Below are positions 1 through 64,000 of a stretch of 64,000 nt of DNA, piece after piece (position 1 is the stretch's first letter; the number at the start of each line of letters is the position of its first letter). Under the pieces are notes generated by a model that saw only the letters and a program-made list of their open reading frames with translations, was not told the DNA's origin and ran no database searches. The position numbers were made by a program, and so were the translations under genes. The DNA comes from Thamnidium elegans (Eukaryota; Mucoromycota; Mucoromycetes; Mucorales; Mucoraceae), in assembly GCA_025201345.1 (NCBI GenBank), contig JAIXMG010000014.1, positions 496,001-560,000 on the forward strand, in the 5' to 3' direction.

Positions 1-1710
1 GGTGTTTATTCTACAACATATCTATACTACTGAGCCACTCCTCAGCCTAATAATAATAATAATAAAAAAATAAGTGTTCCGATAATTTACCTATTTAGGA
101 ATACAAAAGCTATTGGTTTTCTAATCCGTTTGTGTATCTGATTTTTATAAAACAGTGTAGCGTGAGCTCAGAAACTGTAGTGCGCCCTTGAAAATTACAA
201 ATCGTTTAATTTTAATTGGTCTTTTGTGTTTAAACCACCTTTTTGCTATCGAGCCATCAAATATATATATATATATATTTGATAATTAAAAAGGAAAAGG
301 GGGCTTATTTTTCAAACAAGTACTACAGCATGTTTTATGCAAATTATTATCTATAAAATAAACTGTCATCGCACAAGTAGAATTTCAGCAATTACTGAAC
401 GTGTATTACCATAGTTATAAATAATGCCAAGAAAATATCTGTAAGCTCTCAAGCCGTTGCAACGTTTTGTCAGATCAAAGTACTTGTAATCACCAAGGTT
501 ACGTTTCTATGACTACTAAGCTGCTACTACTGCTACTAAAAGAGAAAAAATGAGATGTATTTGCAAGTATGCTGGTAGAGTGAACCCTTCTTTCCGGGTC
601 GCTTATAGCATGATATATATATCTGTTCCACCAAACAATATTATACTTTCCCTAAAGTATAACAAATCCGAGAGCCCCCCTTTTTTTACATTTTTTTTTT
701 AATTTCCCGTTTATGCAGGTACCCCTTAATCTTTTTTATCAATGTAATAACAACAACAGAAAATAAAGCCTCGGGGAACTGTCCCGACTTTTAGGGATCT
801 CCTTCTGCGTTTAATTTGGTGTAGAAAACAACTTTTTGCTTTTCAAAAATAAACTTTAAACTTGGATTTTTGATATAATACGACTCAGTACTAAGTAAAG
901 AGTCTTGTTAATTTGTATTTATCTCTTTTTGTTATCATAAATAAATGCACGTATAATAAATAATATCCTGTACGCTTACTCTGATCCATCAATTCACTTA
1001 TCTCTCACCTTACTCTTCTACACCTACATTAAATACAATATTTTGGTGTACACAAACGTATACATTTTCCTGTAATATATTCTTATAGTGTTACTATAAA
1101 ATAAAAAAAAACGAGAGCCATTGTGGTGAATAATACCTATTTGGCAACAATATGTGTATATATATAAAAGAAGGGGTTTTCATCCCCTAAATAGCGGAAT
1201 ATTTTTTTCTTGCAAGCATAAATTAGAAAAGTTACTACAATGGTAATATAAAAAGATAAAAATAGCTGCGGTACAATTTCAGTTTTTATTATTTTTAGCT
1301 TATGTTTCATTTATTGGGATACCTTTGAGGTATTTTTTTTTTTTTTTTGATAGTTTTTCATTTTTCACGTGTATATAATAGATATAAAGCCACATTACGT
1401 TTTTTATTATTTGCTACTCAGCCACATCACTGTTTCTATTATAATTCCAAGTATAACGATAATGTACCACAAGATAACTCATACTATTCTCGATATAATA
1501 TGCTGATTATCTTAAATAAAAAGACAAAATGTAAATGCAATACTGGGAACTGCATGGCTTAGTTGTGGCTAAGTCCCGAAGCTTATGTACATTAAAAAAA
1601 AAAAAGAAGGTAAAAACATATATTATATTCGAATACGTAAGATCTTCAATACAGCTTAAATAACCCCTGCCCACAAAAGCTATAAACTTTACTCGATCCT
1701 CAAAAGGAGA
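1..1710. other. Gene-free AT-rich DNA
   Basis: No convincing coding exon is visible on either strand. The stretch holds a short TA microsatellite near 262-278, several T and A homopolymers, and a small hairpin-like sequence near 771-787 (TCGGG...CCCGA). Open frames here are short and AT-rich with no recognisable domain. Confidence 0.6.
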
Positions 1711-1812
1711 ATACTATAGTTGTCGAAGCGAAGGAAGAAGAAGTGGTACAAGCGCTTTGTTTTCAGATAATAATAATATAATAATAATAATCCCTTTTTC
1801 CCCAGGTCTTTC
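1711..1812. repeat. Left inverted terminal repeat of the DIRS-type element
   Basis: The reverse complement of 4515-4634 matches this stretch through several blocks: a start like CTATAGTTGTCGAAGCG, then GAAGAAGTGGTACAAG, a TTTTCAGATAATAATA block, and a final CCCTTTTTCCCCAG block. The right copy contains about 15 extra bases in the middle. Confidence 0.75.
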
Positions 1813-3098
1813 AAGCAAGCTAATTATATAATTCAATTTTTTTTTTTTTTTTTTTTTTTTGGTGGGGTAAATGAACTAACATTTCGCCTTCGACAGCTTT
1901 CGATCAAGACATGTTCAAAAATGCTGGCAAGATAAACGACTTGTAGTAGTAGTGTAAATTATTTCGTTCGTCATAAAAAAAAGGATATATTTTACTTCGA
2001 TAGTGATTTGCAATTTATCACGAGATAGACTTATTATAAAAAAATCAGTATATGTACAATAAAATAGAATTACATCTTTATTATTTACCATATTTTATAG
2101 AACCAGTAGTGCAGTCTTTTTTTTTTACTGTTGTAATTAACGGTCGTAATATTCATTTAAAAAAGTAAAATAATTATAAAGTAGTTGAATAGAGTGAAAA
2201 AAAAGCTTAATTTATAGTCTTTTATTAAGCGGAACATTACAATATGTCAAATGGTACTTACATAAAAAAAAATATTCAGTGATTAAGCGCAAGTATTTTT
2301 TTTTTCAATTTCCAGTGATTTTTTTTTCTCCTGCTTAAAATTAGCGCTGGTGCTTCCTCAAGCATTCCAGTGCTGAACATTTAGCGCCTTTTCGCTATGG
2401 TGGGACGGGTCTCCAAACGTGTAGAGGGAAAGAATATCAAAGGATACCCAATCAAAAAGATTCGGCTTGTGTGATTTCATACACTGGTTTATCAAACAAT
2501 CCTGGCGACGTTGCCATATTTTTAAAGTATGAAAAATGTTTCCCATATGTTTATTTCATACAAACTTTTGTTGTGTCTTTTATAGGAGCTGTAAAATGAT
2601 CAAATCAATTGTGATGGATCATGACAGCCATATAGAATCACTCAGCAGGTATTCTCTTCTGCATGGGGACAAGAATAAAATTGAGCTATTCAAATCAAGA
2701 TCTGGTTCTGTTCTCATTCCCCAATTTTATTAATCTCATCTTTCCTCCCTTTCCTTGTTTATTACTTTTTCTGTTTTAACTGTAAACTCAAGTTTTAGCT
2801 AAGCGAATGGGACAGAAAGGATTAATGAATATACTGTGGTACTGGAGGGATATGGAGGGAGGAGTGGAATAAGTAGTGTCATAGGGATGGGAAAGAGAAA
2901 GTGCTGGAAAAAGAGAACGATAGAAAAGAGTCATGATAGAATGAGACAGATAAAAGTACCAACTACTTATTAAATTATCTATTAAAATAAAGTAAACTAA
3001 TGAATCACCATATTGCATAATGCGCTAGTCTTGTATCTGTCTAGTTTCTTCAATTTCGAGAAAGGGTTGTTATAGAGCAGGAGACCAACATACTTCGA

Positions 3099-3179
3099 AG
3101 TGTAGACAGCGCATTTCGGAGTGTAGACAGCACATTTATTTGTAGACAGCACGTTTCAGAGTGTAAGCAGCATGATATG
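3099..3179. repeat. Four-copy minisatellite, about 20-bp unit
   Basis: Four imperfect tandem units share the core GTGTAGACAGC followed by a T-rich half: they begin at about 3099, 3120, 3140 and 3160. The array lies inside the DIRS-type element, downstream of its RNase H remnant. Confidence 0.7.
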
Positions 3180-3206
3180 CTGTTACATATGTGTCCTATA
3201 ATTTCG

Positions 3207-3940
3207 TTAAAAATCAAAAATAAGATGGTTTTTATTAATTTGCAAAAGGAAAGTTATTTTATATGAGGCAAACGGGACCTCCTGGTAACTCCAGTTTACC
3301 AGTAGTTGGTTATTGTGATGTGCTGCAAACGCATCGACTTTCATAATATTCCCCAAAAGTTCAGTATTAGTTGGAACATCTTTCGGGAAATCGTTGATTC
3401 GTACATCGGTTTTTTTGACCGGCTCAGCTGATCTGCTTTCACATTCTGGATTCCCGGTATATGTTGATATTGAACTGTTAATTGGTGAAGGTTGCAAATA
3501 TCTTGAATTTTTACTGTTAGATCTTGCAATGTAAATGAAGCTGTTCCTCCTGCTTTTGTTACATCTTTCAACGCTGTCATGTTGTCACTGTATATCTTCA
3601 TGATAAGATTGTTTACCTTTCTGGCATGAATCAAAATTACATAATATATTGTTTTCAATTCTCGAACATTTATTGAATCGTTTTTTTTCTTCGTTTGACC
3701 AAAACCCTGCTGTTCGTACTAAGCTGGATGCTACTCCCCATCCTGTGTCTGACGCATCAACGCATATTATTTTAGATGGTTCCTCTACCATTAGTTTGTG
3801 AATGGACAATCCGTTCTTCTGAATTAAGAACTTTTTCTACAATTGAATCTCTTCTTTCGCTTCCTTGGATAAATAGCACGCCTTGTCCCACTGTTGTTGG
3901 TTTAAGCATAAGGTTTTGGCTAAGTCTCTCTGCATGTGAC
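3207..3940 (-). pseudogene. Broken RT-connection/RNase H region of the DIRS-type element
   Basis: Minus-strand frames show, in order, a connection segment (pattern WDKACYLSKEAKEE), an RNase H start with the first catalytic Asp (ICVDASDTGWG), a second part with SDNMTALK, the HIPGIQNVKADQLSR block, and a downstream VDAFAAHHNNQL segment. This order is typical of RNase H in DIRS and related retroelements, where it degrades the RNA template during reverse transcription. The parts lie in different frames: one shift falls near 3650 and another near 3350-3360, and a stop interrupts the connection segment. The RT palm expected upstream is missing. I treat it as a dead remnant. Confidence 0.7.
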
Positions 3941-4067
3941 GAACATTGATATGTACCAGCTATATATCTAATCTTTTGATTACTATTTAAGATCTACTTC
4001 GGATCTTATTTGACAAACTTAATTATTTACCCTGTGTAATAATTAAGATTCCTGCTAAAGTATTTAA

Positions 4068-4493
4068 TTAGAATATTTGTGGTACACCAGGAAAATCACC
4101 ATTTCCCCTTTTACACAAACGTCGCTGCTCTCGCTTGAACTCTCGTATTTTCAGTAAATTTGTAGATTTGATTGACGAGTTGTAGAGAATCGACTTTCCA
4201 TTGTTTAAGTTGAGAGATGAAGTTTGGGTTTGTTGTTTCAGAAGTGTTCCATTCCTCATTGTTGTACTTGGGAATCGTTCATTTAAATTTTTGTAATGCT
4301 TTTTGAAGCTCATGTTGGTTGTAGCTTTCCAGTTCGGCGTAAATTTCTTCAGGTAGTTGAGCTCCTCTATATCTTTGTTCACTTCTTCTGTTTGTGATTC
4401 TCTGACTCTTTTTGTAACTGCTTCGACGATAGCGTCGACTTGTTCCCTAGTAAAAACTTGTTCGACGTTTTCACTAATGGGTTGAACACTCAT
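4068..4493 (-). CDS. Gag-like ORF of the DIRS-type element, 141 aa
   Basis: This ORF starts 22 bp inside the right inverted repeat, the position of ORF1/gag in DIRS elements. The product is hydrophilic, with an acidic N-terminal part (EQVDAIVEAVTKRV, then ESQTEEVNKDIEEL), a central WKATTNMSFKKHYKNLNERF segment, and a very basic C-terminus (KREQRRLCKRG). There is no zinc knuckle. It probably ends early where the internal deletion joins gag to the RT-connection region. Structural role in an RNA-binding particle is inferred from position and charge only; no family was recognised by sequence. Confidence 0.45.
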   Translation of the reverse strand: MSVQPISENVEQVFTREQVDAIVEAVTKRVRESQTEEVNKDIEELNYLKKFTPNWKATTNMSFKKHYKNLNERFPSTTMRNGTLLKQQTQTSSLNLNNGKSILYNSSIKSTNLLKIREFKREQRRLCKRGNGDFPGVPQIF

Positions 4494-4514
4494 CGTTATC
4501 CATGGTGCGCGGCT

Positions 4515-4634
4515 TAGAAAGATCTGGGGAAAAAGGGATTATTATGATTTTTATTATTATATTATTATCTGAAAATAAAGCGCGGCTCGGAAATCTTGTA
4601 CCACTTCTTCCTTCGCTTCGGCAATTATAGTAAT
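4515..4634. repeat. Right inverted terminal repeat of the DIRS-type element
   Basis: This is an inverted match to 1711-1812. It sits between the gag-like start codon (4493, minus strand) and the glycosyltransferase start codon (4697, plus strand), so it could supply sequence to the promoter or leader of both. Confidence 0.75.
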
Positions 4635-4696
4635 AAGGGCTGAAATTAGATTTTTCTATTTTAAAAAAACTGCTTTCTTTTTTTTACTAAAGAAAA

Positions 4697-7663
4697 ATGT
4701 CAATAGATGAAGATGACTTGGAAAGGGCTGGAACCCGTTCAAGGAGACAACTTTCAAACTCGAGACAGTACTCTGTTTATCCACCAGAAAATCCTTTACA
4801 CGATATTAAAAAATCGAATTCATTCAATAAAAGACCTCGATCAGTCATTTTAATATCCATTACCATCCTTATATTATTCATCTTGTTTTTGGCAAATACA
4901 TCTCAACCAAATACAACAAAATCATCAACTGAAAAGACATCTACATTTGAAGAAACGACTGAATTTAAAGAATCGAAACAACTGACTGATTATGCGTTAC
5001 TAAATAAACTTTTTAATGAAAAAAGCGGTAATTCTACACTTTTTTTTTATATATATTCTTTAATGTCGAACTCTTATTGATTTTTTTCTTTTTTTTTTTA
5101 AAAAAAAAAAGGTGCTGTTTCTTCATCTCGTGTCGATGTTAATAATCTAGATGCCATAAACCCTGGTCAAAATTCTTTTGTTCATCAACTTTCAAAGGGT
5201 ACTGTTTTGGGTCACACATTTGATGAATTACGTAGACTTACCAATAGCGTATCTTTACCTACAACTTTACCTGCTAAGCAACATCGTCGAGTTCCTGTAA
5301 CGGCGATCATTCATACCAAAACTGTAACACAATTATATATTCAAGTTCAATCTGTGTTAACTCAGACAGCTTTACCTGAACATATCTGGATTCTTTGTGA
5401 CACAAATCAAAAAGCTGAAGTAGATGCACGGATTATGACGCTAGATAGAAGAAGAGTTACAGTAATGGCAAGGGATCGCATAGATAGTATTCCTCACAAG
5501 TGGTTACAGGCCATGGGACATATTTCAACTGATTTTGTTTGGTTGATTGATCAAGATATTGTGCCGGGAAAGAGATACCTGGAAAACTTGTTAAAGCTAT
5601 CTTTAACAAAACAATACAAGTCAGCTTTATTAGGTACTGAAGCTGCTGTGTTAAATACAGAGTATAAGGATAGAATTGAATGTATACCTACTTCTATGAA
5701 TTCGGGTAGTAGACAGATGAAGAGTCAAGTTGTAGATATGATTAATGATAGCTGGTTACTTCATCGTTCTTGGGTTCCGTTTATTTTAGAAGAAATCGAG
5801 AAAAGGAATATCTCACTTGAACCGTTGACTGGTTTATTTATAAGTCGAATTCTTTATATGAATGCTGGCATTCCCTCTATCGCGTTACCAACAGACCCCA
5901 TCGAACGTGCCTATTGGGGAGACGTTCGTTTACAAAAATCAAAGAAATCAGAAACTTGTAAAGAAATTGAAAGATTTATAAAAAATCAAGATATGAAATC
6001 TTTACCGATATACGATAACTTGTTTTATCGCAACAATGGATATAGAACATCATCAACAGAGACAAAATCAACAACGCCTATTTTTATTTATATGGATTCA
6101 ATGCAAGCTTTAGAAAATTTGGCTACACTTGTTTGTAAATTTGAATCTAAAGAGGATGTAGATGTACATGTTGTGGTGGGTGGTATTAGAAAGTTATCTG
6201 ATCTGCAGGTAAAATCTAACCTTCCACATTTATGCGATAAATCCATTATAAATGTTATTGTTCATGATATCAGTGTACTGCACACATCTTCAAGTTGGGA
6301 AGCCGTCAATAATTTACTTCATAGACTGGCAAGAATCATGTCTGTTATTCAACCCAAAATCTTGATTCATAATATAGATAAAGAAAATGCGTTTTATTCA
6401 AGTATACAATCGGCAAGTAAAATTTCAGATGTAACTACTATTTATTTACCTGTGGATGATATACCTCATGCTCTTTGGATAACTGAATTACCTATTGATA
6501 CACTCTCAAGTAAGTAGTATTTTATCAACTAAAAAAAATAAAGGGGGTAAAGCTAACGTTAACTAGAATGGAACACCTTTTCTATAAAGATTTTGATCAA
6601 CACAGATAAAAAACCTCATGCATTAGCACGATTATTGAATTCAGCTACCAACGCACATTATTTGGGTGATGATGTCGAATTGTCAATACTTATGGATCAT
6701 TCAACAGATCAAGTAACGCAGACTTTTGTTACTAATTTCAATTGGAAAAGGGGAACAAAAAATGTACGCCATCGTATAGCACAAGCTAGTAAATCACATT
6801 TATTTGCAGAAGCATGGTATCCTGCCAGTAATGACGAGTATGGAATCGTTTTGAGTAATGATGTTGAATTGTCAAAATATTATTATATATGGGCAAAATA
6901 TACCATTTTAAAATATAGATATGTAGAGGCCGAAAAGACAATGAATATGTTTGGTATTAGTTTATATAGACCTCCTTTAGTTGAAACAGATCCGTCTGGT
7001 AGATACCCTTTTAACCCTAACCAAATATTAACAAACGCTGGCTACGCTGAAAAGATAGATCAACCTTTTTTGATGCAATGGCCTAGTTACTCCGGCGCAA
7101 TATTCTTTCCTGAACATTGGAGAGAGTTTCACGATTACATCACTACTAGAACTGCAGATACTTACGGATTTAATATGCAAGATGTAACTGTACCACTTCT
7201 AAGGTCAAATGAATGGGTTAAATCATGGAGAAGATATTTTGAAGAATTAATTTATTTGAGATCTTATACAATGTTATATCCAAACTTTAAAAAGGGCTTA
7301 TCAACTCAACATGTGGAATTAAGAAAAAAGACTATGCGTGAAGAATTTGAAAATGCAATTTCAATCTATAATGTACCTCTGATGGACGAAATAGATGAAA
7401 TAAGTACTTTAAAGTTACCATCATTTGACGATTTACCTTTACTTGATATTTGGGGTCAAGTAACAAACCACCAAGAGTTAAAAGACAGAGGGTTGGAATT
7501 GCATGATGAAATTTCATCATGTCCAGCACAGCTTGAAGAAGAAAACCAATACGATCCGACTGATTTATTATGTCCGTTCGCTAGAATTGTAACCTTATCT
7601 GTAAATGATGAAAATGATCCATTACCCGAACTTCCACCTCTTGAAGTCACTGTTTATAATTAA
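4697..7663 (+). CDS. Type II membrane glycosyltransferase, GT-A/GT2-like, 928 aa
   Basis: Three exons: 4697-5027, 5112-6509 and 6606-7663, with phase-1 introns that restore one frame. The start gives a basic cytosolic tail (RSRRQ, KRPRS) followed by one membrane segment at about residues 50-70, as in Golgi glycosyltransferases. A GT-A-like half follows: VPVTAIIHTKTVTQLYIQVQS resembles the nucleotide-binding strand-loop, and WLIDQDIVPGKRYLENLL carries a DxD-type DQD. The second half repeats a GT-like pattern (ELSILMD, then GIVLSNDVELSKYYYIWAKY, SGAIFFPEHWREFHDYI), recalling GT2-like enzymes with a C-terminal acceptor region. It probably adds sugars to cell-wall or secretory glycans; donor and acceptor cannot be told. 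The start codon lies about 60 bp from a retrotransposon end. Confidence 0.75.
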
Positions 7664-7762
7664 TTCAAATATTTTTATTCGTTCGAATTATCCAAGCTCA
7701 GAATAAAATAACTTAGACTTGTTTTTTTTTTTCTTTCTTTCTTTTTTATATACAATTAAACT

Positions 7763-9717
7763 ATGCCAACTGAATCTATTAAGTCAAATAATGATGATAG
7801 TAATAAAAGAAGATCAAGTAATAAGTTTGCTTTAGCTACAGATAAATTTACACACTCACTTCGTCGAGACCTGTTACTTTCTAATTTTGATAAAAATATG
7901 ACAGTAGAAAAGGCTCGATTTGAACCTACTGATGAAACCATTGTAACTCAAGTTGCCCCGGCAACAAACTATACCAAACATTCTTTAACTCCCAAAATCG
8001 ACATTACACCCGCTGAACATCTTGTACATGACAATACCGAATTAACTTCCTCTCCGCCCTCTGAAATGACGTATGCACTGACCATGTCTCCTTCTGCTCC
8101 AACGCTATCAAGTACTTTTAACAATAATGTTTTGCTAAATACTGTTCCGTTAACAGCTAGTCAAAGTGAAAGAAGAAGAATTAATCCTAGAAATGAGGTA
8201 ATAAATACATAATTTGACATAAATACCGAAAAAAGACAGCGGTCCCCAAAAGATGTATTTTTTTAAAAAGCCATAACTGTTTGTAGGCTCAAAATTGTAG
8301 TACAAGTCGTAAAAAACACAATAATAAAAAACAAACAAAACCAATTATGCATGGGACTGCAAGTCCTGCCGAAGTGTTTCATAGAAATTTGGTTGACGCT
8401 GTATCAAATGTAGAAGGTAATAAAAAACATAATATTTATAAAAACTATTCATTTATTTATTTTAAAATTAGATTCGGATGAAAATGAACATTATGTTTAT
8501 CCATATAGTGGTAACGAATCTTGTAATTATTTATCAGACATGTCAAGTTCTGGTATGCATAGACCATTATCAGTTCGATCTACTCCTGGGTCCTTATTAT
8601 ATGAATCAAAGAGAAGAAATGGTGGTCTTGGTGAATGGTTAAAACAAGCTTTTTACCTTAAAAATTCTCAGCAACATTCACAAAATATTCCTACGCTTGA
8701 AGAAGAAGAAGATGAAGATGAGTGGTCAGGTAGCGAGTACAGTAGAAGACCAAAGCTTAGAAATAATGTAAAAGACTATCAATCACCTCAAAAACCTAAT
8801 AAATCTAGTATATTAACTAGATGGCATGATAGTTTTAATAAATCTATCTCTTCAGATAAAAACAAAGCAAGAAGAGTTTATCCAACACAAAATAATACTT
8901 TATATCAACCGCATTATTATGGAAATTTAAATGAAAGGGCTCATAGTACATGTGGATATACAAGCGATGAAGAAGATGCCCCTTTATTACCTAGAAGGCA
9001 AAAAAGAGCGCCTCGAAACAGAAAAAACTGGTATGTAAACTTAATTTGTATACAATAATAACTAAAAAAAATTAAAACCCTTCCTACTTCTATAGTAAAA
9101 ACATGTGTCGCAATTCAATCTTTTCTATACTCTCAACTATAATTATCCTCTTTTTATTTATTTTAAACAGAGCTCAACCATTGACAGCTCTTACGGTAGA
9201 TATTGGTAGAGTCCTTGCCACAGACAAGGAGTTAATCTTTGATTTAAAAGTACAAGCAGAAAACTGGAACTGGTGGACAGTTCGTGTTACTGATGCAGAT
9301 ATAAGTATATTTGCATTTAGTCAGATTGTACCCACCAATATAAATAATAATACTGTCAATGCGACGGATGTAGAAGGTGTAGGACCGGCAGAATATTTGG
9401 GCACGTTGGTACGTCTAGATGAACCTTTATCCATACAATCCAATGTGTTTGACAAAAGTTCGAAAGAAGTTATAAGTCAAATTCGAATTAAATCACCTGG
9501 TGCAGATATCAGTGGGAATGAAAGATGGTAAGTTTTTTTTTCTTGGGTTTTAAAAACAGAATATAGTTTGACAAATAAAACTCATTCCATAAATGTTTCT
9601 CAAAGGTCTCGTATGATTCGGTATCCATATGGACTTGTTGTACGAGGAGTTCTTAAATACAGACCTGTGTATTCTGTGCGATATATTACTATAGACTTTT
9701 TAAAGCGAATCTATTAA
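7763..9717 (+). CDS. VAC7: Vac7-like vacuolar membrane protein, 555 aa
   Basis: Five exons: 7763-8197, 8287-8416, 8472-9030, 9096-9527 and 9606-9717; all junctions keep frame with GT-AG introns. The first ~375 residues are disordered and rich in Ser, Asn and charged residues (acidic EEEEDEDEW, basic RRQKRAPRNRKN). One membrane helix follows at about 381-400 (IFSILSTIIILFLFIL), then ~155 lumenal residues ending in RYPYGLVVRGVLKYRP. This layout and the lumenal YPY.L.V.G.L.Y signature match fungal Vac7, which stimulates the Fab1 lipid kinase making PI(3,5)P2 on the vacuole. The lumenal domain of Vac7 is placed in the LEA-2/TMEM106B superfamily, shared with Tag1-type proteins such as those encoded downstream. 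The family call rests on the C-terminal part; the N-terminus is too variable to help. Confidence 0.75.
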
Positions 9718-10159
9718 ATATTTACCATTTTAAATACAAATTTATCAGCTTATTCAAGCAACTACTAAATATCGAGAATTTCTATATAATTAAGTTGAGT
9801 GACGGTATAGTATAAAGCCTTGCAACAGTTTTTTTTTTTTCTTAGCATTTTATGAATTATCTTTCGGTAACCGACCTCTTACTTTTTGTAAACCGATAGA
9901 ATTCATCCCTACATCCGCAATCAATTGTAATTTCCAACATAACTCAAATAGACTCAACTACTGGCATTTGCATCCTTTGACACAGATAAAACAAACATCT
10001 AAATAGGTTAAAGCCAAAGTAAAGATTTTCTCACGCTATTAACTTGTGTGCGTAACAATAGTAGTGTAGGACTGCCTTTTTGACAATTTTAAACTTGCCC
10101 TAAAAAAAATAAAAAATTTAACCTCTTTTTACTTTATATCTTTCTTTTTTAAATAAAAA
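9718..10159. other. Intergenic DNA upstream of the reductase gene
   Basis: This is AT-rich and contains no exon I can support. It holds the 3' flank of the Vac7-like gene and the presumed promoter of the reductase. No clear TATA element stands out from the background. Confidence 0.5.
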
Positions 10160-11307
10160 ATGAGTAAACTTGTTGTATATGGTGGTGCCGGTGGTTTAGG
10201 TCGTGTTCTTGTTCAACATTTCAAATCTAAAGGATATGTAAAGTATATATATATTTTTTTTTTAAAAAAAAAACGAAAGGGGAAATGTTACAATAGAGGG
10301 TATCACAGCTATGTACTCACTATTTTTTCTATAATTATACTAATAGACCGTGATTAATATCGATTTGGTGGAAAATAAAGATGCTGACTTTAACACGTTG
10401 GCAAGTACCTCTGGTTCTCTTTCTGAGCAAGGTCATGCTATCAATGAATCAATCTCTTCTTTATTGGGTACTGAAAAGTTATGTGGTATATTTTGTGTAG
10501 CTGGCGGTTGGGCCGGCGGAAACTCTGGAAGCAAAGGTAACTTTTTTTTTCTTTAGTCCTTTTATATACAAAAATAAAACAAAAAAATAACTGTACTAGA
10601 CTTTTTAAAATCATCTGAGCTTATGATTCATCAAAGTGTAAACTCTTCTTTAATTGCTGCTAACATAGCTTCCAAGCATCTTCAAACGTAAGTGAAATAA
10701 TTAATCGTGATTGTATTACAGTGCTAGTAACTAACTCATTAACATATCAATTCTTATATAATAAATTAGTGGCGGCTTACTTACATTGACAGGTGCTTTA
10801 GCCGCTTTAGATGCTACTCCTGGTATGATTGGCTATGGTATTGCTAAGGCTGCTGTTCACCATCTCGTTAAAGATTTGGCTGCTCCTTCAAGCGGTCTTC
10901 CCGAAGGCTGTAAAGTGACTGCAGTTTTACCGTAAGTTGTGATTGCTAATTTTACAAAAGTTTCTAATTACCCAAAAAAATATATATATATATATGTAGT
11001 GTCACCATCGATACTCCCATGAATAGAAAATTCATGCCTGATGCTGACTTTGACATGTGGACTTCCCCAGCAGAAATTGCAACGTAAGTTCACATTACAT
11101 AATTCCCTCAAAAAAGTTTTTTTTTTTTCTTCTTTTTTTTACTGTAGTAGAAAAAGATATGAGCACCTTTCTAATGTTTCTGTTTTTTTTTTACAAAAAC
11201 CTAGTCAATTGGAAGGATATCTTACAGGTCAATTACCTCTTACCAGCGGTAAACTTGTTAGTGCTGTTACTAATGGTGGTGTCACCAAGTTTGAACAACT
11301 TGAATAA
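10160..11307 (+). CDS. QDPR: Quinonoid dihydropteridine reductase (SDR family), 234 aa
   Basis: Six exons (10160-10237, 10347-10536, 10600-10687, 10770-10931, 11000-11083, 11205-11307) join into one frame of 234 residues, the usual length of the family. The N-terminus has the NAD-binding [13 protein letters not shown] loop. The family-specific CVAGGWAGG, the active-site pair YGIAK, and [21 protein letters not shown] follow. These are hallmark segments of dihydropteridine reductase (EC 1.5.1.34), which uses NADH to recycle quinonoid dihydrobiopterin to tetrahydrobiopterin for aromatic amino-acid hydroxylases. The enzyme is cytosolic and dimeric in studied species. Presence in a fungus suggests a lineage with a pterin-dependent hydroxylase, as reported for Mortierella. 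Intron 1 contains a T10A10 tract at 10254-10273. Confidence 0.92.
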
Positions 11308-13890
11308 GCTTCAACAGTAATACACAATAAAAAATTTCTATTGCACACGAGTAAAGCTGATTATAAATGGTATTATACTAGTTCTAGCACGTAATATTAT
11401 TTCTTTTTTCTTTTTCTTTTTTTTTTTTGGTGGACATAATAGGAAAGACATACTACAAGCGGGGAAAAAAAGAAAACTTTTCTCTATCGAGACAAACACT
11501 TTTTTTTTTTTTGTGTTATAAATTTCTTTTTATCCATTATAATCCGAAGATTTAGTCTCTTTTGTACTTTTTAGTCATGCGAGCCTTCGACCTTATGATA
11601 CGTCTAAATTTACATGCAAAACCATATTTGTAGTGTCGAATTATTTATATTTTTTGATGTGTTGTCTAGTTGTTACCCAAGCATGTCAGTCTTTTGGGTT
11701 TTGTATTTTCTCACAGTTACTCATTCATAACAAAGCTATAAAAAATTCTAACACTGCAACTAAGATTCAGAGTATATAAACAAGATTTTTTTCTTCTCGA
11801 AATTTTGGGTTGATATATTAAAGTACTTTTCGTCTTGGATGGTATCCAGTACAATATTAAAAAGTCGAAAAACCGAATCAATGTAATACCATAAATGCAT
11901 TTATGGTAATTCAGTGATTGTTATTGTATAAAACAAGGCAATTTATCTCAACAAGTATTTAGGTAGTACAGAGTAGATGCAGAATTATCTCTATCTAATT
12001 TGACCCTCTTCGCATATATGTGTATTGGAGTTATTAGTTATCTGATTTAAAAAAATAATATTTTTACTAAAGTAATATTTTGATTTGATAAACACACGGC
12101 CAATGTGTTTAATTACTAATTTTAGCTGCTGTAAATAACCTACGTTTTCCCAGTGTCAAGCAAGCAGAACATGCTATGCTTTCGGTCTATATACTTATCG
12201 ATAGTGCTACTTGGATGCAAAAACACTAATAAAGAGAGAAAGTCTGAATTGGGTTCTATGTAAACAAAGAAAAGTGTTATACCGGACATACCGTATATAC
12301 TTGTAGTGCTGTCATACTATATAATACACACTTTAAAAACGTTAACAATAGGATATTTGTATTATTCTATTTAAATTGACAAATATAAAGGATTCGACTA
12401 TCTTACGCTAGAGAATATAAATATCATATGCTTTCATTATATTACAAAGAGGTGAAAATGAAAATAATTTATTAAACTCGTGTAACAAATAGAAGATCTT
12501 ACCTTTCAGAAAAATAATTTCGATGTTTCCAAACCCTATTATCTAAACTCGTCTGCTTATTATATTTATAATTCCAACAGATTATTCTTATAGACTCAAA
12601 TAAAATATTTAGACTTTACCATTATATCCTGTTGGTTATATCCTGTTAGTTAAATCGTTTGGTATAGTTATGGCACACAATAACATTACCTCTTAAAAAA
12701 TTGCATTGCTTTTCGAAATTGCGTCCCAGGTACAAATTTGTTCTATATTACCGGGTAAAAAAAAGTGATTTGCTTATTCTTTACTACATATGCAATTGAT
12801 GTGATTATGTGACCAAGTAAGGGTGCCTTTTATCAATTATATTTGTCTATCTCTAATTCGAGACTGAAACACATGAGTCGTTTGAGGCAAGTGTTACTCT
12901 TTACAGAATAAGATTTATATATCTCGAACGGTCCACTTGGATCCCTGAATATATTACTAAAATAAGTTACCAACATTGAGTAGATCAACCACTAAAAATG
13001 AGGCATTTAAATTTCATGAATACTTTTCGACTTTTAAAATGGTGCTAAAGAAATGACACATTATTATATGGTTAGTTCTACGGAATAAAATCAAAACTCG
13101 GATTTAAACGTTTATAATATTTGTATATGATACGCATATTATTTAGAAATTGGCATTCTCCTAAAACATTTTTTGGGAAAAGCCAATTTACATGTGTCTT
13201 TCTCTGTCTAACACTTATAGAAAAACGGGAATAGTGAGAAAGATTCCTTTTATGCATAAATTTATCTCGCTACCTTTTTCTTTTTCTTTGCATTGGTACC
13301 ACTTATCTATTTTAAAAATATCGATCCGCCACAAGCTTTTCCCGTCCTTTTTTTTAAAAAAAAGGGGGGGGCTATGGTCTATGGTTACTAGGTTTTCGTA
13401 TAACTACCTAGTTGAAAATTACTAAACATAGTTATTTGGCTCTGAATGCGTAATGGTAATAGACCCCCCTGAGTGTTATGAAGTATGAAACAATTCAATA
13501 CGAATTATCGTAAACCGTTGACGTAAGGCTTCTATAGGAAAGAGTTCAGTCATCAAATATACAGCTGTGTTTTGCAACAATATTTTATTTCTAGCTCAAT
13601 TTATGCCAGATATTTAGGTAAAAATATAGTATATCTTTTAAAAGAACAATTCTTTATACGACATTTGCTGAAAAAAATTTACTGATTTATAGGAACATCA
13701 CACCATATCTTTTTCAGGCTTGAAATTTTAATGTCTTCGGACGAATCAGCTGATTTATACTATAGCGCACGCAATCAAGTAGATCGGCTTGAGCATTTCT
13801 GTTTATACTTTTACGATTCCTCTAATTTAACCCTGATACATGAGACATAATATAAGGAATACGGGTATAACTTTAATGATTTTTAAAGTC
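11308..13890. other. Long intergenic stretch without recognisable genes
   Basis: About 2.6 kb of AT-rich DNA. Open frames are short, have no domain signature, and no exon chain could be built. It contains a T8-A8-G8 homopolymer triplet at 13348-13371 and several T tracts. Confidence 0.55.
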
Positions 13891-14439
13891 ATTGGCTCTA
13901 CATCATGTGGTAATACACATCATTTATTAAGATCAGGTACGACAAATAAAAAAATACGCACGGCCAGTGTATTTCTGTCTAATACAAGTTTAGTTATGAA
14001 AGTAAAATATATTTTCCATTATCTTAATTGAGGTTAAATATTTTATGAACTTCATAGAACATAGAAAAAACAAACGTATTTTCGTTAATTGCTATATTTA
14101 TTCTTCATGTGAATCATAAAATAAAATACTCTTCACACTCAAGTTGTACTTTGTATCCCTACAACGTTTCTCAATCACATGCCTTTTATAGAAATTCGGA
14201 CTTAAAGAACTGCACAAGAAATGGTAAATTCTGTGGAACGAACAAACCAAGCTTTCTATTCTTAACATTTATAAGAACACAAGAAGGAAATAAACGTATA
14301 TATATAAGCGCTTAGCACATTATTACTTTTTTCCTTTAAAACATTATTCTATCATTTTACAAACAATAATATACATAACTTATTACAAATAATAATCTCC
14401 ATTCTTTTTAACGTCCTAATTAATTAAACTACAAAATCA
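13891..14439 (+). promoter_or_regulatory. Upstream region P1 of Tag1-like copy 1
   Basis: This region aligns imperfectly with the upstream regions of copies 2 and 3. Shared anchors are TTGGCTCTACATCATGTGG at the far end, TTCTCAATCACAT, and the ~40 bp directly before the start codon (including AACGTCCTAATTAATTAAAC). In between it differs in many bases from the other two. A TATA-like TATATATATAAG lies near 14296-14308. Function as promoter is inferred from position and partial conservation. Confidence 0.5.
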
Positions 14440-17400
14440 ATGCAGCACCAAACGCATGATCATGATGTAGTCGTATCTGAAGGTGCTGAATACTATCACA
14501 CTTCTGAAGACCAGCGTGGTCTTCGAGACGATGGAATGATGGAAGAATACTCTGAAAAGGCTGCTCCTCCTCCAAAACGTCGTTTCTATAAAACAAAAAA
14601 ATATTGGATCATTTGTTCCATCATTACAGTGATTGTTGTAATTGTTGTTGTTGTTTTGGCTCTCTTCGTTATTTTCCCTAAGATTGCTCAATCGTTAATG
14701 AACAAGTCCAAGATTGATGTTACTGCCGCCGATATTACATTTATCAAACCTGAAGCTTTAAATGATGCTGTTTACGCCAAACGTGATGCAGATAACATGA
14801 ACTCTACCTTTTACATGAACATGGAAAGTGATCTTTCCAATACTGGTCCTTTCCACGCCTCAATCAAGTTTCAAAATCCTATTCAAGTTCATTACCAAGA
14901 TAAGTATCTTGGTGATATCTTCCTCTACGATGAAACAAAGATTGCTGGTGGTAAAGGAAAATTAAATGCTGTTACTCCTTTCTTGATCCGTGATGAAGCT
15001 GCCTTTGCTGATTTCTCCAAGACTATGCTGGCCGTAGATGAGTTTAGATGGACTCTTAAAGGAAAGCTCGATATTACTGCTCTTTCTAGGTAATAATTTA
15101 TTTCTGATTTAATAGTCCACAAAAACTTTGAATAATGAATAACATTTTTTTTTCTTTTTTTTCACAGAACGGCTACAGTAGACCTTAATAAAGAAATCAT
15201 ATTAAATGGTATGTTCCACAAATCAAACAGTGATTTTAGAAAATAATAATTGAAGCGTGTGCTAATTTTCCTTTTTAGGTATGAATGGATTCCCTAATGT
15301 AAAGATTGATTCTTTCAATCTTCCAGGTGATGATCCCAATGGTGGTATCCTTGTCGAATTAGGTACTGTCTTAGAAAGTCCTTCTCCTATTGGTGTCCAA
15401 CTCGGTACAATCAAGCTTGCCATTGGTTATGATGGTGTTAACCTTGGTGTTGTTTCTGCTGATGGTGTTACACTTGCAAAGGGTGAGAATAAGATCCTTC
15501 TTAAGGGTACTCTCGTACCTCATAACGATACTGTATCCTTGCAAAAGGTTGGTGTTCTCTTCTCCAACTATCTTGCCGGTACTGTCTCAAACACCACTGC
15601 TGTTGGTTTATCTTGTGCTCCTGATGGTATCAACCCTATTGGATGGCTCTCGGAAGGTTTCAAGACTGTCAATCTTAATGTTGCATTAGGTGTCCCTGAA
15701 CCTTTGAAGATTATTAACAGTGTCAGTATGGGTTATCTTGACTTAAAGTTCGATCCTGCTACTCCTTATTCACCAATTGCCAATGCTCCTGAAGTTACTG
15801 CTGGATTCCAAATGCCTTTTGGTTTCTCTTTGAATATTACTGAGGTTTCTCAAAGTATTACTCTTGGAATTAACTCTACTGCTGATAAGACAACAAACTT
15901 TGCTATGATGGAAGTTCCCTTTGTTGCTGCTGTCAGTGATCAAGCTGCTGGTACCATCAAGTTTGCTTTGGCCAACACTGCTATTGCTGGTATTACTGGT
16001 CAAGAGAGTACTTTCAATGAATATACTTATGCTTTAACTTCTTCTGCCAACTATTCCTTTATGGTTGCTGGTAGTGCCACTACTAAGGCCAACACCCCTA
16101 TTGGTCCTATCGTCTTAACTGGTGTTAACTTTACTGTTCCTACTAGTCTTCAAGGTCTTAGCTTTTTGAACAGCACTGCTACCGTTATTAACTCGCTTGA
16201 TGTTACTGGTGGTACTACTGCCGGTTTATCTCTTGCTATTGACGTTTCTATGGGTAACCCCTCCGACTTCAGTATCTCTACTGGTGATGTTATTTTCGAT
16301 ATGGGCGCCAGTGGTACCACCCTTGGCCTTGTCACTTTGAGCAACCTTACATTAACTCGTGGTGAAAACAAAGTTTTAGCTGCTGCCTCCTTTGATCCCA
16401 AATCATCTGATGTTGGACAAAATCTTTTGAGTACTTTTGTTATGGGACAAGACAATGGTGTTGATATTCTCGGTCGTGCTGACTCTACCAACATTGCTTC
16501 TCTTGCTTCTGGTTTAAGTGCCATCAGTCTTGGATCTACTCTCCCTGGTCTTAAGACTGCTTTAATCCAAGGATCTTCTTTGATTGTTAATGATGACACT
16601 CTTACCACTAGCATTGTTGGTGTCAAGGTTTCAATCGCTAATCCTTTCAGCGCTGGTTTATCTATCTCAAAGGTTGTTTCTGCTGTTACTTTCGGCGGTA
16701 TGCCCATTGGTAACATTGACCAAGATATTTCTAGTAATCCATTCATTATCGGAGGAAAGTCTACTGCCGAATCTTTCCCTCTTAGCATGTCCATGAACTT
16801 GGAACCTGGAGCCGTTGCTTTATTGATGCGTACTCTTGCTGTTCAAGCCAATTTGGATACACGTTCTCTCGATGCTTTGCTTACTTTAGGTGGTTTCGAA
16901 ATTGATGGTCAAGAACATCTTGAAGCTGATCCTGCTCTCTTTGAAAACTTTGATATCTCCAAGTTTGTCATGGACGCTATGGCCGCCTTGAAGGTCGATC
17001 TCTCTCTTTCTTCTACATTAGCCATCGGTGAGTATGTCAACGATTTGGCCTTCTCTCAAGCTGGTGTTTCTGTTTCTACTGATAAGTCTGTTACTGCTTT
17101 AATTCCTATTGTTGGTCAACCTATCGTTCAACAAATTGTTGATGGTTCTGTTCTTGGTTTTGAAACTGTTATCATGTCTAATGTCACTGAATCTTCCTTC
17201 AGTGTCCAAATGAAGGGTAGTATTACCGGAACTGGTCCCATGGCTGCCACTATTAAATTCCCTACACCTCTTACTGTTACATGGCAAGGAAAGGTTATCG
17301 GTAAAGTTAGTATGGCTGATATCGTTGCTAAACCTGTTGTCGGTGCTCAATTTGATGTCCCCGGTGTCTTCACTGTCGAAAATACTAATGACATGGCTGA

Positions 17401-19538
17401 ATTTTCTGCCTACTTGATTAATAACCCTGAGTTTGTTTGGGATATTACTTCTAGTGATGTCAGTGTCAGTGCTCTTGGCTTCACCTTCACCAACATTGCT
17501 CTTCACAAGATTGTTACTTTAGCTGGTGCCAGTGGATTCAAGGATGCTGTTTCTGTCACTGCCTTTGATTTGCCTGCTAACGACCCCGAAGGTGGTATTA
17601 CTCTCAAGGTCAATACTGTTATCAAGAACCCTAGTCAAGTTGGTTTCAACCTTGGCGGTGTTGGTTTCGATAATTACTTTGATGGTGTATATCTTGGTCC
17701 TCTTTTATCTGACGGACCCGCAATCTTTGCTCCCAGAACTGCTTCTAATGTTCCCATGAAGGGTCGTTTGGTTCCTCAAACTACCCAAGAAGGTATTATT
17801 GCTATTACTAAGGTCTTTGGTCATTACCTTTCTGGTAACTCTTCATCTCTTACTGTTAAGGGTTCATCTGGTTCTGGTTCTAATGGTCCTGTCAGCTGGC
17901 TTTCCGCTGCTTTCAAAACTCTTTCCATTGAAAATGTCATCTTACCTGGTCCTGAGGTTATTCCTGAACTTATTCCTTCCATTGAGATGAGAAATATTCA
18001 ATTAGATTTCACTAAGGATCCTTGGGCTCCTCCTGCTAGTTCTACCAAGGTTGAAGCTCAACTCCATAGTCCTTTCGGTTTCCCTATGGGTGTCTCTCAA
18101 CTTAACATGAAGGTTGCTGCTACTTATGATGGTCATCAAGTTGCCACTCTCGATGTTCCTGATAATGCTGCTACAACTAGTCCCACTGGTCTTGTCACTA
18201 CTGGTTTCTCTGATGTTCCCTTCAAGGTTTCTAACAAGGAACTCTTTGCCGGTTTCGTTCAACTCTTGACTGCTGGACCTAGTGTTACTTTCGGTTTAGA
18301 GGGTGCTGCTAATGCAGTTGCTCAAACTGCTGTTGGTACTTTAATGCTTCCTGGCGTTGCTTTCAATGTCCCTACTACATTAAAGGGTAATACATATAAA
18401 ATTTATCAAGTAATTAAACATCTACTAACTATACATTTAATCTTTAGGCTTCTCTAACTTTAATAGTAGAGCCAAGGTTTTATCCCTTAAGGTTGCTGGC
18501 GCCACTCTTAACTATGTCATTGTTGAACTTGTTGTAGAGCTCGAGAATCCTTCTGATGTTACTATTACTATCGGTGATATCAACTTTGATGTCCTTTTAC
18601 CCAAGTTTGATAGTTCCCGTATCGGTATGGTCTACATGAAGGACACTGTAATTCCTCCTGGTGTCAAGTCATATACTGCTACTATGCATTTAGGTGAAAA
18701 AGCTACCGATCCTATTGCCGTTGGTTATATGCTTATTGCCTACTTGGGTAACCAACCTGTTGACTTGGTCATTCGAGGTACTACAACATCCACTAGCATC
18801 GCTCCTCTTGCTCCTGCTTTATCTACCGTCCAACTTTTATCTTCTATTAATGGTATTGAAGCCGGCTTAATTAGAAGCCTTGCCATTCACGGTGAAATGG
18901 GAACTATGGCTGGACCTCCTTTCCAAGCTTTAGTCGACATTACTCTCTATAACCCATTGGATACTCCTTTTGCTATCAAAAAGATCAGTGCTGTTTCCAC
19001 AAAAGATATTGTGTGTAACTATTTAGGTAATCAATACACTGGTAAAGACAGACCTGCCGGTACTATTGAACATGTGTTCGATGAGCCAGTTGTTATTCAA
19101 CCTGGTCAAGAACTTAGTGTTAATGGACTTACTGTACAACTCTTTGAAGATGTTTATCAAAGTATTGCTGTTATTCTTGGTGAAAGACTCTTGAACGTAA
19201 CCCAAGTAGCCGAAGTTTATGTTGGTGATGGTTTCCATGTTGAAGCTATGACTTACGCTCAAATGAATATTCCATTTACTGCTGAGATTCCTTTCGTTAC
19301 TGATGCTCCAGATATGATGCTTTGTATGGAAGGAGATACTATACCTTCTGAAACAATTGCTCTTGTCGGACCTACATCTACATCTCCTGCTGCCACTACT
19401 ACTGCTGAAGTATCCCAACCTACTGAAGTACCAACAGTTACTGAAGCGCCTACCCCCACTGAAGCACCTGCCTCTACTGAAGCACCAGCTCCTACGGAAG
19501 CGCCTGCTCCTACCCAAGAGGCTGCTCCTGCTGCTTAA
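14440..19538 (+). CDS. Tag1-like DUF3712/LEA-2 repeat membrane protein, copy 1 (intact), 1,629 aa
   Basis: Four exons: 14440-15089, 15168-15208, 15279-18386 and 18448-19538. The N-terminal ~60 residues are cytosolic (acidic, then PPPKRRFYKTKKYW), followed by a membrane helix at about 66-90 (IICSIITVIVVIVVVVLALF). The remaining ~1,500 residues are lumenal or extracellular and built from repeats of the type NPIQVHYQDKYLGDI and GGILVELGTVLESPSPIGVQ, typical of fungal DUF3712 proteins. Yeast Tag1, in this group, sits in the vacuolar membrane and helps end autophagy; such repeats are considered LEA-2-like lipid-binding domains. The C-terminus is a TEAP/PAPTEAP low-complexity tail. The two halves are related to each other (around residue 120 versus 867). 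Only this copy has an unbroken frame. A surface rather than vacuolar location is possible. Confidence 0.8.
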
Positions 19539-19960
19539 ACTGATCCATTAATATACTTAGATACTTACTGCTAACTTGATCTATTTTCTTCTATTCAATT
19601 ATATATTAATAACAAACTAATACTATTATATATCTTCTTTTTAATATATTATTGAATTTCAATTTTTTTTTTATAAATAATTATCTTATTCTTTTATACT
19701 CTTCTGACTTATATACTATTTGTGCAATATATAACTAGGCTTTCGATAATATTTTAAACGGGGGTTGTAGTAAGTATAAACTGCAGAAGTAAACTTATTA
19801 GTGGCAGGAGGGACTGAAGAAAGAGAAATAAAATATAAAAAAAGAAGTGAAGAGGAAGTTGAAATATTATTTGGATATATCTGAAGAGATGTAGAAAAAT
19901 TGCATGCATTATAAATATATGCGACAGTATTACAATAAAAGTGAACTAGTGGTGGACAGT

Positions 19961-20057
19961 GTGTCTCCAACTCCGCTTGAGACAGAAAAGGTATTTCATA
20001 ATTTTCAGTGTTTAAAATAAAATATTTTTTAAAATACCCAAGGTATTTTGGAGACAC
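19961..20057. repeat. 97-bp element with perfect 10-bp terminal inverted repeats (spacer 1)
   Basis: GTGTCTCCAA at 19961-19970 is the exact reverse complement of TTGGAGACAC at 20048-20057. The interior is AT-rich and has a further weak inverted pair (GGTATTT and AAAATACC). It may be a small MITE-like insertion or a chance stem; no target duplication was identified. The same element is at 34249-34345. Confidence 0.35.
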
Positions 20058-21232
20058 GGGGCCCGCCATTGAACGCGGTGAATAGCAATATCTGATAGCT
20101 ACCTGTAACAGAGAACTCTTACAAGCTGATGATTTTAAGAGCGTTACACCAATGCTTTTAAAACATAGTGAGAACGTTTTTTTTTTTTCGATTTACTAAC
20201 AACATAAATGGTAAAAGTTAAAATTCTGCAAGATTTAATATATTTGACAATTAACCTTGTAAAAAACAGAGATAAAAATTAGCTATGATGGCGTTTCTGA
20301 TGAAGGTTTAATACAAGGATATATATAAGAAGTGGTATGATTGTTTAATATTTTCCGTAGTTATCACCTCTATTAACATTATCTCTATTTTACTAGGTTT
20401 CTATTTGCGGGTCTATTATTATGGTAAGAATGCTTCTTTTATTTATACACATGTATTCAAACTTATACTTACTATTTTTATTAGATCTTTTTTTTTAAAG
20501 ATTGTTTTTTGTAATACACTGTTGCCTCGCTTGTCTATTATTGTTTTGAATATAGTTTGACTGTTTATTTATATGTGTATCTATCATTTTTAAGTTATAT
20601 ATCACTTATTTCTTTATATTATAAGACAGTTTAATTGTTTTCTTGATATGCCTATCAATCCTTTTTATTTTATATGTAATAAGCTATATTGTTTTTTTTT
20701 TTTGTACTTTATAATAAACTGAACTCATAATTTATCCCTTATAGTATTGTTTTATTTTTACGTATAATTTATTCACCACTGTTGTATTTTAAAGCTGTAA
20801 AAAGAAGTGTTTTTTTGTTTAATACAATAAATCTCGTTATCCGTGAGAGTAACTTTTTTTTTATCCTATCAGACGCAGTTTTTCCATGGGGGTTTTTGTT
20901 AAAAAAAACTGATGAGAGCAAACTGAGTTAAAAAAGCCTTGGTGCTGTATGTTGTTTAATTACATTGCCATAAAAAAGAAACTAAAGGCATTTAGCCATA
21001 GTGTTTTATTAAATAACACATTAGCAATACTGAACTACTTTGTATCTTCCTTGGAAAGGGTACATTTGCTTATACATACAACACAGAGATAGATAAAATG
21101 ATAAATAATAACTTGGACGTGTTATTTTGATATATTATCCATATTTTTAGCAGTTGATAAAAAAAATGTTTATAAAAAGCCATCAGCTTGTTTTTCTTTT
21201 TTCTTTCTTCCACTGCTCTCCTTCTGCTAAAA

Positions 21233-21349
21233 ATGGGTAAAAGAAAACGAAAAAAAAACATCGCGAAAAAGAAGAATGTAAGAGGCTTCCTTGTTATACT
21301 TATGATGCTCTTGATGATCGGAATGGTTCCTACTGGACACACCCAATGA
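21233..21349 (+). CDS. Possible 38-aa basic single-helix peptide (spacer 1)
   Basis: The short frame encodes a strongly basic N-terminus (MGKRKRKKNIAKKKNVRG) followed by a hydrophobic segment of about 15 residues (FLVILMMLLMIGMV) and a short polar end. That layout resembles a tiny tail-anchored or signal-anchored membrane peptide. It is kept without a change in the second spacer, but the spacers are nearly identical anyway, so this is not evidence of selection. No family was recognised and expression is unknown. Confidence 0.2.
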   Translation: MGKRKRKKNIAKKKNVRGFLVILMMLLMIGMVPTGHTQ

Positions 21350-21949
21350 CAAAAAAAAAATTTAAACAAAACTTTCCTCCTTTTTCTATATGTTAGCAAT
21401 ATATATCTTTTCCGCCCCTGTTCACCTGAAAAATACACGCTTTAAAGCGGTGGTGCACAAGGCTTTGCTTCGCCGCCTGTGCGATTTGAATATTTCTGGT
21501 AGAGTAGAAATATTTTAAAGAATTTAAATTTTAAAGCTAACATTTTTTTATTTCCTTTTTGGGATCTGGAATATTGATACTATTCAGTATAATGGACCAA
21601 ATAAACACTTAAAGCCATTAGTTTTATTAATTACACGCGATCGCTTGGGTGCACTCATTTAAAAGTTGTTTATTTATTTTCTGTTTCTTATCATTCTACT
21701 TCTTTTTTTTTACTTCTACCTTTTTTTTTGTAGTAAGTATAAACTTTATTGATTAAGCTAGAAAAAAAAGACTAGATGAGTAATATTAGCTAGGGGGGGG
21801 GGGGATATGAATAATCGAGCTCCATTGTCCAGTGTTTGTATGTCGATTTAGAATTAGTGGTTGCTGTATGATGGTCTTGTTAGAACATTTGTAGAATAGC
21901 TATATGAGACCAGACGTTGTCGTTGATAACACAGAGCTATTGGTATTTT

Positions 21950-24900
21950 TAAAGAGTCGAAAATTTGGTGCCAATAATGATCAGTATGTCATTGTGTACA
22001 GTCTTTATCTTGTTGGGATTGAGTGGTCTGGCTACACAGAGAAAACTCGTTAGAGCGCTCCAGATAGCAAGTTCATTGGGAAACCTATTTACGAGACTTA
22101 AAATCAAGAGTACATCTGATCAGTATTTTCATTTCGTAATACACCTGACGGTAAGATGGAAGAGATTTTCTGAGAAGTTCGATGTACATATGTCACAAAC
22201 ATGAGATTGGAAAGCAATCGAATTTAACTTATACGTTTTTTTTAGTCCATATACAGTCTTGTGATGCTCGCCACCAAGGTGTAAAAGCTTTAATTGTCAT
22301 AGGAAGAGATCAGATTTTTTTCCAGAAGAAAGGACGCATTAATTACTAGTCGAAGTGGGATTTTCATCGGGGCAAGGATGTTCAAAAATAGTATCGGCAT
22401 CTCTATGCCATGATATCCGTAGGTCCTTGATATTGATATCAGTTATATCTATGTTTGATGCATATGCCGTTCAAAATTTTCAATGGGTATGATTCGGAAG
22501 CTAGCTTTCGCTATATGTACTTGCAATTTTAAATCTATAAATAAAAGCAAGAATGTTATTTACAAAATAAACACATGCTAGTATCTGCAGTAGAGGAAAA
22601 TTAGGGTAGGAACTAGGCATGAGACTTTCACAATATTTTTCAAAACAAAAGACAAAAATCTTCGTTTTATAATAAAGAATACTACGTCTTGCACTCCAGA
22701 AAAATATGTCAGATAATAAGTACCTCAATGGAATTGTAACTTGCAGTTGTTCGGAGTTAATGGTAACACATTTCAGTGGTAGATCTAGATACCAACGTGT
22801 AGTCCAATTTTGAGATATTGTAAGAATTGGAAGTTTACTTAACAGAGAGCCTAGGATTGATAAAGTAGAAACATGAGAGAGTACTGCTTTAAAATCCCGA
22901 GGATATAAAAACCAGGGGAGAAGTGATGTATGTGCAGTATAAGTTTGGAAGCATTTTACTACTCAAAGGGGGAAAAATCCAACTCAGAAGGGCCTGATAA
23001 TAATTTTTGAATATCAATAAATGAAGTGCGAGATTCTGTTGTTCAATATCAATCAGACCTAAACCACCATGTTTTCGAGGGAGACATAGTATTGAGAAGG
23101 AAGATCGTGGCCAAACAAGATGAACAAATTGAGATACTATTGATATGATGTCTTTAATCCATTTAGGAGAAATTAAAACTGCCCCTAGAATGTTCGAGAC
23201 TCTGCTTAACAGTATTGTATTACCTACGAGACCAGGTCCACGAATAGATAGACGTTGTTTTATTTAGAAAGTAACTAAGTCAAGTAAATTTGATCTAAAT
23301 CATCTGCATAACTAAGCAATTTAAAACTAGGTAGATGTTGTGTTTTGGTATTATGAATTTCGTTGTCTTTTGATGTAGCTATTGACTTAGGTGGTACTTA
23401 CATTGGGAGAAGAGAGACACCGGCAAGAGAATTTGAGGCCAAGATGGTCCGTAGTAGCGGTTCAAAAGCAAGTTTAAACAGTAAGGGAGATAACGGATCT
23501 CCTTGTCTTAAACCTCGACCCTGTGGCACTGGAGCGCTTAAAAATCCATTAATGATAATTGATATAAACATATCAAAAAATAACTTTTGAATCATGCTAT
23601 TCATCTTGTCAGAGAATCCAAGATGTCTAAAAACCAAACGAAGGTAATCAGGATGTACCCGATAATACGCTTTTTCTTGGTCAAGCGAACTGCAACAACA
23701 TCAGAAGTAGGGGATATCGCATTTTGATGACTCTGCATCAAAGTCGGGTCGAACCATCCACTATCAGAGATCAAACGATTATAGAGGAAACCAGTTTGGC
23801 ACGAATTAATTAACGACGGTAGAATAATATTGAATCGATTAGCTAGCATCTTGGTAAATAACTTTGCATCTGTATATTAGCGATAAAGGTCTCCAATTAC
23901 TTAATAAAGTGGGATCATCCTTTTTGAATAATAATACCATCCTCGTCGGTTGCCAGGAAGGAGGGAAGATACCAGTAAAAGTGTCCCGTAAGATTTTTAA
24001 AAAAAGTTCACAACCAGCCTTAAATTCCTTAAACAAATATCAATATAATTCAAAAGGTATTCCATCTAGTCCGGGACTTTATCTTGCGGCGTGTGATTAA
24101 GGATATCTATAAATTCCGTTATTGTAGTGTCACAATCCAATTTGGTTTGTTGGGACGTACTTAGTTTGGTCTCTTCAAGGAAGTTCGCAAGAATATATTG
24201 AACTGCAGTTTCGTCTAATCATCTGGTGTATACAATTCAGTGTAAAAATTTCGTGTCTCACGTATTATATCGCCAATTTTGATCACCATTTCTCCTGTGG
24301 TAGAGATTTTAATGGCCAGTATTGTTCATCGAGACTGTGTAGATTTTATAACCTTATAAAAATATTTGTTTTTTCGCTCCCCTAATTCGTGCCATCTAGT
24401 AGCAGACCGAAGATATGTTTCCTGAGACAATTTGGTGATAGTTTCGTCTAACTGTTTCGCTACCTTATTAGCCAATGTATATGCGTTAGTTGATCGGTTT
24501 TCTGAAGTAGATAATCCCTGAATACGATTCATTTTCTGTTGATAGTCCTGTTCCAACTTGGCCAAATTACTGAGATATTTTTTATTATATCCACGTCCAA
24601 AGCCCTCATCTGTTTCTATAATTGTACTTTTTAAGCATTCCCAAAGCTGTTGCGATGTGGTATTTTTATGACTAGTATTAGCTTCTCTTGTGGTCCTTTC
24701 AAAGAAAGAGTTGACTGCCTTCGATAAAAGATCTAAAAAATATTTGTTGTTCAGGAATGTGGGGTTGAGCCGCCAGAATCCTGGACCAAAATCCATTCGA
24801 GCAGGTAATAGATCTATAGTTAATAGTTGGTGATCCGTCCAAGTTGAAGGCATATACACCTGTTGACATCTTGTTATCAAAGGTGACAGGTCATGGCGGC

Positions 24901-25010
24901 CAAAAATAAAATCGATTGTGGATTTAATTTGAGTGCAACCAGGGCTTTTTCCAGAAGGAGTATATTTCAGTAGTTCAACGGTAATGCGGGTCAATAAGAT
25001 TATTTTGTGT
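21950..25010 (-). mobile_element. LINE A: non-LTR retrotransposon remnant with endonuclease end and RT (spacer 1)
   Basis: Read on the minus strand from about 25010 downward. First comes the end of an apurinic-type endonuclease (STIDFIFGRHD, then WTDHQLLTIDL) and a linker ending RWHELGERKNKYFYKVIK. The RT follows: PPSWQPTRMVLLFKKDD, NWRPLSLI, GRGLRQGDPLSPLLF, and the catalytic YADD at 23299-23310. A post-RT part (QRLSIRGPGLVGNTILLSRV, HGGLGLIDIEQQN) and C-terminal coding-like sequence run to about 21950. Several frameshifts and stops break it and the 5' part is missing. In life such elements copy themselves through target-primed reverse transcription. The 3' limit is uncertain. Confidence 0.8.
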
Positions 25011-25366
25011 TATCCACTTTAATTTGACGTTGATACAGCTTAAAGTAAAAGGTGTAAAGTTTGAGGGGAGATTATCAAAAGTGTGAAACAACAGATAATA
25101 ATATAGTAGTAAGAGTAGTGAACACCAGACTGTTTAGTAATCAACTAATTTAAAGACTAGTCTTCGATAAAGTAAAAGTCAAGCAATGTATTAATTACAA
25201 AGGGACCATATCAATTCAAAGAGAGTGGGGAATACAAATAGATTCTCAAAATGAAGTTTATATGACTTATGGTAATGAAATATTAGCAATTAATCTTAGA
25301 CCTGTTATGCTCCAAGAGATGTATTTAAAGAACCCAAACGATTTATTCTACTTCAAGAAGCAGTAA

Positions 25367-27220
25367 ACACTTATTCTTCCGCCTCTCTAACTCTCTTTTG
25401 AATTATAACAAATCACAGGCTCTCTCTCTCTCTGGCGCTATCCACATTAACTGCCAACACACCTTAAACGCATCCAACATCACCACCTGGCATGATCGGC
25501 TTTCCCCATCACCACTAATTACCTTGGTTTTGCTATATGTTCCAATGTGAAACAATGTAACTTATATTTTGATCAATTCTGCTCCCTTATTCGACAAAAT
25601 CGCTTTATACACCAACAACGTCAACTATCTATTCGCGGTAGAGCCACAATACTGAATACTTTAATTTTTTCTCGTCTATGGCACGTCATGCGCCTATTTA
25701 TATTCATTAAAGCTCAACTTCTTGCTATACGTGGTATTGGCACTCAATTTATTAATCATAATATTTTCCCTAGATTAGCTTTCGACACTATTCAAATACG
25801 TCGTTCCAAAGGCGATCTTGGTATCATTGATCTGGTTAAACAGCAAAATGCTCTTCAATGGCGATAAGTTCGAACTCTATTAGCCTCAGATCAATTACCA
25901 GTAACCCCCTTACGCTCTCTCACTAGTCTATGCGTAATTTGGTACGCTTTTCATTTGTACTACTCCTTTTCTCAATTTCCATTATATATCTTCCCACTAA
26001 TATTTTCTTCTTGTCGCTCTTCTCCTTGGTAATCTTCTAAAGTTTTTAATAGTAACTTTAAAATTTTAAACATTTTTAATAATTTCTTTCGCACCATGGA
26101 CACGTTACCTCGTTCTTTCGATCGTTGCCATGTTAATGTTTCTATCTGTCTCTCCCTCTCTTTTCTAGATATAATTATAATTACACATTCTCTTCCGGAG
26201 TCTCATCCAGTTTTTATTACTTTTATTATATCTCAACAATTATTACAGAACTACCCCAAGTGTTAAGAAACTTCTCACATCTGATATTTTTTTTATTCGA
26301 TCTTGATCGACAAGTCCGTCGCGTACGATCTTTAGAGACGGAAATTATTCGTTTTCGTACAATATCCCGTTTGTAATAAATCTTATCAAGCAGAGTAAAA
26401 TACTCTTCCATCCTTTCTTTGCGGCTCAGTGTCTCCTTTCTCCTAACATACCGCCCGAAACCTCAAATTCCAGGAACTTGGAACTATCATCTATCTCTTC
26501 AGCTCTTTGCACCAGCCCTAATCCTACAACTAAATGGGCTGTCACTTCTATAAAATACTACAAAGGTCTCATCTCATCTCCTTCACAACTACCACTGATC
26601 ATCAACTCCAGAAAATGATTAGAGTTTTGGCAACTCGAAATTCCTTTACCGGCTCGAACTATTTGGTACCGAGCCATCCACAACAAAATACCAACAAAAT
26701 CTATATTACATAGATTATTTCCTGATAAAGCTGCATCACACAATTGCCTCCTCTGTTTGTCCCAATGCGATGTCTGAAGAAACAGCAGATCATTCTCTTT
26801 TCATCTGTCCTCCTAAAAAACCTATACGGTTCAATATCTTTACATCCTACATTTTCTCTACAGGCACTCCTTCCTCTATATCCGCCTTCATTCCTACAAT
26901 TTTATCGTTATCTCTACCAACTCATTTCGAAAGGGATTCCACAATAACTCCACTTCCTGAATTAAATACATATCAAATATTTGCATGCACTCTTCTTCAT
27001 ATTGGCGAGCCCACTGGAGATTCGCCTTTGATAGCGCTCCATTTATATCCGCAAACATCATTATCGCCATCACCAAAACTCTGAATCAACTCAATTCCGA
27101 AATGCAACTCGACAAAAATAGTAAAAGTAATAAAAGTCTCATTGTGACTTTTGAAGGACTATAAATAAAAACGGAATTTCGGTTCCCATACAAATATATA
27201 TATATATATATATGCATATA
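25367..27220 (+). mobile_element. LINE B: 3' half of a second non-LTR retrotransposon (spacer 1)
   Basis: This lies on the plus strand, back to back with LINE A. Coding-like sequence begins after the point where an RT palm would end (LLNYNKSQALSLSGAIHI). It continues with QLSIRGRATILNTLIFSRLW, RRSKGDLGIIDLVKQQNALQ, a Cys/His-containing reverse-transcriptase zinc-ribbon type segment (SEETADHSLFICPP), and the last codons at about 27163. An AT dinucleotide tail follows at 27187-27216. Frameshifts are present. It differs in sequence from LINE A over the shared post-RT region, so it is a separate insertion rather than an inverted end of the same copy. Confidence 0.7.
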
Positions 27221-28149
27221 TATGTCTGCCAATGCCTCGAAAATCTATACTATGAGTTGAACTTCAAGAGGCTTTTCTTAATAATTGCTCTTGAGTTCTG
27301 ATATTTCTAAACTATATAAACATATTCAGATATTCAGGATGTATCCTAAATTTTAAAACCAGCACGCATAAAAAATAAATATGTTCTCCATACTATAGTG
27401 CTAGGCTGCGATCGAGGTAGTAGGTAGAGCGATGTTAGATAGAACCTGGAGTTGGTGATCAAATTGGATTGAAATAAAATAAAAAGCAAGTATAAAAGCA
27501 GGAACAAGGGGGAGGGGCTGTGTATAATACCCTGAGGGACTATTGATTCAATACACTGCAGTGACTTAAGACTAAAGCTACGCGTTAAAGATACAATAAA
27601 AATTACAAAAAAGAATAAAGGGACTGATTTATTTCAGATTTGAACTAGAATTACTATTTAAAGGGGGTAATTCGTGTTACCAACAGAGTTTCCCTAAACT
27701 TTACTACAATATCTTCATTCTAACTCATGTTACGGAGAGTAAAATAGAACTGTAATGGCCTCATAAATCGTATGCCAGCACAAAAAATTATTGTTACCAT
27801 AGAAAATTTATTCAAAAAAAACTATACTGATTCTTTGTAAAAACATGTACAGTAGGAATAAATAGAAACTGTACTAATAAGTCCATTTATCTCTTTATCT
27901 AACAGGCACAGCTATTGCCATCACTTACAACTATCCACAATATCAACTAGTTAAGCCTATAAGATTAACTATAATAAAAGAAAATTTGTGGGCGAAATAG
28001 TTTGATACATTGATTTTAAACGACAAAACACAAACATTTCAGACATCTTGACCATTCTGTATCTCCTGCTTGATTTTCTTTGATTTGATTATTATGTATA
28101 GGGTCTAGTATAACGAATAAAAATGCAACTTTAAACTATTTACACAGTT
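27221..28149. other. Spacer DNA between LINE B and P2, no gene seen
   Basis: AT-rich DNA without a supported exon. Repeated at about 41491-42410. From about 27690 onward it has extra single bases relative to the second copy (for example CCATTCTG versus CATTCTG), the same signature as in gene copy 2. Confidence 0.5.
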
Positions 28150-28711
28150 ATTGGCTCTACATCATGTGGTAATACATAACATTTAATAATTTCAAGTAAA
28201 ACTACAGATAAATTACGCACGACCAGTATATTTTTTCTAAAGCATCTTTAGCTGAGAAAAATCAAATACAATCGTATTTAAAAAAAATTGATATTATCCT
28301 AATTTCTGACAAATAGCATATAAATAGGTTAAATTTAAAAAGAAGTATTGTTATTATTTACTATATGTATTCTTCATGTGAAATCAATAAAAGAAAATAA
28401 TCCCCCACACTCAAATTTGTGCTCTGTATTCCCACAAACGTTTCTCAATCACATACCTTTTTTAGAGATTCAACCTTAGAACTTGCTCTTTTCTTCGAAC
28501 ACATAGAACAGATAAAGTCCGTGGAACGAATAAAAGATCCTTCCATTTTAACATTTACAACATCAGAGAAAAAATGAATATATAAATATAAGCATACATA
28601 CAAATATTTTTTCTTCTTTAACTCGCTATAACAATCCTTTTTAAAAATAATACTTTCATATATAATACTCTCCATTCTTTTTAACGTCCTAATTAATTAA
28701 ACTACAAAACA
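28150..28711 (+). promoter_or_regulatory. Upstream region P2 of Tag1-like copy 2
   Basis: Almost identical to the region before copy 3 and clearly diverged from P1 before copy 1, apart from the far anchor TTGGCTCTACATCATGTGG and the last ~40 bp before the start codon. An AT-rich TATATAAATATAAG lies near 28575. Promoter role is inferred from position. Confidence 0.5.
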
Positions 28712-31700
28712 ATGCAGCACCAAACGCCATGATCATGATGTAGTCGTATCTGAAGGTGCTGAATACTATCACACTTCTGAAGACCAGCGTGGTCTTCGAG
28801 ACGATGGAATGATGGAAGAATACTCTGAAAAGGCTGCTCCTCCTCCAAAACGTCGTTTCTATAAAACAAAAAAATATTGGATCATTTGTTCCATCATTAC
28901 AGTGATTGTTTGTAATTGTTGTTGTTGTTTTGGCTCTCTTCGTTATTTTCCCTAAGATTGCTCAATCGTTAATGAACAAGTCCAAGATTGATGTTACTGC
29001 CGCGGATATTACATTTATCAAACCTGAAGCTTTAAATGATGCTGTTTACGCCCAAACGTGATGCAGATAACATGAACTCTACCTTTTACATGAACATGGA
29101 AAGTGATCTTTCCAATACTGGTCCTTTCCACGCCTCAATCAAGTTTCAAAATCCTATTCAAGTTCATTACCAAGATAAGTATCTTGGTGATATCTTCCTC
29201 TACGATGAAACAAAGATTGCTGGTGGTAAAGGAAAATTAAATGCTGTTACTCCTTTCTTGATCCGTGATGAAGCTGCCTTTGCTGATTTCTCCAAGACTA
29301 TGCTGGCCGTAGATGAGTTTAGATGGACTCTTAAAGGAAAGCTCGATATTACTGCTCTTTCTAGGTAATAATTTATTTCTGATTTAATAGTCCACAAAAA
29401 CTTTGAATAATGAATAACATTTTTTTTTCTTTTTTTTCACAGAACGGCTACAGTAGACCTTAATAAAGAAATCATATTAAATGGTATGTTCCACAAATCA
29501 AACAGTGATTTTAGAAAATAATAATTGAAGCGTGTGCTAATTTTCCTTTTTAGGTATGAATGGATTCCCTAATGTAAAGATTGATTCTTTCAATCTTCCA
29601 GGTGATGATCCCAATGGTGGTATCCTTGTCGAATTAGGTACTGTCTTAGAAAGTCCTTCTCCTATTGGTGTCCAACTCGGTACAATCAAGCTTGCCATTG
29701 GTTATGATGGTGTTAACCTTGGTGTTGTTTCTGCTGATGGTGTTACACTTGCAAAGGGTGAGAATAAGATCCTTCTTAAGGGTACTCTCGTACCTCATAA
29801 CGATACTGTATCCTTGCAAAAGGTTGGTGTTCTCTTCTCCAACTATCTTGCCGGTACTGTCTCAAACACCACTGCTGTTGGTTTATCTTGTGCTCCTGAT
29901 GGTATCAACCCTATTGGATGGCTCTCGGAAGGTTTCAAGACTGTCAATCTTAATGTTGCATTAGGTGTCCCTGAACCTTTGAAGATTATTAACAGTGTCA
30001 GTATGGGTTATCTTGACTTAAAGTTCGATCCTGCTACTCCTTATTCACCAATTGCCAATGCTCCTGAAGTTACTGCTGGATTCCAAATGCCTTTTGGTTT
30101 CTCTTTGAATATTACTGAGGTTTCTCAAAGTATTACTCTTGGAATTAACTCTACTGCTGATAAGACAACAAACTTTGCTATGATGGAAGTTCCCTTTGTT
30201 GCTGCTGTCAGTGATCAAGCTGCTGGTACCATCAAGTTTGCTTTGGCCAACACTGCTATTGCTGGTATTACTGGTCAAGAGAGTACTTTCAATGAATATA
30301 CTTATGCTTTAACTTCTTCTGCCAACTATTCCTTTATGGTTGCTGGTAGTGCCACTACTAAGGCCAACACCCCTATTGGTCCTATCGTCTTAACTGGTGT
30401 TAACTTTACTGTTCCTACTAGTCTTCAAGGTCTTAGCTTTTTGAACAGCACTGCTACCGTTATTAACTCGCTTGATGTTACTGGTGGTACTACTGCCGGT
30501 TTATCTCTTGCTATTGACGTTTCTATGGGTAACCCCTCCGACTTCAGTATCTCTACTGGTGATGTTATTTTCGATATGGGCGCCAGTGGTACCACCCTTG
30601 GCCTTGTCACTTTGAGCAACCTTACATTAACTCGTGGTGAAAACAAAGTTTTAGCTGCTGCCTCCTTTGATCCCAAATCATCTGATGTTGGACAAAATCT
30701 TTTGAGTACTTTTGTTATGGGACAAGACAATGGTGTTGATATTCTCGGTCGTGCTGACTCTACCAACATTGCTTCTCTTGCTTCTGGTTTAAGTGCCATC
30801 AGTCTTGGATCTACTCTCCCTGGTCTTAAGACTGCTTTAATCCAAGGATCTTCTTTGATTGTTAATGATGACACTCTTACCACTAGCATTGTTGGTGTCA
30901 AGGTTTCAATCGCTAATCCTTTCAGCGCTGGTTTATCTATCTCAAAGGTTGTTTCTGCTGTTACTTTCGGCGGTATGCCCATTGGTAACATTGACCAAGA
31001 TATTTCTAGTAATCCATTCATTATCGGAGGAAAGTCTACTGCCGAATCTTTCCCTCTTAGCATGTCCATGAACTTGGAACCTGGAGCCGTTGCTTTATTG
31101 ATGCGTACTCTTGCTGTTCAAGCCAATTTGGATACACGTTCTCTCGATGCTTTGCTTACTTTAGGTGGTTTCGAAATTGATGGTCAAGAACATCTTGAAG
31201 CTGATCCTGCTCTCTTTGAAAACTTTGATATCTCCAAGTTTGTCATGGACGCTATGGCCGCCTTGAAGGTCGATCTCTCTCTTTTCTTCTACATTAGCCA
31301 TCGGTGAGTATGTCAACGATTTTGGCCTTCTCTCAAGCTGGTGTTTCTGTTTCTACTGATAAGTCTGTTACTGCTTTAATTCCTATTGTTTGGTCAACCT
31401 ATCGTTCAACAAATTGTTGATGGTTCTGTTCTTGGTTTTGAAACTTGTTATCATGTCTAATGTCACTGAATCTTCCTTCCAGTGTCCAAATGAAGGGTAG
31501 TATTACCGGAACTGTCCCATGGCTGCCACTATTAAATTCCCTACACCTCTTACTGTTACATGGCAAGGAAAGGTTATCGGTAAAAGTTAGTATGGCTGAT
31601 ATCGTTGCTAAACCTGTTGTCGGTGCTCAATTTGATGTCCCCGGTGTCTTCACTGTCGAAAATACTAATGACATGGCTGAATTTTTCTGCCTACTTGATT

Positions 31701-33826
31701 AATAACCCTGAGTTTGTTTGGGATATTACTTCTAGTGATGTCAGTGTCAGTGCTCTTGGCTTCACCTTCACCAACATTGCTCTTCACAAGATTGTTACTT
31801 TAGCTGGTGCCAGTGGATTCAAGGATGCTGTTTCTGTCACTGCCTTTGATTTGCCTGCTAACGACCCCGAAGGTGGTATTACTCTCAAGGTCAATACTGT
31901 TATCAAGAACCCTAGTCAAGTTGGTTTCAACCTTGGCGGTGTTGGTTTCGGATAATTACTTTGATGGTGTATATCTTGGTCCTCTTTTATCTGGACGGAC
32001 CCGCAATCTTTGCTCCCCAGAACTGCTTCTAATGTTCCCATGAAGGGTCGTTTGGTTCCTCAAACTACCCAAGAAGGTATTATTGCTATTACTAAGGTCT
32101 TTGGTCATTACCTTTCTGGTAACTCTTCATCTCTTACTGTTAAGGGTTCATCTGGTTCTGGTTCTAATGGTCCTGTCAGCTGGCTTTTCCGCTGCTTTCA
32201 AAACTCTTTCCATTGAAAATGTCATCTTACCTGGTCCTGAGGTTATTCCTGAACTTATTCCTTCCATTGAGATGAGAAATATTCAATTAGATTTCACTAA
32301 GGATCCTTGGGCTCCTCCTGCTAGTTCTACCAAGGTTGAAGCTCAACTCCATAGTCCTTTCGGTTTCCCTATGGGTGTCTCTCAACTTAACATGAAGGTT
32401 GCTGCTACTTATGATGGTCATCAAGTTGCCACTCTCGATGTTCCTGATAATGCTGCTACAACTAGTCCCACTGGTCTTGTCACTACTGGTTTCTCTGATG
32501 TTCCCTTCAAGGTTTCTAACAAGGAACTCTTTGCCGGTTTCGGTTCAACTCTTGACTGCTGGACCTAGTGTTACTTTCGGTTTAGAGGGTGCTGCTAATG
32601 CAGTTGCTCAAACTGCTGTTGGTACTTTAATGCTTCCTGGCGTTGCTTTCAATGTCCCTACTACATTAAAGGGTAATACATATAAAATTTATCAAGTAAT
32701 TAAACATCTACTAACTATACATTTAATCTTTAGGCTTCTCTAACTTTAATAGTAGAGCCAAGGTTTTATCCCTTAAAGGTTGCTGGCGCCACTCTTAACT
32801 ATGTCATTGTTGAACTTGTTTGTAGAGCTCGAGAATCCTTCTGATGTTACTATTACTATCGGTGATATCAACTTTGATGTCCTTTTACCCAAGTTTGATA
32901 GTTCCCGTATCGGTATGGTCTACATGAAGGACACTGTAATTCCTCCTGGTGTCAAGTCATATACTGCTACTATGCATTTAGGTGAAAAAGCTACCGATCC
33001 TATTGCCGTTGGTTATATGCTTATTGCCTACTTGGGTAACCAACCTGTTGACTTGGTCATTCGAGGTACTACAACATCCACTAGCATCGCTCCTCTTGCT
33101 CCTGCTTTATCTACCGTCCAACTTTTATCTTCTATTAATGGTATTGAAGCCGGCTTAATTAGAAGCCTTGCCATTCACGGTGAAATGGGAACTATGGCTG
33201 GACCTCCTTTCCAAGCTTTAGTCGACATTACTCTCTATAACCCATTGGATACTCCTTTTGCTATCAAAAAGATCAGTGCTGTTTCCACAAAAGATATTGT
33301 GTGTAACTATTTAGGTAATCAATACACTGGTAAAGACAGACCTGCCGGTACTATTGAACATGTGTTCGATGAGCCAGTTGTTATTCAACCTGGTCAAGAA
33401 CTTAGTGTTAATGGACTTACTGTACAACTCTTTGAAGATGTTTATCAAAGTATTGCTGTTATTCTTGGTGAAAGACTCTTGAACGTAACCCAAGTAGCCG
33501 AAGTTTATGTTGGTGATGGTTTCCATGTTGAAGCTATGACTTACGCTCAAATGAATATTCCATTTACTGCTGAGATTCCTTTCGTTACTGATGCTCCAGA
33601 TATGATGCTTTGTATGGAAGGAGATACTATACCTTCTGAAACAATTGCTCTTGTCGGACCTACATCTACATCTCCTGCTGCCACTACTACTGCTGAAGTA
33701 TCCCAACCTACTGAAGTACCAACAGTTACTGAAGCGCCTACCCCCACTGAAGCACCTGCCTCTACTGAAGCACCAGCTCCTACGGAAGCGCCTGCTCCTA
33801 CCCAAGAGGCTGCTCCTGCTGCTTAA
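28712..33826 (+). pseudogene. Tag1-like DUF3712 gene copy 2, frame broken by many single-base indels
   Basis: Same four-exon layout and almost the same bases as copy 1, including introns (near 29365-29442, 29484-29553 and 32674-32734). Against copy 1 I count about 17 one-base insertions and one deletion: near 28727, 28910 and 29051, then from 31286 to 32820 (for example 31286, 31321, 31390, 31446, 31481, 31584, 31684, 31950, 31994, 32017, 32187, 32542, 32777, 32820; deletion near 31514). The 2.2 kb between the two clusters matches exactly. Most indels extend an existing short homopolymer, the typical mark of unpolished long-read consensus. The gene may therefore be intact in the organism. As the sequence stands it cannot encode the full protein. 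Its 3' flank matches copy 1, its 5' flank copy 3. Confidence 0.75.
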
Positions 33827-34248
33827 ACTGATCCATTAATATACTTAGATACTTACTGCTAACTTGATCTATTTTCTTCTATTCAATTATATATTAATAA
33901 CAAACTAATACTATTATATATCTTCTTTTTAATATATTATTGAATTTCAATTTTTTTTTTATAAATAATTATCTTATTCTTTTATACTCTTCTGACTTAT
34001 ATACTATTTGTGCAATATATAACTAGGCTTTCGATAATATTTTAAACGGGGGTTGTAGTAAGTATAAACTGCAGAAGTAAACTTATTAGTGGCAGGAGGG
34101 ACTGAAGAAAGAGAAATAAAATATAAAAAAAGAAGTGAAGAGGAAGTTGAAATATTATTTGGATATATCTGAAGAGATGTAGAAAAATTGCATGCATTAT
34201 AAATATATGCGACAGTATTACAATAAAAGTGAACTAGTGGTGGACAGT

Positions 34249-34345
34249 GTGTCTCCAACTCCGCTTGAGACAGAAAAGGTATTTCATAATTTTCAGTGTT
34301 TAAAATAAAATATTTTTTAAAATACCCAAGGTATTTTGGAGACAC
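34249..34345. repeat. 97-bp element with 10-bp terminal inverted repeats (spacer 2)
   Basis: Second copy of the element at 19961-20057, with the same perfect 10-bp arms at 34249-34258 and 34336-34345. Confidence 0.35.
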
Positions 34346-35519
34346 GGGGCCCGCCATTGAACGCGGTGAATAGCAATATCTGATAGCTACCTGTAACAGA
34401 GAACTCTTACAAGCTGATGATTTTAAGAGCGTTACACCAATGCTTTTAAAACATAGTGAGAACGTTTTTTTTTTTCGATTTACTAACAACATAAATGGTA
34501 AAAGTTAAAATTCTGCAAGATTTAATATATTTGACAATTAACCTTGTAAAAAACAGAGATAAAAATTAGCTATGATGGCGTTTCTGATGAAGGTTTAATA
34601 CAAGGATATATATAAGAAGTGGTATGATTGTTTAATATTTTCCGTAGTTATCACCTCTATTAACATTATCTCTATTTTACTAGGTTTCTATTTGCGGGTC
34701 TATTATTATGGTAAGAATGCTTCTTTTATTTATACACATGTATTCAAACTTATACTTACTATTTTTATTAGATCTTTTTTTTTAAAGATTGTTTTTTGTA
34801 ATACACTGTTGCCTCGCTTGTCTATTATTGTTTTGAATATAGTTTGACTGTTTATTTATATGTGTATCTATCATTTTTAAGTTATATATCACTTATTTCT
34901 TTATATTATAAGACAGTTTAATTGTTTTCTTGATATGCCTATCAATCCTTTTTATTTTATATGTAATAAGCTATATTGTTTTTTTTTTTTGTACTTTATA
35001 ATAAACTGAACTCATAATTTATCCCTTATAGTATTGTTTTATTTTTACGTATAATTTATTCACCACTGTTGTATTTTAAAGCTGTAAAAAGAAGTGTTTT
35101 TTTGTTTAATACAATAAATCTCGTTATCCGTGAGAGTAACTTTTTTTTTATCCTATCAGACGCAGTTTTTCCATGGGGGTTTTTGTTAAAAAAAACTGAT
35201 GAGAGCAAACTGAGTTAAAAAAGCCTTGGTGCTGTATGTTGTTTAATTACATTGCCATAAAAAAAGAAACTAAAGGCATTTAGCCATAGTGTTTTATTAA
35301 ATAACACATTAGCAATACTGAACTACTTTGTATCTTCCTTGGAAAGGGTACATTTGCTTATACATACAACACAGAGATAGATAAAATGATAAATAATAAC
35401 TTGGACGTGTTATTTTGATATATTATCCATATTTTTAGCAGTTGATAAAAAAAATGTTTATAAAAAGCCATCAGCTTGTTTTCTTTTTTCTTTCTTCCAC
35501 TGCTCTCCTTCTGCTAAAA

Positions 35520-35636
35520 ATGGGTAAAAGAAAACGAAAAAAAAACATCGCGAAAAAGAAGAATGTAAGAGGCTTCCTTGTTATACTTATGATGCTCTTG
35601 ATGATCGGAATGGTTCCTACTGGACACACCCAATGA
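35520..35636 (+). CDS. Possible 38-aa basic single-helix peptide (spacer 2)
   Basis: Same product as the ORF at 21233-21349. The surrounding DNA carries a one-T indel upstream but the frame itself is unchanged. Whether it is expressed cannot be told. Confidence 0.2.
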   Translation: MGKRKRKKNIAKKKNVRGFLVILMMLLMIGMVPTGHTQ

Positions 35637-36235
35637 CAAAAAAAAAATTTAAACAAAACTTTCCTCCTTTTTCTATATGTTAGCAATATATATCTTTTCC
35701 GCCCCTGTTCACCTGAAAAATACACGCTTTAAAGCGGTGGTGCACAAGGCTTTGCTTCGCCGCCTGTGCGATTTGAATATTTCTGGTAGAGTAGAAATAT
35801 TTTAAAGAATTTAAATTTTAAAGCTAACATTTTTTTATTTCCTTTTTGGGATCTGGAATATTGATACTATTCAGTATAATGGACCAAATAAACACTTAAA
35901 GCCATTAGTTTTATTAATTACACGCGATCGCTTGGGTGCACTCATTTAAAAGTTGTTTATTTATTTTCTGTTTCTTATCATTCTACTTCTTTTTTTTACT
36001 TCTACCTTTTTTTTTGTAGTAAGTATAAACTTTATTGATTAAGCTAGAAAAAAAAGACTAGATGAGTAATATTAGCTAGGGGGGGGGGGGATATGAATAA
36101 TCGAGCTCCATTGTCCAGTGTTTGTATGTCGATTTAGAATTAGTGGTTGCTGTATGATGGTCTTGTTAGAACATTTGTAGAATAGCTATATGAGACCAGA
36201 CGTTGTCGTTGATAACACAGAGCTATTGGTATTTT

Positions 36236-39200
36236 TAAAGAGTCGAAAATTTGGTGCCAATAATGATCAGTATGTCATTGTGTACAGTCTTTATCTTGTT
36301 GGGATTGAGTGGTCTGGCTACACAGAGAAAACTCGTTAGAGCGCTCCAGATAGCAAGTTCATTGGGAAACCTATTTACGAGACTTAAAATCAAGAGTACA
36401 TCTGATCAGTATTTTCATTTCGTAATACACCTGACGGTAAGATGGAAGAGATTTTCTGAGAAGTTCGATGTACATATGTCACAAACATGAGATTGGAAAG
36501 CAATCGAATTTAACTTATACGTTTTTTTTAGTCCATATACAGTCTTGTGATGCTCGCCACCAAGGTGTAAAAGCTTTAATTGTCATAGGAAGAGATCAGA
36601 TTTTTTTCCAGAAGAAAGGACGCATTAATTACTAGTCGAAGTGGGATTTTCATCGGGGCAAGGATGTTCAAAAATAGTATCGGCATCTCTATGCCATGAT
36701 ATCCGTAGGTCCTTGATATTGATATCAGTTATATCTATGTTTGATGCATATGCCGTTCAAAATTTTCAATGGGTATGATTCGGAAGCTAGCTTTCGCTAT
36801 ATGTACTTGCAATTTTAAATCTATAAATAAAAGCAAGAATGTTATTTACAAAATAAACACATGCTAGTATCTGCAGTAGAGGAAAATTAGGGTAGGAACT
36901 AGGCATGAGACTTTCACAATATTTTTCAAAAAAAAGACAAAAATCTTCGTTTTATAATAAAGAATACTACGTCTTGCACTCCAGAAAAATATGTCAGATA
37001 ATAAGTACCTCAATGGAATTGTAACTTGCAGTTGTTCGGAGTTAATGGTAACACATTTCAGTGGTAGATCTAGATACCAACGTGTAGTCCAATTTTGAGA
37101 TATTGTAAGAATTGGAAGTTTACTTAACAGAGAGCCTAGGATTGATAAAGTAGAAACATGAGAGAGTACTGCTTTAAAATCCCGAGGATATAAAAACCAG
37201 GGGAGAAGTGATGTATGTGCAGTATAAGTTTGGAAGCATTTTACTACTCAAAGGGGAAAAATCCAACTCAGAAGGGCCTGATAATAATTTTTGAATATCA
37301 ATAAATGAAGTGCGAGATTCTGTTGTTCAATATCAATCAGACCTAAACCACCATGTTTTCGAGGGAGACATAGTATTGAGAAGGAAGATCGTGGCCAAAC
37401 AAGATGAACAAATTGAGATACTATTGATATGATGTCTTTAATCCATTTAGGAGAAATTAAAACTGCCCCTAGAATGTTCGAGACTCTGCTTAACAGTATT
37501 GTATTACCTACGAGACCAGGTCCACGAATAGATAGACGTTGTTTTATTTAGAAAGTAACTAAGTCAAGTAAATTTGATCTAAATCATCTGCATAACTAAG
37601 CAATTTAAAACTAGGTAGATGTTGTGTTTTGGTATTATGAATTTCGTTGTCTTTTGATGTAGCTATTGACTTAGGTGGTACTTACATTGGGAGAAGAGAG
37701 ACACCGGCAAGAGAATTTGAGGCCAAGATGGTCCGTAGTAGCGGTTCAAAAGCAAGTTTAAACAGTAAGGGAGATAACGGATCTCCTTGTCTTAAACCTC
37801 GACCCTGTGGCACTGGAGCGCTTAAAAATCCATTAATGATAATTGATATAACATATCAAAAAATAATTTTGAATCATGCTATTCATCTTGTCAGAGAATC
37901 CAAGATGTCTAAAAACCAAACGAAGGTAATCAGGATGTACCCGATAATACGCTTTTTCTTGGTCAAGCGAACTGCAACAACATCAGAAGTAGGAATCGCA
38001 TTTTGATGACTCTGCATCAAAGTCGGGTCGACCATCCACTATCAGAGATCAAACGATTATAGAGGAAACCAGTTTGGCACGAATTAATTAACGACGGTAG
38101 AATAATATTGAATCGATTAGCTAGCATCTTGGTAAATAACTTTGCATCTGTATATTAGCGATAAAGGTCTCCAATTACTTAATAAAGTGGGATCATCCTT
38201 TTTGAATAATAATACCATCCTCGTCGGTTGCCAGGAAGGAGGGAAGATACCAGTAAAAGTGTCCCGTAAGATTTTTAAAAAAGTTCACAACCAGCCTTAA
38301 ATTCCTTAAACAAATATCAATATAATTCAAAAGGTATTCCATCTAGTCCGGGACTTTATCTTGCGGCGTGTGATTAAGGATATCTATAAATTCCGTTTTG
38401 TAGTGTCACAATCCAATTTGGTTTGTTGGGACGTACTTAGTTTGGTCTCTTCAAGGAAGTTCGCAAAGAATTATTGAACTGCAGTTTCGTCTAATCATCT
38501 GGTGTATACAATTCAGTGTAAAAATTTCGTGTCTCACGTATTATATCGCCAATTTTGATCACCATTTCTCCTGTGGTAGAGATTTTAATGGCCAGTATTG
38601 TTCATCGAGACTGTGTAGATTTTATAACCTTATAAAAATATTTGTTTTTTCGCTCCCCTAATTCGTGCCATCTAGTAGCAGACCGAAGATATGTTTCCTG
38701 AGACAATTTGGTGATAGTTTCGTCTAACTGTTTCGCTACCTTATTAGCCAATGTATATGCGTTAGTTGATCGGTTTTCTGAAGTAGATAATCCTGAATAC
38801 GATTCATTTTCTGTTGATAGTCCTGTTCCAACTTGGCCAATTACTGAGATATTTTTATTATATCCACGTCCAAAGCCCTCATCTGTTTTATAATTGTACT
38901 TTTTAAGCATTCCAAAGCTGTTGCGATGTGGTATTTTTATGACTAGTATTAGCTTCTCTTGTGGTCCTTTCAAAGAAAGAGTTGACTGCCTTCGATAAAA
39001 GATCTAAAAAATATTTGTTGTTCAGGAATGTGGGGTTGAGCCGCCAGAATCCTGGACCAAAATCCATTCGAGCAGGTAATAGATCTATAGTTAATAGTTG
39101 GTGATCCGTCCAAGTTGAAGGCATATACACCTGTTGACATCTTGTTATCAAAGGTGACAGGTCATGGCGGCCAAAAATAAAATCGATTGTGGATTTAATT

Positions 39201-39275
39201 TGAGTGCAACCAGGGCTTTTTCCAGAAGGAGTATATTTCAGTAGTTCAACGGTAATGCGGGTCAATAAGATTATT
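36236..39275 (-). mobile_element. LINE A remnant, duplicate in spacer 2
   Basis: Copy of the 21950-25010 element, carried along by the tandem duplication. The YADD codons are at 37583-37594. Compared with spacer 1 it has many one-base losses between about 37240 and 38930, which split the endonuclease/linker frame further (near 38910-38970). Confidence 0.75.
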
Positions 39276-39633
39276 TTGTGTTATCCACTTTAATTTGACG
39301 TTGATACAGCTTAAAGTAAAAGGTGTAAAGTTTGAGGGGAGATTATCAAAAGTGTGAAACAACAGATAATATAGTAGTAAGAGTAGTGAACACCAGACTG
39401 TTTAGTAATCAACTAATTTAAAGACTAGTCTTCGATAAAGTAAAAGTCAAGCAATGTATTAATTACAAAGGGACATATCAATTCAAAGAGAGTGGGGAAT
39501 ACAAATAGATTCTCAAAATGAAGTTTATATGACTTATGGTAATGAAATATTAGCAATTAATCTTAGACCTGTTATGCTCCAAGAGATGTATTTAAAGAAC
39601 CCAAACGATTTATTCTACTTCAAGAAGCAGTAA

Positions 39634-41490
39634 ACACTTATTCTTCCGCCTCTCTAACTCTCTTTTGAATTATAACAAATCACAGGCTCTCTCTCTCTCT
39701 GGCGCTATCCACATTAACTGCCAACACACCTTAAACGCATCCAACATCACCACCTGGCATGATCGGCTTTCCCCATCACCACTAATTACCTTGGTTTTGC
39801 TATATGTTCCAATGTGAAACAATGTAACTTATATTTTGATCAATTCTGCTCCCTTATTCGACAAAATCGCTTTATACACCAACAACGTCAACTATCTATT
39901 CGCGGTAGAGCCACAATACTGAATACTTTAATTTTTTCTCGTCTATGGCACGTCATGCGCCTATTTATATTCATTAAAGCTCAACTTCTTGCTATACGTG
40001 GTATTGGCACTCAATTTATTAATCATAATATTTTCCCTAGATTAGCTTTCGACACTATTCAAATACGTCGTTCCAAAGGCGATCTTGGTATCATTGATCT
40101 GGTTAAACAGCAAAATGCTCTTCAATGGCGATAAGTTCGAACTCTATTAGCCTCAGATCAATTACCAGTAACCCCCTTACGCTCTCTCACTAGTCTATGC
40201 GTAATTTGGTACGCTTTTCATTTGTACTACTCCTTTTCTCAATTTCCATTATATATCTTCCCACTAATATTTTCTTCTTGTCGCTCTTCTCCTTGGTAAT
40301 CTTCTAAAGTTTTTAATAGTAACTTTAAAATTTTAAACATTTTTAATAATTTCTTTCGCACCATGGACACGTTACCTCGTTCTTTCGATCGTTGCCATGT
40401 TAATGTTTCTATCTGTCTCTCCCTCTCTTTTCTAGATATAATTATAATTACACATTCTCTTCCGGAGTCTCATCCAGTTTTTATTACTTTTATTATATCT
40501 CAACAATTATTACAGAACTACCCAAGTGTTAAGAAACTTCTCACATCTGATATTTTTTTTATTCGATCTTGATCGACAAGTCCGTCGCGTACGATCTTTA
40601 GAGACGGAAATTATTCGTTTTCGTACAATATCCCGTTTGTAATAAATCTTATCAAGCAGAGTAAAATACTCTTCCATCCTTTCTTTGCGGCTCAGTGTCT
40701 CCTTTCTCCTAACATACCGCCCGAAACCTCAAATTCCAGGAACTTGGAACTATCATCTATCTCTTCAGCTCTTTGCACCAGCCCTAATCCTACAACTAAA
40801 TGGGCTGTCACTTCTATAAAATACTACAAAGGTCTCATCTCATCTCCTTCACAACTACCACTGATCATCAACTCCAGAAAATGATTAGAGTTTTGGCAAC
40901 TCGAAATTCCTTTACCGGCTCGAACTATTTGGTACCGAGCCATCCACAACAAAATACCAACAAAATCTATATTACATAGATTATTTCCTGATAAAGCTGC
41001 ATCACACAATTGCCTCCTCTGTTTGTCCAATGCGATGTCTGAAGAAACAGCAGATCATTCTCTTTTCATCTGTCCTCCTAAAAAACCTATACGGTTCAAT
41101 ATCTTTACATCCTACATTTTCTCTACAGGCACTCCTTCCTCTATATCCGCCTTCATTCCTACAATTTTATCGTTATCTCTACCAACTCATTTCGAAAGGG
41201 ATTCCACAATAACTCCACTTCCTGAATTAAATACATATCAAATATTTGCATGCACTCTTCTTCATATTTGGCGAGCCCACTGGAGATTCGCCTTTGATAG
41301 CGCTCCATTTATATCCGCAAACATCATTATCGCCATCACCAAAACTCTGAATCAACTCAATTCCGAAATGCAACTCGACAAAAATAGTAAAAGTAATAAA
41401 AGTCTCATTGTGACTTTTGAAGGACTATAAATAAAAACGGAATTTCGGTTCCCATACAAATATATATATATATATATATGCATATATATG
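39634..41490 (+). mobile_element. LINE B 3' half, duplicate in spacer 2
   Basis: Copy of 25367-27220. Here the terminal zinc-ribbon part and the following C-terminus stay in one frame (41023-41430: SEETADHSLFICPP then LLHIWRAHWRFAFDSAPF), whereas in spacer 1 this segment is interrupted. The AT tail is at about 41461-41480. Confidence 0.7.
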
Positions 41491-42410
41491 TCTGCCAATG
41501 CCTCGAAAATCTATACTATGAGTTGAACTTCAAGAGGCTTTTCTTAATAATTGCTCTTGAGTTCTGATATTTCTAAACTATATAAACATATTCAGATATT
41601 CAGGATGTATCCTAAATTTTAAAACCAGCACGCATAAAAAATAAATATGTTCTCCATACTATAGTGCTAGGCTGCGATCGAGGTAGTAGGTAGAGCGATG
41701 TTAGATAGAACCTGGAGTTGGTGATCAAATTGGATTGAAATAAAATAAAAAGCAAGTATAAAAGCAGGAACAAGGGGGAGGGGCTGTGTATAATACCCTG
41801 AGGGACTATTGATTCAATACACTGCAGTGACTTAAGACTAAAGCTACGCGTTAAAGATACAATAAAAATTACAAAAAAGAATAAAGGGACTGATTTATTT
41901 CAGATTTGAACTAGAATTACTATTTAAAGGGGGTAATTCGTGTTACCAACAGAGTTTCCTAAACTTTACTACAATATCTTCATTCTAACTCATGTTACGG
42001 AGAGTAAAATAGAACTGTAATGGCCTCATAAATCGTATGCCAGCACAAAAATTATTGTTACCATAGAAAATTTATTCAAAAAAAACTATACTGATTCTTT
42101 GTAAAAACATGTACAGTAGGAATAAATAGAAACTGTACTAATAAGTCCATTTATCTCTTTATCTAACAGGCACAGCTATTGCCATCACTTACAACTATCC
42201 ACAATATCAACTAGTTAAGCCTATAAGATTAACTATAATAAAAGAAAATTTGTGGGCGAAATAGTTTGATACATTGATTTAAACGACAAACACAAACATT
42301 TCAGACATCTTGACATTCTGTATCTCCTGCTTGATTTTCTTTGATTTGATTATTATGTATAGGGTCTAGTATAACGAATAAAAATGCAACTTTAAACTAT
42401 TTACACAGTT
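41491..42410. other. Spacer DNA between LINE B and P2, second copy, no gene seen
   Basis: Repeat of 27221-28149 with a few one-base losses. Nothing supportable was found. Confidence 0.5.
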
Positions 42411-42970
42411 ATTGGCTCTACATCATGTGGTAATACATAACATTTAATAATTTCAAGTAAAACTACAGATAAATTACGCACGACCAGTATATTTTTTCTA
42501 AAGCATCTTTAGCTGAGAAAAATCAAATACAATCGTATTTAAAAAAAATTGATATTATCCTAATTTCTGACAAATAGCATATAAATAGGTTAAATTTAAA
42601 AAGAAGTATTGTTATTATTTACTATATGTATTCTTCATGTGAATCAATAAAAGAAAATAATCCCCCACACTCAAATTTGTGCTCTGTATTCCCACAACGT
42701 TTCTCAATCACATACCTTTTTTAGAGATTCAACCTTAGAACTTGCTCTTTTCTTCGAACACATAGAACAGATAAAGTCCGTGGAACGAATAAAAGATCCT
42801 TCCATTTTAACATTTACAACATCAGAGAAAAAATGAATATATAAATATAAGCATACATACAAATATTTTTTTCTTCTTTAACTCGCTATACAATCCTTTT
42901 TAAAAATAATACTTTCATATATAATACTCTCCATTCTTTTTAACGTCCTAATTAATTAAACTACAAAACA
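42411..42970 (+). promoter_or_regulatory. Upstream region P2 of Tag1-like copy 3
   Basis: Near-identical to 28150-28711, differing by single-base indels only. Role inferred from position directly before the start codon. Confidence 0.5.
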
Positions 42971-45900
42971 ATGCAGCACCAAACGCATGATCATGATGTA
43001 GTCGTATCTGAAGGTGCTGAATACTATCACACTTCTGAAGACCAGCGTGGTCTTCGAGACGATGGAATGATGGAAGAATACTCTGAAAAGGCTGCTCCTC
43101 CTCCAAAACGTCGTTTCTATAAAACAAAAAAATATTGGATCATTTGTTCCATCATTACAGTGATTGTTGTAATTGTTGTTGTTGTTTTGGCTCTCTTCGT
43201 TATTTTCCCTAAGATTGCTCAATCGTTAATGAACAAGTCCAAGATTGATGTTACTGCCGCCGATATTACATTTATCAAACCTGAAGCTTTAAATGATGCT
43301 GTTTACGCCAAACGTGATGCAGATAACATGAACTCTACCTTTTACATGAACATGGAAAGTGATCTTTCCAATACTGGTCCTTTCCACGCCTCAATCAAGT
43401 TTCAAAATCCTATTCAAGTTCATTACCAAGATAAGTATCTTGGTGATATCTTCCTCTACGATGAAACAAAGATTGCTGGTGGTAAAGGAAAATTAAATGC
43501 TGTTACTCCTTTCTTGATCCGTGATGAAGCTGCCTTTGCTGATTTCTCCAAGACTATGCTGGCCGTAGATGAGTTTAGATGGACTCTTAAAGGAAAGCTC
43601 GATATTACTGCTCTTTCTAGGTAATAATTTATTTCTGATTTAATAGTCCACAAAAACTTTGAATAATGAATAACATTTTTTTTTCTTTTTTTTCACAGAA
43701 CGGCTACAGTAGACCTTAATAAAGAAATCATATTAAATGGTATGTTCCACAAATCAAACAGTGATTTTAGAAAATAATAATTGAAGCGTGTGCTAATTTT
43801 CCTTTTTAGGTATGAATGGATTCCCTAATGTAAAGATTGATTCTTTCAATCTTCCAGGTGATGATCCCAATGGTGGTATCCTTGTCGAATTAGGTACTGT
43901 CTTAGAAAGTCCTTCTCCTATTGGTGTCCAACTCGGTACAATCAAGCTTGCCATTGGTTATGATGGTGTTAACCTTGGTGTTGTTTCTGCTGATGGTGTT
44001 ACACTTGCAAAGGGTGAGAATAAGATCCTTCTTAAGGGTACTCTCGTACCTCATAACGATACTGTATCCTTGCAAAAGGTTGGTGTTCTCTTCTCCAACT
44101 ATCTTGCCGGTACTGTCTCAAACACCACTGCTGTTGGTTTATCTTGTGCTCCTGATGGTATCAACCCTATTGGATGGCTCTCGGAAGGTTTCAAGACTGT
44201 CAATCTTAATGTTGCATTAGGTGTCCCTGAACCTTTGAAGATTATTAACAGTGTCAGTATGGGTTATCTTGACTTAAAGTTCGATCCTGCTACTCCTTAT
44301 TCACCAATTGCCAATGCTCCTGAAGTTACTGCTGGATTCCAAATGCCTTTTGGTTTCTCTTTGAATATTACTGAGGTTTCTCAAAGTATTACTCTTGGAA
44401 TTAACTCTACTGCTGATAAGACAACAAACTTTGCTATGATGGAAGTTCCCTTTGTTGCTGCTGTCAGTGATCAAGCTGCTGGTACCATCAAGTTTGCTTT
44501 GGCCAACACTGCTATTGCTGGTATTACTGGTCAAGAGAGTACTTTCAATGAATATACTTATGCTTTAACTTCTTCTGCCAACTATTCCTTTATGGTTGCT
44601 GGTAGTGCCACTACTAAGGCCAACACCCTATTGGTCCTATCGTCTTAACTGGTGTTAACTTTACTGTTCCTACTAGTCTTCAAGGTCTTAGCTTTTTGAA
44701 CAGCACTGCTACCGTTATTAACTCGCTTGATGTTACTGGTGGTACTACTGCCGGTTTATCTCTTGCTATTGACGTTTCTATGGGTAACCCCTCCGACTTC
44801 AGTATCTCTACTGGTGATGTTATTTTCGATATGGGCGCCCAGTGGTACCACCCTTGGCCTTGTCACTTTGGAGCAACCTTACATTAACTCGTGGTGAAAA
44901 CAAAGTTTTAGCTGCTGCCTCCTTTGATCCCAAATCATCTGATGTTGGACAAAATCTTTTGAGTACTTTTGTTATGGGACAAGACAATGGTGTTGATATT
45001 CTCGGTCGTGCTGACTCTACCAACATTGCTTCTCTTGCTTCTGGTTTAAGTGCCATCAGTCTTGGATCTACTCTCCCTGGTCTTAAGACTGCTTTAATCC
45101 AAGGATCTTCTTTGATTGTTAATGATGACACTCTTACCACTAGCATTGTTGGTGTCAAGGTTTCAATCGCTAATCCTTTCAGCGCTGGTTTATCTATCTC
45201 AAAGGTTGTTTCTGCTGTTACTTTCGGCGGTATGCCCATTGGTAACATTGACCAAGATATTTCTAGTAATCCATTCATTATCGGAGGAAAGTCTACTGCC
45301 GAATCTTTCCCTCTTAGCATGTCCATGAACTTGGAACCTGGAGCCGTTGCTTTATTGATGCGTACTCTTGCTGTTCAAGCCAATTTGGATACACGTTCTC
45401 TCGATGCTTTGCTTACTTTAGGTGGTTTCGAAATTGATGGTCAAGAACATCTTGAAGCTGATCCTGCTCTCTTTGAAAACTTTGATATCTCCAAGTTTGT
45501 CATGGACGCTATGGCCGCCTTGAAGGTCGATCTCTCTCTTTCTTCTACATTAGCCATCGGTGAGTATGTCAACGATTTGGCCTTCTCTCAAGCTGGTGTT
45601 TCTGTTTCTACTGATAAGTCTGTTACTGCTTTAATTCCTATTGTTGGTCAACCTATCGTTCAACAAATTGTTGATGGTTCTGTTCTTGGTTTTGAAACTG
45701 TTATCATGTCTAATGTCACTGAATCTTCCTTCAGTGTCCAAATGAAGGGTAGTATTACCGGAACTGGTCCCATGGCTGCCACTATTAAATTCCCTACACC
45801 TCTTACTGTTACATGGCAAGGAAAGGTTATCGGTAAAGTTAGTATGGCTGATATCGTTGCTAAACCTGTTGTCGGTGCTCAATTTGATGTCCCCGGTGTC

Positions 45901-48070
45901 TTCACTGTCGAAAATACTAATGACATGGCTGAATTTTCTGCCTACTTGATTAATAACCCTGAGTTTGTTTGGGATATTACTTCTAGTGATGTCAGTGTCA
46001 GTGCTCTTGGCTTCACCTTCACCAACATTGCTCTTCACAAGATTGTTACTTTAGCTGGTGCCAGTGGATTCAAGGATGCTGTTTCTGTCACTGCCTTTGA
46101 TTTGCCTGCTAACGACCCCGAAGGTGGTATTACTCTCAAGGTCAATACTGTTATCAAGAACCCTAGTCAAGTTGGTTTCAACCTTGGCGGTGTTGGTTTC
46201 GATAATTACTTTGATGGTGTATATCTTGGTCCTCTTTTATCTGACGGACCCGCAATCTTTGCTCCCAGAACTGCTTCTAATGTTCCCATGAAGGGTCGTT
46301 TGGTTCCTCAAACTACCCAAGAAGGTATTATTGCTATTACTAAGGTCTTTGGTCATTACCTTTCTGGTAACTCTTCATCTCTTACTGTTAAGGGTTCATC
46401 TGGTTCTGGTTCTAATGGTCCTGTCAGCTGGCTTTCCGCTGCTTTCAAAACTCTTTCCATTGAAAATGTCATCTTACCTGGTCCTGAGGTTATTCCTGAA
46501 CTTATTCCTTCCATTGAGATGAGAAATATTCAATTAGATTTCACTAAGGATCCTTGGGCTCCTCCTGCTAGTTCTACCAAGGTTGAAGCTCAACTCCATA
46601 GTCCTTTCGGTTTCCCTATGGGTGTCTCTCAACTTAACATGAAGGTTGCTGCTACTTATGATGGTCATCAAGTTGCCACTCTCGATGTTCCTGATAATGC
46701 TGCTACAACTAGTCCCACTGGTCTTGTCACTACTGGTTTCTCTGATGTTCCCTTCAAGGTTTCTAACAAGGAACTCTTTGCCGGTTTCGTTCAACTCTTG
46801 ACTGCTGGACCTAGTGTTACTTTCGGTTTAGAGGGTGCTGCTAATGCAGTTGCTCAAACTGCTGTTGGTACTTTAATGCTTCCTGGCGTTGCTTTCAATG
46901 TCCCTACTACATTAAAGGGTAATACATATAAAATTTATCAAGTAATTAAACATCTACTAACTATACATTTAATCTTTAGGCTTCTCTAACTTTAATAGTA
47001 GAGCCAAGGTTTTATCCCTTAAGGTTGCTGGCGCCACTCTTAACTATGTCATTGTTGAACTTGTTGTAGAGCTCGAGAATCCTTCTGATGTTACTATTAC
47101 TATCGGTGATATCAACTTTGATGTCCTTTTACCCAAGTTTGATAGTTCCCGTATCGGTATGGTCTACATGAAGGACACTGTAATTCCTCCTGGTGTCAAG
47201 TCATATACTGCTACTATGCATTTAGGTGAAAAAGCTACCGATCCTATTGCCGTTGGTTATATGCTTATTGCCTACTTGGGTAACCAACCTGTTGACTTGG
47301 TCATTCGAGGTACTACAACATCCACTAGCATCGCTCCTCTTGCTCCTGCTTTATCTACCGTCCAACTTTTATCTTCTATTAATGGTATTGAAGCCGGCTT
47401 AATTAGAAGCCTTGCCATTCACGGTGAAATGGGAACTATGGCTGGACCTCCTTTCCAAGCTTTAGTCGACATTACTCTCTATAACCCATTGGATACTCCT
47501 TTTGCTATCAAAAAGATCAGTGCTGTTTCCACAAAAGATATTGTGTGTAACTATTTAGGTAATCAATACACTGGTAAAGACAGACCTGCCGGTACTATTG
47601 AACATGTGTTCGATGAGCCAGTTGTTATTCAACCTGGTCAAGAACTTAATGTTAATGGACTTACTGTACAACTCTTTGAAGATGTTTATCAAAGTATTGC
47701 TGTTATTCTTGGTGAAAGACTCTTGAACGTAACCCAAGTAGCCGAAGTTTATGTTGGTGATGGTTTCCATGTTGAAGCTATGACTTACGCTCAAATGAAT
47801 ATTCCATTTACTGCTGAGATTCCTTTCGTTACTGATGCTCCAGATATGATGCTTTGTATGGAAGGAGATACTATACCTTCTGAAACAATTGCTCTTGTCG
47901 GACCTACATCTACATCTCCTGCTGCCACTACTACTGCTGAAGTATCCCAACCTACTGAAGTACCAACAGTTACTGAAGCGCCTACCCCCACTGAAGCACC
48001 TGCCCCTACCGAAGCACCAGCTCCTACGGAAGCGCCTGCCCCTACCCAAGAGGCTGCTCCTGCTGCTTGA
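42971..48070 (+). CDS. Tag1-like DUF3712 gene copy 3, frame interrupted within a 250-bp stretch
   Basis: Exons as in copy 1: 42971-43620, 43699-43739, 43810 to about 46918, 46980-48070. It carries a one-base loss near 44628 (CCCC to CCC) and one-base gains near 44840 and 44871, a net frameshift; the rest reads through. These look like consensus errors, but real damage cannot be excluded. The product otherwise matches copy 1 with few changes: a Ser-to-Asn change (ELNVNGL) near 47650 and small changes in the TEAP tail. Its 3' flank has diverged from that of copies 1 and 2, so this copy ends the ancestral array. Same predicted topology: short cytosolic tail, one helix, and a very long lumenal repeat region. 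Confidence 0.7.
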
Positions 48071-49516
48071 TCTAACTCATTAACATATTTAGATACTTAT
48101 TGTTAGCTTGATCTATTTTTTTTTTCTATTCAATCACTTATTAATAAGACTAATACTAAAATATATTTTACCCAACCTTACTTAACCTATCTTTTAAAAT
48201 ATTATGCTATATCATAACAACTTTTTTTTCAGAACTTTCCTATCTTTCTACCCCTTCCAAATTATATTAAATAATACAATTCTTAGTTATAGTAAAACTT
48301 GTCATATTTTCCTTAATCTTTAAGAAGTAAATTTTCTGTGTTAGTAAATAAACTTTTTATTTTCATAATGGTATTATGTAGCTAAAGCTTTTAAAAAAAC
48401 TTTTTTAAGAAACTTTTTGGCATATTTTAATTTAAAGTTTTTTTTTCTTATCCTTAAATAATCTTGTCAATAGATCCATAAAGGAAAACGCATCAAACAG
48501 AAGTAGACTGGGTCGGTTACTCTGAAAAGTGACGCGTTGTTGCACAATAGCGTTTTATATGACATGATGGTAGATAGTAGTTTTTATAAAGATAGAGAAA
48601 AAAAATATAAGCTCTATATTATGTCTATCGACACCAAATTTATTGTTATGATTGCACGGAGGTAGTCTATATAAAATTTAATTTGGAGGAATAACGGATA
48701 GCTCAAAGACATTCGAACATCGAAAGTATGTCGCCGATAGCACGATCACATTCCTTTGTCAAACACTTATAATAGAATATAATCATTTGTACTAGTACAG
48801 AATATATATTCTTGTAATTTGCGATACCCATTCACTTAGTTTGTCAGATTAAGATAATAACAAAAATAAGGGTTTAAAAGCGACCTTCGGGATAGAAAAT
48901 TATCGGATCCTAATCTCTAAAAGTGTGTAACGTCAAATTGGTATTTATGTTCATTGTGAAAAACCCGAAAGATCTATTTTATTTAAAACCGTCCCCGACC
49001 ATTAAAGCTATACGAATGGCAAGCGACACATGTTAGTATGAATCCAGGTTATATCAAATATTTTTTTATTGAGTACGTATTTTTTATATTACATATTGTC
49101 AAAAAAAAAGGTATTTGTCATCCAAATTTCAAAATCAAACTTTTCTGAAAAAAAAAGCCTAAAATGGTATCCAAGTTATTTTTTTTTAAAAAAAAGGGGG
49201 GGCGGACTGTTGATCACAAAAAATGATACACAATAACGTAGCAAATGGTAAGCCAAGTATTTTAGTAAGCATCCATACCATTGGACAGATTATATTTACA
49301 TCAGCAACAGTTTTTATTAAATATATACACTGTTATAATACTACAAGTTGTCAAAACAAAAACGTATTTGTCATCTAAATCTCCTCTCTCCCCAAAGTAA
49401 ATTTTTCAAAGTTAGCTTAACGATTGAAGTTTAAAATGGAATAAAAATTTTGTCTTTAGTATAAATAATGCGCTCCAGATCATGGTTTTATCAAACACAT
49501 TACTTTTTCTAAAATA
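48071..49516. other. Intergenic DNA after the tandem array
   Basis: No exon is supported. Two imperfect direct repeats lie at about 49065-49120 and 49325-49380 (shared GTCAAAA and GTATTTGTCATC). A T9-A8-G7 homopolymer triplet sits at 49179-49202. The first ~100 bp are the diverged 3' flank of copy 3. Confidence 0.5.
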
Positions 49517-51446
49517 ATGAAGTTTTCATTACCGTTCTATAAAAGTGGTCGTAAACCGATCTTTTTAAAACCTAGATCCTCTTCGACCTATGTTCTAGTC
49601 ACAGTTTCGATTGCGATGTTAGTTAATGTATGTATTACTTTACAATACAATTAAACTATCTAATTTAATATTATTATAGATGCTTGCGTACAGTTTGATT
49701 GTTCCGATAGGTATAAAGACATCATAATTTCAATCCGAATATTGTTCATTAATATTTAATTTTTTATAGTTCCTTTTATTGTCGATGCTCTAAATCGAGG
49801 ATTACCTGTAGACTCTGGAGGGAACCCATATGATTCACATGTGCAAGATGACGCCGAAACTTCTAAAAAGACAGGTATCATGCTAGCATTTTTTGCGGTC
49901 GGTCTACTTATTGGGTCCCCTATATTCGGGTATATGGGTATGATATATATATATATCTAATCTCTTTAGCGTTTACTAATATTTCTTTATTAGGTGATCG
50001 TATAAAAAAACGTAAGATACCTATGTTAATGGGTATTGGTGGTATGATTATTTCTACTTTACTCTTTCTCTTTATCGATAAGTATTATCAATTTTTGATT
50101 GCAAGAGCTTTACAAGGATTTGCAGATGCGAGCGTATGGACCTTGGGTATGGCTATGGTTGCTGATGCTTATCCTATTGAAGAACTTGGAAGTAAGGTTA
50201 GTTGTAAATAAAAACATATGTAGTATAATATTTTAAAAAGAAAAAATAGATGAGTAAAGTACTACTAAGTTATTCGATTGGTCTTGTTGCCGGTGCACCT
50301 ATAGGAGGAGGTATGAAACTTACGAAAAAATTTCTATACATATACTAAATATTTTTTCTTGTCACTATTAGGTCTTTACCAGCATTTCGGATATAAAGCG
50401 CCTTTTATATTCGTTATTGTACTAGCAGGTGTCGACTTTATTTTACGTCTTTTAATGGTTGAGAAGAGTGATTGCCTTCCTGAATGGTTAGAAAATAAAG
50501 AAATAGAAATGCCAGCAAAAGATGAAACTATAATAAATGAAGAGGTTACGATCGGTCAAGATAATGAAACAAGTACTATTTCTACCTCAAATGCCGAACT
50601 TCCAGTAAAAAATCGGGTCAGTACATGGACGTTAATTTCACAACCCAGATTAATTGCCGCCGCTCTTTTAGCGTTTGCCAATGGTATCATCTATAATGTT
50701 TTTGAGGTAATACTAATAATAATAAAAAGTAAAAATCCTGTACTATATTAACCTTATTTTAGCCTACCTTAACAGTAAAGCTTTCAAAAGAATTTGGCTT
50801 AAACGCTAGTCAAATCGGTCTCGTCTTTCTTGCTCAAATGATCCCTACATTTGTTTCAACGCCTCTATCTGGTTGGATTCACGACCGGTATGGCCCAAAA
50901 ATTGTTTGTATTACAACAATGCCGCTTTGTGCTTTGTTTATGATACTCATGGGGACTCAAAATCAAGATTCGCCAGGCGGTGTGGCACCATTAATTGTTT
51001 TGTTTGCTTTGCAGGGATTTACAGCATTTGCATTCTTAACACCTGCGCTCCCAGAAATCGCTCACGTAGCACAAATAGAAGGTGGGAAAGTAGGTGATAG
51101 TGGAACTGGAAGAAGTTTTTCGATATTTAACATGGTAAATAGTTATAGTACGCATATATTAGTATACCTCTAACATTATTTTTATTGCTACTACTACTAC
51201 TATTACTATAGGCATTCGGTGTTGGTGCACTTATAGGTTTGTGCAAGTTATAGATTCAAATTAAAGAAATATACTAAAATACGATATATAGGTCCTCTTT
51301 TAGGTGGGTTTCTATATGGAGAAATCGGCTTTTTTTATCTCTGTGTAGTCATGGCCAGTTTTCTAGTGATTTGTATACCATATATATATTTTTTTATAGG
51401 TGAACCTGGTAAAATTATTGACTATAGAGGCGCAGCAAAGAAATAA
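49517..51446 (+). CDS. Major facilitator superfamily transporter, 486 aa
   Basis: Nine exons: 49517-49627, 49680-49710, 49770-49937, 49994-50196, 50250-50310, 50372-50706, 50763-51134, 51212-51236 and 51292-51446. They join in one frame to a protein of about 12 hydrophobic segments, the usual MFS size. The loop between helices 2 and 3 shows the motif-A-like GYMGDRIKKRK, the pseudo-symmetric loop in the second half GWIHDRYGPK, and helix 4 an IARALQGFADA motif. A polar central loop (EWLENKEIEMPAKDE...) separates the halves. The style suggests the drug:H+ antiporter-1 / vesicular amine transporter (SLC18-like) branch, so proton-coupled export or vacuolar uptake of organic cations is possible. 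Substrate is unknown. One exon is only 25 nt. Confidence 0.85.
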
Positions 51447-51686
51447 CCTCATCTATTACTACCTTTTTTACCTGAATACATGTAATTAGTAATAAAAAAA
51501 AACGTCTACCCTATCCATTACGTCATTGTGGTTGGTGCTTTTTCATCTTCAGCATTTTTTATAATGCAACAGCCCAATTGGTTTATAAAGTGCGATAAAA
51601 AAAAATACTGGAAAAAGGGGCTGGGATTATTCCTCCTTTTTACCTTTTTTCCCTCTAGTTTATACCCTTTTTTTTTAAAAAAAAAC

Positions 51687-52662
51687 ATGACCTTTAAACA
51701 AATCTCTGAACAAGATTGCTGGTTCGTCATTGGCGCCCATCAAGCTGGTGCTACAGAAAGACAATGCTCAGAGCTCTCTGGTCTCTCAAAGACCGTTACT
51801 CACAACATCATCCACAATTTCAAGAAACTAGGTTCTCCCCATGCTTCCAAGCTATCCGTCGTTGCTTTACTCAATAATACCCAACGTAAGTTAAATTATA
51901 TTATAAACAAAACAAAAAAAGTTAAATACGATTGGTAACGATTTTTCTTCTCTTTCGTTGCTTAGCAACTAATAAACGTAAAAACGATGAAATCTCAAAG
52001 GTACACCTGATAACAAACAAAAGCAAAAAAAAAAGGGGGGGGAGAAGCGGGGAAAGAAAGAAATATATTAATGTTTACTGTATAGAATGAACCCACAAAG
52101 CCTCGCAAGAGAGGAAGACCTCGTAAGCCATTGGAAGCGCCCTTTTTCACTGAGGCAATTGTTCGCAATGCTTTATTGGAGGCTAGAATGGATCAGGTAA
52201 GAAATAGTATATATGCAAATATAGAGTATGTCTTGTGGTTTCTCATCACGTGAAATAATTAATATATAGAAATCAACTACATACTCACCTAATTTATATC
52301 CATTGGATCGACTTAATACACCACCTAGCGATGGAGAACAGCATCATACACAAAAGAGACAAAGGCGTGGTTCATCCATTATCACAGAGGATTTACCTCC
52401 TACACCTCATTCAATCGTAGCAATGGATGATACATCAGATGAAGAGACTGAAACTACTAATGAATGGCAAGTTGAAGATGATGAACAGTTATTGGCACAT
52501 GTATTAGGTGTACCATTAAATAATTTTAAGTGGAAGAAGGTGGAAACTCAATTTGGTGATAGGCATATGGCAAAGATGTGTTCTGAACGTTGGGAGTTTT
52601 TAAAGAAGCAGTTAATTAAAGATATGCGTGCAATTGTAAAAGAAAAAGACTGTTTGCTGTAA
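51687..52662 (+). CDS. Putative nuclear regulator: transposase-like HTH, AT-hook and Myb/SANT-like domain, 245 aa
   Basis: Four exons: 51687-51885, 51966-52000, 52086-52196 and 52270-52662. Residues about 7-50 form a helix-turn-helix (AGATERQCSELSGLSKTVTHNII) like the DNA-binding end of Tc1/mariner-type transposases. A canonical AT-hook core (KRGRPRKP) follows at about residue 85. The C-terminal ~55 residues (EWQVEDDEQLLAHVLG, then FKWKKVETQFGDRH, CSERWEFLK) look like a Myb/SANT repeat with its spaced tryptophans. No DDE catalytic domain is present, so it is not a transposase; a DNA-binding regulator derived partly from one is likely. The start codon follows a T9A9 tract (51668-51685). Target genes are unknown. 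Confidence 0.6.
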
Positions 52663-53069
52663 TTATTAATAAATATACGTATATACACACATATATATAT
52701 AAAAAGATAAAGATAAAAAGGGAGAGGGAGAGGAAGAAGAAGAAAAAAAAAAGTATTGTTATCCATCCGCACATTGGACGATCTTTTTATTGTGTTACAA
52801 AATAATTCGAGTGTAACCAAGCTCAACGTGCAAGTTAACCAAATTATAACAACTAGGCATGGTTTAATCAATGTCAGTGCTCCCATAAAAAAATCCAATA
52901 AAAAAAATATATATCATTCTATTTTATATCGTTATACTTTCCTTTTTACTTTTTCTTTTATACCCTTTTTACCTTCCTTTTTCAATTCTACTTTTTTAAA
53001 AGTAGTTTCTTTTTTTTTCCGCCCTTTTTTTTTTTTTTTTTTTTTTTTTCTACCTTTGCCACTCCAGTC
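52663..53069. other. Intergenic DNA with long pyrimidine tracts
   Basis: About 400 bp with a purine-rich run (52700-52753), then T-rich sequence ending in a long T tract at about 53022-53049 just before the next start codon. No gene was seen. Confidence 0.5.
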
Positions 53070-54497
53070 ATGAGAAGGACCCAGTGGCAATTGTCCCTTT
53101 TATTTTGTATTGTAGCAGCTTTATTTGTTTCAATAGGTAAATGATTATATATATACATATATATATAAACCTGTATATTAAATTTTATTTTATTTCCTAC
53201 TAGTTAATGCTCAACAATCAAGTAAGTTTTTAAAAATACTAGATCGAAAAAAAAGAAAAAAAACCTAACCTCCTTTTTTTTTATAGTTGAAAAAAGCTCC
53301 GTAAAATCAATCAAAACTACTACCACCACCACTAAACATAATAAACATACTCACAGTAGAAAGTTCCAACATACAACTACCATCAATAACTGCACCTTAG
53401 CTTCTATCCAACGCAGCAAATCACTCAGCGCTACTAAGACCACCAGTACTAGATTACCACATACCCAAACCATCTATGTCTGTTCTAAACGTAAAAACCA
53501 TGTAACAAAACATGGTAAGCAACACCATAAAAAGAAAGCTACCACCACCACCACCACTCGTCGTTCTACTCACCACTCCAAGAAAAAGTCCCTTACCAAA
53601 AAATCAACCTCCACTAAAAAGAAGACTACTAAAAAGACTACTACTAAAAAGACTACTACCAAAAAGACTATTACCAAAAAGACTACTACCAAAAAGACTA
53701 CTACTACCAAAAAGACTACTACCAAAAAGCCCACTAAAAAAACTACGACCACTAAATCCAGTAGCACTGAAGTAGAGAAGTCTAATCTCCCAACCACTAC
53801 AGAAGAAGCATTACCTACTCAAGCTTACTCAAATAGTGATGATAGTAACAGTGATGATCAATTTATTGGCGCTGCTTTACCTACTCAACAAAAGCCTGCT
53901 CCTTCTGCTGTTGATATTGCTCCTGTTGCTCCTGCTGCTCCCGCTCCAGCTGCTAACAACTCTCCAAAGGATAATAATAACCAAGTGAATGCTCAAACTG
54001 TTGAAACAACTGAAACCAGTGATGCCGAACCTCAAAGTAAGGTGATTGGTGTCTCCGTTGGTGCAGTTGTAGGTTGTATTGCAGCAGTTGGTTTAGCCGG
54101 TATGTTTATCTATAAACGTCGTGAGCGTACCACACACGATCAAGACGTTGAAGATATGAACCAAACCAGTGGAGTCAACACTCGTTGGAGAACTCAATCT
54201 TTTATGGCGGTTGTTGCTGGTGCAGTTGCAAAACTTCCTAAACGCAGTAACTCGACCTCTTCCAATAACGGCGATAGTACTGGCGGCGTATTAGGCTCCA
54301 TTCGACGTGCTGCCAGTAATGCTTCCAGATCACTTTCTGTTCGCTCTAAAGGAAGTTCTCGCTCTAGCGTTCAAAGTTATGGTATTGCTGTTTCAGGCCC
54401 TGTTCCCGCAATTGCTCGTATTGATGGAGATCAAGCTCAATATTATGGTGAACCTTCAAGTCCTACCACTGGTACACATCATACACATGCTTATTAG
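53070..54497 (+). CDS. Type I membrane protein with Lys/Thr-repeat stalk, 431 aa
   Basis: Three exons: 53070-53136, 53204-53221 and 53287-54497. The N-terminus is a signal peptide (MRRTQWQLSLLFCIVAALFV, cleavage likely after VNA). The ectodomain is dominated by Thr, Lys and Ser, with a tandem KKTTT-type repeat at 53617-53750, then an acidic/Ser part and a Pro/Ala stretch (APVAPAAPAPAA). One helix follows (VIGVSVGAVVGCIAAVGLAGMFIY) with stop-transfer KRRER and a ~120-residue Ser-rich cytosolic tail. This is the general plan of fungal wall-stress sensors and mucin-like proteins, where Thr/Ser would be O-mannosylated; no specific family was recognised. The heavy lysine content is unusual for such a stalk. 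Confidence 0.65.
53617..53750 (+). repeat. In-frame Lys-Lys-Thr-Thr-(Thr) coding repeat
   Basis: A 12-15-bp unit (AAAAAGACTACTACT or AAAAAGACTACTACC) is repeated about nine times with small changes in unit length, always in frame, encoding alternating KK and TT/TTT. One unit has Ile in place of Thr. Copy number is likely to vary between strains. Confidence 0.8.
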
Positions 54498-54589
54498 ACT
54501 TTTTCCCTTTAATAATAATAATAAAAAATATATATTATATATATAATAGGACTTTTAAATAAGTGTAGTACGAAATAGAATTAATTTTA

Positions 54590-54990
54590 TTATTCTGTTA
54601 CTGAAGAATGTACAATTATTCTTGTATTCAACTCTTCTTTTGTCATATAATCATCACCATATTGCCATGGTTGTGGTCTAGTCTTTCTTCGATTCGATTT
54701 TTGCAGTTGTTGTTGTAAAATAGCATCTGCATTTACCATCATGGCGTCCTTGGTACCTCGTCTCTGTAAGCCGAGAATGGATTTACAAGTACGCGTGATG
54801 ACATTAATTGCATTACACTCTTGCGCACACCAGGCAGTAAATTGTGATAACTCTAGCGCTAAATCAATAAAATACGGAGCAATTATTTCCTCCTGCTTAT
54901 GTCGTAGTAATAAAATCCCTTCGTTTCTATTGATACAGTCTGCATCTAATTTATCGTCCACCTGTTTCGTAAACCTCGAGTATTAGTATA

Positions 54991-55026
<36 letters not shown>

Positions 55027-58000
55027 GTGGTTACTTTTTACGGTTACTTACAGATACAAAATTAATAAAGTTCATAAAATGGTGTGTATTGTTCTACATT
55101 ATAATTTTTTTAAGATTAATTGTTTTCTTCATTTCTTGGACTTCTTTTTTTTACCTGAACAAATTCATTTAAACGAACCATCCAGGGTTCCTTTGCATTT
55201 TGCTCAATTGAACTATGACTGGCTAAAGTCATTAAACACTTTGCTATCAAAGTTAATGTACGACACGTTTTTGTATCAGGGTGATCTAAATATTATATTA
55301 GTTCAAATATTGTGCAACCCGCAACTTGATATTCTCACCTTGAACAAGTCCAAATTGTTTAGGAGAAATAATAGCGGGGCAAATCCATCTCAGAAAGATA
55401 AACCCACTTTTTTTTTTAAGAAAAATTAATATAAAAATGGCACTATCATCTTTTTTCATATATTTTACCTAACACAAGTATATCTAGCTACTTGATGATG
55501 TCTATCCAATGTTTCTTTACCTAAATCAAACTTTTTTACAATAGCAGATTGTAAATGTCCAAAAATACGCCGGAGTTCACTATATATGAAGAGAAATCAA
55601 TTAAAGAAATAAAATATACGAAAAAAAACCTATACTTTACATTGGACACTTTGTTTTCGCCTTTTGAATACCTCCCCAAATAGATCTAACAAGATCAAAT
55701 AGTTCAACACAATTGGCAAGCGTATTCTCCATAGTACTATTTGATAATCGTGCTGATTCAACCTACGCTTTTATGTCAAAAACAAGCTATTTTACTCTTT
55801 TTTTTTTCTTTCTTTTTACCTCAATATGTAGGCTAAATTTACATATCTTTTGAATGGTAAATTGAAGTGCCTCTTCCAAGAATTCCTTTCCACTCATTTT
55901 CATATAATTATCGATTACCTTTGTAAAAAAGGAATTCCCTCTAAAAGTGCACATGTTTTTAGTTTCTGTTTCTTCCTAAAAAAGTAACTACTTTTTACCT
56001 AAAAAGAATATTCACATCGTCTAAAAAAAAATGGCTGAGTTAAAAAAAAAGTAGTTACTCGTGTATAACAACAAATCTTACCTGAACTTAATGAAGATAC
56101 TTCATAATCAATCAATGATTTAATCCATGTCAATGTCAATCCCATACCTTCATAGATCCTTAGTAAATTTCTAGCTAATCCTTGTACATCTGATGTTTTT
56201 CTAGCCATATCATATATTATATCATGTCTAAACTCCGTCAATACATCCATGAGTGGTTGATATACATCTAATGAAAACACTTGATGTTCCTCCAACAACA
56301 ATCCAACTCTTAATTGACCTAAAGAGCCAGAACTAGAACCTAAACTTGCCAAAGAAGCAAATCCCCTATTTCTACTTTCCTTTCTCACCTCATACCACTC
56401 CTCACCTATCACATTTGACATCTCCATTTGGCCTACCGGTAAGAACACTGTACCATACACAGTCTCGCGATCATTCTTACTACTTCTTGAGTAAATTGTA
56501 ATTGTTAATCCGTATTGCATCTTACTAATATCACTAAACATAAACTCTTCTCTCCAAAACAAATCTGGCGTCTTTTTTAAAGAACCTGTTAAACCTCGTA
56601 TTTCATTATCAATGACAATATCACAATAGAGTTCGCTATGCACTGAGTCCTTATGACTCACTTGAAATCTCCTTCCTTCTGAAATACGGATTGTTAAACT
56701 ATAGATGGTACGTAATGGAGTAGTAGGTTGCTGACACGCGCGTTTAAGTCGTACAAGCCATGCATCTCGTTGTACTTTACTGCATGTCATTAAATGGTAC
56801 GTCTCCGAAGGTCGAGGTCGAATGACAATACAGTACCTCATATGATCAATTGAATCTGAAAACGGGTAAATATCTTGTGGTGAAAGTGTATCTAGTTGAA
56901 TTGGGCAATGAAAAAAAGCATTCTCATCCTACTTTCAATTATTATTATCAAGTATATATATATATATATATATTACAGTTACCTTTTCGGTTTCCAAGTG
57001 AAGCAAGCCGTTTTCAAACAGTTGTACATGAAGTACACATAGTGTGCCTGTATGATGTGAAGTGCAACTTAATTTGCTTATACATAATTCTATATAGAAA
57101 CATCAGTACTTGTCTTTTTTTCTTTTTATTTTTCTTTTGTTATTAACTTACTATGGATTCGAAACAATCCTGTCATAATTACATTAGATTGATTGATAAT
57201 ACCATTAGATATATTACAGCAATTTATAGGACATTCTGTAACGACTCGAGGATACCCGAGTAATAATTCGCCGTTACTATTTTCTCCGTTATTAGCGAAA
57301 TGTGTTGGTGAATTTCTTACGGCCTATTTAAGGGATTATTAGTTGATTATGCATAATGCAACCTGTATAACCTTACAGTAGTCATATTGGCTTCCATCTT
57401 TTTATAATGTATCAAATCCATCGTGGTAGAAGCTCCAAAGCTAGGCTTTTTACTTAGAAAAGCTCTATTATTAGTATGTGCACTAGAATGACGAGGATGA
57501 GGAATCTATGTGTTTTTTTAAAGAAAAGATTAAAAAAAAAAAATTACATTTTCTTATTTGGTATTACTTACAGAACTCTTTCTGGGAATAGGTTGATTAG
57601 TTTTTTTACTACTTATAGTAGATTGTTGTTGCTGCTGAGGGTTCCAAGATCTCAGTGCTTGTAACCAATTTGAGAAATCAATTGCAGTTTCGGTTTGAAG
57701 ATTTAGACTAACAAAAAATACGAGTTAAAAAAAAGAGAGAGAGAATAAAGAGAATAAAGAGAAATAAAAGAGAAAATCATTTACATGTTACTGGTTCCTG
57801 CAGAACTGATTTGAATTACAAAATCGCGCTTATCCGTTTCTGATGCATGAACAATCGCACACTTTAAATTAGAAACAATAACTGTCGTCTATTAATGTAT
57901 ATATTAGCTCTTCTTCTAGCACAATGGTTACAACTTACTGATGCATCCTTGTATTGTTTAAGATGTCCATCTTCTTTTGATATATAAAAATAATACCTAA

Positions 58001-59882
58001 TACAAAAAAAAAAAGTTTTTTGTTGTAAGTGCCACACACACACACACAAATTAAGTATCTCTTTTTTTTTTTTTTACCTTTCCCATTTGCCTTCTTTATT
58101 ATGATTAGCATCCTTGTTACTATTAATTCCATTTGTACAATTACTATTGACTCCAGCTGACTTTTTCTTTGTTAACAGGTAGCCTTTAGCACTCATTTGT
58201 GATCCAGTCAACGAAAGTGGATTTGTAGTCGATAATAAGGAATCTAAACTATTATACCTTTGCTACAAAAAAAAAAAAAAAAAAAAAAAAAAGTCAAAAA
58301 CAGTTGGCTCAAAGTAGTTATTTTTACATACTACCACTCTTGGCTTGTTTAAAAAAGTAAATGGTATAAGTGAGGTAGGTGAAGAAGGTCTTGACCTTAT
58401 CATAAAGTTTTCATTGGGCGGCTTTAACGAGTTCTTTAAGCAACTATAATAAGAAGCTAATTTTTCTTGGATATAATAAGACAAACGTTCATTATTTAAC
58501 TACATAAGAGGGTTAATAACGTCAATTTTAAAATAATAGTTGATATTTCAATATTTACTTCATTATAGTCTTCAAATGAAGAACGTGGAAATGGCGAACT
58601 AGACCGTTCTTCAGTACTACTGTGGCTACTACTGGCACTACTACTGCTGGTGGACTTTTTCGAATTAACATCGTATACAAAATCAGTTGAAATCAATACT
58701 AGTTCTTCAAGTGTCTTTAAATTACGATGTTTATCCGATTGTAACCCTTCAAATAATGGTGTCAACTACCAAAAAGAGAAAAATGAGGGTATAAACATAA
58801 GGGAAATTTTATGTGGGGGTTTTTTTTTCTTTTTTACCTTGTCATTAACTAGCGTTCGCGTGGCTCTAATTAGATTATTGAGGGCATAAATGTACTCCAA
58901 CAGAACTTTGCATAGTGATCTTTTGGCTACATAGAGACCAGTACTGATTTCCTATTATTTGTGAGTGTTAGTTCAATTTATAACCTGTGCGGTTTTGACT
59001 AAACATACGTCTAATGTCTTGCTATTGGCTTGTGAAGATTTTAATTTTTGTGTGGCACAGTAGTTGTTTGATAATTGAACTTGCTTTGCTCTACAGGCAT
59101 TAATATTGGTTTCAAAGTGCTATAAAAATGGAAGTTTAGTGTCTTAAATAGTTTTATATCGGTCTTTTTTTGTACCGTTAATGTTTCCTTGATTTTTGAT
59201 CCATGATCACGTAAATAAGCTATATATTAACCATTAGAATAGAGTTTTTTTTAATTATTACTGTATACTTGCGTAGAATAGATCGAATATCTTGATTGTC
59301 CCATACTTCCTCATCAATCGATTTGTTGTCACTAGGCCAGTTTAAGTTATTACACTCTTCCGCTGTATAAAAAGGCTCGTTGAGTACAAGCTTTGTTTGG
59401 TCGTAGAGTAATGCAATGGATTTACTATAGGCTATCTCTAATTGTCTGCATTGTTCGATTTTTTCCAGCCAGGTCAAGTAATGATATAACCAGGTCTCTA
59501 AACAAGATAAGTATTCGTGAAATACTGGTGAATCAATCCAAATATCCTCGTACAAAATGTCTGAAGATAGATCCAACATTGGTATATCGGGGTGTAATAA
59601 ATTATTTACTTGGTTTGATACCATGGTCTTTCGACCTGGTATAGCAATACTTGTTTCATCATCGCCACTACTGCTACTGCTACTACTGGCTGTATGTATG
59701 CTACAGTTACTAGTAGTATCATCTTCTTCTTCACAAACTACTTGATTGGAAGTTATCCATGATTGTTGAATAGATGATAAACTAAAAGAAGACCTTGGTA
59801 GTCTTGCTGACATATCATCATCGTTATCATCATCATCATCTATATGAATTAAAGGTACACTACTTGAACGTGATTGATCCAT
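54590..59882 (-). CDS. Ras GTPase-activating protein with BAR-like, two PH, C2 and RasGAP domains, about 1,310 aa
   Basis: About 22 exons on the minus strand, from the start codon at 59882 to the stop at 54590. Exon 1 (59273-59882) is acidic, Ser-rich, then helical (ETWLYHYLTWLEKIEQCRQLE); helical exons to about 58500 resemble a BAR fold. PH 1 spans GYLLTKKK to FSNWLQALRSW; PH 2 spans STLCVLHVQLF to RDAWLVRLKRA. A C2-like part follows (EEFMFSDIS, VYGTVFLPVGQME). The GAP domain has the arginine-finger loop NILFRGNSFFTK, the FLRWICPAIISPKQF block, and HPDTKTCRTLTLIAK. Such proteins speed GTP hydrolysis on Ras at membranes; PH-C2-GAP recalls the DAB2IP/SynGAP type and yeast Bud2. The likely substrate is the Ras encoded at 63.1-64.0 kb, by proximity only. 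Intron 1 seems to be GC-AG and exon 15 is 22 nt. Confidence 0.88.
54985..55026. repeat. Long T homopolymer inside a RasGAP intron
   Basis: A run of more than 30 T at about 54991-55024 lies in the last intron of the minus-strand RasGAP gene, where it reads as poly-A. Confidence 0.8.
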
Positions 59883-60291
59883 AATATATGTATATATTTT
59901 TAAAGAAAAAAAAAAGAAAAGAAAGAAGAAGAATACACTTCTATATAAAAAAGGGGTCTTTGATTAACAACAGTGTAAATCTAACCCCTATTTTTTTTGT
60001 TGTTGTTGTTTTTTTTATATTTATATATTTATTTACTCCTCATCGATAATAATTCTATTACCAACTATTTCTCTCCTTTTCTTCTTCTTTACACTTGTGT
60101 ACTCTCACATACTGACTCTTTTAGTAGTTATATACCCATATATATATATATATATCCATTCATTTTTTATATCATATATATTACTGCTATTTTTTGTTCT
60201 CTTTTTTTTCTTTTTTTTTGTCTTCAAAAAAAAAAAGTACCTATAACTCAAAAAAAAGAGAGAGAGTGTGTGTGTGTGTGTGTGTGTATAA
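59883..60291. promoter_or_regulatory. Shared divergent upstream region of RasGAP and RasGEF
   Basis: The two start codons lie 409 bp apart and point away from each other, so both promoters must lie here or within the genes. The region has poly-T/poly-A blocks, a TATATATATATA run (about 60140-60153), and near the RasGEF start an AG-then-GT dinucleotide stretch (60257-60288) that would lie in the RasGEF leader. Confidence 0.6.
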
Positions 60292-62994
60292 ATGCTGTCT
60301 ACTGAATTAAACATGCAAAACTTAATGCATGAAGCTTCACATTGTTACAACCTTGGTAGATTCAAGGTAACAAAAAAAAAAGCGTATATACATATAAAAA
60401 AAAAAAAAAGCAAAAATAACCGTTTTCCACAGGTTTCGTTTGATTTATATATTGAAGCATTATTATCTGCAGTTAAAGAATTTCAACGGTTACAATTTAT
60501 AGATCAAAGCATGTATTATTGTTAAAAAAAAAAAAAAAGAGGTCTAACAGGTATATATATAATAGATGTTCAAGTCAATGATTTATCACCAGTATTTTTT
60601 TTGGCACATACGTGTCTAAACCATGCAAAAAAAATTTCTTCAAACAAAAAAGCACCAACCGTACCACCAAAACCGGCTTGTTTATCTTCACCTCCACCGT
60701 TACCCATTAGGCCTTTTTTGGACACTGAGATGATACGAACAAGATCAGATTTTGAAAAAAGTCCTTGTACCATAGATTATTCTTCAGATGAAGATGAAAA
60801 ATACAATGTAAATAATAATAAAAAGGGTAAACTAGAAATAATCACTTTATATTTACATGTATATATATTTACTAAAGTATATATAAATAATAGAAAAAGG
60901 TTTAAAGATTGTAACAAAACGTAATAAATTACCTCGTAGATCTTCTACTTCAAATATATCTTGTTCTGCTCCCTCTTCTCCTTCTGTTGTTTCAAACCCT
61001 TTAAATGCTGTAAAATCTTTCTTGTCCTTACCTGGCTCCATTGCTTCCCAAGCAGCTCCAGATAATGATGACCTATTCCTATTAACAAATGCAACCATTG
61101 ACCCACACCAACTTATTACTGCACAAACAAGTCATAGCGATAATACGTTACAATCTGTTACAAACAATAATTATTTACCAATGATACCACAAGCCCCACT
61201 CGTTACTGTATATAAATCTTTACAACAAAAACTGCAAGAATTGAAAAAGACAGATGAGGATTTCAATAATATACAATCTTTATTAAACAGAGTACGTAAT
61301 ATTCATATGTCTGCTACCACTGTACCTACCATCCTCCAGTTTCAACCGGTCTTGATTGCCTATCAACTCACTTTAATGGATTCAACCATCTTTCGAAATA
61401 TACCAATGGATGCTATCTTATCTCATTCGCCAAAGACTCCTCACCCTGCCATTGTTGCTTCCACAGACTTTTTTAATTACTTGACTCGATTGATTGAGCA
61501 CGCTATCCTTTTACAACAGGATGCATCTGGACGTGCACAACATATCAATCACTGGATCAAAGTTGCTGGCAAATGCCACGAGTTAAAAAACTATCAAACG
61601 TTAAAAGCTGTCGTATCTGCATTAGGTACTCCTCCTATTAAAAGACTTAAAAAATCATGGTCCTTTGTTCCTAAAAAGGGTATTCACTTACTAGAGGATT
61701 TAAGTGAATTGATGTCTGAAGCATCCAATTATGGTAAATACCGAACGAGATTAGGTTTATCACAAGATGAAATTGAACAAGATGTTACATTGACTAGAAA
61801 ACCAAGTATGAGAAAGAATTCGTTTAATGAACCTACTGTACCATTTTTAGGTATATTTATTCATGATATGACTTATTTGGTGGCGGCGCTATCAAAAAAG
61901 AAAAATCAACATAACTCACAATGGAAAACCAGTGGAAGTAAACAATCGATTGAAAATATGCAACAGGATGTAAGAGTATCCGAATTACTTGCACTATTTA
62001 AAAACTTGCAAAGAAGTCCTCCTTATTCTCCTCATTTATCCGCTGTATGTGTTAAAGATCTCAATAAAAATAGAAAGCGAAAGTTGTCTCATGCGCTTAC
62101 TCGCTCTTCTGCTATCAAAAAGACGCCACCTTATTTTTCTAATCAATATGATGATGAAACAGGTGGTGAACTTAGCACTGAAATGCAGCAATGTCTTGTG
62201 ACTCAATATCTGGTAAAGTATCATTTTAATTTCTATGTATTTTTTTTTAATACTTTTTGATTTAGTTGACTAGGTCATGGGTAAGTGAAAAGACAGTAGA
62301 TGAATTAAGTCTAGTTAGAGAACCAACAAAGACTGCAAGAAGTTATTCAGTTACAGATTCTTTAGCTTCTCCCATCACTAGTGCTTTACCTCCTATCACA
62401 TCTTCTGTTAGTTTAACAACAACAACTAGAAGTAGTTCAGGAAGTATGACCAGTAGTAGTTCCAATAGTAGGCCGTTGAGTCTAGAAGATGAACTAGATC
62501 AAGAAGATATCGATAGGAAATCTTCTACTGCAGGATTTTGGTTATTTGGTAGAAAGACGAACGATTCAAATTGTTTAAAACCTTGCGGATCAAATGAATC
62601 ATTTGGTACAATGCAAAGATCTCCTCGACACTTTTCTTTTGAAGAAATAAGTAGTAATAGTATGGTAAAAAGTAGTTCATTCAAGCAAGGTACTATTACT
62701 ATGCAACGAGAAGGATCTCAAAATTCATTATCGATATTTCGTAAGGATTTTTGGAAAGGTGGAACAACGAGCAATCGAAATCCTTTACTGAATTTCAATA
62801 GTGATCCTTCCTTACTTTCTTCAACTGGTATTCAACGTAAAGGGTCATCTAGTTCACTTATACATCCTTCACCTTCTTCGTCTACTGATACTAGCAATTT
62901 TCATCAAAAGAAGCTGCTTGTCGCTTCTCTACATCCTTTAGATAGTACGTACACGCCACTTTCGGAAATATCCAGTTTTAACTGGGACCAATAA
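60292..62994 (+). CDS. Ras guanine-nucleotide exchange factor (CDC25-type RasGEF) with MIT-like N-terminus, 821 aa
   Basis: Five exons: 60292-60366, 60433-60520, 60566-60826, 60900-62212 and 62266-62994. The first ~60 residues (LMHEASHCYNLGRFK, then FDLYIEALLSAVKEF) resemble a MIT three-helix domain, which binds ESCRT-III tails. A Ser/Pro-rich linker follows. The RasGEF catalytic domain spans about residues 250-570: LIAYQLTLMDSTIFRNI, HINHWIKVAGKCHELKNYQT, ALGTPPIKRLKKSW, and PFLGIFIHDMTYL near the end, all typical of CDC25-homology domains that expel GDP from Ras. The C-terminal ~240 residues are disordered and Ser-rich. The donor of exon 2 (T|GTTAAA) is weak, so that junction is tentative. 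I see no separate REM domain, though 61200-61310 is helical. Confidence 0.88.
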
Positions 62995-63129
62995 ATTATT
63001 TTAATTTAGAAGAGAGAAAAAAAAAGGAGGAGGAGGGTAGAAGGAGGAAGAGGAGGTGTGGGATATACAAATATTTATAAAAAAAATAAAAATAAAAAGT
63101 GGGTTTTGAGTAAGTGTGTGTGTGTGTGT

Positions 63130-63965
63130 TTACATTAATATACAACATTTTGATTCGGTTTTCTCTTGAGGAGCAATAGGAGCAACACTTTTACGAACTT
63201 CTTGTACCTTGTTATACTTTCTAATATCTCTCACAACAGCATGAAATGCTTCATCTACATTAATACGTTCTTTAGCGGATGATTCTACAAACTCACAGCC
63301 ATAATAATCTGCTAATTCTTTTCCTTCTTGGCGGGTTACTTGTCTGTCCGTGTCCAAATCACATTTATTGGCAATTAATACCATAGGAAATCTATCTCGG
63401 TCTTTAACTCTGCAAATTTGTTGGTGGAATGTTTCGATTTCTTCAAATGACATACGAGACGTGATAGAATAAACTAGTAAAAACCCTTCACCATTCCTCA
63501 TATATTGTTCTCTCATAGCACTATTATATATTATATGTACATTAGAAATAATAATAAAAAAGAGGGGAGGGATTAAAGGGATAAAAATATAGAATTTTAC
63601 CTGTATTCTTCTTGTCCTGCTGTATCTAATACGTCAAGTAAAGCAGTTTCTTCGTCAATAACACATTGTTTTCTATAAGAGTCTAGTCGTAAAAAATATA
63701 TATATTTAAATAAATTATTTTATACTGTATTTTTTTTTCTTTCTTAGTTTACCTTCTATAGTTGGGTCGTATTCATCAACAAAGTGAGATTGAATAAACT
63801 GAATGGTTAAAGCAGATTTACCAACACCTAATAAATAATTTTTAAGGTTTTTTTTTTTAAAAAAAAGGGGGGGGGGGTTTACACCTTCTTTATTTATTTA
63901 CCACCACCACCAACCATAACTAGTTTATATTCACGAACAATCCAAGAAGCAGATTTATTCGACAT
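63130..63965 (-). CDS. Ras GTPase, 203 aa
   Basis: Four exons on the minus strand: 63902-63965, 63753-63827, 63601-63682 and 63130-63520. The product has all Ras motifs: P-loop GGGGVGKS, switch I YDPTIEDSY, switch [23 protein letters not shown] for guanine specificity, and ESSAK. The GGGG form of the P-loop is also seen in yeast Ras, so the glycines are normal. The C-terminus ends SKCCILM, a CaaX box CILM for prenylation with a neighbouring Cys that may be palmitoylated, so it acts at membranes. It is a molecular switch upstream of cAMP or MAPK signalling in fungi. The gene converges with RasGEF, 135 bp between the stop codons. Intron 1 holds a T11-A8-G11 tract (63848-63877). Confidence 0.95.
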
Positions 63966-64000
63966 GTCAAAAATAAATAAAAAAGAATGTATGTGTATAT

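Follow-up and report, generated by a model that had tools for sequence, protein, structure and literature searches.

Thamnidium elegans, a mould of the order Mucorales, carries the genes for a Ras GTPase, a RasGEF and a RasGAP side by side, which raises the question whether such a block is a functional unit or a mere neighbourhood. Beyond a few model organisms, the assignment of individual GEFs and GAPs to their Ras proteins is mostly unknown. If the cluster is conserved, it would single out one matched Ras/GEF/GAP set among the at least 20 RasGEF and at least 10 RasGAP loci of this genome, and this pairing is directly testable. We regard the block as an inherited cluster for one Ras switch that is kept because its three products work together, and we assign a probability of about 0.6 to this reading. 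The cluster itself is real and at least pairwise conserved, and a function of the linkage is plausible. In the literature covered by our search, outside of which most subscription journals lie, no paper describing such a Ras/GEF/GAP cluster was found.

Structure of the locus

The window, i.e. the whole stretch of 64,000 nucleotides that was analysed (C6:496001-560000), belongs to a genome of 34.1 Mb in 64 contigs. The first-pass annotation had described three adjacent genes with complete signature motifs, of which GAP and GEF share a divergent upstream region of 409 bp, while GEF and Ras converge. The coordinates and strands of all three genes as well as the extent of the divergent region proved to be exact, the two converging genes are separated by a short gap (Table 1), and the catalytic signatures of GAP, GEF and Ras are intact.

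Table 1 Features of the Ras/GEF/GAP block (positions within the window)
Feature	Position	Strand	Description
RasGAP gene	54590..59882	minus	21 exons, 1298 aa; hand-joined exon models
Exons for most of the RasGAP domain	55155..56100	minus	arginine finger LFRGNS (residue 991), FLRWICPAI
C2 domain of the GAP	56389..56700	minus	Pfam C2 29.6 bits, exon translation
GAP/GEF intergenic region	59883..60291		divergent, 409 bp
RasGEF gene	60292..62994	plus	5 exons, 817 aa; hand-joined exon models
RasGEF (CDC25) catalytic domain	61355..61903	plus	Pfam; residues 157-339 of the exon translation
GEF/Ras gap	62995..63129		convergent, 135 bp
Ras GTPase gene ("RasL" type)	63130..63965	minus	4 exons, 203 aa, CaaX end CCILM; Pfam, trees

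The gene models are predicted ones, with the exon joints of all three genes picked by hand from the sequence. These joints are consistent with the orthologues, e.g. P0125 and P0006, and one stop closes each of the three spliced models. Two introns are probable GC-AG introns: intron 1 of the GAP gene (59272-59220), for which an in-phase GT donor was not found, and intron 2 of the GEF gene (60509-60565), for which the alternative is an intron of 30 bases. The Pfam scores, obtained with the first versions of the gene models, are 205 bits for Ras, 146.9 bits for RasGEF, 106.6 bits for RasGAP, 31.7 bits for PH and 27.3 bits for C2, and all five matches exceed the curated cut-offs. Judged by its position only, the 409-bp region is a possible shared promoter of GAP and GEF.

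The same window contains a tandem array with a unit of 14.3 kb (14434-48070), comprising three genes for large secreted or membrane proteins that are nearly identical by eye; its spacers hold ORFs resembling pieces of LINE retrotransposons. The presence of such a near-identical array could be taken as a sign that the apparent cluster, too, results from an assembly error or from wrong gene calls. However, none of the three gene models is disrupted, and assemblies of other species show the pairwise linkages again; we consider the probability of such an artefact to be practically negligible. Beyond the window, an ORF resembling an acyl-CoA thioesterase (by eye) lies beside the Ras gene at C6:560065-560466 (L047).

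The GTPase RasL

The GTPase of the window possesses the motifs GGGGVGKS, YDPTIEDSY, DTAGQ, NKCD and SAK and ends with CCILM. The G motifs, the Gln following DTAG and the CaaX end place it in the Ras subfamily, and its best matches among solved structures are R-Ras2 and Ras. It belongs to a Ras paralogue, RasL, that forms one clade in both trees (12 rows at a support of 100/98 and 11 rows at 99 in the second tree). The 12-row clade holds all rows labelled as linked, including Backusella, and four unlabelled ones, and the main Ras1 and Ras3 of T. elegans (on contigs C56 and C5) fall outside of it. The three intron positions of the window gene are common to RasL, Ras1 and Ras3, and Ras3 carries one extra intron position (both by eye). 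Since the Ras introns were kept, RasL appears to have been copied at the DNA level. RasL evolves faster than Ras1, with an interspecies identity of 75-90% compared to 95-99.5% for Ras1 in all four species pairs compared. Among the best 120 matches listed, RasL rows come only from Mucor-like fungi, Pilaira, Cokeromyces, Choanephora-like fungi, Gilbertella and Backusella; the absence of RasL from other families is a soft result within these 120 matches.

Two proteins labelled Rhizopus stolonifer (P0016 and P0182) group with Choanephora and Gilbertella, apart from the other Rhizopus proteins, and therefore the Rhizopus stolonifer assembly may be misidentified. A further Ras-like GTPase gene of T. 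elegans occurs in seven near-identical copies (L055-L061; C25:2124, C36:182180, three on C50 and two on C58), each found at the end of a contig or on a contig of 12 or 19 kb. This suggests a subtelomeric or collapsed repeat.

The regulators and their possible substrates

The GAP has the architecture (BAR-like helices)-PH-(PH)-C2-RasGAP, in which the BAR-like part and the second PH domain are known only from relatives and from the orthologue model. Its RasGAP domain is of the p120GAP/SynGAP class, with an arginine finger (DDVNILFRGNS, residue 991) that aligns with LFRATT of p120GAP and an FLR motif (FLRWICPAI) that aligns with FLRLICPAI. The C2-RasGAP core is common to the window GAP and the p120RasGAP/SynGAP class, which also provides the best solved matches. 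In contrast to this class, BAR-like helices and a second PH domain stand in front of the core in the orthologue model, and SH2 or SH3 domains were not found in the window GAP by Pfam. The BAR-PH proteins APPL and ACAP1 are among the Foldseek matches, with a poor overall superposition. Another RasGAP of the Mucorales is MadC from Phycomyces, which binds Ras in two-hybrid tests and which its authors regard as a homologue of IRA1/NF1 (PMC5359613). The GAP orthologue of Mucor velutinosus (P0125) is recorded as "Invasin CotH7" despite its C2 and RasGAP domains, and this name is probably a mislabel.

The GEF is a CDC25-type RasGEF, as it contains the CDC25 catalytic domain, and its sequence is nearest to RalGPS1. 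This domain is common to the window GEF and to RalGPS1, RasGRF1 and Cdc25. The window GEF differs from these proteins by a bundle of three helices, located N-terminally in the orthologue model, and by the absence of a RasGEF_N (REM) match, which was missing in 34 of 34 members of the family at E 0.5; the structural matches span 360-705 only. A REM domain is present in many, but not all CDC25-type RasGEFs. The GEF orthologues form one clade (support 100/100 and 100 in the second tree), and relatives were not found in the viral contigs or in the bacterial and archaeal genome contigs scanned. The core folds of both the GAP and the GEF orthologue match solved Ras regulators.

RasL is the likely substrate of GAP and GEF. 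The window GAP has distant relatives named BUD2/CLA2, whose known partner in yeast is Rsr1. Since the GAP is akin to these proteins and the GEF is nearest to RalGPS1, their substrate may not be Ras. It is conceivable that they regulate Rap1/Rsr1, like Bud2 and Bud5 in yeast, and that the adjacent Ras is incidental; the main alternative substrate would then be the Rap-type GTPase of this genome (Rap1, encoded on contig C2). The yeast Rsr1/Bud1-Bud5-Bud2 module consists of a Ras-family GTPase, a CDC25-type GEF and a RasGAP, as does the block described here. However, the GTPase of the window is Ras and not of the Rap/Rsr1 type, and we know of no physical clustering of the three yeast genes. We consider a role of this pair in Rap1 regulation, with Ras as a bystander, to be unlikely.

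Probability of a chance neighbourhood

The numbers of 20 GEF and 10 GAP loci are lower bounds obtained by merging 25 and 13 exon matches, respectively. Apart from the block under study, the closest RasGEF-RasGAP pair in the genome is 129 kb apart. When 20 GEF, 10 GAP and 3 Ras genes were placed randomly in 34.1 Mb, a triple within 9.4 kb was obtained in a fraction of 0.00015 of the simulations, and of 0.0006 if 12 Ras-subfamily genes were assumed; both values hold for this one gene set, which alone was considered. A GEF-GAP pair within 9.4 kb somewhere in the genome occurred in a fraction of 0.10 and is thus not rare. The latter value would be compatible with passive neighbours, i.e. genes that became adjacent by chance and were retained since gene order changes slowly, so that their linkage has no function. 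However, the simulations yield the full triple far less often than the pair, and the linkage recurs across fungi as distant as Apophysomyces and Parasitella, whose linked GEFs are only 51-54% identical over the matched part. Moreover, the gene that joined the pair encodes a new Ras paralogue, and Ras is precisely the family that such regulators serve. We consider a passive neighbourhood unlikely, although slow change of gene order may account for the retention.

Linkage in other Mucorales

Two proteins of one species were regarded as encoded on the same contig if the longest contigs given with the two protein matches were identical in size. The first comparison comprised GEF rows of 31 orthologues and 29 paralogues (among the best 120 listed), 11 RasL and 41 other Ras rows (among the best 120 listed) and 11 GAP rows (among the best 50 listed), and the second one 24 further Ras and 11 further GEF rows; both excluded unnamed metagenome sequences as well as those of other fungi.

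The GEF orthologue and the GAP share a contig in five of eight same-species pairs, namely in Parasitella (69 kb), Mucor velutinosus (757 kb), Benjaminiella (950 kb), Apophysomyces (57 kb) and Spinellus (491 kb). For the GEF orthologue and RasL, this is the case in six of seven pairs: Helicostylum (2.24 Mb), Pilaira (412 kb), M. ambiguus (82 kb), Parasitella (167 kb), Cokeromyces (1.05 Mb) and Choanephora (191 kb). The misses in these two counts are two Parasitella cross-pairs, Rhizopus stolonifer and R. microsporus, and they probably compare different assemblies (two contig sets in Parasitella, fragments in Rhizopus). A common contig of the GEF orthologue and any other Ras was found in none of 55 pairs (0/34 and 0/21). 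Paralogous GEFs share a contig with RasL in one of 12 pairs (Backusella, 486 kb), with other Ras in four of 34 pairs, all on contigs of at least 3 Mb (second comparison: 0/15), and with the GAP in none of nine and none of two pairs. At random positions in an assumed genome of 30 Mb, a shared contig would be expected at a frequency of 0.2 to 7% in each case, a figure to be read with the kinship of the species in mind, which makes them not independent. Backusella, with two RasL rows and no GEF orthologue among the rows listed, was dropped as a case of linkage, as the tree identifies its same-contig GEF as a paralogue.

Outside of T. elegans, adjacency is seen for GAP and GEF only, through the consecutive tags DFQ30_002005 (GAP, annotated as a fragment of 778 aa) and DFQ30_002006 (GEF) of Apophysomyces; all other cases are limited to a common contig. 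For RasL and GAP, no common contig was found in the single pair available from another species (0/1): the GEF-GAP and the GEF-RasL halves of Parasitella sit on two different contigs, which probably come from two assemblies. The idea of a co-inherited module, put forward in the first-pass annotation, thus holds for the pairwise linkages, which recur in Mucorales, whereas a contig with all three genes was observed in this genome alone among the rows compared. Because parts of the gene order recur in related moulds and are not found in this assembly alone, the arrangement looks inherited rather than like an accident of one genome.

The GAP-GEF contigs of Apophysomyces and Spinellus carry none of the listed Ras rows, and the RasL rows come from a narrower set of fungi. 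For this reason, the GAP-GEF pair is probably older than its linkage to RasL, and another GTPase is probably a further substrate of the pair or was its first one.

A possible history of the cluster

On the basis of these data, we infer an order of events, a selection for linkage, a matching of substrates, a shared promoter and a targeting to the membrane. The divergent GAP-GEF pair would have been present early in Mucorales, and the paralogue RasL would have settled beside the GEF later, in a subgroup of this order. The GEF would load RasL with GTP and the GAP would clear it via its arginine finger, and the lipid modification of RasL together with the membrane-binding domains in the GAP would bring the partners to the same membrane. 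The shared upstream region may serve to match the levels of GAP and GEF. A more far-reaching version, in which the block is a conserved eukaryotic cluster for a whole Ras switch and a dedicated Ras paralogue, having arisen beside the older pair, formed a private signalling module with it through co-evolution, is put forward only tentatively and has slightly less than even odds in our estimation. If it is true, signalling regulators were gathered stepwise beside their GTPase in a eukaryote. Such a stepwise gathering is known for metabolic gene clusters.

A small GTPase gene that is kept near the gene of its regulator is also found in the bacterial MglA-MglB system, in which the genes are arranged as an operon. 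In contrast, the genes described here are divergent and convergent and include a GEF, and to our knowledge MglB is unrelated to RasGAP. Elsewhere in the genome of T. elegans, Ras3, a RasGAP and a RasGEF are loosely grouped at C5:135-265 kb, about 65 kb from one another.
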